Source: Roseibium sp. Sym1
GTDB lineage: Bacteria; Pseudomonadota; Alphaproteobacteria; Rhizobiales; Stappiaceae
Direction of reading: 5' to 3'
NCBI RefSeq assembly: GCF_027359675.1
Contig: NZ_CP114786.1
Span: 62,001-126,000 of the forward strand
Length of the DNA stretch: 64,000 nt
In this document: positions 1 through 64,000 of the stretch, piece by piece
How positions within the stretch are numbered: the stretch's first letter is position 1
How the letters are laid out: every line of letters starts with the position of its first letter
Position numbers and translations under genes: made by a program
Notes under the pieces: generated by a model
Told to the model about the DNA's origin: nothing
The model's database searches: none
The model's input: only the letters and a program-made list of their open reading frames with translations

Positions 1-1580
1 GCGGTGACCGCCTGAACCTCTTTCAAGGTGGTGTAGGAGCGGGTTGCCATCGCCGGGTTTTCCTCCGGGAAGTCCCTGCGGAAGTGGCCGCCGCGGCTTT
101 CCTCGCGCTTGAGGGCCGCAGCGGCGATGATCTTGCCCGCGATCATCATGTTCTTGATCGACTGACGGACGCAGACCTTTTCGACCTCGGTTATGTCAGC
201 GAGCGCCTGCTTCAGTCCGGCCGCGTCGCGCAGCACGCCGACATTCTTTGCCAGCGTCTTGCGAAGAACGGAAATACCGTCACGCTCTTCGACGTTTCGC
301 TGGCTCGGCAGGCCCGGAGCATCGTCCATCTCGTTCCAGTAGGCGCTGCGCGGCGTCGGCATCAGGCCCTGGATATCCTCGGCGATGCGGGCGGCAAAGA
401 CCACCGCCTCCAGCAGCGAGTTCGATGCCAGCCGGTTGGCGCCATGGGCACCGGTGGAGGCAACCTCGCCCGCGGCCCAGAGCCCGTCCAGCGAGGTGCG
501 GCCATTGGCGTCGGTCAGGACGCCGCCCATATGATAATGCTCTGCTGGGGCGACCGGCAGCAGGTCCCTGGACGGGTCCAGTCCCGCGGACTGGGCGGCG
601 GCAAAGACCGTCGGGAAATCGTCCTTGAAACGCGCACCGATTGCCGTCCGGCAATCCAGGAAGGCCCCCCGCCCCTCCGAAACCTCCTTGTGGATCGCCC
701 GGGCGACGATGTCGCGCGGCGCCAGTTCAAGGTCCGGATGCACGCTCTCCATGAAGCGCTCGCCGGCGCTGTTCACCAGGGTCGCGCCTTCACCGCGCAG
801 GGCCTCGGTCGCCAGTGGCGCCGGGTCCTTGCCGAGATCCAGTGCGGTCGGGTGGAACTGCACGAATTCGGCATCGGCAATCACGGCGCCGGCGCGCGCC
901 GCCATGGCAAGACCATGGCCATTGGTTTCATGCGGATTGGTTGTCATGCCGTAGAGATGGCCGACCCCGCCGGACGCAAGCACGACCGCCTTTGCCGGGA
1001 AGGCCAGGCGTTCGAGACCGCCGCGCTTACGCGCAAGCACGCCGGTGACATAGCGGCCTTCTCCGAGAAAGCTTTCCCCGAGATAGCCTTCCAGAATGCG
1101 GATGGAGGGGGTCCTGCGGACAGCGGCGATCAGCGCGTCCATGATGGCGCGCCCGGCCATGTCACCGCGCACGCGCACCACCCGGCTCTGGGAATGAGCT
1201 GCTTCGCGGGAGAATTTGAGACGGCCCTCCAGGTCCTGGTCGAAGGGAACGCCGTAGGACAGGAGATCGTGCACCCGGTCGCTGCCCTCCCGGGTCATCT
1301 GCTCGACGATCTTCTCCTCGCAGATGCCGCAACCGGCGGCCAGCGTATCGTCCCGGTGCTTTTCAACGGAATCCTGTTCGGAGATCGCCGCGGCAATGCC
1401 GCCCTGCGCCCAGGCGGAGGACGCCCCCTGCCCGATCGGTGCATTGGTGATCACGGTGACCGGCCGGGGACTGAGTTTCAGTGCACAGAAAAGGCCCGCG
1501 AGGCCTCCTCCAAGAATGACGACGTCATCGACATCCTTGCCACTATGGGCAGGTGCAAAATCCTCAACCGACACGGCCAT
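1..1580 (-). CDS. nadB: L-aspartate oxidase, 3' end cut by the window
   Basis: Flavoenzyme that oxidises L-aspartate to iminoaspartate, the substrate of quinolinate synthase in de novo NAD synthesis. The minus-strand frame is open from the ATG at 1578-1580 to the window edge, about 526 codons. An N-terminal FAD-binding segment [12 protein letters not shown] is followed by [12 protein letters not shown], by FVQFHPTAL and by [19 protein letters not shown], all typical of NadB. The succinate dehydrogenase/fumarate reductase-like C-terminal domain is nearly complete, so only a few residues are likely missing. It lies 99 bp downstream of nadA on the same strand, as in nadABC operons; nadC would be expected just outside the window. 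Confidence 0.95.
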
Positions 1581-1679
1581 GGGAAACTTCCTGGAACAGA
1601 CGGGGCAATGCCCTAGAAGGTGCTCCGGGCCGAAGGCCGGCCCGGAGAAGACGCTTGAAGCGGTTTAGACCGAAGACGG

Positions 1680-2762
1680 TCAGATTTTCAAGTTGATCAT
1701 CCGCTCGACCGCGATGCGGGCCTTTTCGGCGACCGCCGGATCGACAACCACTTCCTCTTTCATCTCAAGAAGCGAGTCGAGGATCTTGTTCAGCGTGATC
1801 CGCTTCATGTGCGGGCACAGGTTGCACGGGCGGATATAGTCGACGCCCGGCGTCTCGCTGGCCACATTGTCGGCCATGGAGCACTCGGTGACCATCATCA
1901 CCTTTTCCGGCCGCTTCGTCTTGACCCAATCGATCATGTGCGCGGTCGATCCGGCAAAATCGGCCTCAGCGACCACGTCCGGCGGGCATTCCGGATGAGC
2001 GATGATCTTCACGTCCGGCTCGATCTTGCGGTAGTCGCGCAGTTCTTCCGCTGTGAAGCGCTCATGCACTTCGCAGGCACCGTCCCAGATCAGCACTTCC
2101 ACGTCGGTCTTGTTGCCGACATTGGCGGCCAGATACTTGTCCGGGATCAGGAACACCTTGTCGACGCCGAAGCTCTCGACAACCTGCAGTGCGTTGGACG
2201 AGGTGCAGCAGATGTCGCACTCCGCCTTCACATCGGCAGACGTGTTGACATAGGTGATGATCGGAACGCCGGGATTGCGCTCGCGCAGACCGCGCACGTC
2301 GGCACCGGTGATGGATTCGGCCAGGGAGCAGCCCGCCCGCATGTCCGGAATCAGCACCGTCTTTTCCGGGCTCAGGATCTTCGAGGTCTCGGCCATGAAA
2401 TGCACGCCGCACTGGACGATCACCTCGGCATCGGTCCGCGTTGCCTCGATGGCCAGCTGCAGGCTGTCGCCGACGATATCCGCCACACCGTGATAGATAT
2501 CAGGCGTCATGTAGTTATGCGCCAGGATAACGGCGTTGCGCTGTTTCTTCAGCTCATTGATGGCATGGATCGTCGGCGCCAGGGCCGGCCATTCGATGGC
2601 CGGGATGATGTGCTTGACCTTCTCGAAGATCGGCGCCGTCGCCTCGGCGACCTCAGGTGTATAACGCAGATCAGGGCGCTCCATCCTGCCGAAGCGTTCA
2701 AGCGCCGTCATTCCGGTTGAAATCGGTTCACCAACAGGCGTCGTGGTCTGGGCAATGGTCAT
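1680..2762 (-). CDS. nadA: quinolinate synthase A
   Basis: Condenses iminoaspartate with dihydroxyacetone phosphate to quinolinate using a [4Fe-4S] cluster. The protein is 360 aa from the ATG at 2760-2762, chosen because AAGGGAGGT sits just upstream; an in-frame extension to 2921 lacks a good start. Cluster-type cysteines lie in VQCGVHFM (Cys118), [11 protein letters not shown] (Cys182-186) and [10 protein letters not shown] (Cys313/316), matching the three conserved regions of the family. It is first in the nadA-nadB unit. The leader carries a palindrome (2817-2835) that could be a repressor site. Confidence 0.96.
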
Positions 2763-3138
2763 GACGACCTCCCTTATTGAGCAGTCCGACGGCTTCGCCA
2801 TGGCCTGCAAATTCTTTATACTCAACTTGAGCATATTGGAGACAAAAGAAAACGGGCGCTCAGGCCCACCTTTTGCTCTTTCAGAGTTTATATAGGCGCT
2901 GACGGACGGAAAATCCAACACTTTTCTCAGAAATTTGTCCTGTTCTGAAATTACGCATGGAATTCAATATTCTAACGTTGAACACCTGATGACACCCTAG
3001 CTGGCTAACCAGGACACATGCGATGCCAAAATAGGTAAGTATTCATTCTGCATTTTGATCGATCCATCAAAAATAAGCGTTTTGCCGCCCTGTGCATTCA
3101 GCCTATTCTGATCGTAATTTCACGATGAAAGTTAGCTG
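2763..3138. other. divergent intergenic region, nadA / MFS transporter
   Basis: 376 bp without a gene. It holds the nadA Shine-Dalgarno sequence, the palindrome at 2817-2835, a short GGGC...GCCC stem followed by TTTTCTTTT when read on the minus strand (about 2848-2865), and an AT-rich stretch (2940-3130) that must carry the promoter of the plus-strand transporter. No small ORF looked convincing. Confidence 0.6.
2817..2835. promoter_or_regulatory. palindrome in the nadA leader, candidate operator
   Basis: A 19-bp inverted repeat centred on 2826, reading TATACTCAACTTGAGCATA, with one mismatched pair (A2820/C2832). It lies 55 bp upstream of the nadA start. A possible sigma-70 promoter for nadA lies farther upstream on the minus strand: TTGGAT (2913-2918), 18-bp spacer, TATATA (2889-2894). 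The site would then lie in the 5' leader. NAD-synthesis operons of Rhizobiales are controlled by NadQ-type repressors; assigning this site to such a protein is inference. Confidence 0.45.
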
Positions 3139-4374
3139 ATGACCACTGCCTCTACCGTCGGCCGGACCGGTCCGAACATTCCACTGGTGATCGCCTGCGG
3201 CTGCCTGGTCGCCCTGATTTCCTTCGGACCGCGCTCCGCCATGGGGCTGTTCTTCCAGCCGATGACCGACGCACGTGACTGGAGCCGGGAAATTTTTGCT
3301 CTCGCGCTGGCCATCCAGAACCTGATGTGGGGGATCGGCCAGCCGATCGCCGGCATGGTAGCCGACCGCTTCGGCACCTGGAAAGCCATGACGTTCGGCA
3401 CCCTGCTCTATGCAATCGGCCTGATCCTCATGATCGATGCGCAAAGCGCGGTTGCCCTGCATGTTTCCGCCGGCGTCCTGATCGGCCTCGGCATTGCGTT
3501 TTCCTCGTTTTCCCTGGTGCTGGCAGCCTTCGGCCGGACCGTCACGCCGGCGCAGCGCTCGCTTGCCTTCGGCATCGGCACCGCGTCGGGCTCGCTCGGC
3601 CAGTTCCTGTTCGCCCCGCTCGGCGCCACCTTGATCGAAAACATCGGCTGGCAGGACACCTTGATCGTTTTCACCGGCCTGGTCGCGCTGATCCCGCTTC
3701 TGGCCATCGCGCTTCGGGGCAAGCCGGAAGCCGCCGGTCAAGGCAACCCGGCCAACAGCCAGAACCTGATGGGCGCCATGTCGGAAGCCTTCGGTACCCG
3801 CGGTTTCGTCCTGCTCACCATCGGCTTCTTCGTTTGCGGATTTCACGTGGCCTTCATCACCGTTCACTTGCCGCCCTTCATCGCCGATGTCGGGCTCGAC
3901 CCGCGATGGGGTGGCTGGGCGATCGCACTGATCGGACTGTGCAATGTGGTCGGCTCGCTTGCCTCCGGCTACATCGGCGGGCGCTTTTCCAAGCCGATCT
4001 TCCTGTCGCTGATCTACATCTCCCGCGCGGTTGCGATCTTCGCTTTCATCATGCTGCCCGTCACGCCTGCCTCCGTGCTGATCTTCTCCGGCGTCATGGG
4101 CCTTCTGTGGCTGTCCACGGTGCCGCCGACTTCCGGGCTCGTCGCCGTGATGTTCGGCCCGCGCTACATGGCAACCCTGTTCGGTTTCGTCTTCCTGTCC
4201 CACCAGATCGGCGCCTTTCTCGGCGTCTGGCTGGGGGGCCGCCTTTATGACCAGACCGGTTCCTATGACGCCATCTGGTGGCTTGGCATCGTTCTCGGCA
4301 TCGCCGCGGCGGTCATCCACTGGCCGATCGAGGAAAAGCCGGTCCCGCGCCTGGCGCAGGAAGCGGCCGAGTGA
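3139..4374 (+). CDS. major facilitator superfamily transporter
   Basis: A 411-aa integral inner-membrane protein with about 12 hydrophobic segments. The MFS loop 2-3 signature is visible as GMVADRFGTWKAM near residues 73-85. Its overall form (GPRSAMGLFFQPMTDARDWSRE near the N-terminus) resembles monocarboxylate/oxalate-formate-type MFS carriers, which import or exchange small organic acids. Substrate cannot be read from sequence. It is transcribed away from nadA and converges on glyS, with a bidirectional terminator between them. A link to nicotinate or quinolinate transport is possible only from proximity to nadA. Confidence 0.88.
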   Translation: MTTASTVGRTGPNIPLVIACGCLVALISFGPRSAMGLFFQPMTDARDWSREIFALALAIQNLMWGIGQPIAGMVADRFGTWKAMTFGTLLYAIGLILMIDAQSAVALHVSAGVLIGLGIAFSSFSLVLAAFGRTVTPAQRSLAFGIGTASGSLGQFLFAPLGATLIENIGWQDTLIVFTGLVALIPLLAIALRGKPEAAGQGNPANSQNLMGAMSEAFGTRGFVLLTIGFFVCGFHVAFITVHLPPFIADVGLDPRWGGWAIALIGLCNVVGSLASGYIGGRFSKPIFLSLIYISRAVAIFAFIMLPVTPASVLIFSGVMGLLWLSTVPPTSGLVAVMFGPRYMATLFGFVFLSHQIGAFLGVWLGGRLYDQTGSYDAIWWLGIVLGIAAAVIHWPIEEKPVPRLAQEAAE

Positions 4375-4410
4375 GGTTCTAACGCCGGCCCCGGCACCAG
4401 GAATAAAAAA

Positions 4411-4435
4411 GGCGGGCCGCAAAGCCCGCCGTTTT
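4411..4435. terminator. bidirectional intrinsic terminator, MFS / glyS
   Basis: GGCGGGC (4411-4417), loop CGCAAA, GCCCGCC (4424-4430), then GTTTT; an A run at 4405-4410 gives the matching T run for the minus strand. It lies between two convergent genes and can serve both. Confidence 0.85.
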
Positions 4436-4457
4436 CATGCAAACAGATGTGCTCTGA

Positions 4458-6545
4458 TCACCCGGCCACCTTCGAGAAGTCCGCCACCACGTGAGTGGCA
4501 TCCCGGATCTCGGCGAGGAGCTGCAGGCGGTTGAGGCGCAAGGCCTGGTCGCCTGCGTTGACCAGGATGTCGTCGAAAAACCTGTCCACCGGTGCGCGTA
4601 GCCTCGAAAGCGCTTCCATGGCACCTTCAAAGTTCTCGGCACCGACCGCGTCCGCCGCATCCGCCCGGGCGGTATCGATGGCGGCGGCCAGGTCGATCTC
4701 GGCCTGTTCCTGCAGGTGATCCGCGTGCGGCTTGCCGGTGACTGGCGCGCCGTCCTTCTTCTCTTCCGCCTTCAGGATGTTGACCGCGCGCTTGTAGCCG
4801 GCCAGCAGATTGGTGCCGTCATCGGACGAAATGAATGTCCCGAGCGCCTCGACCCGCCGAACGACCATGAGCAGGTCGTCCTGGCCTTCCAGTGCGAACA
4901 CGGCATCGATCAGGTCGTGACGGGCGCCCTCGTCCCTGAGGTGGACCTTCAGGCGGTCGCCCAGGAACGCAAGCAGATCGGAGACGATGGTGGAGGGATC
5001 GGAGACATCGGCCGACTGCAGCTCTAGCGCGGAGCGAAGGGCGGCGCCCAGGCGCAGCCGCAAATTGTTCTCCAGCACGATCCGGATCACGCCGAGCGCG
5101 GCGCGGCGCAGCGCGTACGGGTCCTTCGAGCCGGTTGGTTTCTCGTCAATGGCCCAGAAACCGGCCAGCAGATCGAGCTTCTCGGCCAGCGCGACGGCAA
5201 CGGCGACCGGGTCGGTCGGCACGCTGTCGCTGGGGCCCTGCGGCTTGTAATGTTCTTCAATCGCGATCGCGACAGACGCGTCCTCGCCCTGGGCGGACGC
5301 GTAGTAGCGGCCCATCAGCCCCTGCAGCTCGGGGAACTCGAACACCATCTGCGAGACCAGGTCTGCCTTGGCAAGTTCCGCGGCGCGCTTTGCCTTCGCC
5401 TCGTCGGCGCCGACAACCGGTGCCAGTTCGGCGGCAAGCGCCATGAGACGCTTGACCCGCTCGCCGACGCTGCCGAGTTTTTCGTGAAACTTGACCTCTC
5501 CAAGCTTCGGCAGGTTGTCCGAAAGCTTTGTTTTCAGGTCGGTGTCCCAGAAAAAACGGGCGTCGGACAGGCGGGCGCGGATCACCTTCTCGTTGCCCGC
5601 GACGATCAGCTTGCCGCCATCCTCGGCAATGGTATTGGAAGTCAGCACGAAACGGTTGGCGAGCCGTCCCGAGGACGGGTTCTTCAAGACGAAGCATTTC
5701 TGGTTGGCCCTGATGGTCAACTGAATGCACTCGTCCGGAATGGCAAGAAAGTCCTCGTCGAAGCTTCCTGTCAGGACCACCGGCCATTCGACCAGGCCGG
5801 CAACCTCTTCCAGAAGTCCCGGGTCCTCGACCAGTTCCAGGCCAAGCGCCAGTGCCTGGTCCTTGGCGTCGTTCAGGATGATGTCCTTGCGCCGGTCGGC
5901 GTCGAGCACGACCTTGTGCTTCTCCAGCCCCATCGCGTAGTCGTCGAAGCGGCGCACGTCGAACGCCTCGTCCGCAAGGAAACGGTGTCCGCGCGTGGTC
6001 TTGCCCGACCGGATGCCGTCGAATTCGAAAGGCACGACCTCGGGCTCCTCGGTCTCGGGACCGAAGCTGGCGACGATAGAATGCAGCGGACGGACCCAGC
6101 GCGTGCTGGTCGTGCCCCAGCGCATGGATTTCGGCCACGGGAACCCACGCAGGATACCCGGCATGAAATCGGCGATGATGTCGATGGCCGAGCGGCCGGG
6201 CTTTTCGATGACCGCGACGTAGAAATCACCCTTCTTGGGATCGCTCTGGATCTGTGCCTCGTCGATCGAAGCCAGCCCTGCGCCCCGCAGGAACCCTTCC
6301 ACGGCCTTTTCAGGCGCACCGACCCGCGGCCCCTTGCGCTCATCGCGCGTTGCCGCCGAGCCGGCCGGAACACCGGCGACATGAAGCGCCAGTCGACGGG
6401 GTGTCGCGAAGGCCTTCGCCCCCTCGTAAGGCAGGCCGGCCTCCACCAACGCGTTGGTTACGAGAGATTTCAGATCCTCGGCCGCCTTGCGCTGCATGCG
6501 GGCCGGAATTTCTTCGCTGAAAAGCTCAAGCAGAAGATCGGGCAT
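4458..6545 (-). CDS. glyS: glycyl-tRNA synthetase beta subunit
   Basis: Beta chain of the tetrameric (alpha2beta2) glycyl-tRNA synthetase, which recognises tRNA-Gly. 695 aa from the ATG at 6543-6545 ([18 protein letters not shown]), the conserved N-terminus of alphaproteobacterial GlyS; AAAGGTC lies upstream. An in-frame extension to 6611 has no support. The alpha subunit gene glyQ is on the same strand but about 5.8 kb upstream, separated by gltS, a DUF2207/LemA pair and an opposite-strand GGDEF-EAL gene, so the two are not one simple transcript. Confidence 0.96.
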
Positions 6546-6682
6546 GAATGAATTGACCTTTGGCCTTGATGGGACGGGCGTCACCCGGATGGAATGCGCG
6601 TCCGTTACCAAGTCGACGGCGACTTGTCACCCCCTTATCGCCCCGGCGCTAGGCCCCGGCATGCCCGGAAATTGGGAATGGA

Positions 6683-8347
6683 TTGGCAGTTGGACTTCAC
6701 TCTTCTTCAAGAAATGCCTGTGATACTCGTTTTCGAGAGAAGAGTGAGCGTATTGGGACTTATCGCGTGATAAACCGGGAAGTTGCAAACAGTCGATATC
6801 TGACACGATCTATAGTTGCACTTCTGGCTATAGTTATTGTCATTTTTACCACTCTGAAATTATACCCGGTTCTTCTGCCTTCCTCGCAAGATGACCATGG
6901 CCACCTCAGGTATGAGATCCTGACCAGCGCCCTGCTGGTCTTGTCGGTCTTCGGCCTGGCCTATGGGATATGGGTTACAAAGCGTCTGCGCAAGGAACTG
7001 AAGGTCAGATCCTCCGCGCATTCCGAGGCGCTTGCCCTGGCACAGCACGACCCCCTGACCGGCCTTCCCAACCGCAGACGCCTCCTGGAAGCGTTTTCCG
7101 ATCTCATTCGCGATGTGAAACCTGACTGTTTCCGTGCCGTGATGATGCTTGATCTCGACGGCTTCAAACCGATCAACGATGTCTACGGCCATGCATTCGG
7201 CGACAATCTCCTGCGCAGTTTCGCCGAACGTCTGGCGGAGACGCTGGGCAAGGAAGGCATTGTTGCCCGTCTTGGCGGCGACGAATTCGCGATCGTTTCT
7301 CCCGTTTTCAAGGAAAAGTCGGAGGCCGCCGGGTTTGCCAGACGGTTGCTGACCCGGATCAACGACCGCTTCGAATTCGGTGACCGGCAGATTTCGATCG
7401 GTTCGGGCATCGGCATCGCGATGTATCCGCATGACGGGCATGCCATTACCGAACTGCTGCGCCGTGCGGACATCGCGCTTTACCGTGCGAAATCCTCCGG
7501 ACGGTCGACCTACCGCTTCTTCGAAGTCGACATGGACGCCTCCATCCTGCACCGGACCCTTTTGGAACAGCGCCTGCGCCGCGCCATTTCCGAACACGAA
7601 GTCAAGGCCTATTACCAGCCCATCCTGGACATGGATTCCGGGCGGATTGCCGGCTTCGAGGCGCTTGCCCGGTGGACGGACAGCGATTTCGGCAAGGTCC
7701 CGCCGCTGCAGTTCATCCCGATTGCCGAAGATTGCGGCATCATCTCGGAGCTGACCCGGCATCTTCTGGCCGACGCCTGCATGGTGGCCACGTCCTGGCC
7801 CGAGGACCTCTACCTGTCCTTCAACCTTTCGCCCGTGCAACTACAGGATCCGTCGCTGCCGGAGCAGGTCAGCACAATCCTGGCCGAACACGGATTGGCG
7901 CCGCAGCGTCTGGTCCTTGAAATTACCGAAACGTCGCTGGTCAAGAACCCCGAATCCGCCAAACGCATCCTTTCCGAACTCACCGAACTCGGCATTTCGA
8001 TCGCCCTTGATGACTTCGGTGCAGGCCACTCGAGCCTGAGCTATCTGCGGGACTTCCCGATCCACAAGGTCAAGATCGACCGGTCCTTCACCGAACGCAT
8101 GCTCACCGACAAGCAATGCGCGGCCATTGTCGAAGCCATCCTCGTTCTTTCCAGGGGACTCGATATCGACGCGGTTGCCGAAGGTGTCGAGGAAAACGAT
8201 GTCCACGCCGCGCTCAACGCGCATGGCTGCCACTATGGCCAGGGGTTCCTGTATGCCGCCGCCGTGTCCGCCGAGGATACCTCGGAGCTGCTGGCATCCC
8301 AGACCGACGGCCGGCTGCCGTTTTCCGAAAAGACCAACGCGGCCTGA
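6683..8347 (+). CDS. membrane GGDEF-EAL bifunctional c-di-GMP enzyme
   Basis: Predicted diguanylate cyclase/phosphodiesterase, up to 554 aa. Two hydrophobic segments (about residues 41-64 and 79-99) enclose a very short periplasmic loop, so there is no sizeable extracytoplasmic sensor. The GGDEF domain has an intact RLGGDEF (198-202) without an RxxD inhibitory site. The EAL domain has FEALARW (326-328), NLSPVQL, LEITETSL, LDDFGAGHSS, KIDRSF and AEGVE, so catalysis looks possible. Start is uncertain: TTG 6683 with GGGAATGGA upstream, or in-frame GTG 6767. It sits between and opposite to glyS and gltS. Confidence 0.9.
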   Translation: MAVGLHSSSRNACDTRFREKSERIGTYRVINREVANSRYLTRSIVALLAIVIVIFTTLKLYPVLLPSSQDDHGHLRYEILTSALLVLSVFGLAYGIWVTKRLRKELKVRSSAHSEALALAQHDPLTGLPNRRRLLEAFSDLIRDVKPDCFRAVMMLDLDGFKPINDVYGHAFGDNLLRSFAERLAETLGKEGIVARLGGDEFAIVSPVFKEKSEAAGFARRLLTRINDRFEFGDRQISIGSGIGIAMYPHDGHAITELLRRADIALYRAKSSGRSTYRFFEVDMDASILHRTLLEQRLRRAISEHEVKAYYQPILDMDSGRIAGFEALARWTDSDFGKVPPLQFIPIAEDCGIISELTRHLLADACMVATSWPEDLYLSFNLSPVQLQDPSLPEQVSTILAEHGLAPQRLVLEITETSLVKNPESAKRILSELTELGISIALDDFGAGHSSLSYLRDFPIHKVKIDRSFTERMLTDKQCAAIVEAILVLSRGLDIDAVAEGVEENDVHAALNAHGCHYGQGFLYAAAVSAEDTSELLASQTDGRLPFSEKTNAA

Positions 8348-8369
8348 GGCCGGTTCGCAAGAACCGCCG

Positions 8370-9590
8370 TCAGCCCCCCAGGAACAGCAGGATGATGGCT
8401 GCGTTGGCGAGATCGACAAAGAAGGCGGACACCAGGGGCAGGATCAGGAATGCCTGCGTCGCCGGGCCGTAGCGCTTGGTGACTGCCGTCATGTTGGCTA
8501 TCGCCGTCGGTGTTGCCCCGAGGGCGAACCCGGCAAAGCCCGCACCGAGCACGGCCGCGTTGTAGTCGCGTCCCATCAGTGGAAACACCGCCAGGATGAT
8601 AAACAGACCGGCGACGACAATCTGCAGGAACAGGATCAGCAGCATCGGCCCGGCAAGTCCGGCCAGGGTCCACAGCTGCAGGCTCATCAGCGACATGGTC
8701 AGAAAAATGCCGAGCGCAAGGTCGGACAGCACCGCCAGGGACCTGGACCGGGCCGGCCAGGTCATCTTCCTGAAGATCACCGGCACCGTGTTGGACAGGA
8801 CAATGCCGCAGAACAGGCAGCAGACAAACACCGGCAGATCCAGTCCGACACCTGCCACCAGCGCTTCCTGCAAACCGACGCCAAGCCCGATGGCAATGTT
8901 GAGCACCAGGAGCGAACGCATCAGGCCGGTATGCGTCACGCTGGTGTCGGCTTCCCGATTGCTTTCGATGCCGATCATCGGCGCTTCTTCCGGACGGTCC
9001 GGATCCGGTTTTGCGCCTCGGCGTTCGATCAGGTAATTGCCGACGGGGCCACCGAGCAGGCTGGCGGCAATGAGGCCGAGCGTCGCGGTGGCCGCGCCGA
9101 TCTCGACGGCGCCCACGACGCCATAGTTATTGACCAGTTTCGGGCCCCACGCGATCGCGGTGCCGTGCCCCCCCACGAGAGAAATGGTGCCGCCGAGCAA
9201 TCCGAAACCGGTCGGGAACCCCAGCGCGACAGCCACCCCTGTGCCGACGACATTCTGTACCAGCATGTAGCCAACGGTCAGGAACAGCAGAATCAGGAGC
9301 GGCTTGCCACCTTTCACCAGATCCGAGAAACGCGCATTCAGGCCGATGGCCGTGAAAAAGCAGTAGAGCAGATAGTCGCGGGAATTCAGCGAAAAGCCGA
9401 TTTCCTTGCCAAGGCCGAGATAGACAATCAGTGCCACGAGCGCGACCAGCAAACCGCCAGAGACCGGCTCTGGAATGTTGTAATGCCGCAGAAACGCGAT
9501 CTTCTTGTTCAGCCTGACGCCCAGGAAATAGACCAGGATCGCCAGGTTGAAGCTCGCAAATTCATTGAATGACAGCGCGTCACCGGTCAT
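8370..9590 (-). CDS. gltS: sodium/glutamate symporter
   Basis: Inner-membrane Na+-dependent glutamate carrier of the ESS/GltS family, 406 aa, close to the usual length. About ten hydrophobic segments are seen. Family-typical stretches include YNIPEPVSGGLL near residue 38, LLGGTISLVGGHGTAIAWGP around 130-150 and GFALGATPTAIANM near the C-terminus, an inverted-repeat pair of glycine-rich motifs. The start ATG (9588-9590) has no strong Shine-Dalgarno. It lies 81 bp downstream of the DUF2207 gene on the same strand. Confidence 0.93.
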   Translation of the reverse strand: MTGDALSFNEFASFNLAILVYFLGVRLNKKIAFLRHYNIPEPVSGGLLVALVALIVYLGLGKEIGFSLNSRDYLLYCFFTAIGLNARFSDLVKGGKPLLILLFLTVGYMLVQNVVGTGVAVALGFPTGFGLLGGTISLVGGHGTAIAWGPKLVNNYGVVGAVEIGAATATLGLIAASLLGGPVGNYLIERRGAKPDPDRPEEAPMIGIESNREADTSVTHTGLMRSLLVLNIAIGLGVGLQEALVAGVGLDLPVFVCCLFCGIVLSNTVPVIFRKMTWPARSRSLAVLSDLALGIFLTMSLMSLQLWTLAGLAGPMLLILFLQIVVAGLFIILAVFPLMGRDYNAAVLGAGFAGFALGATPTAIANMTAVTKRYGPATQAFLILPLVSAFFVDLANAAIILLFLGG

Positions 9591-9671
9591 GTGGGTACTT
9601 GAAGCCGTCCGGAGTTAAGGCAAAAAACTATGCCCCATAGAAGCTCCTGACCGTTTCCAACGCAAGCGAAA

Positions 9672-11612
9672 CTACCAGCCGCCACCGCCGCCGCCGCCAC
9701 CACCGCCACCGGACGAGCCGCCTCCGGAGGACCCGGAACTGGAGGATTTCGGGATCGGAACGGACGACTGGAACGACCCGGCCATTGCACTGGCGGTTTT
9801 CCCAAGGCTGTCCGACACGTGCCGGGCATCGAAACTGCGGTTGGAATACCAGTTCGGATGGTAACTTGCCGCCGCCGCGGCTCCGGCCGCGGTTGCCAAC
9901 CAGCCTTCGAAGGCCTTGGCCCAGGGCTTTTCAACATCCAGGGCGACCGCATAGGGCAGCAATTCCTCGAAGTGCTGCGTGCTCATGTCCGGCGCTTCCG
10001 TCATGTTGAGCCGGTCCTTCTCGGCAACGGACAGGTAGAGCTTCAGACCCTCGATCTCGTCCATCGCCTCACGGCCGAGGGCCGTCGGCGCACCGATGAA
10101 CATGAAGGCCAGAAGATTCGCGGCAACCAGCCCGACAACGATCACCGGCACGGCCGGGAGCGTCTCCAGGCCGCCGGTGGCCAGCCCGGCCAGCTGGGCA
10201 GCGCCAAACATTGCAAGCCCGACGACCGCAAACACAACACCGATGCGCAGTTTCAGATTGCCGATCGGGATGAAAGCCAGCCCGAAGGCCGTCGGGAACA
10301 CCGTTGCGAACACCGACAGGAACAGGAACAGGATCATGAATTCCTGCTCGCCCTTGGACGTCGGCACCAGAAAGAAGAGGGCGACAAGCGTTGCCAGGCT
10401 CATCAGGACCCCGGCCGGCAGGTAGGTCCAGTTGCTCTTGAAGAACACGTTGCGGTTTTCCTGCTCGATCGCGCCCGTGAACCTGCTGCCGAGGGACTTG
10501 ATCGACATGCCGTTCGCCTTGTTCAGCGTCAGCGGACTGCCCCGCGCCATCAGCCAGGTTTCCAGCGCGGCTTCCCCTTTCGGCAGACCGAATCCCGGCA
10601 CGTGGTCTTCCCGGCCTTCCCGGTCGAGCGTCAACATCATGTCGCCGTCATTGTCTTCCAGCCGCAGCCGTCTCTTGACCGCAAGATTGAGGCATGCCGC
10701 CGACAGGGCCACCCAGCCGCCGTCGCCGAAACCGCGGTTGACGATGTACCGGGAAAGCGCCGGCGAAATGCGCGCTGGCGGCTTGAACCGCGGAAAGATG
10801 ACGCCTTTCGCCGGGTCCCTGCCCACCTTGAACCAGGCGAACAGATAATAGAGCGCCACCAGAAGCAGGCCGCCGCCGCCAATGAGTTCGGACCTGTAGT
10901 CGCTCAGGAAGTATTGCATCTGCTGCGCGCTTGAGGGCCTGGAGACGGCGCCGACAGGCATGCTGACGACAACCGTCAGCCCTTCCCGGACCGACAAGGG
11001 GTGCGTGGTGGCGAAAACCACTTCGGACCCGCCGTTTTCCGCCTTGGCGGTGTAGTTCTGGCCGGTCGCTCCGAAGGGACCGGTATAGGCCGACCACTCC
11101 GTTGCCTTTACGCCCTCCGGCAACCTCACCCGTGCGACAGCCTCGTCGATCGGAAAGTTCCACTCGTTGCCGGTGACGTTCCAATAGACCTCGTCGTGAT
11201 CGTCAAAGAACCTTACCTGCCGGTCCGTCCGGTACTTGATGGTGTAGGTGTAGACGCCGGGCTGCAGGAAGACGCTTTCCTCACCGATGTAGATCCGGAT
11301 GCCGGCACCGTTCTGCCGGGCAAAGTTGGGTGCCGGCTGCCCGTCCTGCAGGACCGACAGCAGCTCGAAACCGACCCGGTAAACCCGGCCGTTCGCGCCT
11401 TCCGCCGTCAGCGGGATGTCCCGGAAGATGCCGCGCTTGATCTGGGCTCCTTCCGCGCGCACCCGGATCGTTTCCGTCACGGTCAGTGTTCCGTTGCTGT
11501 CGACATCGATATCGGACGCAAAGGAAAGGATCCGTTCGTCGGCCTGGACACCCAGTCCTGCGAACACCAGAAAAAGAGCGGCAAGGCAGGCTGATGCGAA
11601 CTGTTTGAGCAT
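9672..11612 (-). CDS. DUF2207 membrane protein with Gly-rich tail
   Basis: 646-aa predicted exported membrane protein of the DUF2207 family; biochemical function unknown. The N-terminus is a signal peptide (hydrophobic [15 protein letters not shown], cut before DERI). The N-terminal third (to about residue 230) is the extracytoplasmic DUF2207 domain. One transmembrane helix near 240 and four clustered near 380-520 follow. The C-terminus ends in a Ser/Gly run closing with GGW, often seen in this family. It starts 14 bp after the lemA-like gene, and such pairing with LemA is common, suggesting one envelope-associated unit. Confidence 0.85.
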
Positions 11613-11626
11613 CCCGTCGGTCTCCC

Positions 11627-12181
11627 TCAGAATTTCACGTTCGGCACGGCCCGGTCGGCCTCGTCCTCGATCTCGAAATATTCCGCTTTCTCGAACTTGA
11701 ACTGGCTGGCAATCAGGTTGGAGGGGAAACTCTCGACCGCAACGTTCAGGTTGCGCACCGCGCCGTTGTAATACCGGCGGGCCATCTGGATGGCGTTTTC
11801 GATCTCGTCGAGGGACTGGTGCAGGTCGGAGAAGTTCTGGCTGGCTTTCAGGTCCGGATAGTCCTCGGCAACGGCGAACAGCCGGCCCAGCGCCTGCGAC
11901 AGCATGCCTTCCACCCTGGCACGGCCGGCGACATCGTCCTGAGGCAGGGCACCGACTTCCGCCCGAAGCTCGGTGACCGATTTCAGCGTCTCGTTTTCGT
12001 GGGAGGTGTAGCCCTTGACGGTTTCGACCAGGTTCGGGATCAGGTTGGCCCGGCGCTTCAGCTGGACATCGATGCCGCTCCAGCCCTCCTCGACCATCTG
12101 CCGTTTCCTGACGAGAGCATTGTAGAGAATGATCGCAAAGACGCTGAGCGCGATCAGGAGCGCGAGAAAAAACCAGGCCAT
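11627..12181 (-). CDS. lemA: LemA family protein
   Basis: 184-aa protein with one N-terminal transmembrane helix ([17 protein letters not shown]) followed by the LemA alpha-helical bundle, including [20 protein letters not shown] and [12 protein letters not shown]. Molecular role is not established for the family. The ATG at 12179-12181 is chosen because TTGGAGG lies 8 nt upstream; the in-frame TTG at 12196 overlaps that ribosome site. It precedes the DUF2207 gene by 14 bp. Confidence 0.92.
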
Positions 12182-12337
12182 CGGGGAAACCTCCAAGAAA
12201 TCAGGCTCTGGAAGCTAGCCGCCGGGAGCGCGATTGTCATCCCGCCGAAACCGTCTCAAACGTATCAGGTCTGTATCAAACGCCATTCTGTGCCGCAGAA
12301 CACATTTTTGTGCCGGCAGTTCCAGGAAGCGTGGATA

Positions 12338-13306
12338 TCATTCCGCTGCCTGGTTGTGGTAGCCGACGCCGCCGGCCTCGGTCTCCAGGAAGGCTGCGCC
12401 GCAGGCTTTGGCCAGCTCGCGCACGCGCAGAATGTAGCTCTGGCGCTCGGTGACCGAAATCACGCCGCGGGCATCAAGCAGGTTGAACGCGTGGCTGGCC
12501 TTGATGCACTGGTCATAGGCCGGCAGCACCACCTGGTGCACATTGGCGCCGTTGTCGTCCCGCGCCCTGGCACCGGCCTCCAGAAGCGACCGGCATTCGG
12601 CCTCGGCATCCTTGAAGTGACGGAACAGCATGTCCGTGTCCGCGTGCTCGAAATTGTGCCTGGAATATTCCTGCTCTGCCTGCAGGAAGACGTCGCCATA
12701 GGTGACCTTGTCGGCCCCGTCCATGCCGTTGTAGTTCAGGTCATAAACGTTATCGACGCCCTGGATATACATGGCCAGCCGTTCCAGGCCGTAGGTCAGT
12801 TCCCCGGAGACCGGCGAACATTCGAACCCGGCCACCTGCTGAAAGTATGTGAACTGGGACACTTCCATGCCGTCGCACCAGCATTCCCAGCCAAGGCCCC
12901 AGGCGCCCAGCGTCGGGCTTTCCCAGTCATCCTCGACAAAGCGGATGTCATGCACCTTCGGGTCGAGGCCGATGGCGTAGAGCGAGTTCAGGTACAGCTC
13001 CTGCAGGTTCGCCGGAGACGGCTTCAGGATCACCTGGAACTGGTAATAGTGCTGCAGCCGGTTCGGATTCTCGCCGTAGCGGCCGTCTGTCGGGCGGCGG
13101 GACGGCTGCACATAGGCGGCCTTCCACGGGCGCGGCCCGAGGGAGCGCAAGGTCGTCGCCGGGTGAAAGGTGCCTGCGCCGACTTCCATGTCATAGGGCT
13201 GCAGAACCACGCAGCCCTGGTCCGCCCAGAAGCGCTGCAGGGTCAGGATCAGGCCTTGAAAGGAGTTTTCCGGACGCATATGCGCCGGCAGGGTTTCAGT
13301 CGACAT
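12338..13306 (-). CDS. glyQ: glycyl-tRNA synthetase alpha subunit
   Basis: Catalytic class II aminoacyl-tRNA synthetase chain that activates glycine and pairs with GlyS. 322 aa, slightly longer than many homologues. Diagnostic stretches: [61 protein letters not shown] and [19 protein letters not shown], each read here in shorter pieces at residues 16-45, 63-95 and 121-139. The start ATG is at 13304-13306. About 156 bp separate it from the downstream LemA gene. Confidence 0.96.
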
Positions 13307-13837
13307 GGGGTGTTCCGCGAAAATGGCTGGTTCCGGCGGCGACAGGTGCCACGATGCGGAGGGAAGGTCAAGGTGGCGGGTGGGAAATGTCTTTCGACTG
13401 CTCCCTCGTCATTTTTCGTCACAAAGCAATCGCATTTGTCCGGCACCCCACTTTCAGACAGCAAAGTTACCTCTCCCTTGGGGAGAGGTCGGACCGAAGG
13501 TCCGGGTGAGGGGGCAAAGCTTTCCGTATCCTTAAAGCGTTTGCCCCCTCACCCCAGCCCTCTCCCAACGGGAGAGGGAGAAAAGCTTTGCCCACTGCAG
13601 GTGCACTGCCTTCGATGACGAGGGAGACACTTTCAACAAATCCGGTCCTAGCATTTGCATTGACGAGCCTGCCCGTTCCGGATACCAAATTCCCCGGCCC
13701 CGGATTGCCCGCCGCTCGCAGACGCTACCGTCCTGGTGAAAGTCCGGCTGAAACGACTTTCTGTTTCCCCGACGCATTTCGCGCTGGTGGCAATGCGAGC
13801 CCCTCCTCAAAATCGAAATGCCCATCTGGAGCGCAGA
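13307..13837. other. intergenic region glyQ / MATE gene
   Basis: 531 bp without a convincing gene. Apart from the palindromic repeat at 13470-13578 it should hold the divergent promoters of glyQ and the MATE exporter, but I saw no clear consensus boxes. The in-frame upstream extension of the MATE ORF (13736-13837) reads through low-quality sequence and is not counted as coding. Confidence 0.5.
13470..13578. repeat. composite palindromic intergenic repeat
   Basis: A cluster of inverted repeats: CCTCTCCC-TTG-GGGAGAGG (13470-13488), GGACC-GAA-GGTCC (13491-13503), a 15-bp arm GGGTGAGGGGGCAAA (13504-13518) matched by its complement at 13540-13554, and CCCTCTCCC-AAC-GGGAGAGGG (13558-13578). The outer palindromes are near copies of each other. 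The form is that of REP/RIME-type intergenic repeats common in rhizobial genomes; only one copy is present in this window. Confidence 0.75.
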
Positions 13838-15229
13838 ATGTCCAAGGACACCTCCCGGGCGAATTCCTTCACCCATGGACCAATCGGTCCGACCCTTTTG
13901 AAGACCGCCCTGCCGATCGTGCTTGTCATGAGCATGAACGGACTTCTCACGGTCGCCGACGCCGTCTTTCTCGGGATCTATGTCGGCCCGGACGCACTCA
14001 GCGCGGTCACTCTCATGTTTCCCGCCTACATGCTTCTGGCCGCCCTGGCGACGCTGGTTTCCAGCGGCATGTCGAGCCTGCTCGCCCGGCACCTGGGCGG
14101 TGGCCGCATGGACGAGGCCCGCGCGGTCTTTGCCGGAGCTCACGGACTGGCACTGACCGCCGGTATCCTCCTGATCGTGCTTCTGCTCGGCATTGGCCGG
14201 ACGGCAACACAGGTGGCGGCCGACGGATCGGCCGAGATCGCCGCCATGAGTTACGTCTACCTGGCAATCACCATCGGATTCTCGCCCCTGATGTTCGTGC
14301 TGGCGGTCAATTCCGACGCCCTTCGCAACGAAGGCCATGTCATGATGATGGCCGGGCTCAGCCTGTCCGTGTCGCTGGCCAACCTGGCGCTGAACTACGT
14401 GCTGATCGTCCTTCTCGATCTCGGCGTGGCCGGCAGTGCGCTCGGGACGGTGCTGGCGCAGGCGCTCGCGCTTGTCTTTGTTGTCGGCTACCGGCTGAGT
14501 GGCCGCACGACAATCGGCCCGAGGGATGTTTTTGCACAGCCGCTGACATCGGACTGGCCCGGCATCCTGTCACTCGGCGCGCCGCAGAGCCTGAGTTTCA
14601 TCGGCATCGCGCTCGGGGCATCGGCAACCATCACCGTTCTGCAACGGTTCGGCGCCGAAGGTTACGAGACCACGGTGGCCGCCTTCGGCGTGACCACAAG
14701 GATCATGACCTTTGCCTATCTGCCGCTGCTCGGTCTTTCCATGGCTTTCCAGACGATGGTCGGCAACAATGCAGGCGCATTGTTGTGGCAGCGCTCGGAT
14801 GCCACGCTTCGCCTCGGACTCGGGCTCGCCTTTCTCTACTGCCTTGCGCTGGAAGCCGGGCTGACATTCGCCGCGCCATGGATCGGCCGCGCCTTTGTCG
14901 ATGACCCCGTGGTCATCGGCGAGATCGGCCGTATCCTGCCGGTGATGGTGGCGATGTATTTCGCCGCAGGGCCGCTCATGGTGGTGGCGACCTATTTCCA
15001 GGCGCTCGGGGACGCCCGCCGTGCGGCGCTGCTCAGCCTGGTGAAGCCCTATGCGTTCTTCCTGCCGTTGCTGTTCGTGTTGCCGCTCGGCTTCGGTGAA
15101 CCGGGTATCTGGCTGTCCGGTCCCGTGGCGGAAGGCCTGCTTGTCCTGTTGACCGCTGCCGTGTTGGCGGGAGCCGCGCGGAGCGGGTCGGCACGCTGGG
15201 GCCTGTTCCGGGCGCAAGTCTCGGCCTGA
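13838..15229 (+). CDS. MATE family efflux transporter
   Basis: 463-aa, 12-helix multidrug/toxin exporter of the MATE superfamily that uses a Na+ or H+ gradient. The start ATG 13838 (MSKDTSRANSFTHGPIGPTL) is preceded by CTGGAGC; the common family opening GPIGPTLLKTALPIV follows at once. LSSLLARHLGGG-like sequence (MSSLLARHLGGGRMDEA) marks the first repeat and GAPQSLSFIGIALG the second. Substrate unknown. A GC-rich hairpin lies just after the stop. Confidence 0.9.
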   Translation: MSKDTSRANSFTHGPIGPTLLKTALPIVLVMSMNGLLTVADAVFLGIYVGPDALSAVTLMFPAYMLLAALATLVSSGMSSLLARHLGGGRMDEARAVFAGAHGLALTAGILLIVLLLGIGRTATQVAADGSAEIAAMSYVYLAITIGFSPLMFVLAVNSDALRNEGHVMMMAGLSLSVSLANLALNYVLIVLLDLGVAGSALGTVLAQALALVFVVGYRLSGRTTIGPRDVFAQPLTSDWPGILSLGAPQSLSFIGIALGASATITVLQRFGAEGYETTVAAFGVTTRIMTFAYLPLLGLSMAFQTMVGNNAGALLWQRSDATLRLGLGLAFLYCLALEAGLTFAAPWIGRAFVDDPVVIGEIGRILPVMVAMYFAAGPLMVVATYFQALGDARRAALLSLVKPYAFFLPLLFVLPLGFGEPGIWLSGPVAEGLLVLLTAAVLAGAARSGSARWGLFRAQVSA

Positions 15230-15243
15230 TGAGGAAATGTGGC

Positions 15244-15270
15244 GGGCGGGACACCCTTCCCGCCCCTTTC
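15244..15270 (+). terminator. probable terminator after MATE gene
   Basis: GGGCGGG (15244-15250), 8-nt loop, CCCGCCC (15259-15265), then C and TTTC. The T tract is short, so efficiency is uncertain; it lies between convergent genes. Confidence 0.5.
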
Positions 15271-15278
15271 AAGAGGTA

Positions 15279-15464
15279 TCAGGCCTGCGGGCGGTATTTG
15301 CCGGTGTCCGGATCCAGAACCAGTTTCGGGCCCCGGCCATTCGGGTCGGCATTGGCAGCGGCCCTGGATATCCGGTTCTCGACCTCGGCCATCTTGCGCT
15401 TGACACGGCGCACGATCCAGTAGCCTCCAACGGCCAGCGCGGCCATGCCTATCAGTTCGGTCAT
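15279..15464 (-). CDS. small single-pass membrane protein
   Basis: 61-aa protein of unknown function. The ATG at 15462-15464 has AAGGGGAAG upstream. A hydrophobic N-terminal helix (LIGMAALAVGGYWIVR) is followed by a basic, charged tail (RRVKRKMAEVENRI) and a C-terminal part ending LVLDPDTGKYRPQA. It lies 46 bp downstream of the S49 peptidase gene on the same strand, so the two may be cotranscribed. Confidence 0.7.
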   Translation of the reverse strand: MTELIGMAALAVGGYWIVRRVKRKMAEVENRISRAAANADPNGRGPKLVLDPDTGKYRPQA

Positions 15465-15510
15465 GTTCTTCCCCTTCACTGCCCGATTGTCACACGGGCA
15501 ATATGCCTTT

Positions 15511-16368
15511 TTAAAGGCCGTAGCGCGCCCACAATGCCCGCTCCTCCACCGACGATATCAGCTCGCCGCCAAGTCCCTCGACCAGTCTGCCATGGTCCAG
15601 ACCGACCCCGACCCCACCCTTGCGGCCGAACAGGCCGCGCGGCGCGGAAATCAGTTTCGGCTCGGTCTTTTCGCCATAGCGCTCCTTCAGGACACCACGC
15701 AGATCGCCGATGGCATCCACCAGGCCCAGCTGGATCGCGGTCCGGCCCGTCCAGAACTTGCCTGTAAACAGGTCCGGGTCCTCGGCAAGCACGTCGCCGC
15801 GGCGGGATTTCACCAGATCGATGAAGGTCTCGTGAATGTCCTGCTGGAGACCTTTCAGGTATTCGATGTCCTCTTCCACTTCCGGCTGGAACGGATCGAG
15901 AATGACCTTCTTCTCACCTGCCGTGTAGACCCGGCGGTCGACACCGATCTTCTTGATCATCTCCGTGAAGCCGAAACCGGCCGCGACCACGCCGATGGAG
16001 CCGACGATAGAGGACGGATCGACAAAGATCTCGTCACCGGCAACCGCGATCATGTAGCCGCCGCTGGCGGCGACATCCTCGACAAAGACGAGAACGTCCT
16101 TTTCCTTCTCTTTTGCAAGATCACGGATACGCTTGAAGATCAGTCGCGACTGGACGGGCGACCCGCCGGGCGAATTGATGATCAGCGCGACGGCCGGCGC
16201 TTTTTTTACCGAGAAGGCCTTTTCGAGAGGAATGGCCGCGGTGGACAGGGACAGAGCCGACTTGATTGGGCCCCCACCGCCGATAGCGCCTTGCAGCCGC
16301 ACGACCGGAATGATGGTCTTGTCGTTGCGAAACGGTTTGGGAAGATAGCTGCGAAGAGTGGAAAGCAC
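15511..16368 (-). CDS. S49 family peptidase (SppA/SohB-like)
   Basis: 285-aa serine peptidase related to signal peptide peptidase, expected to degrade membrane-derived peptides. The ClpP-like fold motifs are visible: ALIINSPGGSPVQS, then VEDVAASGGYMIAVAGDEIFVDPSSIVGSIGV with the catalytic serine expected in ASGGY. LFTGKFWTGRTAIQLGLVDAIG follows. Unlike E. coli SppA it is a single-domain form and has no evident N-terminal membrane helix, so localisation is uncertain. The start is GTG (16366-16368), with AGGG upstream. Confidence 0.9.
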   Translation of the reverse strand: MLSTLRSYLPKPFRNDKTIIPVVRLQGAIGGGGPIKSALSLSTAAIPLEKAFSVKKAPAVALIINSPGGSPVQSRLIFKRIRDLAKEKEKDVLVFVEDVAASGGYMIAVAGDEIFVDPSSIVGSIGVVAAGFGFTEMIKKIGVDRRVYTAGEKKVILDPFQPEVEEDIEYLKGLQQDIHETFIDLVKSRRGDVLAEDPDLFTGKFWTGRTAIQLGLVDAIGDLRGVLKERYGEKTEPKLISAPRGLFGRKGGVGVGLDHGRLVEGLGGELISSVEERALWARYGL

Positions 16369-16559
16369 GCGGAAAAGCCCTGAAAGAGTTTACAATCTCG
16401 GTTCGATATATGTATCGCGGCCCGGATTTGAAAGGCTCCGACCCAAGACTTTTGGCAAAGCGTTTCACAGCCCGCGCGCCAGCTGCCGTCCGCCGTTCCC
16501 GACCGGCCGGACAACCGGGCATGGACAGCGATTGAAACGAGGCCATGCCACGCCGGACT

Positions 16560-17165
16560 TCAGGAGCCGAAGGCGCTGATCTTCTTTTTGGGGCCGCGCT
16601 TGGGTTTCGCCCTGGTTTCCTCTTCCAGAGCCTTCAGCAGCTGTTCCGTCTTCGGCTCCGGTTCGGGCTCGAACGGCCATTGCAGCCGCACACCGGCCTG
16701 GCCCTGCCTGCGCCAGACGATCGTACCGTTGATCGGCAGATCGAGGCCGGGAATGGAGATCTCGATCTCATTCGGCAGACGTTCGAGCGCATCGCCTTCG
16801 AGGCGGCAACCGGACTTGCTGGCATCGACGACACGGCACTTCATCGTTATCGGGTGCGTCTTGCCGCAGATGACCGCCGTGATCCAGACCGGACGGCGGA
16901 TCTCCTCACGCTTTTCGCCCGGCTCTTCCCGCTTGAACTGAAACGACAGCTGCGCTTCCTGGTCTCCATAGGCGACCACCGTTCCGCGAATGAGCTTGTT
17001 GAAACCGGCAATCCTGAGCCCGACCTCCTCCTTGAGCAGGTCAACCTTGTCGGAAGCGATCCAGCACCCTTCTTCGGTCAGGTCGTAGACAACAGCCTCG
17101 AAACAAGACATGTCCGCCAGATCGACGACCAGCGCCGCAATGCTGTTGTCCGTGTCTATAGCCAT
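16560..17165 (-). CDS. PilZ domain protein, downstream copy of a tandem pair
   Basis: About 201 aa from the ATG at 17163-17165. The C-terminal half is a PilZ domain with the c-di-GMP-type motifs RxxxR (REEIRRPVW) and DxSxxG (DASKSGCRL). The N-terminal half (VVYDLTEEGCWIAS, then VGLRIAGFNKLIRGTV) looks like a second, degenerate PilZ-type barrel. The tail is basic (AKPKRGPKKK). It is paralogous to the next gene upstream (17314-17952): the segments LRIAGF and IPGLDLP-NG-IVWR recur in both. No strong Shine-Dalgarno was seen, so the start could differ; the open frame continues to 17492. Confidence 0.8.
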   Translation of the reverse strand: MAIDTDNSIAALVVDLADMSCFEAVVYDLTEEGCWIASDKVDLLKEEVGLRIAGFNKLIRGTVVAYGDQEAQLSFQFKREEPGEKREEIRRPVWITAVICGKTHPITMKCRVVDASKSGCRLEGDALERLPNEIEISIPGLDLPINGTIVWRRQGQAGVRLQWPFEPEPEPKTEQLLKALEEETRAKPKRGPKKKISAFGS

Positions 17166-17313
17166 GACACAAGTGCTCGCGTCGTTCCCAAAAGTCCTGA
17201 AACGGATCTTACGACCGGATTCTGAAATCCCGGTTAAGCCACGGCGCCCTCTCCTCTTCACCTGCGCCGGGCTGGACTGGGCGGTCATACCACGCTTGCG
17301 GGAAGATCGCGCC

Positions 17314-17952
17314 TCAGCCGGTGTCCCGGTTGCGCCTGACGCCAAATCCCGAGGAGTCCGCCTTGCGCCCTGACTTGGCACCGGCTTTTTCGGCGAGGCC
17401 GGGTGGCCGGATACGCTCCTGCCCCTTTCGAGCGCCGCGTGCGAACTGCCACAAGAGCCTGACGCCGGCCAATCCTTCGGCGCGCCAGACAATCCTGCCG
17501 TTCACCGGAAGATCCAGCCCCGGGATCTGGAGTTGAATATCGGCCGGCAAGCCCTGAAGCTTCAGACTTGAAAGCCGGCATCCGGACGGACTTGCATCTA
17601 TGATTTCGCAGCTGAACCCTTCCTGGCTCGTCTTGCCGCTCACAAAAGCCGGAATGGACACCTTGCGACGCCGTTCGCTCCGCTTTTCACTCGTCTCGCT
17701 GTCGGCAAACTCGTAGTGCACGGCAATGTCACCGGCACCGATCCCGGATATGCGTGCCTTGACCATCTGCTCGAAACCGGCGATCCGCAGACCGAGCGTC
17801 TTTCCGATTTCCTTGTGCCTGGTGGACTGAATTCGGCAGCCGGTCTGACTGAACTCCGAGGCGGACGTCTCCTCGCAGGCCAGTGTGTCGAAGTCCAGGA
17901 CCAGGATGTGCAACACGGCACCTTCTGGGATTTTCATTTCCGGTTCGGTCAA
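17314..17952 (-). CDS. PilZ domain protein, upstream copy of a tandem pair
   Basis: 212 aa if the TTG at 17950-17952 is used, which is preceded by a GGGGGG tract at suitable distance; the in-frame ATG at 17935-17937 is the alternative. The C-terminal half holds RRRKV and DASPSGCRL, matching the RxxxR and DxSxxG c-di-GMP-binding motifs. The N-terminal half has EFSQTGCRI followed by LGLRIAGFEQMVKARI, like its neighbour. It probably acts as a cytoplasmic c-di-GMP effector, but its target is not known. It lies 148 bp upstream of its paralogue, same strand. Confidence 0.8.
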   Translation of the reverse strand: MTEPEMKIPEGAVLHILVLDFDTLACEETSASEFSQTGCRIQSTRHKEIGKTLGLRIAGFEQMVKARISGIGAGDIAVHYEFADSETSEKRSERRRKVSIPAFVSGKTSQEGFSCEIIDASPSGCRLSSLKLQGLPADIQLQIPGLDLPVNGRIVWRAEGLAGVRLLWQFARGARKGQERIRPPGLAEKAGAKSGRKADSSGFGVRRNRDTG

Positions 17953-18192
17953 GTCGCGCCCCCCGACGCTCGGCGTGGCACTCCTCCATGGCGACGAAAT
18001 CCGAATTCGTGCGCTTGCGATAGACCACGCCTAAATCAATGCAAATCAAATTATCGACAGCACAGGGTCAAAACAAGTTAAACGAAGGTCGATTTCTCCC
18101 CAATACAAAACGCCCGAGAAGAAATAATGAAACTTTTTCATGAACTATGTTAACAACAATTCGCAACAATAGGTAAAATTACAACCCGAATC
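17953..18192. other. AT-rich intergenic region PilZ pair / udg
   Basis: 240 bp, distinctly AT-rich from 18030 to 18190. It should carry the promoter for the PilZ pair. I saw no clear operator or terminator. Confidence 0.4.
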
Positions 18193-19092
18193 TCAATCAA
18201 GGGTTTTGTCGGCGAGCCTGTTCCGGATGCTGAGAAAGTCGCGCCAGGACAGGCGTTTCTCCAGCGGACTGCGCAGGAGATAAGCCGGATGATAGGTCGC
18301 AATGGCCGCAATTTCCTTGCCGCCGCCCGGATACGTCATCCAGCGCCCGCGCATCTTGCGAATGCCGTCCTGCACCCCGAGCAGGGTCTTCGCAGAGGCC
18401 GCCCCCAGGAACACCAGGACATCCGGATTGACCAGTTCGATCTGCCTGACGATGAAAGGCTTGCAGATTTCGGTTTCCTGCGGCGTCGGTGTCCTGTTTC
18501 CCGGCGGACGCCAGGGCACCACATTGGCGATATAGGCCGACGACCGGTCGAGGCCGATCGCGCCAAGCATCCGGTCGAGCAGCTGTCCGGACCGGCCGAC
18601 AAAAGGTTTGCCCTGCAGGTCCTCGTCCCGTCCCGGTGCCTCGCCGACAAACATCAGCCGGGCTTCCGGATTGCCGTCGGCAAAGACCAGTTTCTTGGCC
18701 GTCAGCTTGAGATTGCAGCCCTCGAAGGCCGCCAGGCAGGCCTGCAAGTCGTCAAGCGACGCCGCGCGTGCCGCAAGGTCGCGGGCCATGGCGATGGCCT
18801 CTCCGTCCGGCAGGACAGCCGGGTGACTGCTATCGGATGCCGGGGAATGAGGCGCAGCCGGAGGCAGGCCCGGAACAGGCTGCGACCGGACCGCGCCCGG
18901 ACCCGGAGACACCGCGATAGGAGCTGCGGGCGAAGTTGCCTGCATCCGTGCCTGGTTGCGCTGTTCGGCCTGCTGCCGGGTGAGCGCGAACCAGTCGACT
19001 GGGTCTTCGCCCGGAAAACAGTCCACGCCCGCACTGGCATAGAAATCCAGCAGGGCTTCGATCTGGCGCGGGTCGTCTGGAAAATGCTGCAA
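18193..19092 (-). CDS. udg: uracil-DNA glycosylase, family 4-like
   Basis: 299-aa base-excision repair enzyme that removes uracil from DNA. The start is taken as the TTG at 19090-19092 because GGAGG lies 7 nt upstream; the open frame extends to 19218 without support. Motifs: LMFVGEAPGRDEDLQGKPFVG with LLDRMLGAIGL (uracil pocket and water-activating loop), NVVPWRPPGNRTPTPQE, and ATYHPAYLLR at the C-terminus. Residues 30-130 are a Pro/Ala-rich linker. The usual paired cysteines at the iron-sulfur site appear incomplete (EGCNLK, with the first Cys displaced), so cluster binding is uncertain. Confidence 0.88.
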   Translation of the reverse strand: MQHFPDDPRQIEALLDFYASAGVDCFPGEDPVDWFALTRQQAEQRNQARMQATSPAAPIAVSPGPGAVRSQPVPGLPPAAPHSPASDSSHPAVLPDGEAIAMARDLAARAASLDDLQACLAAFEGCNLKLTAKKLVFADGNPEARLMFVGEAPGRDEDLQGKPFVGRSGQLLDRMLGAIGLDRSSAYIANVVPWRPPGNRTPTPQETEICKPFIVRQIELVNPDVLVFLGAASAKTLLGVQDGIRKMRGRWMTYPGGGKEIAAIATYHPAYLLRSPLEKRLSWRDFLSIRNRLADKTLD

Positions 19093-19224
19093 GAAAGGAC
19101 CTCCGGCGCGGAGTTTACCCAGCCAGTGCCAGAGTACAAGCGCGGCGGCTTTGGCGATTGCACGTGCACCAGGGTTATCCAGCACCTGTTCACATTCGCC
19201 AACCCACGCGCGCCACAAATTACG

Positions 19225-19241
19225 CTTACGTAAACGTTAAG
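19225..19241. promoter_or_regulatory. LiuR-like operator upstream of etfD
   Basis: CTTACGTAAACGTTAAG has two ACGT cores in inverted arrangement. This resembles the TTACGT-NN-ACGTAA type site used by MerR-family LiuR regulators of branched-chain amino acid and acyl-CoA degradation, regulons that can include ETF genes. It sits 7 bp upstream of the putative -35 box. Assignment is inference. Confidence 0.45.
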
Positions 19242-19248
19242 TATCCTC

Positions 19249-19277
19249 TTGACGCCCTCCGTCTGCTTTGCTCTATC
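19249..19277 (+). promoter_or_regulatory. etfD: putative sigma-70 promoter of etfD
   Basis: TTGACG (19249-19254), 17-bp spacer, TCTATC (19272-19277). The -35 is near consensus and the -10 weaker. Orientation is toward the ETF-QO gene. Confidence 0.5.
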
Positions 19278-19499
19278 TGGGCCAAACTTTGTCAACGGTC
19301 GCCGATTTCGCAATTGACGATGAAAAATGTCGTGTTTTGCGCTGCAAAATGGGGCACATAGGCGCTACGGCTTGAGCAACCAGCGGCCTGTTGGACAATG
19401 TCCCGCTCTGGCGACAGAGCGGCAGTTTGCGGAAAGGTGACCGATTTCGGTCCCGGTCCGCAGATCCGGGCAGGCCCCTTTGGGCGGAGGGAGATTTAG

Positions 19500-21176
19500 A
19501 TGAGCGAACAAGAAGCGCTTGGCGAACGCGAAAGCATGGATGTGGATGTCGTGATTGTCGGCGCAGGCCCAGCCGGCCTTGCCGCGGCGATCCGGCTGAA
19601 ACAGATCGCCGCCGACAAGGGCGAAGAGCTGAGCGTCGTTGTCCTGGAAAAGGGCTCGGAAGTCGGAGCCCATATCCTGTCCGGCGCCGTGATCGATCCG
19701 ATCGCGCTGGACCAGCTGCTGCCGGAATGGCGCGAGGAAGACACGCCTCTCAAGACGCCGGTGACGGCCGACCATTTCCTTGTGCTGGGCCCCGCGGGCT
19801 CCATGCGCCTGCCGAACATGTTCCTGCCCAAGCTGATGAACAATCACGGCAATTACATCGTCTCTCTGGGCAATGTCTGCCGCTGGCTGGCAGAAAAGGC
19901 CGAAACCCTCGGCGTCGAGATCTATCCCGGGTTTGCCGCCGCCGAATTGCTATATGACGACAGTGGCAACGTCGCCGGCGTCGCCACCGGCGACATGGGC
20001 ATCGGCCGCGACGGAAAACCGAACGCCATGTTCACCCGCGGCATGGAACTGCGCGGCAAGTACACGCTGATCGGCGAAGGCGCACGCGGCTCGCTGGCCA
20101 AGCAGTTGATCGACAAGTTCGACCTCGATAAGGACAGCGACGTGCCGAAATTCGGCATCGGCATCAAGGAATTGTGGCAGGTCGATCCGGAGAAACACAA
20201 GCCGGGCCTGGTACAGCACTCCTTCGGCTGGCCGCTCGACGGCAAGACCGGTGGCGGCTCGTTCCTCTACCACCTTGAGGACAACCAGGTGGCCGTCGGC
20301 TTCGTGGTCCATCTCAACTACGAGAACCCGTGGCTGTCCCCCTTCGACGAGTTCCAGCGTTTCAAGACCCATCCGGCGATCCGCGACACGTTCGAGGGCG
20401 GCAAGCGCATCTCCTATGGCGCGCGCGCAATCACCGAGGGCGGCTACCAGTCGGTGCCGAAACTGTCCTTCCCGGGCGGCCTCTTGATGGGCTGCTCCGC
20501 GGGTCTCGTAAACGTGCCGCGCATCAAGGGCTCCCACAACGCGATGTTCTCCGGCATGCTGGCCGCGGAAGAAGTCATGGCAGCGATCGGCCGCGGAGAG
20601 GCGCATACGGAGCTTACCGACTACGACACGGCCTGGCGCAACAGCCCGATCGGCACGGACCTGAAGAAGGTGCGCAACGCCAAGCCGCTCTGGTCGAAAT
20701 TCGGCACCTGGCTCGGCATCGGCCTTGGCGGCATGGACATGTGGACCAACGAATTGTTCGGCTTCTCCTTCTTCGGCACGCTGAAGCATGGAAAGCGGGA
20801 TTCGGAAACCCTGAAGCCGGCCAAGGATTGCAAGAAGATCGACTATCCGAAGCCGGACGGCGTCATCTCCTTCGACAAGCTGTCCTCGGTGTTCCTGTCC
20901 AACACCAACCACGAGGAAGATCAGCCGATTCACCTCAAGGTCAAGGACGACGCGCTGCAGAAATCCTCCGAGCACGATGTCTTTGCCGGACCTTCCAACC
21001 GCTACTGCCCGGCGGGTGTCTACGAGTGGATCGAGGAAGGCGAAGACGCGCCGAAATTCCAGATCAATTCGCAGAACTGCGTTCACTGCAAGACCTGCGA
21101 CATCAAGGATCCGAATGGCAACATCACTTGGACGGTGCCCGAAGGCGCCGGCGGCCCGAACTATCCGAACATGTGA
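19500..21176 (+). CDS. etfD: electron transfer flavoprotein-ubiquinone oxidoreductase
   Basis: 558-aa inner-membrane-associated enzyme passing electrons from ETF (acyl-CoA and amino-acid dehydrogenases) to ubiquinone. FAD-binding GAGPAG is at residues 21-26. The ubiquinone-binding/membrane region (SFPGGLLMGCSAGLVNVPRIKG) lies in the middle, and the C-terminal [4Fe-4S] site is RYCPAGVYEW followed by NCVHCKTCDIKDP. Length is normal. GGCGGAGGGAG precedes the ATG. A candidate LiuR-type box and promoter lie upstream; a small membrane-protein gene begins 10 bp after the stop. Confidence 0.97.
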   Translation: MSEQEALGERESMDVDVVIVGAGPAGLAAAIRLKQIAADKGEELSVVVLEKGSEVGAHILSGAVIDPIALDQLLPEWREEDTPLKTPVTADHFLVLGPAGSMRLPNMFLPKLMNNHGNYIVSLGNVCRWLAEKAETLGVEIYPGFAAAELLYDDSGNVAGVATGDMGIGRDGKPNAMFTRGMELRGKYTLIGEGARGSLAKQLIDKFDLDKDSDVPKFGIGIKELWQVDPEKHKPGLVQHSFGWPLDGKTGGGSFLYHLEDNQVAVGFVVHLNYENPWLSPFDEFQRFKTHPAIRDTFEGGKRISYGARAITEGGYQSVPKLSFPGGLLMGCSAGLVNVPRIKGSHNAMFSGMLAAEEVMAAIGRGEAHTELTDYDTAWRNSPIGTDLKKVRNAKPLWSKFGTWLGIGLGGMDMWTNELFGFSFFGTLKHGKRDSETLKPAKDCKKIDYPKPDGVISFDKLSSVFLSNTNHEEDQPIHLKVKDDALQKSSEHDVFAGPSNRYCPAGVYEWIEEGEDAPKFQINSQNCVHCKTCDIKDPNGNITWTVPEGAGGPNYPNM

Positions 21177-21186
21177 TGCGGCCTTG

Positions 21187-21615
21187 ATGCCGGGCCATTT
21201 GAAACGACATCTGGGAGCGGCTTCGGCCGCTCTTCTTGTCTCCGCAGTGCCTGCTGTCGCCGAAGTGTGTGACAAGTCACGCCCTGCCTGGAACCCATCG
21301 GACGGCAAAGTCAGCCAACTTGATGACGTGTTGCTTGTTTTCGGCTCTTTTCCAGGTGTCGCTTTCCTGATCTTGCTTGCTGTTTCGCTGTTGTTGCGGA
21401 GCAGGATACTTTGTTTGCTGACGTCAGGTTTCGCCGCGATCTGGCTGCTGTTTCTCGCTCTAGAATGGCTGGTCGAAGAAAAGAATGACGTTCTCGCATT
21501 CGCCATCATGGAAGGGTGCGTGACAACGCCTTATGCGGTTTCGCTGCTGCTGGCGATCAGTATCTTATGCTGCCTGACGGTTGGTCTGAGCTGGCCTGCC
21601 AAGAAAATCAAATAG
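21187..21615 (+). CDS. small membrane protein after etfD
   Basis: 142-aa protein of unknown function. It opens with a signal-peptide-like segment (HLGAASAALLVSAVPAVAEV) and then has three hydrophobic helices: VFGSFPGVAFLILLAVSLLL, ILCLLTSGFAAIWLLFLAL and VSLLLAISILCCLTVGL. The start lies 10 bp downstream of the etfD stop, so expression is probably coupled to etfD. I do not recognise a family. Confidence 0.6.
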   Translation: MPGHLKRHLGAASAALLVSAVPAVAEVCDKSRPAWNPSDGKVSQLDDVLLVFGSFPGVAFLILLAVSLLLRSRILCLLTSGFAAIWLLFLALEWLVEEKNDVLAFAIMEGCVTTPYAVSLLLAISILCCLTVGLSWPAKKIK

Positions 21616-21668
21616 CCTAATCGCGGGCAGAGCCTGCGCCGCGTTCAGCCGCCCTTTTGAAAAACAAA

Positions 21669-21700
21669 CGACACCGGAAAGGCAAACCTTTCCGGTGTCG
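21669..21700. terminator. perfect 14-bp hairpin downstream of etfD unit
   Basis: CGACACCGGAAAGG (21669-21682), loop CAAA, exact complement 21687-21700. There is no T tract after it, so it may act as an RNA-stabilising or processing structure rather than an intrinsic terminator. Confidence 0.55.
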
Positions 21701-21904
21701 CAGTCTTGCGGCCGATGGGTCGTATCAGGCCGGCATTTGTGGGGGTCCGGCCCGTTGCGGTTGTCAATCGCGCGGACACCGGACGAGCGACGTCGCACAT
21801 CCGCTGCCGCGGCGCGATCGCCCGCGCCACAAGATCGTGTCCGCCCGAAGGCGAACAATTCTTTTGGGGTCGATGGTTCCGATGGAGCCAACGTGCACTT
21901 TTTT

Positions 21905-21927
21905 CCGGAATTCGATCCGGTTTTTTT
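21905..21927 (+). terminator. terminator-like hairpin with T7 tract
   Basis: CCGGA (21905-21909), loop ATTCGA, TCCGG (21916-21920), then seven T residues. The stem is short but the U tract is long. It would end a plus-strand transcript, either etfD or a small RNA. Confidence 0.55.
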
Positions 21928-22207
21928 ACGCTTGTGATTGTTTTATTTTGTTAACCAAAGCGATTTGGACGCTTGATAACTTCACGTAAGGGTAAGGTCA
22001 ATTCATTAATGCCGGCAATAAGAAGATGCTATGGCTCCAAAAAGCAAACTTATACCAATTGGTCAAATTTTCCACAGGTCCCCGCAATTCTCGAGCCACT
22101 GGTGACAACCAGCAACGGGCGGCGGCCCCATTGGGACCCGTCATCCGGCTCTTCAGATGATACGCGCCATGCACCTGCCCACCCCTCGCTGACCCGGACC
22201 GAAGTAC

Positions 22208-23362
22208 TCAGAAGACCAGTCTCTTGAAGGGAATCGCCGCGGCTCCCATCGCCGTTGCGTCCCCTTCCAGTTCGCTGACGAGGAGCTTGGCAGGAGGATG
22301 CGGGACACCGTAGCGGGGAAGCTCGAAAGACACCGTTCTTTCGATCAACATGTTCGCCAGGGCAGGTGGAACCTGTCCGCCGAAAACGATCGCCTGCGGA
22401 CCGAACACACCCCATATCGCGTTGATCAGCCGGTTGTAAGCCGGGGTGATATCGTCCAGCCATTCGCTGACCCCTGGCCAGTCGGCCTTGAAGGATTGCC
22501 GCAAATGATCGATCGAAGAAATCTCGATGCCATTTGAAGCCAATTTTCCGATCAGGTATTTCAGCGCCGGCCGCTTGTTGATCTCGCCGGGTTCGAGGAT
22601 GCAGGCGAATTCACCGGCATTGCCGTTGCCACCGAGCAGCAATTCCCCGTCGCTGATCAAACCGCCGCCGAACCCGTACCCGATGAAGAGATAGGCAAAG
22701 TGCCGGACATGCCGCCCCGCACCGAACATGGCCTCCGCGACCGAGGCCATCTGGCCGCTGTTGTGGATCCACACGGGCTTGTCAAATTCGCTGGTCAGCA
22801 AAGGGCCCAGTTCGATCAATGACCATTCGTGCAGGGGCAGCGGGCCGTTGAAACGCGTTCCGCCCACATTGTAGCCCATCATGCCGACGCCTATGCCGAG
22901 ATTCGTATCCTCACTGAGTGCACTCCGGTCGCGCAAGCCCGCCAGGCGTGCGCCGACCTCACGGAGCGCGTCGCCCATCGATTGACCGAGCAGCGGTATG
23001 GAGTCGTGCCCGGTAAGCTTGCCGGCAAAGTCCATGAGGTACAGGTGAATGACGTCCGCATTGATCGAAATTCCGCAGGAATAGGCATAGTCACCGTTTA
23101 ACCGCAGCGTGGGGCTCGGCTGCCCCCGTCCCTGACCGGGCACCGGCGCGCCGATTTGGACCATGCCGCGCTCCACGAGATTGTCGACGATCCGGTAGAT
23201 GGATTGCTGCGTCAGGTCCAGATGCGTGTTCAGCGTGGTGCGCGGCGTACCGGGATTGTTCCAGAGCAACCTCAAGACACTGCGTTCATTCGGCGACACC
23301 ACCGCGCTTTCGCCCTTACGCAGAAACCTGCTCGATATCATCGTGTCCGGTGCATAATCCAT
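22208..23362 (-). CDS. ROK family transcriptional regulator
   Basis: 384-aa regulator: an N-terminal winged helix-turn-helix (NERSVLRLLWNNPGTPRTTLNTHLDLTQQSIYRIVDNLVERGM, residues about 25-67) and a C-terminal ROK sugar-kinase-like domain (GIGVGMMGYNVGG, FIGYGFGGGLISDGELLLGGNGNAGEF). The Cys-rich zinc site usual in ROK proteins (CxCGxxGCxE) is absent: the corresponding place reads ILEPGEINKRPALKYL, so zinc binding is unlikely. The start ATG 23360-23362 is chosen over an upstream TTG. It is divergent from a Tat-exported binding-like protein; palindromes lie between them. Confidence 0.9.
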   Translation of the reverse strand: MDYAPDTMISSRFLRKGESAVVSPNERSVLRLLWNNPGTPRTTLNTHLDLTQQSIYRIVDNLVERGMVQIGAPVPGQGRGQPSPTLRLNGDYAYSCGISINADVIHLYLMDFAGKLTGHDSIPLLGQSMGDALREVGARLAGLRDRSALSEDTNLGIGVGMMGYNVGGTRFNGPLPLHEWSLIELGPLLTSEFDKPVWIHNSGQMASVAEAMFGAGRHVRHFAYLFIGYGFGGGLISDGELLLGGNGNAGEFACILEPGEINKRPALKYLIGKLASNGIEISSIDHLRQSFKADWPGVSEWLDDITPAYNRLINAIWGVFGPQAIVFGGQVPPALANMLIERTVSFELPRYGVPHPPAKLLVSELEGDATAMGAAAIPFKRLVF

Positions 23363-23494
23363 AAGGTCAACTTCGGAGAATTTATTACAATGAAAGCGTA
23401 ACAAAGTGGATCAGGAAGGCGAAGACTACCAGAATTCAAAAAAATATCCATTCATTTGCAAGCTTTTAACGCCAAATCTCCCCGTACGTGAGAA

Positions 23495-23517
23495 ATTCCG
23501 GTTCCATTTCCCGGAAT
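23495..23517. promoter_or_regulatory. inverted repeat, candidate operator
   Basis: ATTCCGG (23495-23501), 9-nt gap, CCGGAAT (23511-23517), in the divergent region between the ROK gene and the periplasmic protein gene. Its regulator is unknown. Confidence 0.35.
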
Positions 23518-23522
23518 CTATG

Positions 23523-23539
23523 TTACACTTTAGGTGTAA
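23523..23539. promoter_or_regulatory. TTACAC-N5-GTGTAA palindrome, candidate operator
   Basis: A 17-bp inverted repeat with perfect 6-bp arms (23523-23528 and 23534-23539), 6 bp from the repeat at 23495-23517. It could be the ROK protein's own site or another regulator's; this is inference from position. Confidence 0.4.
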
Positions 23540-23728
23540 AAAATAAGATCGACGGCCGCTCCTTCATGGGACCGGTCCTTCGGCACAAACGGTCAAGGTT
23601 GAAATGCAGCCGTTTCCCATCGACCACACCTTTCGCAGGAGCAGTTTGGACAGTCAGTGCCCTTCCCAGGCACAAACATCGGCCAGATCTGCCCCTGCGA
23701 ATCCATTTTTTCGAGAGCCCAGACTGTG

Positions 23729-24535
23729 ATGATCACGCGCCGCTCTTTCCTGGCTTCACTTGCGACCCTCGCGGCTAGCGGGGCCAACGCGGGCCCCTGC
23801 TGGAATCGCGTGTTCAGGCATGCACATCACGATGACAATCCTCCATATGCGTTCTTTGACCGACATGCCGGCCGGATGCGCGGCATTCTCGTTGACTTGC
23901 TGGATGTCCTGGCGGATCACGGCGACTTCACGATCGACCATGAGGGCTATCCTCTGGCACGTGCCCAGAATCTTGTATCCGCCGGCGTAGCGGACATCTT
24001 CTGCATGCCCGTTTCGGCACGGCGCAGCACCTACGTCCACTTCATTCCGACACCGATCGTGACAACGATGCGGGATGACATCTACTTTGCCGCAGCCAAC
24101 CCTAACGCCGGCGCTCTGGCCGCAATCGGCTCCATCAAGGATCTTTACCGGTTCAAGACCGTCAGTCTCATCGGAGATGACCGCGCCGACGCCGTCTGGC
24201 GCGGTCATCCTGAAAGGACCCTGGTTTCGGAATTCGAGACCATGGTCAACATGATGGTGTTCGGTCACGCGGACTTTGTTCTTGCCGACCCTGTCGTCAT
24301 GGATTTCAAGTTGCGGGAAATGAGGCTGGCAACGCAGGTCCGGAGCCTGTCCGGCAGCCATATCGCGCAAGCTCAACCAGTGTCGATCCGGCTGGGTTTG
24401 CGGAAGTCTTTTCCGGATGCACCGGCCATCGTCGAGCACCTCGACCGGGATATCCGCAAACACATCACCCCCAGCCTCTACCGGCAGGTAATTGCCCGCT
24501 ACGGCCCAAGGACGCTCCGTTCGTCAAAGACCTGA
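23729..24535 (+). CDS. Tat-exported SBP_bac_3-like periplasmic protein
   Basis: 268-aa protein with a twin-arginine-type signal (MITRRSFLASLATLAASGANA, RR at residues 4-5). The mature part resembles solute-binding family 3: DNPPYAFFDRHAGRMRGILVDLLDVLADHGDF near the N-terminus, VSAGVADIFCMPVSARR, and a hinge region VSLIGDDRADAVW. No transport genes adjoin, so it may serve as a sensor or orphan binding protein; ligand unknown. The upstream in-frame extension to 23657 is not supported. It diverges from the ROK regulator. Confidence 0.75.
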   Translation: MITRRSFLASLATLAASGANAGPCWNRVFRHAHHDDNPPYAFFDRHAGRMRGILVDLLDVLADHGDFTIDHEGYPLARAQNLVSAGVADIFCMPVSARRSTYVHFIPTPIVTTMRDDIYFAAANPNAGALAAIGSIKDLYRFKTVSLIGDDRADAVWRGHPERTLVSEFETMVNMMVFGHADFVLADPVVMDFKLREMRLATQVRSLSGSHIAQAQPVSIRLGLRKSFPDAPAIVEHLDRDIRKHITPSLYRQVIARYGPRTLRSSKT

Positions 24536-25048
24536 CCGCATCGTCGGCGTGCACCGCGACGTCCCCTGCCGAAGGATGGTTCAGCCGGTCTACCGGCCGC
24601 CGGCAGTTGGCAGGACCTGCGCCTGATCGGCACCGGCTCAGTGACGGATTTTTCCACCGGTGGCAGAACCTTCCGCCGCGCCTGAACGGGACGCATCCCT
24701 GACTGTCGCACACCTTGCCACACCGGATGCTCGACTTGCGGCACGTTCCGGACCAGTCAGCCGAGACCAATTCCCGGTCAATCGCCGCCCTCGCGACACA
24801 TGACTGTCGTGATTCGAAACCGAGATCCGACACATCCACCAATTCCCGAAATCTGTATACGCACCAAAAGATTGCAACAACATTCGAATTTCTAGCAATA
24901 CATTCCCGGATTCACCCTACGGTATATACGTATAAAAACTTGCCTTCTCGCCTTTTAACCCTTGATTATCTTGGTATCCGAATAATTCCAAAAGTAATTC
25001 CTCTTACGCAAATGACTGCAGTGAAAGATTTCCCAAGGAACCTCACTC
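24536..25048. other. gene-free region before the chemoreceptor
   Basis: 513 bp. The first 300 bp are GC-rich with a short GCCGG-TCTA-CCGGC stem (24584-24597). A minus-strand 125-codon ORF (24465-24842) overlaps the upstream gene and has composition unlike a real protein. From 24850 to 25048 the sequence is AT-rich and should carry the chemoreceptor promoter. Nothing else identified. Confidence 0.4.
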
Positions 25049-26836
25049 ATGCTCAACCGCCTCCTGTCCCGGTTCTCACTCGCTGTTAAGCTGGGAACAT
25101 TCAGCGTCCTGATGATCCTGTTTCTGCTTGTCACGGCAACGATCAGCCTCAGGTCAATGTCGACGATCGGCCATGAGCTGAAAGCCGTGGCCGAGCATGA
25201 TCTGGTGCTGTCAAACACCATTTCCCACCTGTCCGAAATGCAGTTGGAACAGGCGGTTCTCTTTGAGCGCGCCATCAGGCTTGGCGAAGAGGCGGCCAAT
25301 GGCAGCCGGCATGCGTTTGAAGGATTTTCCGGCGCGCGCCGGAAATTTTCCGAACTCGCTCGGGCCGGCAGTGAAAAGCTGGTTCAGGCACGTCAACAGG
25401 TCCAGTCGATCAAGTCGGAAACAACGGAGGCCGAGGAACGCGCGGAATGGGAACACGTGTTCGAGGCCCTTGGCCATATTGACGCGGCGCATCGCGAATT
25501 CCAGAACGATGCCGAGAGAGCAATCGAAAAGATTGCAGCAAGTGCAAAAGCGGCCCAGTCGGCCGGCAGCGATCAGGTCAGCGAGGAGCAGGCGCTGATT
25601 GACCGTGTCGCAAGTGAGGAAGATGCGCTGGACCACGAACTGGAAGCCCTGGCAAATGAGCTGATGAACTTCACGCTCAAGGCGGCAAGGGATGCCGAGC
25701 ATCACGAGCAGCAGGCAACCATCATGATCCTGATCGTGGGTATCCTGGCCACGCTCCTGTCCGCAGCAATGGCATTTGCGTTGACACAGGCGATCTCCAG
25801 GCCGATTTGTCTTGTCGTCTCGGCGCTCAACCGGCTGGGCGACGGCGACACGACAATTGAACTTCGAAGCACCGGGCGCGATGAAGCCGCGAAACTGACC
25901 GAGGCCTACGAGATCTTTCGGGAACGCACAATCGAGGCCAACGCCGCAGCGGAACGCGAGAAGGAGGCCCAGGCCGCTCAATTGCACCGTGCCGAGGTTA
26001 TTTCCCAATTGACTGCGGAATTCGATACGGATGTGGCCGAGCTTCTTGGATCCGTTGGAGACGCCTGCAATGAACTCAACCAGACAGCCCAGTCGATGAG
26101 TGCCATTGCGGAAGAGAACACCAATCAGTCCGCGGCTGTATCGGCTGCGTCCGAACAGTCGGCTGCCAGCGTTCAGACCATTGCATCGGCCATCGAGGAG
26201 GTGTCGACATCCATCATCGAAATCGGAGGCCAGGCCATCCAGTCTTCGAAGCAGACAAGTAGCGGACGCGAAAGAGCCACCAGGGTCAACGAGCAGGTGC
26301 TTGGTCTCAAGACCGCGGCCACCCGCATCAGCGAAGTCATCACGCTCATTCAGGCTGTCGCGGAGCAGACCAATCTACTTGCGCTTAACGCAACTATTGA
26401 AGCCGCCCGCGCCGGCGAAGCCGGTAAAGGCTTTGCGGTGGTTGCATCCGAAGTGAAAGAACTGGCTGGTCAATCCGCGAAAGCAGCCGAGGAAATTTCC
26501 GACCAGATCGCCCAGATCCAGTCGGAAGTCGATGGAGCAGTGAGCGGTGTCGAAGAAGTCGCAAAGATCATTACAGATCTGGAGAGCATTGCTGTCTCGA
26601 TATCAACGGCGGTCGAGCAGCAGGGCGCCGCGACCGGTGAGATCTCCCAGTCGATCCAGGATGTGTCCGCCGGCACCCGGGAAACCACCCGGAACATTTC
26701 CGGGGTGAGCGAGGCAGCCGTGGAAACAGGTACGGTGGCGACACGCGTGGTGGCCGCAAGCGAACAGCTTTCCGGTCAGTCCGAGCGCCTGCGCGCTTCG
26801 GTAGGCAAATTCCTGGACGGTGTGAAGGCTGCTTGA
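25049..26836 (+). CDS. methyl-accepting chemotaxis protein
   Basis: 595-aa membrane chemoreceptor. Transmembrane helix 1 is at about residues 15-35 ([20 protein letters not shown]) and helix 2 at about 228-250 ([20 protein letters not shown]), enclosing a helical, Glu/Ala-rich periplasmic domain. A HAMP domain follows, then the signalling domain with the hairpin tip [47 protein letters not shown]. No CheB/CheR-binding C-terminal pentapeptide is evident. The ligand is unknown; no che genes are nearby. Confidence 0.95.
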
Positions 26837-26996
26837 GAAGGCCGGTTGCAGTTTCTTGCCCCCGGTGCAACTGCCTGGGAACAGTACGAGGCTTTCCTCA
26901 TCTGTGCCGGCGTGCGGGCCAAGTTTTCACGGCTTGCCAACCGTGGCTTTTGACGCCCTCAATTGTCCGAGGTTGATCGAAGCACGCTCCGGTTAA

Positions 26997-27257
26997 TACC
27001 AACCGCAATTAATAGGAACCGATCTGATGTCGTTGTTCCGGTTTGCCGGCAAGGCGCGTTGCGCAGGACGGCCTGGTTGGCCGTTCAAGCGGCGCAACGC
27101 CGTCCGGCGGGCCGGAACAGGCCACCGAAGGCCGCGTTTGGAGGCTGTTCTGCCGCGTCGCAGATTTTGGACGATACCCCGTATCGCCCTGCAATCTGCT
27201 CCTTGCCGAACAGCCTCCAAACGCGGTCAGATGGTTTCCTATTAATTGCGGTTGGTA
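26997..27257. mobile_element. MITE-like 261-bp element, copy 1
   Basis: Non-coding element bounded by TACCAACC...GGTTGGTA. Terminal inverted repeats match perfectly for 22 bp and at 29 of 31 positions. A TAA flanks each end (26994-26996 and 27258-27260), the expected target duplication. The interior folds into two hairpins: one at 27035-27118 (arms 27035-27049/27104-27118, 27056-27064/27092-27100, 27066-27073/27079-27086) and one at 27132-27226 (perfect 19-bp arms 27132-27150/27208-27226, then GCAGATT/AATCTGC and GATAC/GTATC). It has no transposase and matches copy 2 at all but 3 positions. Movement in trans by a TNA-targeting transposase elsewhere in the genome is inference. Confidence 0.85.
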
Positions 27258-27619
27258 TAAGCGCTGCCCCAACTAGAAAACCAACATCATGCGTACTATT
27301 TACGGTATTACTGCGTCTATCGAATTCCGCTTTCTTGCCAATATGATAGAAATAATCTGCCGTCGGAATTCGCCCATAAAGTTTTTTTATACCACAATAA
27401 ATAAAGAAAATAATCTCGCCAATTCTCTGAAAAATAATGGCTTCTTGGCACTACCGTAAGTTTGGCCCAATCACATATTCTCGCACCCATGTGGGAAAAG
27501 CTATAAACACACCCGCCAACCCACTGAATTCATGCAGCTTTCTCCTTATCCACATGCCTTCACCCGGCAAAGCGGTTACGTTTGCAGACTCAACTTAGTT
27601 AATTTACTTTTACTTTTGA

Positions 27620-27898
27620 CGGGGCGGTTTTGCGGTGAACCACTAGAATCCTGGTGGCTCTCCTTAAGGTCTTCGCGGAGTTCCCGCGATTTTCCCGAAT
27701 GAAAAACGATATCGAACCGCGAATGCGGTTGGATACCTTGTGGACAGGAAGAAAGCAGGGCTTTGACCGGACTGCGGCGGTTTCGGTTCAAGTTCGTCGA
27801 TCTTCCAATCAAACATCCAGGGCGTCATTGACGCTTCTGAGACCCATCGACCACAAGGTACGGCACCGGGAAGGCCACTTCCCGGTGCATTTTCTTTT
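27620..27898 (+). ncRNA. possible small RNA ending at a strong terminator
   Basis: Plus-strand region with no credible ORF but a strong intrinsic terminator at its 3' end, which no upstream plus-strand gene explains (the chemoreceptor stops about 1 kb away). It contains short hairpins AACCGC-GAAT-GCGGTT (27715-27730) and GCGTC-ATT-GACGC (27822-27834). A TTGACG box lies at about 27617, but no -10 is well spaced. The 5' end is a guess. Confidence 0.35.
27863..27898 (+). terminator. strong intrinsic terminator on the plus strand
   Basis: GCACCGGGAAG (27863-27873), loop GCCA, CTTCCCGGTGC (27878-27888), then ATTTTCTTTT. The T tract follows on the plus strand only, although the adjacent coding gene (helicase) is on the minus strand. 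Confidence 0.8.
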
Positions 27899-27921
27899 CA
27901 TCGTCATTTGAGGCAAGGGCC

Positions 27922-29238
27922 TCAGGCTGCGTCCCTGCGGCCACCCTGGCGGCGGCGGCGCGGACGCCTGTCCTGCGACCTGTTGTCATTGTCGCCGGAG
28001 GAAGACTGTTTGCGGAACGGCTTCTTTCCACCAGGCTTGCCGCCGCCGCGATTGGCACCGCCACGATTTCCGCCGCCGCGCTTGGCCCTGCCGGCCGCGG
28101 CCGACATGGGCGGCACGTCGCCGCTGGCCACTTCGATCTCGATGCCGATCAGCTTTTCGATCTGACGGAACAGACCGATTTCCTCGGGAGCGCAGAGCGC
28201 GATCGCATCGCCGTCCGCGCCGGCCCGCGCCGTGCGGCCGATCCGGTGGACATAGGCTTCCGCGACTTCCGGCAGTTCGAAATTGTAGACGTGGCTGACG
28301 CCCGGAATATCGATACCCCGGGCAGCGACATCCGTTGCCACCAGCACATTGATGCTGCCTTCGCGCAGGTCGCGAATGGCACGGTCACGCTGGTTCTGGC
28401 TCTTGTTGCCGTGGATGGAGCCCGCCGCGATGCCGGCCTGCGCCAGCTTGCGCATCAGCCGTTCGGCGCCATGCTTGGTGCGGCAGAACACCAGGGACAG
28501 ACCGTCCGGCTCCGCCCGCAGCTGGTCCAGCAGGAAATCGCCCTTCCGGGTCTGATCCATGAAGTGCACGCACTGGGTCACCTTGTCCGCCGTGCGTCCG
28601 GTGGGGGAAACCTCCACCCGTTCCGGATCGCGCAGATAGGACCTTGCCAGCTCGTTGATCTGCTTCGGCATGGTCGCCGAGAACAACAGCGTCTGACGGT
28701 CCCTGGCAACGAGGCCAGCGATGCGCCGGAGCGCGTGAATGAAGCCGAGATCGAGCATCTGGTCGGCTTCGTCGAGCACGAGATAGGAAGCCGTTCCGAG
28801 ATCGACCGCCTTGCGGTCGACCAGGTCGAGCAGGCGCCCGGGCGTTGCCACCAGGATGTCGGTTCCCCTGGACAGGCGCTTGACCTGCCCGTTGATGGAG
28901 ACACCGCCAACCACGGAAGCAACCCGCAGCGGTGTGTGTTTCAGGAACGAGATCAGGTTTTTGGCGATCTGGTTCACCAGTTCGCGGGTCGGCGCCAGGA
29001 TCAGTGCGCGCGTGCCGCGCGGGCCGGCCCGTTCCTGTTCTGCCAGCAGCCGGTCAATGAGCGGCAGGCCGAAGGCGGCCGTCTTGCCGGTGCCGGTCTG
29101 CGCAAGTCCCATCAGGTCGCGGCCGTCCAGAATCAGTGGAATGGCCTTCTGCTGGATGGGTGTCGGGGTGTCGTAGCCGTTGTCGACAACGGCGGAAAGC
29201 AAGCCGTCGGAAAGTCCCAGGCTTTGAAAGTCGGTCAA
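27922..29238 (-). CDS. rhlE: DEAD-box RNA helicase, RhlE type
   Basis: 438-aa ATP-dependent RNA helicase likely acting in RNA turnover or ribosome assembly. All core motifs are present in order: Q motif GYDTPTPIQ, I AQTGTGKT, Ia PTRELVNQ, Ib TPGR, II DEAD, III SAT, IV LVFCRTK, V ATDVAARGIDI, VI HRIGRTARAG. The C-terminal tail (from about residue 370) is Gly/Arg/Lys-rich and probably binds RNA nonspecifically. The start is TTG 29236-29238 with AAGGA 7 nt upstream. A consensus promoter at 29500-29528 implies a leader of about 250 nt. Confidence 0.94.
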   Translation of the reverse strand: MTDFQSLGLSDGLLSAVVDNGYDTPTPIQQKAIPLILDGRDLMGLAQTGTGKTAAFGLPLIDRLLAEQERAGPRGTRALILAPTRELVNQIAKNLISFLKHTPLRVASVVGGVSINGQVKRLSRGTDILVATPGRLLDLVDRKAVDLGTASYLVLDEADQMLDLGFIHALRRIAGLVARDRQTLLFSATMPKQINELARSYLRDPERVEVSPTGRTADKVTQCVHFMDQTRKGDFLLDQLRAEPDGLSLVFCRTKHGAERLMRKLAQAGIAAGSIHGNKSQNQRDRAIRDLREGSINVLVATDVAARGIDIPGVSHVYNFELPEVAEAYVHRIGRTARAGADGDAIALCAPEEIGLFRQIEKLIGIEIEVASGDVPPMSAAAGRAKRGGGNRGGANRGGGKPGGKKPFRKQSSSGDNDNRSQDRRPRRRRQGGRRDAA

Positions 29239-29577
29239 AATATAATCCTTGATACAAGCGCAAACCAATACGCTTGGGTAACCGCAAGAGGAAAATCCTG
29301 CGGTTCGCAGTTGGAGCGCGGCAGCCGGATGCCTTTTGCATTCCGGGCTCTATGCCGCCAGACCATCGCGTGACATGGGAACTGGTCGGGTCCCTCATTG
29401 GACCCTTTGTCTGGCAACCGGTTTGCGCCGGCCCGGGCGTGTGGAACACACTTGCCAATGGGCGCGCAGCCTGCTCACGCGGCAGCGATTGCAGCCCGCT
29501 ATATCGTCGTTGCAGCGCAAAAAGTCAAGCGAACAGTTCCGAAAAGCACTTGAAGGACAAACGTTTCCGCCGCCGGC
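29239..29577. other. leader and promoter region of the helicase gene
   Basis: 339 bp between the helicase start and the end of the sugar dehydrogenase gene, both on the minus strand. It holds the promoter at 29500-29528 and a long untranslated leader. No small gene was found. Confidence 0.55.
29500..29528 (-). promoter_or_regulatory. rhlE: sigma-70 promoter of the helicase gene
   Basis: Minus-strand TTGACT (29523-29528), exactly 17-bp spacer, GATATA (29500-29505). This is one of the closest matches to consensus in the window. Predicted transcription start near 29493. Confidence 0.65.
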
Positions 29578-30699
29578 TCAGGGCACCAGCCGGATCAGCC
29601 GTCCATTGTCGCTGTCGGTGAGGACATAGAGATAGCCATCCGGACCCTGGCGAACATCGCGGATACGCTCGCCCAGATCGGTCAGCAACTTTTCCTCGCT
29701 CACAACCCTGTCGCCGTCCAGTTCCAGGCGGGCAAGATGCTGGCCGCGGAGGGCTCCGACAAGCAGGTCACCCTGCCAGTCCGGATACCTGTCACTGGTG
29801 ACAAAGGCCATTCCCGACGGGGCGATGGACGGGTCCCAATAGTGGATCGGCTGTTCCATGCCCTCCTTTTCGGTGCCTTCGCCGATCTTGCCGCCCGAGT
29901 AGTGACGGCCATAGGAAATCACAGGCCAGCCATAGTTCCTGCCCGCCTTCGGGATATTGATCTCGTCCCCGCCCCTGGCGCCGTGCTCAACCGTCCAGAG
30001 TTCGCCCGTGGCGGGATTGATCGCCGCCGCCTGCGGGTTGCGGTGGCCTGTCGACCAGATCTCCGGCTGGACACCCTCCACATCCAGGAAGGGATTCCCG
30101 GGCGCCGGCTCCCCGTCCGGTGTCAGGCGCAGCACGGAGCCGGCGTGATCCGACGGATCCTGGGCCCGTGGCCCGTCGCCCCGGTCGCCGAGGGTCATGA
30201 ACAGGTTGCCGTCCGGCGCGAATGCCAGCCTCGAGCCGAAATGCCGGCCGCCATAGGCCTTGTTGTTTCCGGCGAAGATGGTCTCGCCGCCGACAAGAGC
30301 GGTTCCAGGATTTCTGGTATCGGCGAGACCGGCCTTGTAAAGCGAGGTTCCCGCCCCTTCCGGCGAGCCTTGCGAAAATGTCAGGTAAACCGTGGAGTCG
30401 GTCTCGAAGTCCGGGCTGAGCACAATGTCCAGCAAACCGCCCTGCCCTTGCGCGAAGACCTCGGGCGTGTCTTTGACAACATGTTGCCTTCCCTCGGAAT
30501 CGAGGCGTTTCAGCACGCCGTCGCGCTCCGTCACCAGGTAGCCGCCGTCAGGCAGGAAGGCGACGCTCCAGGGGTAGGACAGGCCGTCCGCAACCGTTTC
30601 CAGCCGAACGGTGGATTGCGCCAATGCAGCATTCACGGAAACTGCCGCCGTCATGACAATGACGGCAATTGTACGATTGGCAAACGGCATCAAGGTCAT
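29578..30699 (-). CDS. PQQ-dependent sugar dehydrogenase family protein
   Basis: 373-aa periplasmic protein of the soluble glucose/sorbosone dehydrogenase (YliI/Asd) type, which oxidises sugar aldehydes using PQQ. The signal peptide ends AALAQ before STVRLE. Beta-propeller repeats include GLSYPWSVAFLPDGGYLVTERDG near the start, YGGRHFGSRLAFAPDGNLFMTLGDR in the middle and WSTGHRNPQAAAINPATGELWTVEHG with the catalytic-type histidine region. The ATG at 30697-30699 has GGAG 5 nt upstream. Substrate is unknown; no PQQ-synthesis genes are in the window. Confidence 0.88.
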   Translation of the reverse strand: MTLMPFANRTIAVIVMTAAVSVNAALAQSTVRLETVADGLSYPWSVAFLPDGGYLVTERDGVLKRLDSEGRQHVVKDTPEVFAQGQGGLLDIVLSPDFETDSTVYLTFSQGSPEGAGTSLYKAGLADTRNPGTALVGGETIFAGNNKAYGGRHFGSRLAFAPDGNLFMTLGDRGDGPRAQDPSDHAGSVLRLTPDGEPAPGNPFLDVEGVQPEIWSTGHRNPQAAAINPATGELWTVEHGARGGDEINIPKAGRNYGWPVISYGRHYSGGKIGEGTEKEGMEQPIHYWDPSIAPSGMAFVTSDRYPDWQGDLLVGALRGQHLARLELDGDRVVSEEKLLTDLGERIRDVRQGPDGYLYVLTDSDNGRLIRLVP

Positions 30700-30782
30700 T
30701 GGAGCTCCGACGTCTGGGGTGTCCACACCCATAACTTAGGGAGCAGCGAGATCCGGAAAAGCCGGCGCACCTCACTTTTCGA

Positions 30783-31109
30783 TCATTTGTCCCGGGCACC
30801 GCCGGCAAGCCGCGCCGAAATGGTGCGTTTTTCGAAATCGACGTTCCACGCGATCAGGGTGCGCCAGACGGCCTCGGCCTGTTCTCCCTCAAGACCGAGC
30901 TCCTCCGCCCTGGTCGTCAGCGAGGCCACCATCGTTTCGATCCGTTCGTGATCGAAGGCCTCATCCGGGCTCTGCTTGAGCTCTGCCATGCGGCGGACAT
31001 AGGTCTGCCGTTGCGCGAAGATCCGCAACAGCTCGGCGTCCAGGGCATCGATGGCCGCACGAATGTCTGCCTTGGAGGCACACTCGGCGGGCGGTTTCAG
31101 GCTGGACAT
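30783..31109 (-). CDS. chorismate mutase, AroQ type
   Basis: 108-aa all-helical enzyme converting chorismate to prephenate (Phe/Tyr synthesis). The pattern IRAAIDALDAELLRIFAQRQTYVRRMAELK is the standard first helix with the active-site arginine/lysine positions, and DHERIETMVASL starts the second. Length is normal for a monofunctional AroQ. The ATG 31107-31109 has CGGAG upstream. It lies between the malic enzyme and sugar dehydrogenase genes on the same strand, with a hairpin separating it from the malic enzyme. Confidence 0.92.
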   Translation of the reverse strand: MSSLKPPAECASKADIRAAIDALDAELLRIFAQRQTYVRRMAELKQSPDEAFDHERIETMVASLTTRAEELGLEGEQAEAVWRTLIAWNVDFEKRTISARLAGGARDK

Positions 31110-31130
31110 GGAACAGCTCCGGGCTCAAAC

Positions 31131-31153
31131 GCGGACCGGTAGAACCGGTCCGC
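31131..31153 (-). terminator. hairpin after the malic enzyme gene
   Basis: Perfect 10-bp stem GCGGACCGGT (31131-31140)/ACCGGTCCGC (31144-31153) with a 3-nt loop. On the minus strand it is followed by GTTTG only, so it is a weak terminator or an RNA 3' stabiliser. Confidence 0.55.
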
Positions 31154-31188
31154 AATGTTCAGACGAGGCACGATTTGAAGCTGCCCGT

Positions 31189-33483
31189 TCAGGCTTCCGA
31201 GTGGGTCTGCGCCTCAACACTGGCAAGCGCCGACATGTTGACGACGCCACGCGAGGTGACGGACGGCGTGAGAATATGCGCCGGTTTCGCCGCGCCGAGC
31301 AGGATCGGCCCGACATGCAGTGCCTGGGTCGCCACTTTCAGCAGGTTATGCGCGATGTTGGCCGCGTCCAGGTTCGGGAACAGGAGCAGATTGGCCTCGC
31401 CTGTCAGCTTGCTGTTCGGCATGACACGCTCACGCAAATTGACGCTTAGCGCGGAATCGCCGTGCATCTCGCCGTCGGCCTCCAGCTCCGGGTGACGCGC
31501 CCAGATCAATTCCAGCGCCTCACGCATCTTGCGCGACGATGCCGTGTCGCGGGACCCGAAATTCGACAAGGACAAAAGCGCGATCTTCGGCTCGATACCG
31601 AAACGCCGGATCTCCTCGGCCGCCAGAATTGCCATCTCCGAGATTTCCTCCGCGGAGGGATCTTCGGTGACGAATGTGTCCGACAGGAACATGGCCCCTT
31701 GCGAATTGATCAGCAGCGACATTGCCGAAAGGTCCTTGGCGGTCTTGCAGACGCCGATGACCTGCTTGATATCGCGCAGATGGCGGATGAACCGGCCTTC
31801 CAGCCCGCAAATGACGGCGTCGGCGTCGCCACGGCGCACGGCCAGTGCCGAAATCACGGTCTGGTTGGTGCGCACCACCGTGCGCGCCGCGTTCGGCGGC
31901 ATGCCCTTGCGGCCGACGCACTCGAAATATTCTTCCGCATAATCGCGGTAGCGCGGATCGTCCTGCGGGTTGATGAATTCGAAATCGACGTCGGGGCGGA
32001 TCTTGAGCCCGAACCGTTCGCAGCGCTGCTGCAGCACGTCGGGGCGGCCGACCAGGATCGGCTTGGCGATGTTGTCCTCGATCAGCACCTGGGCGGCCCG
32101 CAGAACACGTTCGTCCTCGCCCTCGGCGTAGATGATCCGCTGCGGGTCCTTGCTCGCATTCTGGATGATCGGCTTCATGATCAGGCCCGACCGGAACACG
32201 AAACGGTTCAGCCGGTCCAGATAGGCATCGAAATCCTCGATCGGGCGCGTGGCCACGCCGGTTTCCATCGCCGCCCTGGCAACTGCCGGGGCAATGCGCA
32301 GGATCAGGCGCTGGTCGAAGGGCGACGGGATCAGGTAGTTCGGCCCGAATGTTTCCGTCTTGCCGCCATAGGCGCGCGCGGCGACGTCGGACGGTTCTTC
32401 CTGGGCAAGGCCGGCGATCGCCTCGACAGCGGCCCGTTTCATCTCCTCGTTGATGGTGGTGGCGCCAACATCGAGCGCGCCGCGGAAGATATAGGGAAAA
32501 CACAGGACGTTGTTGACCTGGTTCGGATAATCGGAGCGGCCCGTGCACATGACGACGTCGTCGCGCACCGCCTTGGCCTCTTCCGGCATGATTTCCGGGT
32601 TCGGATTTGCCAGGGCGAGGATCATCGGGCCCTTGCCCATCTTCGCCACCATGTGCGGCTTCAAAACGCCGCCGGCGGACAGGCCGAGGAAGACGTCGGC
32701 ACCGTCGATGACCTCGTCCAGCGTGCGCAGGTCGGTCTTCTGGGCGAAGGCCGCCTTCCACTCATCCATCAGCGCCTCGCGGCCCTCGTAGACGACGCCT
32801 TCGATGTCGGTGACCCAGATGTTTTCACGGCGGGCACCAAGCGAGATCAGCATGTTGAGGCAGGCCAGCGCGGCAGCGCCCGCGCCGGAGGCAACGATCT
32901 TCGCATCCTCGATCTTCTTGCCGGCCAGCTGCAGGCCGTTGCGCACGGCCGCGCCGGCAATGATGGCGGTGCCATGCTGGTCGTCGTGGAACACCGGGAT
33001 GTTCATCTTCTCGCGCAGCTGCGCCTCGATCATGAAGCATTCCGGCGCCTTGATGTCCTCAAGATTGATGCCGCCGAAAGTCGGCTCGAGCACGGAGACC
33101 GCACTGACGAACTTCTCGACATCGGTCTCGGCCACCTCGATGTCGAAGACGTCGATGCCGGCGAATTTCTTGAAGAGGACCGCCTTGCCCTCCATCACCG
33201 GCTTGGATGCCAAAGGCCCGATATTGCCGAGACCGAGCACCGCGGTGCCGTTGGAGATAACCGCGACCAGGTTGCCGCGCGAGGTGTAGTGCGCGGCCTT
33301 TGACGGATCGTCGGCGATTTCAAGACAGGGCGCGGCGACGCCGGGCGAATAGGCCAGTGCCAGGTCGCGCTGGTTGCCGAGCGGCTTGATCGCCTGGATC
33401 TCCAGTTTACCGGGGCGCGGATGCTCGTGGTAGAACAGCGCGGCTTCGGTCAGATCGCTCTCGGTTGTCTTGCTGTCGCTCAT
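31189..33483 (-). CDS. maeB: NADP-type malic enzyme with phosphotransacetylase-like domain
   Basis: 764-aa enzyme decarboxylating malate to pyruvate, feeding acetyl-CoA and NADPH pools. Residues 1-430 are the malic enzyme part ([48 protein letters not shown] dinucleotide site, ALANPNPEI). The rest is the phosphotransacetylase-like domain ([19 protein letters not shown] to [18 protein letters not shown]), normally regulatory rather than catalytic. The ATG 33481-33483 has AAAGGGA upstream; a 170-codon in-frame extension to 34005 overlaps the ceramidase-like gene and is not coding. Confidence 0.95.
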
Positions 33484-33584
33484 GGCGGTCCCTTTTCCTG
33501 CCCCTACGTCACTGTTTGTTTCTGCGAAGGACCGGGAGCCTGCCCGGGAGAGTGCTTCGCGATTTTCCGATATTTCTCTGTGAT

Positions 33585-34229
33585 TTACCCGGCACGCTGC
33601 GAAATGAGAACCCGTAATAGCAAAAACAGCACGATGCTGTTCAGGATATGCCACAGGAAATGCGTGCCAATTGCAAGCTGGCCGCACAGAGGCTCGTCCA
33701 GCGTACGGAATGTCAACGAAAGGGCAAACACGAGGCCCGTCAGCAGCACCTGGCCCCCCAGGCGGCCGTTCCTTCGCCGGAACAGGCCCCCAACCACGAA
33801 AATCGCCAGCAACGCGGAAACATATCCCGCGGAGGAGCCGACGACGGGCGCGACAGCCCGCCCGACAAAGGGCGTCGCGGCAAAAAAGGCGATAACGATG
33901 CCAAGTGCCACCCACCAGGGAAGGCCCAGGAAGCGCTTCAGCGCAAAGAACAGGTAGGCGTGGATGAACAGCGCGATCGGAATGACATCGGTCAGGGCCG
34001 CCCATCTGGTCGCGAACGTGTGAAACAGGAACGAGCCGACGCCGGTGGCGAACACAATCCCGATCAGGACAAGCGCCGGCAGGTCGTCCGGCGTCCGGCG
34101 CCGCCAGATCAGGAACGCGGCAAGAGCCGCGAGCAAAAACGCGGCATTGGTTGCCGCGTTGAGCGGCTCGGACCAGAATTCCGGCCCGACGCGCTCGCAG
34201 TAATTGTCCACCTGATCGGTCAGCGCCAT
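33585..34229 (-). CDS. ceramidase-like (CREST family) membrane protein
   Basis: 214-aa protein with about seven transmembrane segments. Residues typical of the alkaline ceramidase/CREST metal-hydrolase family are present: GSFLFHTFATRWAALTDVIPI (Ser, His, Asp) and a C-terminal GTHFLWHILNS (His-x4-His). It is predicted to be a zinc-dependent lipid amide hydrolase at the inner membrane; the bacterial substrate is unknown. It lies upstream of the malic enzyme on the same strand. Confidence 0.82.
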   Translation of the reverse strand: MALTDQVDNYCERVGPEFWSEPLNAATNAAFLLAALAAFLIWRRRTPDDLPALVLIGIVFATGVGSFLFHTFATRWAALTDVIPIALFIHAYLFFALKRFLGLPWWVALGIVIAFFAATPFVGRAVAPVVGSSAGYVSALLAIFVVGGLFRRRNGRLGGQVLLTGLVFALSLTFRTLDEPLCGQLAIGTHFLWHILNSIVLFLLLRVLISQRAG

Positions 34230-34268
34230 CGGCCAGACACCTGAATCAAACCCCTGAAGTCTATCTGC

Positions 34269-35495
34269 CTACAGCGTGGACATGACAGTTTGCGCAATCA
34301 AGCCACCGAGCCTTGAAATACCTTCTTCGATTTTCTGATAGTCGGCGCAGGAGAAACTCAGCCGCAGCGTGTTCCCACCGGTGCCGTCCGGATGGAAGGC
34401 ACCGCCCGGGACAAAAGCGACACCGGCACTTGCAAGGGATTTCTGCAGCAGATCCGCGGCGTCCATTCCTGACGGCAACTCCACCCAGATGAACATGCCG
34501 CCCTCCGGCCTGGTCCAGCGGACACCTTCGGGCATGTGCGCCGCAAGCGCCGCCAGCATGGCGTCGCGGCGTTCCTTGTAGATCGCGTTGGTGCGGGCCG
34601 TGTGGCTGTCGAAGCAGCGCTCGGCGACCCGCGCCATGGCCTCCTGGTTCAGCACCGGCGTGTTCAGGTCGCTGGCCTGCTTGATGAGCACCAGCCTGGA
34701 GATGACCGGTGAAGCCGCGCAGATCCAGCCGAGACGCAGGCCGGGCGACAGGGATTTGGAGAAACTGCCGCAATAGAGCGTACGGGTGTTCTCGATGCCA
34801 CCGGATGCCGCGCAATCGAGGGCCAGGAGCGGGTCAACCGCATCGCCGTCATAGCGCAGTGCCTCGTAGGGCGAATCCTCGATGACGGCGCAGTCGAGGT
34901 CTCCCGCCAGCGACAAAAGTCGCTTGCGCTCGGCCAGATCCACCGACAGGCCGGTCGGATTGGCAAAATCCGGTGACAGGTAGGCGAACTTGATCCGCCC
35001 GCCCTTTGCTGCGGCTTTCGAAGCGTAATCCGCGGCGGCGCGGTTGGTGCCGGGATCGAGACGGTCATATTCGGGTTCATAGGCATTGAAGGCCTGCAGC
35101 GCGCCCAGATAGGTCGGCCACTGGACCAGCGCTGTGTCGCCGGCGCTCAGAAACAGCTTGCCGATATAGTCGAGTCCCTGCTGGGAACCGGAGGTGACAA
35201 GGATGTTCTCCGGCCCGCACGCGATGCCGAGCGCGCGCATGTGACCGACGATCCAGTCCCGCAGCCTTACGCTGCCTTCGCTGACGCCGTATTGCAGCGC
35301 ACGGCCGGCGTCCGGCCCGGAAAGGATCTCCTCGTAGGCCTCCTTGAAGGCCTCGGCCGGAAACAGGGCCTGATCGGGAATGCCTCCCGCGAAGGAAATC
35401 ACATCCGGCCGGTCCAGCAGTTTCAACAATTCACGGATTTCCGAAGCACGCATGCGGCTTGCGCGATTGGCGTAAAGGCTGTCCCAGGTGGTCAT
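34269..35495 (-). CDS. PLP-dependent aminotransferase, class I/II
   Basis: 408-aa fold-type I aminotransferase, closest in appearance to 2-aminoadipate/aromatic aminotransferases of the LysN/MocR-catalytic group. Features: SFAGGIPDQALFP, the YGVSEG and TSGSQQGLDYIGKLFL segments, SPDFANPTGLS, and the PLP lysine in YCGSFSKSLSPGLRLGW. Substrate cannot be fixed. The start is ATG 35493-35495 with GAAGAG upstream; ATG 35522 is in frame but lacks a ribosome site and overlaps the operator-like palindrome. Confidence 0.9.
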   Translation of the reverse strand: MTTWDSLYANRASRMRASEIRELLKLLDRPDVISFAGGIPDQALFPAEAFKEAYEEILSGPDAGRALQYGVSEGSVRLRDWIVGHMRALGIACGPENILVTSGSQQGLDYIGKLFLSAGDTALVQWPTYLGALQAFNAYEPEYDRLDPGTNRAAADYASKAAAKGGRIKFAYLSPDFANPTGLSVDLAERKRLLSLAGDLDCAVIEDSPYEALRYDGDAVDPLLALDCAASGGIENTRTLYCGSFSKSLSPGLRLGWICAASPVISRLVLIKQASDLNTPVLNQEAMARVAERCFDSHTARTNAIYKERRDAMLAALAAHMPEGVRWTRPEGGMFIWVELPSGMDAADLLQKSLASAGVAFVPGGAFHPDGTGGNTLRLSFSCADYQKIEEGISRLGGLIAQTVMSTL

Positions 35496-35529
35496 GTTTG
35501 GCTCTTCGTCCTTGGCTTGCATTATTTAA

Positions 35530-35544
35530 GTCAATAATACTGAC
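35530..35544. promoter_or_regulatory. palindrome upstream of the aminotransferase
   Basis: GTCAATAATACTGAC, a 15-bp inverted repeat with one mismatch, 34 bp upstream of the aminotransferase start and close to the probable promoter. Lrp/AsnC or GntR-type regulators often control such genes; the protein is not identified here. Confidence 0.4.
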
Positions 35545-35682
35545 CTAACTGTTTTGCAAGTGTCCCAATCTTGTTATTTTTTGTAATTATATTTCTCGCA
35601 CTGGCAAAGTGTCACGGGCCTGATCGCGGCTCTGGAAGAGCGGACCGCAATCGCTTATCTGTTGGGAGCAAAGGAGAAGCGC

Positions 35683-36240
35683 ATGTCCCGCCTTGACGAA
35701 AGCCGTCCCTTCATCCCGCTCAGTATTGCGGTTCTGACCGTGTCCGACACGCGCAAACTGGAGGAAGACCGCTCCGGCAACACGCTTGCCGACCGGTTGA
35801 AGACAGCCGGACATGTGCTCGCCGACCGCAAGATCGTGACCGATGACGTTCCCGCGATCCAGGAGGTCGCGAAGGCCTGGATCGCAGACAGCAACATCGA
35901 CGTGATCATCTCCACCGGCGGCACCGGATTTACCGGCCGGGATGTGACGCCGGAAGCGATGGAACCCCTGTTCGAAAAGCGGATGGACGGATTCTCGGAG
36001 GTGTTTCACCGGATTTCCTACGACAAGATCGGCACCTCGACGATCCAGTCCAGGGCAACCGGCGGCGTTGCCGGCGCGACCTACATCTTCGTGCTGCCCG
36101 GGTCTCCCGGTGCCTGCAAGGATGCCTGGGACGGCATCCTGAAATGGCAGCTCGACTACCGCCACATGCCCTGCAATTTCGTCGAGATCATGCCCCGGCT
36201 GGACGAGCACCTGAAACGCGGCAAGCTGCAGGAAGCGTGA
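35683..36240 (+). CDS. moaB: molybdenum cofactor biosynthesis protein B
   Basis: 185-aa protein of the MoaB/MogA family, which binds molybdopterin and adenylylates it in molybdenum cofactor synthesis. The signature ISTGGTGFTGRDVTPEAMEPLF is present in two adjacent pieces, with IAVLTVSDTR near the start and FVLPGSPGACKDAWD near the end. The ATG 35683 has AAGGAG upstream. The next gene starts within 6 bp of its stop. Confidence 0.94.
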   Translation: MSRLDESRPFIPLSIAVLTVSDTRKLEEDRSGNTLADRLKTAGHVLADRKIVTDDVPAIQEVAKAWIADSNIDVIISTGGTGFTGRDVTPEAMEPLFEKRMDGFSEVFHRISYDKIGTSTIQSRATGGVAGATYIFVLPGSPGACKDAWDGILKWQLDYRHMPCNFVEIMPRLDEHLKRGKLQEA

Positions 36241-36245
36241 TCTCC

Positions 36246-36746
36246 ATGCGCTTCCGGGTACGGGTTGCCGGGCCGGACGACCGCGAGGCCGTCTCGGCGC
36301 TGCTCCTGAAGAGCTACACGGCCCTGCTGCGTCCCGCCTATGACCCGGAGATCCTGGAGAAGGCGCTGCCGCTGATCACAAGAGCGAACCCGGACCTGCT
36401 GACGTCCGGCACCTATTATGTGGCCTGCTGCGAAGACGGAACGGTCGTGGGTGCCGGCGGCTGGACAAGACATTCGCCGACAGGCCGGAACGACACCGCC
36501 GGCAACGGAAACCTCCGCCATTTCGGCACGGATCCCGACCAGGCCCGCCAGGGCATCGGCCGCGCCCTCATGGCGCGTTGCCTGCAGGACGCCAAGGCGG
36601 CGGGCCTCACGGACCTGAACTGTTATTCCACCTTGAACGGCGAGGCTTTCTACGCGGCATGCGGGTTCCGCACGGTCGAGCCGTACGACGTGACCTTGCC
36701 GGGAGGCGTGGTCTTTCCGTCGCTCAGGATGGTGCGGGATCTTTAG
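36246..36746 (+). CDS. GNAT family N-acetyltransferase
   Basis: 166-aa acetyltransferase. Motif A is seen as HFGTDPDQARQGIGRALMARCLQDAKAAG (QARQGIG is the acetyl-CoA loop), and motif B as FYAACGFRTVEPYD. The acceptor is unknown. ATG 36246 is used; GTG 36237 overlapping the moaB stop is an alternative. The two genes are probably translated from one message. Confidence 0.85.
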   Translation: MRFRVRVAGPDDREAVSALLLKSYTALLRPAYDPEILEKALPLITRANPDLLTSGTYYVACCEDGTVVGAGGWTRHSPTGRNDTAGNGNLRHFGTDPDQARQGIGRALMARCLQDAKAAGLTDLNCYSTLNGEAFYAACGFRTVEPYDVTLPGGVVFPSLRMVRDL

Positions 36747-36756
36747 GGTATGGACC

Positions 36757-37452
36757 CTAGCCGTGCAGCTTGAGCGCGACGCTTGCGGGAATACGCAGGG
36801 CGCCGACGCAGAAACGGGCAAGAGCCTGGCGAAAGCGGGCAAGCGCGCCTTCGCTTTCCGGCACGCCGGAGGTCACCGCCGCCGAGCGCAAGAACACCAT
36901 GCGGCCGCGTCCGATACGCTTGGCGATATCGAGATCTTCCAGGTCCGGGAGCGGCCTGTGACCACCGAGTTTCTGGTAAAACTGCCGGGAAATCAGCAGG
37001 CCCTGATTGCCGTAGGGCATGCCCAGCAGTTGCGAGCGCAAACTCGCGAAAGTCTCGCTGAAACGGGCACTCATGCCGAAAGCTTCGTAGCGCAGCCGGA
37101 AACAGGCCGCCGTCCGCAGACCGTTGGGAGCCCGTGCCGCCCGTTCCACAAAGGCCTGCGCCTCGTGGTGCCAGGTGCTTTCCAGAAGCGTTTCCGGCTG
37201 TAGAAACAGCAGCCAGTCGCCGCGGTTGGCAAGGGACGCGCCATGCGCCAGCCGCTCGCTGCGCGAGGCGTTGCGAAGAAGCGCCCAGTGGCAGCCGGCC
37301 GCGTCGACGACCTTGTCGGTGTTGTCGGTCGAGCCTCCGTCAACGACGATGACTTCCCGGACAATGCCTTCGGCCGCCGCCGGAACCAGAGCGGACAGGG
37401 CATGCACCAGGTTGGTTTCAGAGTTTTCCGTGGCAATGATGACACTGATCAT
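36757..37452 (-). CDS. family 2 glycosyltransferase
   Basis: 231-aa GT-A fold glycosyltransferase. MISVIIATENSETNLVHAL opens the nucleotide-sugar domain, VIVVDGGSTDNTDKVVD follows, and GDWLLFLQPETLL supplies the DxD-like position as LQPET, so metal binding may differ from canonical enzymes. The C-terminus (PLPDLEDLDIAKRIGRGRMVFL) is typical of the short GT2 group. No membrane helix. The start ATG 37450-37452 is chosen; the open frame extends to 37512. Convergent with the GNAT gene. Confidence 0.8.
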   Translation of the reverse strand: MISVIIATENSETNLVHALSALVPAAAEGIVREVIVVDGGSTDNTDKVVDAAGCHWALLRNASRSERLAHGASLANRGDWLLFLQPETLLESTWHHEAQAFVERAARAPNGLRTAACFRLRYEAFGMSARFSETFASLRSQLLGMPYGNQGLLISRQFYQKLGGHRPLPDLEDLDIAKRIGRGRMVFLRSAAVTSGVPESEGALARFRQALARFCVGALRIPASVALKLHG

Positions 37453-37925
37453 GACCCCATGTTTTACATGAAAATTTTCAAAGTGCGAGTTCAACAGCAG
37501 GAATGGATGCACTTTTTGCCGATTTTCTTAACGAAATCCAATAATCGGTCCGTCATGATTTCGAACCTTGCCCCTTGCAATCAGTTCCAGGAGCGCGAAA
37601 TGGCGGCCTCGAGAAAAAGATCTTGGGAATACATCACCTTGTCGAACGGACACTTCCGCCACGGAACCGCGCTCCAACCGCTGCAGGACCCGAATGCGAC
37701 ACGCGCCACGCCCGAAACCAATTCGTCCACACGGCCTGGCAGTCCCGATGGCGTTATCCATTTTGCGTGTTTCCCGCGCAGAGATGTCTGCTCTGGTGTA
37801 TTCTCGGCGTCAGGTCCCGAAGATCTGATCACCAGAACCGGAATTCACGAGCCTCGCGCTAAATGACAAGCCATCTACTCATACGGGCACATATACTGGC
37901 TCACAAACGGGCCGGAGCCGACCTT
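37453..37925. other. gene-poor region with one possible small ORF
   Basis: 473 bp between divergent genes. A plus-strand ORF of 88 codons (37600-37866) has CCAGGAGCGCGAA before its ATG and its TGA overlaps an ATG at 37863 that is in frame with the downstream binding-protein gene. Its composition is not protein-like and no family is recognised, so I do not list it as a gene. Confidence 0.35.
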
Positions 37926-38726
37926 GTGAGGTCCTGCCTTCTTCTTGTGACAAGGATGTTGCTCGCATCCGCGCTCGGGCTCTCGCTCGCGGTCGGAAGC
38001 GCCCAGGCCCGTGACCTGGTGATCCTGGCAACCCCGGAGGAGCCTTACAAGTTCATCGAGAACGGCGAGTACAAGGGCATCGACATTGAAGTCATCGACG
38101 AGGTGATGCGGCGTCTGGGCCTGTCCTACACGGTGGAACTGATCGAGTCGGGCGCCCGCATCCAGCAGGAGGCCGTGTCCGGCCGCGCCGACATGCTGCT
38201 GCTTTTTTCCAAAAAGCCCGACCGGATGGAGTTCCTGTACTATCCGCAGGAAAGCTACATAGACATCAGCTGGAATTTCTTCATTCGGGCCGCCGACGAG
38301 GGCAAGGTCAAATTCGAGACCTTCCAGGATCTGGGCGGGCTACAGATCGGAATTACGCAAGGTTTTTCCTACACACCGGAGTTTCTCGGTGCCGGCCTGA
38401 ACTTCCAGACCGTGCCACGCAACACGCTCCAGATCGGCATGCTGATGGCCAGAAGGATCGACGCCGTTCCGATGAACACCATCAGCACGCTCTACGAAGA
38501 GAAGAAAGCCGGACGGCTGGACGAGTTGTCCTATCTGCCCAAACCGCTGATCACCAAGCCCTATTACAATGCCTTTGCAAAGGCCTCGAACTACCCGGAC
38601 ATCGAAGGGCTTGTGGCCCGCTATGATGAAACGATCCGGGCGATGAAGGCGGACGGCACGCTGGATGCCATCCTGGTCAAGTATCTCGGCAAACGCCACG
38701 GCAACAAGATCCGCGGCGGTTCCTGA
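37926..38726 (+). CDS. periplasmic solute-binding protein, family 3
   Basis: 266-aa exported binding protein resembling amino-acid or polar-solute receptors. The GTG at 37926 is chosen because GGAG lies 8 nt upstream and it yields a normal signal peptide (CLLLVTRMLLASALGLSLAVGSAQA, cut before RDLVI). Mature motifs: EEPYKFIENGEYKGIDIEVIDEVMRRLGL, SGRADMLLLFSKKPDR, and MKADGTLDAILVKYLG at the end. ATG 37863 is the alternative start. No permease or ATPase genes adjoin. Confidence 0.85.
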   Translation: MRSCLLLVTRMLLASALGLSLAVGSAQARDLVILATPEEPYKFIENGEYKGIDIEVIDEVMRRLGLSYTVELIESGARIQQEAVSGRADMLLLFSKKPDRMEFLYYPQESYIDISWNFFIRAADEGKVKFETFQDLGGLQIGITQGFSYTPEFLGAGLNFQTVPRNTLQIGMLMARRIDAVPMNTISTLYEEKKAGRLDELSYLPKPLITKPYYNAFAKASNYPDIEGLVARYDETIRAMKADGTLDAILVKYLGKRHGNKIRGGS

Positions 38727-38805
38727 ACCTCCCCTTTTAAAGTCCTGCGTCTTTCGGCGATCGTCCGCCGCAAGGAGTCTTGCATTGGCTTCGCGTCATG
38801 ATAAT

Positions 38806-38820
38806 GTTCCCGTTATGTTC
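38806..38820. promoter_or_regulatory. SOS (LexA) box, GTTC-N7-GTTC
   Basis: GTTC (38806-38809), 7-bp spacer, GTTC (38817-38820): the direct-repeat LexA site of alphaproteobacteria. It lies 23 bp upstream of the radical SAM start, suitable for repression of the radical SAM-rnhB unit. Match is exact to the core; regulation is inferred. Confidence 0.6.
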
Positions 38821-38843
38821 TTATTTCGACTCGGATACATCGC

Positions 38844-39983
38844 GTGACGTTCAGGTCTTCCATCAACGAGACAGCCACCATCGCGGAACCGGCGGCCATT
38901 GCCACTGAGGATCTCGCGGTTGCGGAAAGCAGGCGGCGCGGGCGCGCGGCCGGACTCAACAAGAGCGGCCGTTTCGAGCCCCTGGCGCGCGAGAGCTTCA
39001 ACGACGGCTGGGACAGCCTCGACGACCTGCCTCCCCTCAAGACGGAAGTCCAGGAGGAACGCGCCCGCAACATCATCACACGGAACGAATCGCCGGACCT
39101 GTCCTTCGACCGGTCGATCAATCCCTACCGGGGTTGCGAGCATGGCTGCATCTACTGTTTTGCCCGACCCAGCCACGCCTTCATGGGTCTTTCGCCGGGG
39201 CTCGACTTCGAGACCCGCCTGTTTGCCAAGCCAAATGCCGCGCAGTTGCTGGAGCGCGAACTGTCCCGGCCCGGCTACAGCCCACGCGTCATCGCCATCG
39301 GCACCAACACAGACCCGTACCAGCCACTGGAACGCGGTTACAAGCTGATGCGCGAAATCCTGGAGGTACTCGACACCTGCTCTCACCCGGTCGCCATCGT
39401 CACCAAGTCCGCGCTTGTCACACGGGACATCGACATCCTGGCGCGCATGGCGGAGCGAAACCTGGTCAAGGTGGCACTTTCGGTGACAACGCTCGACACA
39501 AAGCTCTGCCGCGCCATGGAACCGCGCGCTTCCGCGCCGCATAAGCGCCTGGCCGCGGTCAAGGCCCTGTCCGAGGCCGGAATTCCGACCTCCGTGATGA
39601 TGGCGCCCGTCATCCCGGCGTTGACCGACAGCGAAATCGAGGCCGTGCTGGAGGCCGCCGCCGGGCACGGAGCCAGCGAGGCCGCCTTCATCCTGCTGCG
39701 CCTGCCCCTGGAAGTGTCCGAGCTTTTTCGGGACTGGCTCTTGCGAGAACGGCCTGACCGCTATCGCCATGTCATGAACCTGATCCGGTCGATGCGCGGC
39801 GGCAAGGACTATGACGCCAGATGGGGCGAGCGCATGCGCGGGCGCGGCCCCTATGCCGACCAGATCGCCAAGCGTTTCGCGCTGGCCGCCAAACGCTTCG
39901 GGCTCAATCTGCGGCGTCGGAAGCTCAGCACGGAGGCATTCGTTCAGCCGCAAAAAGGCGGTGTGCAACTGGACCTCTTCTGA
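38844..39983 (+). CDS. PA0069 family radical SAM protein (SplB-related)
   Basis: 379-aa radical SAM protein. The cluster motif GCEHGCIYCFARPSHAF contains CxxxCxxC (Cys98, Cys102, Cys105). The N-terminal part (RRRGRAAGLNKSGRFEP) and LSFDRSINPYRG are characteristic of the PA0069 group, related to spore photoproduct lyase but with unproven function; a DNA-repair role is suspected. The start is GTG 38844. An SOS box lies just upstream and rnhB 44 bp downstream. Confidence 0.88.
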   Translation: MTFRSSINETATIAEPAAIATEDLAVAESRRRGRAAGLNKSGRFEPLARESFNDGWDSLDDLPPLKTEVQEERARNIITRNESPDLSFDRSINPYRGCEHGCIYCFARPSHAFMGLSPGLDFETRLFAKPNAAQLLERELSRPGYSPRVIAIGTNTDPYQPLERGYKLMREILEVLDTCSHPVAIVTKSALVTRDIDILARMAERNLVKVALSVTTLDTKLCRAMEPRASAPHKRLAAVKALSEAGIPTSVMMAPVIPALTDSEIEAVLEAAAGHGASEAAFILLRLPLEVSELFRDWLLRERPDRYRHVMNLIRSMRGGKDYDARWGERMRGRGPYADQIAKRFALAAKRFGLNLRRRKLSTEAFVQPQKGGVQLDLF

Positions 39984-40027
39984 AGAACCGTCTTGAAGAC
40001 TATGGCAGGCATTGTCAGGGTGCTGAG

Positions 40028-40684
40028 ATGACATTCAGCCCGTCCCTGTTCGATCTGCCCTTTCCCGACCAGCCAGACCTCTCTCTGGAGAGCAAGCACG
40101 CAGCCAGCTTCGGTGGCCGGCTCTGCGGCGTCGACGAGGCCGGCCGAGGCCCGTGGGCCGGGCCGGTGGTCACGGCAGCTGTCATCCTGGACTATGACCG
40201 GGTGCCGGAGGGGCTGAACGATTCCAAGAAGCTGACCGAGGCAAAGCGAGAACAGCTGTTCGTGGCGATCGTGACGAGCGCGCATGTCTCCGTTGCCAGC
40301 GCGTCGCCCGAGACCATCGACCGCGTCAACATCCGCACCGCGACCCTGTCCGCCATGGTGCGGGCGGTCAATCACCTGGCGCTCGTTCCGGACTATGTTC
40401 TCGTCGACGGGCGCGACGTACCGCCCGGACTGAAACAGCCGGGCCAGGCGCTGGTGAAAGGGGATGGCCGGTGCCTGTGCGTCGCCGCCGCCTCCATCGT
40501 CGCCAAGGTGACGCGGGACCGGATGCTGGTGGCCCTGGATCGCGACTTCCCCGGCTACGGCTTTGCGCAGCACAAGGGCTACGGCGTGCCGCAGCACCAG
40601 GCGGCACTGGAAAAACTCGGCCCTTCCCCGCATCACCGGATGAGTTTCAGGCCAGTGCGGCTGGCGGCGGGAGAGCCTTCCTGA
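40028..40684 (+). CDS. rnhB: ribonuclease HII
   Basis: 218-aa endonuclease removing RNA from RNA-DNA hybrids, including misincorporated ribonucleotides. Active-site residues are visible in CGVDEAGRGPWAGPV (Asp36, Glu37), LVDGRD and SIVAKVTRDRM. The C-terminal YGFAQHKGYGVPQH is typical. ATG 40028; 44 bp after the radical SAM gene, likely the same transcript and therefore possibly DNA-damage responsive. Confidence 0.95.
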   Translation: MTFSPSLFDLPFPDQPDLSLESKHAASFGGRLCGVDEAGRGPWAGPVVTAAVILDYDRVPEGLNDSKKLTEAKREQLFVAIVTSAHVSVASASPETIDRVNIRTATLSAMVRAVNHLALVPDYVLVDGRDVPPGLKQPGQALVKGDGRCLCVAAASIVAKVTRDRMLVALDRDFPGYGFAQHKGYGVPQHQAALEKLGPSPHHRMSFRPVRLAAGEPS

Positions 40685-40735
40685 AACCTGGCTCACTGCC
40701 AACCCGGCCTCCTTACCCGATCATCCAGACCTTGA

Positions 40736-41266
40736 GTGTTTGCCGTGACCGCATTCGAAATCACATCCGCGACCCTGGCAGACGCCAGAAGCCTAGCCGC
40801 GTTATCAATCGAGGTCTGGCTTGACACTTACGCACCTGAGGGTGTCTCCGACAGTTTCGCAACTCACGTGCTGGAGACATATGCGCCAGCCGCATTTGCG
40901 GACAACCTGAAGGAACGGCACAAGCATCTGCTGGTCGCCCGTAACAGGGTTGGGCTGATCGGATATGCCCTTTTAGACTTAAGGGCCCAGCCGGTTTCGA
41001 ATAGTTCCGGTACCGCCGAGATTAATACCCTATATGTCCGCCGGCATCACCAGCGGCTGGGGCTTGGACAAAAGCTGTTTGAACGCGCGATGCAGTTGGC
41101 CACCGATGCCGGACAACCCAAGCTGTTTCTCACGGTTTATGAAAAGAACGCCCGTGCCATTGCCTTTTACGAGGCGCAAGGCATGCGGTGCGAAGGCACG
41201 TGGACCTTCCGGTTCGAGGGCGGGGCGGTGCCGAACCTGATCATGACCCGGGAAACGGGTGCCTAA
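40736..41266 (+). CDS. GNAT family N-acetyltransferase
   Basis: 176 aa from GTG 40736 (GTG 40745 is nearly as likely; neither has a strong ribosome site). Acetyl-CoA motif: INTLYVRRHHQRLGLGQKLFERAMQLA, then AIAFYEAQGMRCEGTWTF. The N-terminus (ARSLAALSIEVWLDTY) resembles RimI-like small-molecule or protein acetyltransferases. Acceptor unknown. Convergent with the ATP synthase operon. Confidence 0.85.
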   Translation: MFAVTAFEITSATLADARSLAALSIEVWLDTYAPEGVSDSFATHVLETYAPAAFADNLKERHKHLLVARNRVGLIGYALLDLRAQPVSNSSGTAEINTLYVRRHHQRLGLGQKLFERAMQLATDAGQPKLFLTVYEKNARAIAFYEAQGMRCEGTWTFRFEGGAVPNLIMTRETGA

Positions 41267-41290
41267 ACTCACACGTTTCCCAACAAAAAA

Positions 41291-41313
41291 GCGGCCCCGG
41301 AAGGCCGCTTTTT
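41291..41313. terminator. bidirectional terminator, GNAT / atp operon
   Basis: GCGGCC (41291-41296), loop CCGGAA, GGCCGC (41303-41308), T5 after and A6 before, so it works on both strands between convergent units. Confidence 0.85.
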
Positions 41314-41339
41314 CAGTTCATTTGCTTGAAGCCTGAACC

Positions 41340-41819
41340 TCAGTTCAACCGCTCTTTCACCTGGGCAATGCTCTTGGCCAGAATGTCGTCGGCGACCTTG
41401 TCCTTGACCTTTGCGGCCAGGATGTGCTCGGCCGCGGCAACGGCGATGTCGGCGGCCTTGGCGCGGACTTCGGCGATTGCCTGGCTTTCGGCCTGGGCGA
41501 TCTTGTCTTCCGCTGCCTTGGTACGGCGGGCGATCATCTCTTCAAGAGCCTGGTTGGTTTCAACCGTCAGGCGCTCGGCTTCAGAAGTGGCTTCGGCAAT
41601 GATGCCTTCCGCTTCGCCTTCGGCCTCGTGGCGCTTGCGCTGATATTCCGACAGGAGTTCCTGGGCTTCTTCACGCATCTTGCGTGCTTCTTCCAGGTCC
41701 TTGCGGATGCCTTCGGCGCGGTCGTCCAGGGAAGCCCCGATCTTGCCCGGAACCTTGATGTAGATGATCAGCACGAAGAAGAGAACGAGACCGACCGTGG
41801 CCCAAAATGTAGCGTCCAT
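41340..41819 (-). CDS. atpF: ATP synthase F0 subunit b
   Basis: 159-aa peripheral-stalk subunit with one N-terminal membrane helix (FWATVGLVLFFVLIIYI) and a long charged coiled coil (EARKMREEAQELLSEYQRKRHEAEGEAE). Last gene of the F0 operon; 10 bp after the paired b' gene. Two different b-type chains (b and b') are typical of alphaproteobacteria and photosynthetic bacteria. Confidence 0.94.
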   Translation of the reverse strand: MDATFWATVGLVLFFVLIIYIKVPGKIGASLDDRAEGIRKDLEEARKMREEAQELLSEYQRKRHEAEGEAEGIIAEATSEAERLTVETNQALEEMIARRTKAAEDKIAQAESQAIAEVRAKAADIAVAAAEHILAAKVKDKVADDILAKSIAQVKERLN

Positions 41820-41829
41820 GATCGTCTCC

Positions 41830-42381
41830 TCAGTTCATCGCCGATTTCAGCGCCTTGCTCAGATCGGTCTTGGTCGGAGCCTTGCCCATCAGCTGCTCGA
41901 CGAGCGCTGACGTGGTGTCCCCGGCAATTTCCTCGATCTGGGAAAGGGCCTCGTTCTTGATGCCGGCAATATGAGCTTCCGCTGCCTTCAGCTTTTCGCC
42001 GAGCTCGGTTTCCGCCTTCTCACGGCGAGCTTCCTGCTCGGCCTTGAGCTTGGCCCGCGTGTCATGGGCAATGCCATGCGCCTTGTTGCGGGCTTCGGCC
42101 AGCGCCTGCTCGTAGGCAGCAATCGCCGCGTCGGTCTCTTCCTTCAGGCGGTTGGCCTCGGAAAGATCACCGGCGATGCGGTCCTTGCGGTCTTCCAGGA
42201 TCCCTGCGATCCGCGGCATCGCCACGTTCTTCATGATCCAGTAGAAGAGGCCGAAGGTGATGGCGAGCCACAGCAGCTGGGACGCAAAAGTGGTCGCGTC
42301 GAACGGCGGGAAGCCCGCGCCGTGTTCTGCGGCCGCTTCTGTGATGGCCGCGTGGCCTTCAGTGGTCGTTTCGCCTGCCAT
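41830..42381 (-). CDS. atpG: ATP synthase F0 subunit b'
   Basis: 183-aa second stalk subunit. An extended N-terminus (about 28 residues) precedes the membrane helix (ASQLLWLAITFGLFYWIMKNV), then MPRIAGILEDRKDRIAGDLSEANRLKEETDAAI, the conserved b' dimerisation region. It heterodimerises with b. 83 bp after atpE in the same operon. Confidence 0.94.
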   Translation of the reverse strand: MAGETTTEGHAAITEAAAEHGAGFPPFDATTFASQLLWLAITFGLFYWIMKNVAMPRIAGILEDRKDRIAGDLSEANRLKEETDAAIAAYEQALAEARNKAHGIAHDTRAKLKAEQEARREKAETELGEKLKAAEAHIAGIKNEALSQIEEIAGDTTSALVEQLMGKAPTKTDLSKALKSAMN

Positions 42382-42464
42382 TTCCTGTCTCCTAAATCCG
42401 GCTAGGCGGCGCTGTCAGGGCGCCGCCACCGGAGTCGCATCGATAGTCGCTGCTTGTCGAGCGA

Positions 42465-42689
42465 TTAAGCGAACAGGAGGATCAGAGCAACCAGCAGGGA
42501 GAAGATGCCCAGAGCTTCCGTCACGGCGAAGCCGAAGATCAGGCGGCCGAACTGGCCGTCAGCTGCGGACGGGTTGCGCAGGGCGCCTGCGAGGTAGTTA
42601 CCGAAGATGTTGCCGAGGCCGATGCCTGCGCCGCCCATGCCGAGACATGCGATACCGGCACCGATGTATTTTGCTGCTTCTGCTTCCAT
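42465..42689 (-). CDS. atpE: ATP synthase F0 subunit c
   Basis: 74-aa proteolipid of the proton-translocating ring: two helices joined by the polar loop [10 protein letters not shown]. The glycine ladder [10 protein letters not shown] is in helix 1 and the proton-carrying Glu58 ([10 protein letters not shown]) in helix 2. Second structural gene of the operon. Confidence 0.97.
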
Positions 42690-42762
42690 GACACGTGCTC
42701 CTAGATGGTGTTTGCAGATTGCTCACGTACGGCGCTTGTCGGCCGTGTGATTGGGGTTACCC

Positions 42763-43512
42763 TCAGTGTGAAGGATGAATGGCGTCGTTCAGATACATGC
42801 AGGTCAGGACCGTGAAGACATAGGCCTGCAGGAAAGCGACCAGGAATTCCAGCGCCGTCAGGGCGACCGTCATTCCAAGAGGCAGGATGGATCCGAACAC
42901 CCCGACCGCGCCCATGGCGCTGAGGCTGACGACGAAACCGGAAAAGACCTTCAGCGTGATATGCCCGGCCAGCATGTTCGCGAACAGACGAACGGACAGG
43001 CTGATCGGACGCGACAGGAACGAGATCACCTCGATCAGGGTCACAAGCGGGATCAGCGCACCCGGCACACCGCTGGGGACGAAAAGCTTCAGGAATTTCA
43101 TGCCATTGCGCATGAAACCGTAGATGATCACCGTCATGATCACCAGCATCGCAAGTGCGAAGGTCACGATGATATGGCTGGTGATCGTGAAGAAATACGG
43201 GAACATCCCGAAAAGGTTAGCGACAAGCACGAACATGAAGAGGGAGAACACGAGCGGGAAGAAGCGCATCCCGTCCGTTCCCGCGGCACTTCGCAAGGTG
43301 CTTGCAACAAACTCGTACATCATTTCCGAGACCGACTGGATACGGGTCGGCACAAGCCCACGGCCGCTGGTCGAGAAGATCAGGAATGCAGATGTCGCTG
43401 CCACGGTCAAAACCATGAACAGCGAAGAGTTGGTGAAAGAGAAATCCATGCCCCCGACTTCAATCGGAAAGATCTTCTGGATTTGAAACTGATGGATCGG
43501 ATCGTTCGCCAC
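42763..43512 (-). CDS. atpB: ATP synthase F0 subunit a
   Basis: 249-aa membrane subunit forming the proton half-channels. The essential arginine lies in [17 protein letters not shown]. Five to six helices are evident, with the N-terminal [25 protein letters not shown] typical of alphaproteobacteria. 54 bp after atpI and 73 bp before atpE. Confidence 0.96.
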
Positions 43513-43566
43513 CGGCCAGCCTTCTTCGCTCGTTCATAATCACTGCGCCCGAAGGCGCGACAAAAT

Positions 43567-43959
43567 CTAGTCAGACCTGTCGTTCTGAGCGTCCTTCTCG
43601 CGCTGGATCCTGGCGTCCTGATCCTCGACCACCCCGGCCGATCGCAGAACATTCAAGACACCAGCCGCGAAGCCCAGCAGAAGGAAAACGATCAGCCCCA
43701 GAGGCGACGTCCCAAACCACTGATCGGCAACCCAACCAATCCCGGCCCCCACCAGAACGCCTGCAATGAACTCTGAGGACAGCTTCATTGCCTGCGCATA
43801 TCCGGATGAGCTGCTTTGAGACTTGCGCGCGGCTTTTTCTTCCACCGCCCGAATGTCGTCAAGCTTCCGGTTCAACTGAGCCCGCCGTTCCGACAGACCT
43901 GCTTTCGGGGAACCGTCCGTTCGATCTTCTTCATCGCCGTTTTGCGAAGACATGTTCAT
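43567..43959 (-). CDS. atpI: ATP synthase accessory protein I
   Basis: 130-aa protein with a charged N-terminus (RRAQLNRKLDDIRAVEEKAARK) and two membrane helices (SSEFIAGVLVGAGIGWVAD and PLGLIVFLLLGFAAGVLNV). AtpI aids c-ring assembly. ATG 43957-43959, with GAGG upstream; an internal ATG at 43951-43953 is also possible. It leads the atpI-B-E-F'-F unit. Confidence 0.9.
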   Translation of the reverse strand: MNMSSQNGDEEDRTDGSPKAGLSERRAQLNRKLDDIRAVEEKAARKSQSSSSGYAQAMKLSSEFIAGVLVGAGIGWVADQWFGTSPLGLIVFLLLGFAAGVLNVLRSAGVVEDQDARIQREKDAQNDRSD

Positions 43960-44175
43960 AAGTCCTCAGCCCGCGCCGACATGACAGAACCAACAACAGG
44001 GAGCCCCGTAAGCCGCGCGCACCATAGTCGGCGCCCCCTGCCGTGTCAAGAAGCCATAGGGAAACTCTATCTATCTGAATTAATTAGATAATTTGCCCGT
44101 TCAGGGATTCGGCCAGACCTAAGTTGCATAAGCTTTTCGCGGCAGTGCCGCACCAGATGCACCCACGCTCCCCGG

Positions 44176-47634
<3,459 letters not shown>

Positions 47635-47715
47635 CGGCACCCGCTCCGTGCGGGTGCCTGACAATCGGACCGGAAATCGAGGCAGATCTCGAGGACAGGC
47701 GCGTTGCGCGCCAGC

Positions 47716-48351
47716 CTAGATATTCTCCTCGATGATCTTGCCCATGTCTTCAATCGAAAGCGCCCCCGAGTGCTTCTCGCCATTGATAAAGAATGTCGGC
47801 GTCGAATTCACCCCGAATTCGTCAGATGCACGTTTCTGCTCCGCAACAAGTGCATCCAGCATGCCCTGGTTTGTCAAACACTCGTTGAAGGACTCCTGTG
47901 TATATCCGATCTGTTTGGACAAGTTCGTCAGGGCCGGCAGGAATTCGCCGGAAAGTGCGCCGCTGCGCAGCTGTTCGAACATGATGTCCACAATCTCGAA
48001 ATACTTGTCCGCCGGCGCGCAACGGGCCAGCATGGACATGGCATAGGCCTCATTGTTCAGCGGGTATTCACGGAAAATGAAGCGGACCTTGCCGGTCTCG
48101 ATGTAGTCCTTCTTCAGATCCGGCCAGGTGCGCTTGTGGAAATTGGCGCAATGCCCGCAGGTCATGGACGCATATTCGACGATCGTGACCGGCGCGTTTT
48201 CATCACCCAGAATCTTGTCGCCCAGCGGGCCCGGGATCAGCAATTCTTCCATATCAACGGATTGGGCGAATGCCGGCACAGCCGGAACAAGGCCGAATGC
48301 GGCCGTCGCCAGGGCGGTGGTTTTGAGGAACTGTCTACGGGTCTGTGTCAC
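47716..48351 (-). CDS. DsbA-like thiol:disulfide oxidoreductase with Tat signal
   Basis: 211-aa periplasmic thioredoxin-fold protein. The signal has a twin arginine (TRRQFLKTTALATAAFGL, cleavage near AFAQ), so it may be exported folded through Tat. The active site is CGHC in YASMTCGHCANFHKRTW, the DsbA type, with the cis-proline in NSTPTFFI. The domain follows the short DsbA group also seen as BdbD/DsbG relatives. The start is GTG 48349-48351 with AGGA upstream. Confidence 0.9.
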   Translation of the reverse strand: MTQTRRQFLKTTALATAAFGLVPAVPAFAQSVDMEELLIPGPLGDKILGDENAPVTIVEYASMTCGHCANFHKRTWPDLKKDYIETGKVRFIFREYPLNNEAYAMSMLARCAPADKYFEIVDIMFEQLRSGALSGEFLPALTNLSKQIGYTQESFNECLTNQGMLDALVAEQKRASDEFGVNSTPTFFINGEKHSGALSIEDMGKIIEENI

Positions 48352-48623
48352 AAAGATCGTCCTGTCAAAAGTCTAAAGCGGCACCCGCCGGTGCCCGGAA
48401 GGCCGGTCACCTCAGCGGATAGCCGACACATCGAACTCATGCGTTGGATCGTCCTATCTGCCTTCATCTGAATGCAGGATGAACCAGCTTGTTTCTCTCT
48501 GTGCCCTTTCAGGCAACCGGCGTCAACAAAGCTTATCAAATATGGCAGGAGAGAGGACGATTTGGCGGCCGAGTTCACAGTGATGTTATTGACCCGGCCC
48601 CCGCTGGACGAGGTCCACCTGCT

Positions 48624-49133
48624 TCACGCGGCCTTGTCGCCGTTGCGGGCGATCACCTGGGCACCGAGCTTTTTCAGGGCCTCGCGCAAGCGGTCGTTCT
48701 CAACGCCCTCAAGGTTGGTTTCAAGGCGCTCTTCCTCGCTGCGCGTCAAAGGGCGCAGGGACTTTTTCGGTTCGGGCCGTTTCACCTGGACCGGCTTCTG
48801 CAGGATCTTGATGCGGCCAATGGCGCGCCAGCCGTAAAACGTGTTGATGCGCTCGATCACCTGGGCGCTGTCATGGGACAGCATCAGCGCCGTGGCACCG
48901 TCGGTGTGGACCACGAGAACCGCGGGCTCGGGCGGTGTCTCGGGATCCGTCCGGTCCGGCCTGCGCGGCCAGACCAGGCGTTCGGGCTGAACCCTGGTGC
49001 CGTAACGCTCGCCGACAATGTCCGCCCAGGAGGCAATGATGTCGACGGAGGCAAAGCCCCGCTTGCGGCAAACCGGTGTCATCGCCTTGCCGACCAGATC
49101 GGAAAGCCGCTTCGCCTCTTTTGGCGAGTGCAC
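48624..49133 (-). CDS. DUF721 (DciA-like) protein
   Basis: 169-aa protein of the DUF721 family; some members (DciA) load the replicative helicase in bacteria lacking DnaC/DnaI. The fold-typical segment is ASWADIVGERYGTRVQPERLVWP followed by LVVHTDGATALMLSHDSAQVIERINTFYG. The C-terminus is charged. The start is GTG 49131-49133, since an in-frame stop lies just upstream. Divergent from mutY. Whether it is the true helicase loader is inference. Confidence 0.85.
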   Translation of the reverse strand: MHSPKEAKRLSDLVGKAMTPVCRKRGFASVDIIASWADIVGERYGTRVQPERLVWPRRPDRTDPETPPEPAVLVVHTDGATALMLSHDSAQVIERINTFYGWRAIGRIKILQKPVQVKRPEPKKSLRPLTRSEEERLETNLEGVENDRLREALKKLGAQVIARNGDKAA

Positions 49134-49357
49134 GGGGTTTGCCTTTGGAGCGCTGATGGCCTACCTCCTCATCCAGCCGAACGGTGCGGCGGCCTGCCGA
49201 GCCGTTTCCGGATCAAGGTGTTGTCTCGCAATAGAATACGACAAAATGACGACGAATACTTGTCCCGACCTGATCGCCACACTGTTAACAGCAAAGTTGT
49301 CCCCAGGCTATCCAAGGCTTCGAAATACGTTCACACCAATAGAGCCCGTCTGATCTC

Positions 49358-50431
49358 ATGGTATCTGCTTCTCCCGCCAACCTGCTGCTCGACTGGTATG
49401 ACCGGCACGCCCGGAAGCTTCCCTGGCGCGTTGCGCCCGAAGACCGGAAACTCGGCGAAGTGCCGGATCCCTACCGGATCTGGCTGTCGGAAATCATGCT
49501 TCAACAGACGACCGTGACGGCCGTCAGGGACTATTTCGAGAAGTTCACCCGGATCTGGCCGACTGTCGAGGATCTTGCGTCCTCCCAGGAAGAAGAGGTG
49601 ATGAAGGCCTGGGCCGGTCTCGGCTACTATTCGCGGGCGCGCAATCTGAAAAAATGTGCCGAAACGGTTGCCGCCGAACATGATGGCCGGTTCCCCGAGG
49701 ACGAGACCGAGTTGCGGAAACTCCCGGGCATCGGCCCCTACACTGCCGCAGCCATCGCGACCATCGCTTTCGATCGCCATGCCGCCGTGGTCGACGGCAA
49801 TGTCGAACGGGTGCTGACCCGGCTTTTCCGGATCGAAACCCCACTGCCGGATGCCAAGCCGGAGATCAAGGCACGGATGGCTGATTTGACCCCGCAGACG
49901 CGGCCCGGCGATTTCGCGCAGGCCGTCATGGATCTGGGGGCCACCATCTGCACCCCCAGGCGGCCCGCCTGTGCGCTTTGTCCGTGGCGGGACACTTGCG
50001 CCGTGCAGTCCTCTGGCCTTGCCGAGACCCTGCCGCGAAAAGCGCCCAAGAAGCAGAAGCCGACGCGCTTCGGCGCCGCCTTTGTCGCTGTCGATGAAAA
50101 GACGGGGGCCGTGCTGCTGCGCCGCCGTCCTCCCAAGGGCCTTCTGGGTGGCATGACCGAAGTGCCGGGGACCGAATGGTCGGAGGACTTTGCTTCCGAG
50201 ACCGCGCTTGAATTTGCTCCGTTTCCGGCCGACTGGAAAAGAACTCCCGGCGAAGTCAAGCACACCTTCACCCATTTCCATCTGAGGCTTGACGTGTACC
50301 GCGCCGACGTGCCGGCAGCAGACGCGAAAGCGTCCGAAAAGGGCTGGTGGTCCCCCCCGCAGAGCGTGCAGGAAGAGGCCCTGCCGACGGTGATGCGCAA
50401 GGCGCTTTCCGCGGCGTTCGGCCAGGCTTGA
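49358..50431 (+). CDS. mutY: A/G-specific adenine DNA glycosylase
   Basis: 357-aa repair enzyme removing adenine opposite 8-oxoguanine. Catalytic Glu45 is in IWLSEIMLQQTTV, the helix-hairpin-helix in LRKLPGIGPYTAAAI, Asp146 in VVDGNVERV, and the [4Fe-4S] ligands in a CX6CX2CX5C pattern (CTPRRPACALCPWRDTC). The C-terminal NUDIX-like domain (FVAVDEKTGAVLLRRRPPKGLLGGMTEVPG) reads the oxidised guanine. All parts are intact. Confidence 0.97.
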   Translation: MVSASPANLLLDWYDRHARKLPWRVAPEDRKLGEVPDPYRIWLSEIMLQQTTVTAVRDYFEKFTRIWPTVEDLASSQEEEVMKAWAGLGYYSRARNLKKCAETVAAEHDGRFPEDETELRKLPGIGPYTAAAIATIAFDRHAAVVDGNVERVLTRLFRIETPLPDAKPEIKARMADLTPQTRPGDFAQAVMDLGATICTPRRPACALCPWRDTCAVQSSGLAETLPRKAPKKQKPTRFGAAFVAVDEKTGAVLLRRRPPKGLLGGMTEVPGTEWSEDFASETALEFAPFPADWKRTPGEVKHTFTHFHLRLDVYRADVPAADAKASEKGWWSPPQSVQEEALPTVMRKALSAAFGQA

Positions 50432-50481
50432 AGATAAACCTGTCCCGGCTCAAGAAAACAGTTGCGGAAACCGCCGTTTGG

Positions 50482-51069
50482 ATGTTCATGAGACCATTCA
50501 ATCTTCGGATTCCAAGTCACATGTTCACACACTCGCTTGACGCGTTGTTCTCGAAAAAGGACTGCGACGAAATCATTCGCCTGAGCCATGCCGAGAACCG
50601 CGACAGCGGCGGGCTGGTCGGCGGTACGCAACAACGCGACATCCGCCGTGCCAAGGTCAGCTGGCTGGACGATGACGGACCCGCTTCCTGGGTTATGGAG
50701 CGGGTGATGGCCGCGGTGGCAAGGGCCAATCGCGAAGTGTTCGATTTCGACATCACCGACTTCAGGGAAAAGCTGCAGGTCGCTGTCTATGACGAAAGCG
50801 AGCAAGGCCACTATGACTGGCATTCGGATATCGGCGAAGGCCAGATCGCCCAGTGCCGCAAGGTGACCATCGTCACGCAGCTGACCGATGCCGAAGCCTA
50901 CGAAGGCGGTGCGCTGGAGATCAGTCTCGGGCATACGGTGATGACCGCATCCCGGGACCAGGGCAGTGCCACGGTTTTTGCCAGTTTCATGCTGCACCGG
51001 GTGGTGCCGGTGTCGAAGGGCGCACGGTTCTCTCTGACCTGCTGGAGCCACGGCCCGCGCTTCCGGTAA
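50482..51069 (+). CDS. 2-oxoglutarate/Fe(II)-dependent hydroxylase (PKHD type)
   Basis: About 195 aa from ATG 50482 (ATG 50488 or 50521 are alternatives). The Fe(II) site is HxD in YDWHSDIG and a distal His in FMLHRVVPVSKGARFSL with the 2OG-binding arginine. VTIVTQLTDAEAYEGGALEI is the jelly-roll strand typical of PKHD prolyl hydroxylase-like proteins. Substrate unknown. It begins about 50 bp after mutY, possibly in the same unit. Confidence 0.85.
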   Translation: MFMRPFNLRIPSHMFTHSLDALFSKKDCDEIIRLSHAENRDSGGLVGGTQQRDIRRAKVSWLDDDGPASWVMERVMAAVARANREVFDFDITDFREKLQVAVYDESEQGHYDWHSDIGEGQIAQCRKVTIVTQLTDAEAYEGGALEISLGHTVMTASRDQGSATVFASFMLHRVVPVSKGARFSLTCWSHGPRFR

Positions 51070-51293
51070 CCGGTCGCCGCCATCAGGTCTCCACTCGCGC
51101 GCCACGCAGCTTCGGCACGGCTGGATCAGCATTTGACCTGAAAAAATCGGGAAACAGTTTTTCCTCATCCACGGCGCGCGGCAGGCCGTAGGCACCGCAA
51201 CACAGGCGATTCATCAACCCTTTGAAGGCGCTCGGGAAACCCGTTTTCCCGGCCCGTCTTCCCTTGCCTGTGTCAACCGAGTGGGAGTGAGAA

Positions 51294-51773
51294 ATGAAAC
51301 TGCTTCAGAAACTTGTCCTTGCCCTTGCAATCGCCCTGCCGCTCAGCGCGGCCAAGGCCTCGGAGAAGGACATCGTCGACACCGCCGTCGGCGCCGGGTC
51401 CTTCAGCACCCTGGTCGCTGCCGTGCAGGCTGCCGGGCTTGTGGACACCCTGAAGGGCGAGGGTCCGTTCACGGTGTTTGCACCGACCGACGAAGCCTTC
51501 GCCAAACTTCCGGACGGCACCGTGGAAAACCTGCTGAAGCCCGAGAACAAGGACCAGCTGGTTGCTGTCCTGACCTACCATGTGGTTCCGGGCAAGGTGA
51601 TGTCCGCAGACATCGCCGGCAAGACGGCCGAGGTTGCCTCCGTCCAGGGCAGCGAGATCTCCGTCGATGCGACAGATGGCGTGAAGGTTGACGATGCAAC
51701 GGTCGTCACGGCCGATGTCGAAGCATCCAATGGCGTCATCCACGTCATCGACACGGTGATCATGCCGAACTGA
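51294..51773 (+). CDS. secreted fasciclin (FAS1) domain protein
   Basis: 159 aa: signal peptide ([20 protein letters not shown]) then a single FAS1 domain, residues 25-159, with [31 protein letters not shown] and the H2 motif [10 protein letters not shown], then [12 protein letters not shown]. Such proteins act in adhesion or the cell surface; no specific partner is known. GGGAGTGAGAA precedes the ATG. Monocistronic. Confidence 0.92.
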
Positions 51774-52005
51774 CATGTCGAGCGGGGGTGACACGCGCCC
51801 TCAATCGTGCCCGACGACGGTGCGGTCCCGGAGACGGGACCGCGCCTCTTCCTTTTCCGGGATTCCTTCTTTTCCGGGCTTCCTTGGCTCCGGCTTTCAA
51901 GTACAGTCCGAATGACCATTTCCGGCTTGCCATTGCCGGAATCGGCGGGAATGGAAAACGGTCTGGATCGCAGCCGGAAATCCGACCGGACCACTGGACA
52001 TCCAG

Positions 52006-52022
52006 ACTAGAACAGTTCTAAA
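52006..52022. promoter_or_regulatory. Irr-type iron control element before bfr
   Basis: ACTAGAACAGTTCTAAA, matching the alphaproteobacterial Irr box TTTAGAA-N3-TTCTAAA at 12 of 14 positions. It lies 32 bp upstream of the bacterioferritin start. Irr is known to control bacterioferritin in Rhizobiales; binding here is inferred. Confidence 0.6.
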
Positions 52023-52053
52023 GTGCGCATCCAATTGCAAAGGAGGCCTTGCC

Positions 52054-52539
52054 ATGAAAGGCAACGAAAAAGTTATTGAGCGTCTGAACGAAGCCCTCTT
52101 CCTCGAGTTGGGTGCGATCAACCAGTACTGGCTGCATTATCGCCTCCTTGCCGACTGGGGCTTTGCGCGCCTTGCCAAGAAGGAACGCGAGGAATCCATC
52201 GAGGAAATGCAGCACGCGGACAAGATTACCGACCGCATCATTTTCCTCGAAGGCCACCCGAACATGCAGAAGGTCGCGCCGCTACGCATCGGCCAGAACA
52301 TCAAGGAAGTTCTGGAATCAGACCTGGCCGGAGAATATGACGCCCGCACCTCCTATTCGAAGTCCCGCGAGATCTGCCGCGAGGAAGGCGACTATGTCTC
52401 CATGGCGCTGTTCGAGGAACTGCTGACCGACGAGGAAGGCCATATCGACTTCCTGGAAACCCAGCTTGAGCTTCTGGAAAAGATCGGCATCGAACGCTAC
52501 GGCCTGCTGAACGCCGCACCGGCCGACGAAGCCGAATAA
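52054..52539 (+). CDS. bfr: bacterioferritin
   Basis: 161-aa iron-storage protein forming a 24-mer cage with heme. Ferroxidase ligands appear in [17 protein letters not shown] and [14 protein letters not shown] (the Met there is the likely heme ligand), then [28 protein letters not shown] precedes the ATG, a strong ribosome site. An Irr-like box lies at its promoter and a bidirectional terminator after it. Confidence 0.96.
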
Positions 52540-52564
52540 GGCATCTGGTACGGCAAATAAAAAA

Positions 52565-52588
52565 GCGCGGCCCGGAGCCGCGCTTTTT
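52565..52588. terminator. bidirectional terminator, bfr / amn
   Basis: GCGCGGC (52565-52571), loop CCGGA, GCCGCGC (52577-52583), then T5; A run before it serves the opposite strand. Between convergent genes. Confidence 0.85.
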
Positions 52589-52595
52589 GTTTGTC

Positions 52596-54107
52596 TTACT
52601 GGAAGGCCGTCTCGGCGAAGCTGCGGAGCTTGCGTGAATGCAGGCGTTCCGCGGTCATGTCGCGCATCTTCTCCATCGCCCTGATGCCGATCTGGAGATG
52701 CTGGGCGACCTGCCGCTTGTAGAAATCCGTCGCCATGCCCGGCAGTTTCAATTCGCCGTGGAGCGGCTTGTCCGAAATGCACAGCAGCGTTCCGTAGGGC
52801 ACGCGGAAGCGGAAACCGTTGGCGGCAATCGTCGCCGATTCCATGTCGAGCGCGATGGCACGGGACTGGGAGAACCGCTTGACCAGTTCCGGCTGGTCCC
52901 AAAGCTCCCAGTTGCGGTTGTCGAGCGAGACCACCGTGCCCGTGCGCATGACACGCTTGAGTTCATAACCGTCGATGCCGGTGATTTCGGCAACTGCGTC
53001 CTCGAGCGCGACCTGAACTTCGGCCAGCGGCGGGATCGGCACCCATACCGGCAGGTCCTGGTTGAGCACGTTGTCGTCACGGACATAGCCGTGGGCAAGC
53101 ACGTAGTCGCCCAGGGTCTGGCTGTTCCTGAGACCGGCACAATGGCCCAGCATCAGCCAGACATGCGGCCGCAAGACCGCGATATGGTCGGTGATCGTCT
53201 TGGCGTTGGACGGGCCGACGCCGATATTGACCATGGTGATGCCGCTGCCGTCGGCCCGCTTCAGGTGATAGGCGGGCATCTGCGGCAGCTTGGGCGGCTC
53301 CTCACCCGAAGTCGGTTCGCTCCTGCCCGCTTCGATGATCAGGTTGCCCGGCGATACGAAGGCCTCGTAACCGCTCTCCGGGTCGTCCAGCAGCTCGTGC
53401 GACATCCGGCAGAATTCGTCGATATAGAACTGGTAGTTCGTGAAAAGCACGTAGTTCTGGAAATGCTCGGCGCGCGTCGCGGTGTAATGCTGCAGCCGGT
53501 GCAGGGAATAGTCGACGCGCGGCGCCGTGAAAGAGGCGAGCGGCATGATGCCGTCGGCCGGCTCATAGGTGCCGTTGGCGATGCTGTCGTCCATCACCGT
53601 CAGGTCGGGCAGGTCGAACATGTCCGCCAGCGGCTGGTTCAGATTGGCGGCCGCGGCGCCGCCCTCAACATGTGTGCCGTCGTAGAAAGCGAAATGCAGC
53701 GGGATCGGCATGTCGCTGTCACCGATCAGGATCGGCACATCGTGGTTCTTCATCAGAAGCGACAGCTGCGTGATCAGATAGGTGCGAAAGAGGTCCGGGC
53801 GCGTGATCGTCGAGGCATGGGTCCCCGGCCCGGAGACAAAGCCATAGGACAGGCGGCTGTCGAGCCGCACATGGCTGTCGGTAATGATCTGGACCTGCGG
53901 ATAAAAGGCACGAAAGCGGCCCTCGAGTGCCTCGCCTTCCAGAAGATTCTGGAAATGACCTCGCAGGAACGCGGTGTTGGCTTCGAAAATCTCGATCAGC
54001 CGGTCGACCGCCTTCTCCGCGTCGGTAAACACTTCCAGAGGATGCGAGGGCGCAAGCCGCACACGGCGGGGAGCCTGCTGAAACGGATTGCCGGTGGTTT
54101 TGGACAT
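52596..54107 (-). CDS. amn: AMP nucleosidase
   Basis: 503-aa enzyme hydrolysing AMP to adenine and ribose 5-phosphate, tuning adenylate pools. The N-terminal domain (to about 180) is followed by the nucleoside-phosphorylase-like catalytic domain with MVNIGVGPSNAKTITDHIAVLRPHVWLMLGHCAGLR and SRAIALDMESATIAANGFRFRVPYGTLLCISDKPLHGE, where DMES and the aspartate of SDKP are expected active-site positions. The ATG 54105-54107 has AAGGAG upstream. Confidence 0.94.
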   Translation of the reverse strand: MSKTTGNPFQQAPRRVRLAPSHPLEVFTDAEKAVDRLIEIFEANTAFLRGHFQNLLEGEALEGRFRAFYPQVQIITDSHVRLDSRLSYGFVSGPGTHASTITRPDLFRTYLITQLSLLMKNHDVPILIGDSDMPIPLHFAFYDGTHVEGGAAAANLNQPLADMFDLPDLTVMDDSIANGTYEPADGIMPLASFTAPRVDYSLHRLQHYTATRAEHFQNYVLFTNYQFYIDEFCRMSHELLDDPESGYEAFVSPGNLIIEAGRSEPTSGEEPPKLPQMPAYHLKRADGSGITMVNIGVGPSNAKTITDHIAVLRPHVWLMLGHCAGLRNSQTLGDYVLAHGYVRDDNVLNQDLPVWVPIPPLAEVQVALEDAVAEITGIDGYELKRVMRTGTVVSLDNRNWELWDQPELVKRFSQSRAIALDMESATIAANGFRFRVPYGTLLCISDKPLHGELKLPGMATDFYKRQVAQHLQIGIRAMEKMRDMTAERLHSRKLRSFAETAFQ

Positions 54108-54303
54108 GAATGTCTCCTTATTGTTGTTATGGGCCAACAGTCCCGCCAAGTCTCCCTTTGGTCAATAGACCCTGCGGCAGATTTTGAATTTTTTTTCGAC
54201 GGGAGAAAATTTCTGCACTCATGCACCGGTCCTGCTGCCTCGTGACCTTTTCCACCGGCGGAAGTCCCGGTAAGGTCCCCTGGAATATGACCTGGAGTTC
54301 CCC

Positions 54304-55104
54304 ATGAAAAACATCCTCCTGACCCTGGCGGTCGCCGCTTCCTCCATGATCGGCGCAGGCTTCTCCGCGCTGGCCGAAGACCTTCCGGATCTTGGTGGCA
54401 AGGAAATCGTGATCGCATCCGAAAACACCTATCCCCCCCTGCAATTCGTCGACCCGAAATCAGGTGATGCCATCGGCTGGGAATATGACGCAATCGCGGA
54501 AATCGCGAAGCGGCTCAACGCCACGATCACCTACGAGAACGTTTCCTGGGACGCGATGATCCCGGCAATCTCCGCGGGCGAATACGATCTGGCCATGAAC
54601 GGCATCACCATCCGCGCCGACCGGGCCGAGCAGGTCGATTTTTCCGAGCCCTACATGCGCTCGGAAATGTTCATGCTGGTGCGGGCCGGCGAGGACCGGT
54701 TCACCGACCCGAAGGGCTTTGCCGCGAACGAGGACTTCCTGGCCGGCGCGCAACCGGGCACCACGCCGTTCTATGTCACGGTCTATGAGGTTCTGGACGG
54801 CGACGAGGCCAATCCGCGTATCAAGCTGTTCGAGACCTTTGGCGCGGCGGTTCAGGCCCTGAAGGCCGGCGATGTCGACCTGGTGCTGACCGACAGCACC
54901 GGCGGCCAGGGCTATGTCGCCACCAATCCGGATACGTTCAAGCTGATCGGAGAGCCGATGGGCTCCGAAGATTTCGGTTTCATCTTCCCGAAAGGCTCCG
55001 ACCTGGTTGCGCCGTTCAATGCCGCCATCGCCAGCCTGCGCGCAGACGGCACGCTGGATGCGCTCAACAAGAAATGGTTCTTCGACTACAAGGCCGGCCA
55101 GTAA
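54304..55104 (+). CDS. amino-acid ABC transporter substrate-binding protein
   Basis: 266 aa; signal peptide [19 protein letters not shown] to ALA before EDLPD. The family 3 receptor pattern is clear: [56 protein letters not shown], and [13 protein letters not shown] at the end. Binds a polar amino acid, identity unknown. It is followed after 117 bp by its permease, with a strong hairpin between them. Confidence 0.92.
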
Positions 55105-55142
55105 GGCTGCCTTTCGGCTTCGCCCGCTGGACTTTGAAAAGT

Positions 55143-55180
55143 TTGGCCGCTATCCGGGCATTGGGCCGGATAGCGGCCAA
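55143..55180 (+). repeat. 15-bp hairpin between binding protein and permease
   Basis: TTGGCCGCTATCCGG (55143-55157), 8-nt loop, exact complement 55166-55180. No T run follows. Such intercistronic hairpins protect the upstream message and keep binding-protein levels above permease levels in ABC operons (established for other systems; inferred here). Confidence 0.65.
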
Positions 55181-55221
55181 CTTGTATTCACCCGTTCTCC
55201 CCTCCAGCCTCAAGTCAGCCC

Positions 55222-56028
55222 ATGTTCACCCGCAACAAGACATCCGGCGCCCCGAAACAGGATTTTCCCTACTGGCTGGTTGCCGCCGTGGGCATTGCGG
55301 TGTTCCTGCTGTTCCAGATCGCGACCAACGATATCTACAGCCAGGTGATGGCGACGGTGTCGCGCGGTGTCTGGGTGACGATCTTCGTCACTCTGGTGGC
55401 GTTTTTGCTGGCCTCCCTGATTGGCCTTCTGCTGGCGCTGGCCTCCCTGTCGGGTTCGCTCGTGCTGCGCCAGAGCGCGCGCTTCTATATCGAGATCGTG
55501 CGCGGCATGCCGATCCTCGTTCTGCTGCTCTATATCGCCTTTGTCGCGACCCCGCTGCTGGTGGCGGGCCTCAATGCCGTTCTGGAGCCTCTCGGGCTGG
55601 GCACGGTGCGCACCCGTGACTTTCCGCTGCTGTGGCGCGCGGTCCTGGCCCTGACCATCGGATATTCCGCCTTTATCGCCGAAGTCTTCCGCGCCGGCAT
55701 CCAGGCCGTGGACACCGGCCAGATCGAAGCTGCCGAGGCGCTCGGCATGAACCGCTGGCTGCGCTTCCGCCTGATCATCTTCCCGCAGGCGCTGAAGACG
55801 ATCCTGCCGCCGCTCGGCAACGATTTCATCGCCCTGATCAAGGACAGTTCACTCGTTTCCGTGCTCGGTGTTGCCGACATCACCCAGCTCGGCAAGGTCT
55901 TTTCGGCCGGTTCCTTCCGCTATTTCGAGACCTACAATGTGGTCGCACTGATCTACCTCATGATGACGATCACGCTTTCGCTGGCCCTGCGCAAATTTGA
56001 ACGGACAAGACAGCTTCCGGGCCGCTAA
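55222..56028 (+). CDS. amino-acid ABC transporter permease
   Basis: 268-aa inner-membrane protein of the HisMQ type. An N-terminal helix (WLVAAVGIAVFLLFQIA) precedes the permease fold, and the EAA loop reads QIEAAEALGMNRWLRFRLIIFPQA. A two-gene set (binding protein plus one permease) with no ATPase gene nearby; the permease may homodimerise and use an ATPase encoded elsewhere. Confidence 0.92.
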   Translation: MFTRNKTSGAPKQDFPYWLVAAVGIAVFLLFQIATNDIYSQVMATVSRGVWVTIFVTLVAFLLASLIGLLLALASLSGSLVLRQSARFYIEIVRGMPILVLLLYIAFVATPLLVAGLNAVLEPLGLGTVRTRDFPLLWRAVLALTIGYSAFIAEVFRAGIQAVDTGQIEAAEALGMNRWLRFRLIIFPQALKTILPPLGNDFIALIKDSSLVSVLGVADITQLGKVFSAGSFRYFETYNVVALIYLMMTITLSLALRKFERTRQLPGR

Positions 56029-56109
56029 GGTTTTTCCGGCCTTGTTTTTCCCCCCTCATCCTGAGGACGAAAACGAAGAGAGCCTCGACCAGTTAACCGG
56101 AGATACGCC

Positions 56110-56792
56110 ATGCGTTCCTTTGAAGAAATCGAAGCCCTCGCCGCCGACAGGAAGGGCGGTCAGGAAGCCCTGGCGGCACTGCTGGCCGAACACAATGCTC
56201 CCAAATCCGTTGCGGAGCTGGAGAAGCTGGGCGACGACCGCTGGCTGTCCATGTTCACGCGCTGTGTGTTCCAGGCCGGGTTCAGCTGGAAGGTCATCGA
56301 CCAGAAGTGGCCGGGGTTCGAGGAGGCTTTCGAAGGCTTCGATGTCGCCCGCCTCGCCTTTCTGCCCGACGAGGCCTTCGAGGCGCTTCTGAAGGACACA
56401 CGCATCGTGCGCAACGGGGCCAAGATCAAATCCGTGCAGGACAACGCGATCTTCCTGAAGGATCTGGCGGCCGAACACGGCAGCGCGGCGAAGTTTTTTG
56501 CCCGTTACCCGGTGACGGACCAGGTCGGCCTGATGGAAATCCTGAAGAAGCGCGGCAGCCGCCTGGGCGGCAATACCGGGCAAATCGCCCTGCGCTTCAT
56601 GGGAAAGGAGAGTTTCGTGCTGTCCGGCGACGTGGTTAATGCCCTTATCCGTGAAAACGTCATCGAGAATGATCGCATGTCGAAAAAAAATCTGGCCGCA
56701 ATTCAGGCTGCCTTTAACGATTGGAGCGCAACCACAGGTCGTCCCCTGAATGAAATCAGCAGAATTCTGGCCTTTTCGACCGGGACACCTCA

Positions 56793-56796
<4 letters not shown>
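56110..56796 (+). CDS. Tag-like DNA-3-methyladenine glycosylase family protein
   Basis: 228-aa member of the adenine glycosylase (Tag) superfamily. Landmark: MFTRCVFQAGFSWKVIDQKWPGFEEAFEGFD, matching the conserved segment around the base pocket, then LLKDTRIVRNGAKIKSVQDNA. The zinc-binding Cys/His set of canonical Tag is not evident, so activity on 3-methyladenine is unproven. It is on the same strand 82 bp after the permease and about 130 bp before ccrM. Confidence 0.72.
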
Positions 56797-58067
<1,271 letters not shown>

Positions 58068-58120
58068 GCAGGCTCTATAAAGAGAAGCGACCTTCGCTTT
58101 CCCCGCGAAACACACTTCAG

Positions 58121-58156
58121 CCCCGTTTCCCAGAAAAGGAAGCGGGGTTTTCTTTT
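58121..58156 (+). terminator. intrinsic terminator after ccrM
   Basis: CCCCGTTTCC (58121-58130), loop CAGAAAA, GGAAGCGGGG (58138-58147, one G-T pair), then TTTTCTTTT. T tract is on the plus strand. Confidence 0.8.
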
Positions 58157-58203
58157 GACGGCGATGTCCGGATACGGTCGCAATATGGCGACGGATTCGC
58201 TTT

Positions 58204-60012
58204 TTACCCGACCGAACGGTGCAGGTCGGGCTCCTGCTGGTCCAGCCACAGCTCGATGTCGAAGGCGCTCCTCGGGGGGGAAAAGTAATACCCCTGGAAA
58301 TACCGGCAGCCGCACTTTTCCAGGAAATCGAGTTCCTGGCGCGTTTCGACCCCCTCGGCGAGGACGTCGAGGCCCATTGTGTTCGCCATGGCCAGCATGG
58401 CGCCGGCGATCCGCTGCACCTTCGCATTGGTGTCGAGCCCGGTGATGAACGACCGGTCGATCTTGAGAATGGCGACGGGTGTCTCGATCAGGGTGGCGAT
58501 CGAGGAGTGTCCCGTGCCAAAATCGTCGAGCGCCAGGGCGAACCCGGCCTGCTCAAGGTCGCGACACTGCGCGATGAGCTCCTGGTCGGACTGGTCGAAC
58601 AGGATCGACTCCAGCAGTTCCAGCTGTATGTCGGCCGGGCTGAGACCGGCCTCGGCCAGTTCCCACTGAAGTTCGGAAATGTATTCCAGGGATCTCAGGT
58701 TCGTGGCCGTGACGTTGAGCGACAGCTTGCCGACGGCGCGGCCGTCCTGCTTCCAGGCGCGGAATTGCGCAAAGGCCTTGCGCCGCACCAGCCGGTCGAT
58801 GTCGACCATGATATTCGCCCGTGTGGCGGTTTCCAGGAATCGGACGGGCGCCAGAATGCCGTGTTCGGGATGTTCCCAGCGTGCCAGCACTTCCAGGCCG
58901 CACAAACAGCCTTCGACCGTATCGATCTGGGGTTGGAAATGCGGCACGAACTGGCTGTCGCGAATGGCGGCCTCGATTTCGGAGATGAGCCTGGTTGTCT
59001 CGTCATGACGGGCGACCATGTCCTCGGACAGAAGCTTGACCGCGGACTTCGTGGCCTTGGCGTCGTAAAGCGCGATATCGGAATTCGCGATCAGCCGGTC
59101 CGCACTCGACACATCGCCTGCATTGAACAGGGCTATCCCGATGCTGGCACTGACCGCGCAACGGTGGCCGTTCAGACGGATAGGCCGCCCGATCGAGGTC
59201 AGCAGATCCTGCGCCAGGTCGAGCAGGGTTTCCTCGTTCGGCGGGTCGGCCATGACCAGGGCGAATTCGTCTCCCCCAAGGCGCGCGGGCAAATCGTTCC
59301 AGCCGGCATATTCCTTCAGCACCGACGCCGTCTGTTTGAGGATCCGGTCGCCCGCCGAGTGTCCCAGATTGTCGTTGACCGACTTGAAATCATCCAGATC
59401 GATATGCAGCAAGGCAAAGCGGGCGGTCTGGTCCGGGACCTGCAGCATTTCCTCCAGCCGGCGCTGCAAGGCCCCCCTGTTGGCAATCCCCGTCAGCGGG
59501 TCCTGTGAGGCTCTGCGTTCCGCCTCCACCTTCGCCGACTTGAGTGCGGAGGCCATCTTGTGGCTGTCCTGCAAAAGCGTCCGCTGAGCCTCGAAGGAGT
59601 AAAACAGGTCAATCGAGAAATCATTGGGCTTGAAGTCGGCCTCGGTCAGGCCGAACCGCTCCACCACCTGGGTCAGGTGGCGGCCGAAGGACAGATCGAC
59701 AAAGATCGCGCCCCCGGCCCCCTCCAGGGGAATCGCAACACCCCGGAACTGGATCCCCTTGCCGTCCCTCGAAGCCGCGCTGATGATCAGCTTGGTGCCC
59801 AAGCGCTCCCGGATACCGTTAAAATCCTTGAGGTTGCGCGGACGCTCGACATTGAACACGTCGAGGAAGTCCCGCTGCAGCAAGTCCTGCCCCAATACCC
59901 GCTTCAGGGTCGGCCCGACGCCGTCAATCCGGCCATCTCCAGTCAGGCTGACATGAAGCGGAAACAGCAGGTCCCTTGTGTCTGCAGAGAGATGGAAACC
60001 GTCCGCGATCAA
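58204..60012 (-). CDS. H-NOX-associated GGDEF-EAL enzyme
   Basis: 602 aa. Residues 1-150 form a heme-NO-binding-associated (HNOBA-like) domain (LHVSLTGDGRIDGVGPTLKRVL, DLLQRDFLDVFNVERP, HLTQVVERFGLTEADF), followed by a signalling helix, GGDEF (ARLGGDEF, 246-250) and EAL. The EAL motif is EVL (374-376) but retains the catalytic Glu, with LDDFGTGHSS, KIDRSF and AEGVET intact. No RxxD I-site. Start is TTG 60010-60012 with GGGGG upstream. It follows the H-NOX gene by 31 bp; in studied pairs the NO-bound H-NOX tunes the partner's c-di-GMP activity. Confidence 0.9.
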   Translation of the reverse strand: MIADGFHLSADTRDLLFPLHVSLTGDGRIDGVGPTLKRVLGQDLLQRDFLDVFNVERPRNLKDFNGIRERLGTKLIISAASRDGKGIQFRGVAIPLEGAGGAIFVDLSFGRHLTQVVERFGLTEADFKPNDFSIDLFYSFEAQRTLLQDSHKMASALKSAKVEAERRASQDPLTGIANRGALQRRLEEMLQVPDQTARFALLHIDLDDFKSVNDNLGHSAGDRILKQTASVLKEYAGWNDLPARLGGDEFALVMADPPNEETLLDLAQDLLTSIGRPIRLNGHRCAVSASIGIALFNAGDVSSADRLIANSDIALYDAKATKSAVKLLSEDMVARHDETTRLISEIEAAIRDSQFVPHFQPQIDTVEGCLCGLEVLARWEHPEHGILAPVRFLETATRANIMVDIDRLVRRKAFAQFRAWKQDGRAVGKLSLNVTATNLRSLEYISELQWELAEAGLSPADIQLELLESILFDQSDQELIAQCRDLEQAGFALALDDFGTGHSSIATLIETPVAILKIDRSFITGLDTNAKVQRIAGAMLAMANTMGLDVLAEGVETRQELDFLEKCGCRYFQGYYFSPPRSAFDIELWLDQQEPDLHRSVG

Positions 60013-60043
60013 GTGGCGCCCCCGGACAATGGATGTGACACGG

Positions 60044-60607
60044 TCATCTGTCGAGCAATCTGATCTCGAACACGTCGTGATCGGATGTGTCCGACTTGGG
60101 CGTGACCTGCCTGACCTCTATCCTTTCGCCTGTCTTCGCTGCCAAACCATGCAAAAGCCCCTCGACCATCGGCGCCAGCCCGTCCCTGTCCGAATAGTAG
60201 TGCAGCAGGCAGGTGTCCTTGCTGACCTGGTCCACCTCGAAGGACGGTGGCTTGAGATGGGGCATCGACAGAAGAATCCGGTCATGCATGTCGTCGAGGC
60301 CCTTGAGCTGGTCGACAAAGGACTCGCCGGACAGGCGCATCAGCGTGCCAAAGGTCGAGGCGCCGGCAAATTCGATCCAGTATTTGCCGAACACGCAAAG
60401 AACATCCCTTGCGGCCAGGCCGGTATAGTCACAGATCGCTCCGACGAGATTGTAGGTGATCGTGTCGTCGTAGCTCGACATTCGTTCGAATTCGAGCTCG
60501 TCCACGCCTGCCTTTGCGCAGATCGTCCGCCAAGCCTCCGAACCGTGATTGTCCAGGATGAAGGTCCGAATTCCCTCATTCACCATTCCGTACATAGCCG
60601 GCCTCAT
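60044..60607 (-). CDS. H-NOX heme nitric-oxide sensor protein
   Basis: 187-aa heme-nitric oxide/oxygen binding protein. MYGMVNEGIRTFILDNHG is the family N-terminus. The proximal heme ligand is His108 (LDDMHDRILLSMP) and the YxSxR motif binding heme propionates is Tyr138-Ser140-Arg142 (HYYSDRDG). The ATG at 60605-60607 has AAGGGA 8 nt upstream. The distal pocket cannot be read by eye, so NO versus O2 preference is not determined; NO sensing is the usual role with this partner. Confidence 0.92.
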   Translation of the reverse strand: MRPAMYGMVNEGIRTFILDNHGSEAWRTICAKAGVDELEFERMSSYDDTITYNLVGAICDYTGLAARDVLCVFGKYWIEFAGASTFGTLMRLSGESFVDQLKGLDDMHDRILLSMPHLKPPSFEVDQVSKDTCLLHYYSDRDGLAPMVEGLLHGLAAKTGERIEVRQVTPKSDTSDHDVFEIRLLDR

Positions 60608-60964
60608 AAAAATTTCCCTTACGTAATATTGCAATTTGATTACAGCAGACTTAACCCGGCACATCGCAATTCGGTCTATTGTGCGATGTCATGCACTCTC
60701 TCGGCTTTGCGGCGTCTTTTTACCTTGCCCGTCTCCCCTTCCGAGCGGCCCCGTGCGGCCCCGCTATCCATGGCCGCAGAAATTCTCCGCCGTCCCGTTG
60801 AAGAAATACGGCCGGGCATGTGTCTCAGATCTGAGACACATCGGTTTCCGAAGACGCGCGGGGACTTGAACAGGCCTCTATACAGCGTCATTCTGGGGGA
60901 TCTTTGAAGCGTTCGCGGGAGGAGCGTATCAAGGGCCCGTCCCTTTTGGTCGAAGAGCGCCGTC
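60608..60964. other. divergent intergenic region H-NOX / GAF-Fis regulator
   Basis: 357 bp. Holds the 24-bp palindrome at 60818-60841, a TATACA -10-like box at 60879-60884, and an ACGTAA-type palindrome TTACGTAA near 60619-60626 on the H-NOX side. Short ORFs are not credible. Confidence 0.5.
60818..60841. promoter_or_regulatory. perfect 24-bp palindrome, operator of the GAF-Fis regulator
   Basis: Core TGTCTCA-GATC-TGAGACA (60821-60838) extended by three matched pairs per side. The same core with spacer ATCC is found before the aldehyde dehydrogenase gene. A -10-like TATACA at 60879-60884 would place the palindrome centre near -61 from transcription start, an activator position. Autoregulation is inferred. 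Confidence 0.7.
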
Positions 60965-61909
60965 ATGAAAGAACACGTGGAAACCGTCCTGAAGACCGTG
61001 GAATCGCGAACGGCCCCGGCCGTCTCACGGATTGCCGCGTCCTGGCGCCGGTCGATCGAGCGGCACGGTCTGCATCCGGGCGAAAAAAGCGCACCGGTTC
61101 GTGTCGACGGCAGCCAGCTGCGCCAGCGCCTGGACAAGACCGGATCCCTCCTGCAGGTCGCGACCCCGAAACTGGACCAGCTGTTCGGACTCGTCGGGCA
61201 ATCCGGATGCGCCGTTGTCCTGACGGACGCGGAAGGCGTCGTGCTCGACCAGCGCTGCACCGATGCGGATGCGGGTGATTTTCAGGACTGGGGCCTGGCG
61301 GCCGGCGCCGACTGGAGCGAGGCCGCCGTCGGCACCAACGGCGTCGGCACCTGCATTGCCGAGGAAAGCACGGTCATCGTGCACCAGAGCGAGCATTTCC
61401 TGGCCCGCAATGCCGGCCTGAGCTGCATGGATGCGCCCATCTTCGGCCCCGAAGGCCATCTTGCCGGTGCGCTTGATGTCTCCTCGGCACGATCGGACCA
61501 GACCGAAGCCTTCAACCGGCTGATCGCCGCGATGGTTGCCCAGACCGCGCGCCAGATCGAGGTCGACACGTTCCGCGCGGCCTATGCGGACAGCCGCATC
61601 GTCTATGCCCACAAGGATGCCAGCGAAGCGGCCATCCTGCTTGCCGTCGACTCCCATGACATCGTCATCGGGGCGACCCGGGGAGCGCGCAAGGCCTTTG
61701 GCCTCGGCGCCTCCGGTCCGCTTGCCCCGACGCCTGCCTCCGACTTGCTGGGACGCGAAGACGGCCCGACCGGTTTTGAAAAGGCCGAACGGACGGCCGT
61801 CGTCAGGGCGCTGACACGGGCGAAGGGCAATGTCTCCGAGGCCGCCCGAAGCCTCGGCGTCGGCCGCGCCACCCTTTACAGGCGCATGAAACGGCTCGGG
61901 GTCGACTGA
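60965..61909 (+). CDS. GAF domain Fis-type regulator lacking the sigma-54 ATPase domain
   Basis: 314-aa regulator related to AcoR-type activators. N-terminal PAVSRIAASWRRSIERHGL, a GAF domain (about 60-200: VVLTDAEGVVLDQR, WSEAAVGTNGVGTCIAEE, CMDAPIFGPEGHLAGALDVSS), a PAS-like linker and a C-terminal Fis-type helix-turn-helix (ERTAVVRALTRAKGNVSEAARSLGVGRATLYRRMKRL). The AAA+ domain that normally contacts sigma-54 is absent, so it should act through sigma-70 promoters. Its TGA stop (61907-61909) is duplicated on the far side of the inserted element. Confidence 0.85.
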   Translation: MKEHVETVLKTVESRTAPAVSRIAASWRRSIERHGLHPGEKSAPVRVDGSQLRQRLDKTGSLLQVATPKLDQLFGLVGQSGCAVVLTDAEGVVLDQRCTDADAGDFQDWGLAAGADWSEAAVGTNGVGTCIAEESTVIVHQSEHFLARNAGLSCMDAPIFGPEGHLAGALDVSSARSDQTEAFNRLIAAMVAQTARQIEVDTFRAAYADSRIVYAHKDASEAAILLAVDSHDIVIGATRGARKAFGLGASGPLAPTPASDLLGREDGPTGFEKAERTAVVRALTRAKGNVSEAARSLGVGRATLYRRMKRLGVD

Positions 61910-62170
61910 TACCAACCGCAATTAATAGGAACCGATCTGATGTCGTTGTTCCGGTTTGCCGGCAAGGCGCGTTGCGCAGGACGGCCTGGTTGGCCGTTCA
62001 AGCGGCGCAACGCCGTCCGGCGGGCCGGAACAGGCCACCGAAGGCCGCGTTTGGAGGCTGTTCTGCCGCGTCGCAGATTTTGGACGATACCCCGTATCGC
62101 CCTGCAATCTGCTCCTTGCCGAACAGTCTCCAAACGCGGTCAGATGGGTTCCTATTAAGTGCGGTTGGTA
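61910..62170. mobile_element. MITE-like 261-bp element, copy 2
   Basis: Same length and limits as copy 1, differing at 62127, 62148 and 62159 only. It is flanked by TGA on both sides (61907-61909 and 62171-62173), a 3-bp target duplication of TNA form like the TAA of copy 1. The left TGA is the stop codon of the regulator gene. One difference (62127) turns a G-C pair of the large hairpin into G-T and keeps the fold. Carries no ORF of its own. Confidence 0.85.
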
Positions 62171-62186
62171 TGAGCTTTCGCGGACC

Positions 62187-62204
62187 TGTCTCAATCCTGA
62201 GACA
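62187..62204. promoter_or_regulatory. operator upstream of the aldehyde dehydrogenase
   Basis: TGTCTCA-ATCC-TGAGACA, the same arms and spacing as the palindrome before the regulator (60821-60838), followed by CACAT as there. It lies 104 bp before the dehydrogenase start and 16 bp after the inserted element. Likely binding site of the GAF-Fis regulator (inference). Confidence 0.7.
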
Positions 62205-62308
62205 CATTGCGCCTGTCAGCTTATCTCCCCCTCTGTGCCAAACACCGGCGCTTCGGCACTCTCTCCTCATCCCCGGTGGAGGACCGGGACATCATGAGGA
62301 GGAAATCC

Positions 62309-63829
<1,521 letters not shown>

Positions 63830-63933
63830 AGGCCCCGCTTCCGGCGACCAGCCTGGCTGCCTCCATGTGCCTGCGATGAGCTCAGGCTGGTCCCGGCTGC
63901 CCCTGGTCCCCGATCTGACCCCGGGCAGTGCCA

Positions 63934-63962
63934 GGGCGGTCTCGAAAGAGGCCGCCCTTTTT
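63934..63962 (+). terminator. intrinsic terminator after aldehyde dehydrogenase
   Basis: GGGCGGTCTC (63934-63943), GAAA tetraloop, GAGGCCGCCC (63948-63957, one T-G pair), then TTTTT. Confidence 0.85.
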
Positions 63963-64000
63963 CCAATATGCATTATCCGTCGTCATCAACTGTGGTGTGC

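Follow-up and report, generated by a model that had tools for sequence, protein, structure and literature searches.

The 64,000-nucleotide stretch of Roseibium sp. Sym1 DNA analysed here (the window) carries two copies of a mobile element of 261 bp, and its two internal hairpins are shown to be two diverged, inward-facing copies of one imperfect hairpin of approximately 78 nt. An earlier reading of the same DNA, made from the sequence only, had described the element and its two hairpins; it is added here that the hairpins are one inverted unit, that this unit recurs class-wide between other ends and that the insertions favour stop codons. In the best reading of these observations the element belongs to a superfamily of miniature transposable elements (MITEs) carrying an RNA element that would work in 3' UTRs in either orientation. 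On balance, we favour the view that the MITE is driven in trans by an IS630-family transposase and that its paired inward hairpin units have an RNA role in 3' UTRs.

The two copies and their insertion sites

The two copies in the window (Table 1) have the same length and limits, and by direct comparison differ at element positions 218, 239 and 250 only. The terminal inverted repeat (TIR) is perfect over 22 bp in copy 1 and over 11 bp in copy 2, and in both copies 31 of the first 36 terminal positions match. Hairpin 2 has a perfect 19-bp arm pair when read by eye, and the minimum free energy (MFE) fold pairs 17 of these. At -168.1 kcal/mol this fold is far from chance, as 200 shuffles gave -98.5 (sd 4.9). 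None of the ORF translations within the element looks credible. On all these points (two 261-bp copies with three differences, the 22-bp repeat of copy 1, the two-hairpin interior with one 19-bp stem and the absence of a credible ORF) the sequence-only reading is borne out. Searches against Rfam returned no match in the window at gathering scores, none at E 0.05 in 18 loci, and in three loci just two matches at chance level (E 0.63 and 0.77).

Table 1. Features of the two element copies in the window, with the basis of each call.
Feature	Position	Strand	Basis
Left 3-bp target duplication TAA, copy 1	26994..26996	.	Flank read and TNA statistics
MITE copy 1, family A, 261 bp	26997..27257	+	Sequence, fold, genome copies
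Outer stem P1, 5' arm (TIR: 22 bp perfect, remainder imperfect)	26997..27026	+	Fold, consensus pairs
Outer stem P1, 3' arm	27228..27257	+	Fold, consensus pairs
Hairpin unit 1, inward, sense on +	27038..27115	+	Model R1, 85.6 bits (unit itself in the model); unit alignment
Linker with conserved GGCCACCGAAGGCCG core	27116..27140	+	Alignment of representatives
Hairpin unit 2, inward, sense on -	27141..27217	-	Model R1, 78.5 bits (unit itself in the model)
Right 3-bp target duplication TAA, copy 1	27258..27260	.	Flank read
314-aa ORF; copy 2 is inserted at its stop TGA (61907-61909)	60965..61909	+	Own gene call
Left target duplication TGA, copy 2 (stop codon)	61907..61909	.	Flank read
MITE copy 2, family A, 261 bp	61910..62170	+	Sequence; element-free sites in relatives
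Hairpin unit 1 of copy 2	61951..62028	+	Model R1, 85.6 bits
Hairpin unit 2 of copy 2	62054..62130	-	Model R1, 77.7 bits
Right target duplication TGA, copy 2	62171..62173	.	Flank read

Two further features of the window were recorded. The GANTC motif, the cell-cycle methylation site, occurs 71 times in positions 1-64000 versus approximately 225 times predicted by base composition, which is a threefold depletion. In addition, a 31-nt stretch is repeated at 16011-16041 and 59688-59718 with 87% identity.

The 7.26-Mb genome holds 12 full-length copies of the element, namely copy 1, ten copies 98-99% identical to it and one 84% identical, together with a rearranged copy (L014) and fragments. Among 101 genomes searched, 38 gave matches at E <=0.001 (33 among the 45 genomes of the genus, counting the own genome, and 5 elsewhere); many of these are partial, and at least 15 genomes have a nearly full-length one among the matches listed. 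Copy numbers in the relatives are lower bounds since only seven candidates per genome were scored. Looking for further copies had been proposed as a check on the idea of a miniature transposable element, and the idea is confirmed by the 12 full-length copies, the TIRs and the duplications. When plasmids and phages were searched by blastn with the element itself, there was no match; plasmid searches with four related elements led to matches in Terrarubrum, Agrobacterium and Thalassospira (all Alphaproteobacteria), the fourth element giving none. Two derivatives were also seen. One copy of the own genome (L073, contig position from 433521, approximately 1.37 kb) is without most of hairpin 2, and its right end is interrupted by another insertion sequence (IS), the transposase of which was recognised by eye only. 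The other (L071, 2935591-2935632) is a 42-bp palindrome of just the two element ends with flanks TAA/TAA, and looks like a minimal deletion derivative.

The flanking triplets are TAA/TAA for copy 1 and TGA/TGA for copy 2. From them it had been claimed that the copies have 3-bp TNA duplications and are separate insertions, not a segmental duplication; the first claim holds across the family, and the second is judged right, each copy having its own triplet. Eighty-two candidate loci were fetched, 14 of which were dropped for want of recognisable ends, leaving 68 with both ends placed; these copies are partly non-independent, as the flanks suggest that L035/L096 and L085/L089 are each one shared insertion. 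In 43 of the 68 copies the two flanking triplets are the same, and in none does the agreement extend over four bases, so the duplication is 3 bp, TNA. There is TNA on both sides in 53 copies, with the middle base equal in 43 of the 53 versus 22.5 expected.

The comparison with empty sites, another of the proposed checks, points the same way. In ten relatives that lack copy 2 its site aligns with TNA counted once; three of these sites are gap-free beside it (L138, L147, L153), six are one base longer and one (L137) is seven longer. A duplication of TA only would require five extra bases in the empty site. For the left flank of copy 1 no match beside the site was found among the genus matches listed. 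The mobility of the element is well supported.

A hairpin unit in inverted pairs

The fold was compared across 29 representatives with mutual identity below 93%, which are 61-100% identical to copy 1; 25 of them are 259-263 bp long and the remaining four 248, 253, 254 and 266 bp. As compensatory changes had been named as a check, it is of relevance that 65 of the 89 consensus pairs show pair-preserving changes on both sides, a covariation count that is inflated by relatedness. Pairing cells amount to 93.1%, against 78.5% in shuffles and 30-42% when the alignment is slid. The column profile of hairpin 1 scores 34.6 against the reverse complement of hairpin 2, compared to 13.4 for shuffled columns (sd 2.3, maximum 21.1 of 150) and 12.5 for the same-strand comparison. 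In single copies, where the comparison took in a few terminal-stem bases, the likeness of the two hairpins is less even, with z above 4 in 16 of the 29 and of only 2.4 in copy 1.

The unit is not confined to the family of the window copies, here called family A. A second family of MITEs (B), with at least 12 copies in the own genome (L195-L206), has ends (C)TAGAGCGTTTTCCGATCAA.. or similar (CTAGAGC-type) and carries the unit of family A; forty family A units from both positions and four units from this second family align over approximately 78 positions. The bases conserved most strongly include A15, G16, A60 and C61 of unit 1, which sit at an internal loop and a bulge of the MFE fold. They correspond to columns 17, 18, 116 and 117 of the unit alignment (A3), the former two being conserved in 60/60 units and the latter two in 59/59.

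A covariance model of the unit (R1) was restricted to 13 inner pairs. With this model the unit was found in 33 of 385 genomes of a class sample (own genome included; 24 families by count) and in 15 of 398 genomes of a phylum sample; four of these 15 lie outside the class, and one of the four carries an inward pair. Of 37 loci examined, 36 have a unit at E <=0.001. All 23 adjacent unit pairs are inward, with linkers of 23-39 nt, and the other 13 loci have no second unit at the same threshold. The ends differ among the 19 loci long enough for reading. The inward pair outside the class lies at positions 2763803-2763986 of genome G884 (L255), and the superfamily therefore crosses class borders. 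Single units were also seen on a contig of a viral collection (L245, 3617-3694, 77 bits) and, as a weak match (29 bits, E 0.001), on a Terrarubrum flagellatum plasmid between the genes of the glucitol/sorbitol PTS components IIC and IIB (L248, 1496-1572). A unit-pattern scan of a named genome collection gave no matches, and nothing is concluded from this zero.

The two strands of the unit have not changed alike. In unit 1 the ratio of G-U to A-C cells is 102:9, or 26:7 without wobble-rich columns. Unit 2 read on the + strand gives 6:40 without the junction column 142/240 and 34:40 with it, and 40:6 on its own sense strand (again without that column). Folded as RNA, the sense strand is the stabler one in 59 of 60 class-wide units, by -8.1 kcal/mol on average, these units having been found by a model that itself scores G-U above A-C at its 13 pairs; in family A the sense strand is stabler in 20/20 of each unit. 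The terminal stem, used as a control, has no strand preference (18/29, +0.2 kcal/mol). The strand bias of each unit implies that the unit is maintained in folded form as a single strand, read from its end inwards. This single strand under selection is probably RNA, and the earlier suggestion of possible action in RNA was right as a possibility.

Because DNA folding parameters favour the sense strand too (55 of the 60 units), single-stranded DNA also has to be considered. The unit could then work like REP/REPIN hairpins or attC sites, with a host or transposon protein recognising the folded strand in replication or transfer. REPINs are mobilised by RAYT transposases and have a GTAG or CGTC tag; they consist of imperfect hairpins in inverted pairs, in which extra-helical bases are conserved, and in this they are similar to the pairs described here. 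The ends and the 3-bp duplication, however, look like the work of a DDE transposase on double-stranded DNA, and we regard a role as single-stranded DNA as improbable.

A more serious alternative, to which we nevertheless give only a minor share of credence, is that of an ordinary MITE with a palindromic interior. Symmetry and compensatory changes would in that case stem from DNA processes such as cruciforms, template switching and arm-to-arm correction, without any RNA role, and siting at gene ends would reflect harmlessness. The arms of the terminal stem indeed covary without strand bias (17 G-U and 23 A-C cells, about equal), and siting off promoters is expected of any tolerated insert. Arm correction, however, yields no strand bias, yet each unit is biased on its own sense strand. 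The same explanation leaves out of account that internal-loop and bulge bases are among the most conserved, and that the unit pair is retained in many families whose ends differ.

An IS630-family element as candidate driver

An autonomous IS with the termini of the element had been proposed as something to look for. A pattern search of the genus for the element ends led, among the matches listed, to end pairs approximately 1.16 kb apart. They delimit an IS of 1162-1167 bp with ends TACCAA (once TACCAG), complete in some relatives, the interior of which comprises two ORFs. Of these, orfA contains HTH domains, and orfB, which by reading of the sequence would be in the -1 frame after six consecutive A, contains a DDE_3 domain. 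The domains are HTH_33, HTH_32 and DDE_3 (PF13358, PF13592, NCBIfam NF033545, transpos_IS630). Both the orfA and the orfB parts are called IS630 transposase by NCBIfam, orfA below the whole-protein cut-off and orfB above it. The first ORF is disrupted in one locus (L130). Of 151 relatives, 24 have DNA matches to the IS, including 13 of the 45 in the genus. The own genome has none and also gave no DDE_3 match; the copies of the own genome are for this reason without a visible driver.

The IS resembles the MITE in its flanks and in one of its ends. Identical TNA was found in 5 of the 7 copies with both flanks read (three TTA, two TAA), the others being TTT/TTA and TGA/TAA; an eighth copy, L169, was left out of this count. 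Beyond the first six bases the right IS ends agree with the MITE end at 17, 18, 18, 17 and 15 of 24 positions (shuffled maxima 17, 15, 15, 16 and 16), which is above the shuffled maximum in three of five and equal to it in one. The left ends are hardly alike, with 17, 13, 14, 13 and 15 of 24 (shuffled maxima 16, 17, 15, 15 and 16), above the maximum in one of five only. No hairpin unit was found at E 0.5 in six loci of the IS630 element. For four unpaired or interrupted element ends of the own genome, a partner at the distance expected of an IS was seen solely around the nested IS of L073, which is inserted inside a copy and was set aside as a driver.

IS630 elements are known to duplicate TA and a TNA duplication is unusual for them, while TNA duplications are known from the IS5/IS1031 group. 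Both the MITE and the five IS copies above show the 3-bp TNA, not the TA of IS630 type. It had been suggested earlier that an IS5-family transposase of the IS1031 type could move the element. The duplication as such fits that group, the own genome has no DDE_3 match and another IS is nested in L073. The sole autonomous element with such ends and TNA flanks that the searches by element ends brought up is nevertheless of the IS630 family, so within these searches the suggestion is not supported, and we hold it for very unlikely. Judging from sequence, the candidate driver is likely to be the IS630-family IS rather than an IS5/IS1031 element. Its transposase would recognise the TACCAA-type ends, duplicate the TNA target and move the MITE in trans. 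The IS itself adds to the IS630 family an element with a TNA duplication.

Siting at gene ends and comparison with known repeats

Siting was evaluated with own codon-usage gene calls, which were trained on the window and applied to other genomes too. None of 25 copies in the own genome (13 of family A, 12 of family B) lies between divergent genes, 13 being between tandem and 12 between convergent ones; in the window 10 of 42 intergenic regions are divergent. The neighbouring genes, by reading of their translations, appear to encode a chemotaxis receptor, a DEAD-box helicase, a sigma-54 activator and an aldehyde dehydrogenase.

Of the 68 family A copies, 19 (6 of the 13 in the own genome) have as their flanking TNA the stop codon of an ORF that is coding-like and at least 60 codons long; copy 2 is such a case (Table 1). 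Since any TNA target contains a stop triplet on one strand or the other, noncoding TNA sites are the fair control. Among such sites a stop codon is met in 53/503 (10.5%) in the window (p 5e-5) and in 85/1485 (5.7%) in the flanks of the family A loci (p 5e-9); the resulting expectation of 6-11% would rise further if promoter-side sites were closed to insertion. These matched controls were used instead of displaced sites (0/68 at six distances) and of a 7.2% figure, both unmatched. At TAG-type ends a G belonging to the element comes after TA. The TAG of this junction terminates a coding-like ORF in 8 of 12 family B copies and in 9 of 20 class-wide loci, while among noncoding TA sites in the window the figure is 39 of 291 (13%); seven class-wide loci with other ends were left out, and loci in which no TAG could be read counted as misses. 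A count of stops within 8 bases (19/39, against 6, 5, 2 and 2 at unmatched displaced sites, and 5-19/39 with a mean of 13.5 at stop-forced displaced sites) was not used.

Purifying selection alone could account for the siting at gene ends. The preferred reading, that of a MITE with an RNA role in 3' UTRs, is as follows. TAA and TGA, read on either strand, are both TNA sequences, so that an element inserting into a stop codon would restore it and leave the protein intact; the element, found at such stops, would become the 3' UTR. The unit is present once per direction, so a transcript entering from either side would meet a sense-strand unit first. There the unit may act as RNA, be it as a protein-binding site, a processing site or a transcript-end hairpin. 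Such an action would allow the element to persist at gene ends without harm or to some benefit, and could be the reason why the unit pair is conserved though the ends differ between families. A wider version of this proposal, which we put forward only tentatively, would have a mobile, orientation-independent RNA cassette, i.e., an inward hairpin pair with ends exchanged between transposase systems, spread through Alphaproteobacteria and other classes; its TNA or TA+G targets would land on stops, and each insertion would be a 3' UTR under shared RNA-level control.

The usual view of bacterial MITEs is that of decaying IS fragments whose interior is arbitrary. In the present case it is the interior that is conserved and the ends that vary between families, which suggests selection on the effect of the element after insertion. 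Siting at stop codons offers a simple reason for the tolerance of such elements and makes their use as portable 3' UTRs testable. No description of the element was found in the literature searched, from which many subscription papers were missing.

Several known repeats share parts of this picture. REPINs and BIMEs with RAYT transposases are likewise intergenic and form imperfect hairpins in inverted pairs, whereas the element described here ends in inverted repeats and duplicates 3 bp of its target. The CcrM-associated intergenic repeats (CIR) of Caulobacter are alphaproteobacterial, intergenic, conserved between species and made of two linker-joined stem-loop arms; in the accessible text they are approximately 110 bp long, marked by GANTC and only partly MITE-like (PMC2229807). 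Identity with CIR, which would call for a conserved GANTC in a hairpin loop, was rejected, as GANTC is not enriched here: the 29 representatives have 6 sites compared to 8.4 expected at the rate of the window. In Correia/NEMIS elements, too, the RNA hairpin of a MITE has been proposed to affect the adjacent mRNA via RNase III, but by the same partial account these have 24-bp TIRs with TA ends, and their stem loop is formed by the paired ends without arms (PMC2229807).

Two systems come closest. QMITE2 of Coxiella burnetii is a MITE located mainly in 3' untranslated regions, with alphaproteobacterial relatives and a stable RNA fold; the passages at hand give it 7-9 bp direct repeats, as opposed to the 3-bp duplication here, and other TIR and core sizes, so that it is set apart by description, not by sequence (PMC5896051, PMC10969869). 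RUP of Streptococcus pneumoniae is a small intergenic MITE for which the transposase of IS630-Spn1 has been proposed to act in trans via shared terminal repeats; RUP differs in being 107 bp long and in having targets that contain TA, and the portion of the text consulted describes no inverted pair of conserved units (PMC2229807). The element of Roseibium behaves like RUP with IS630-Spn1 and, in its siting, like QMITE2, but the features compared separate it from both.
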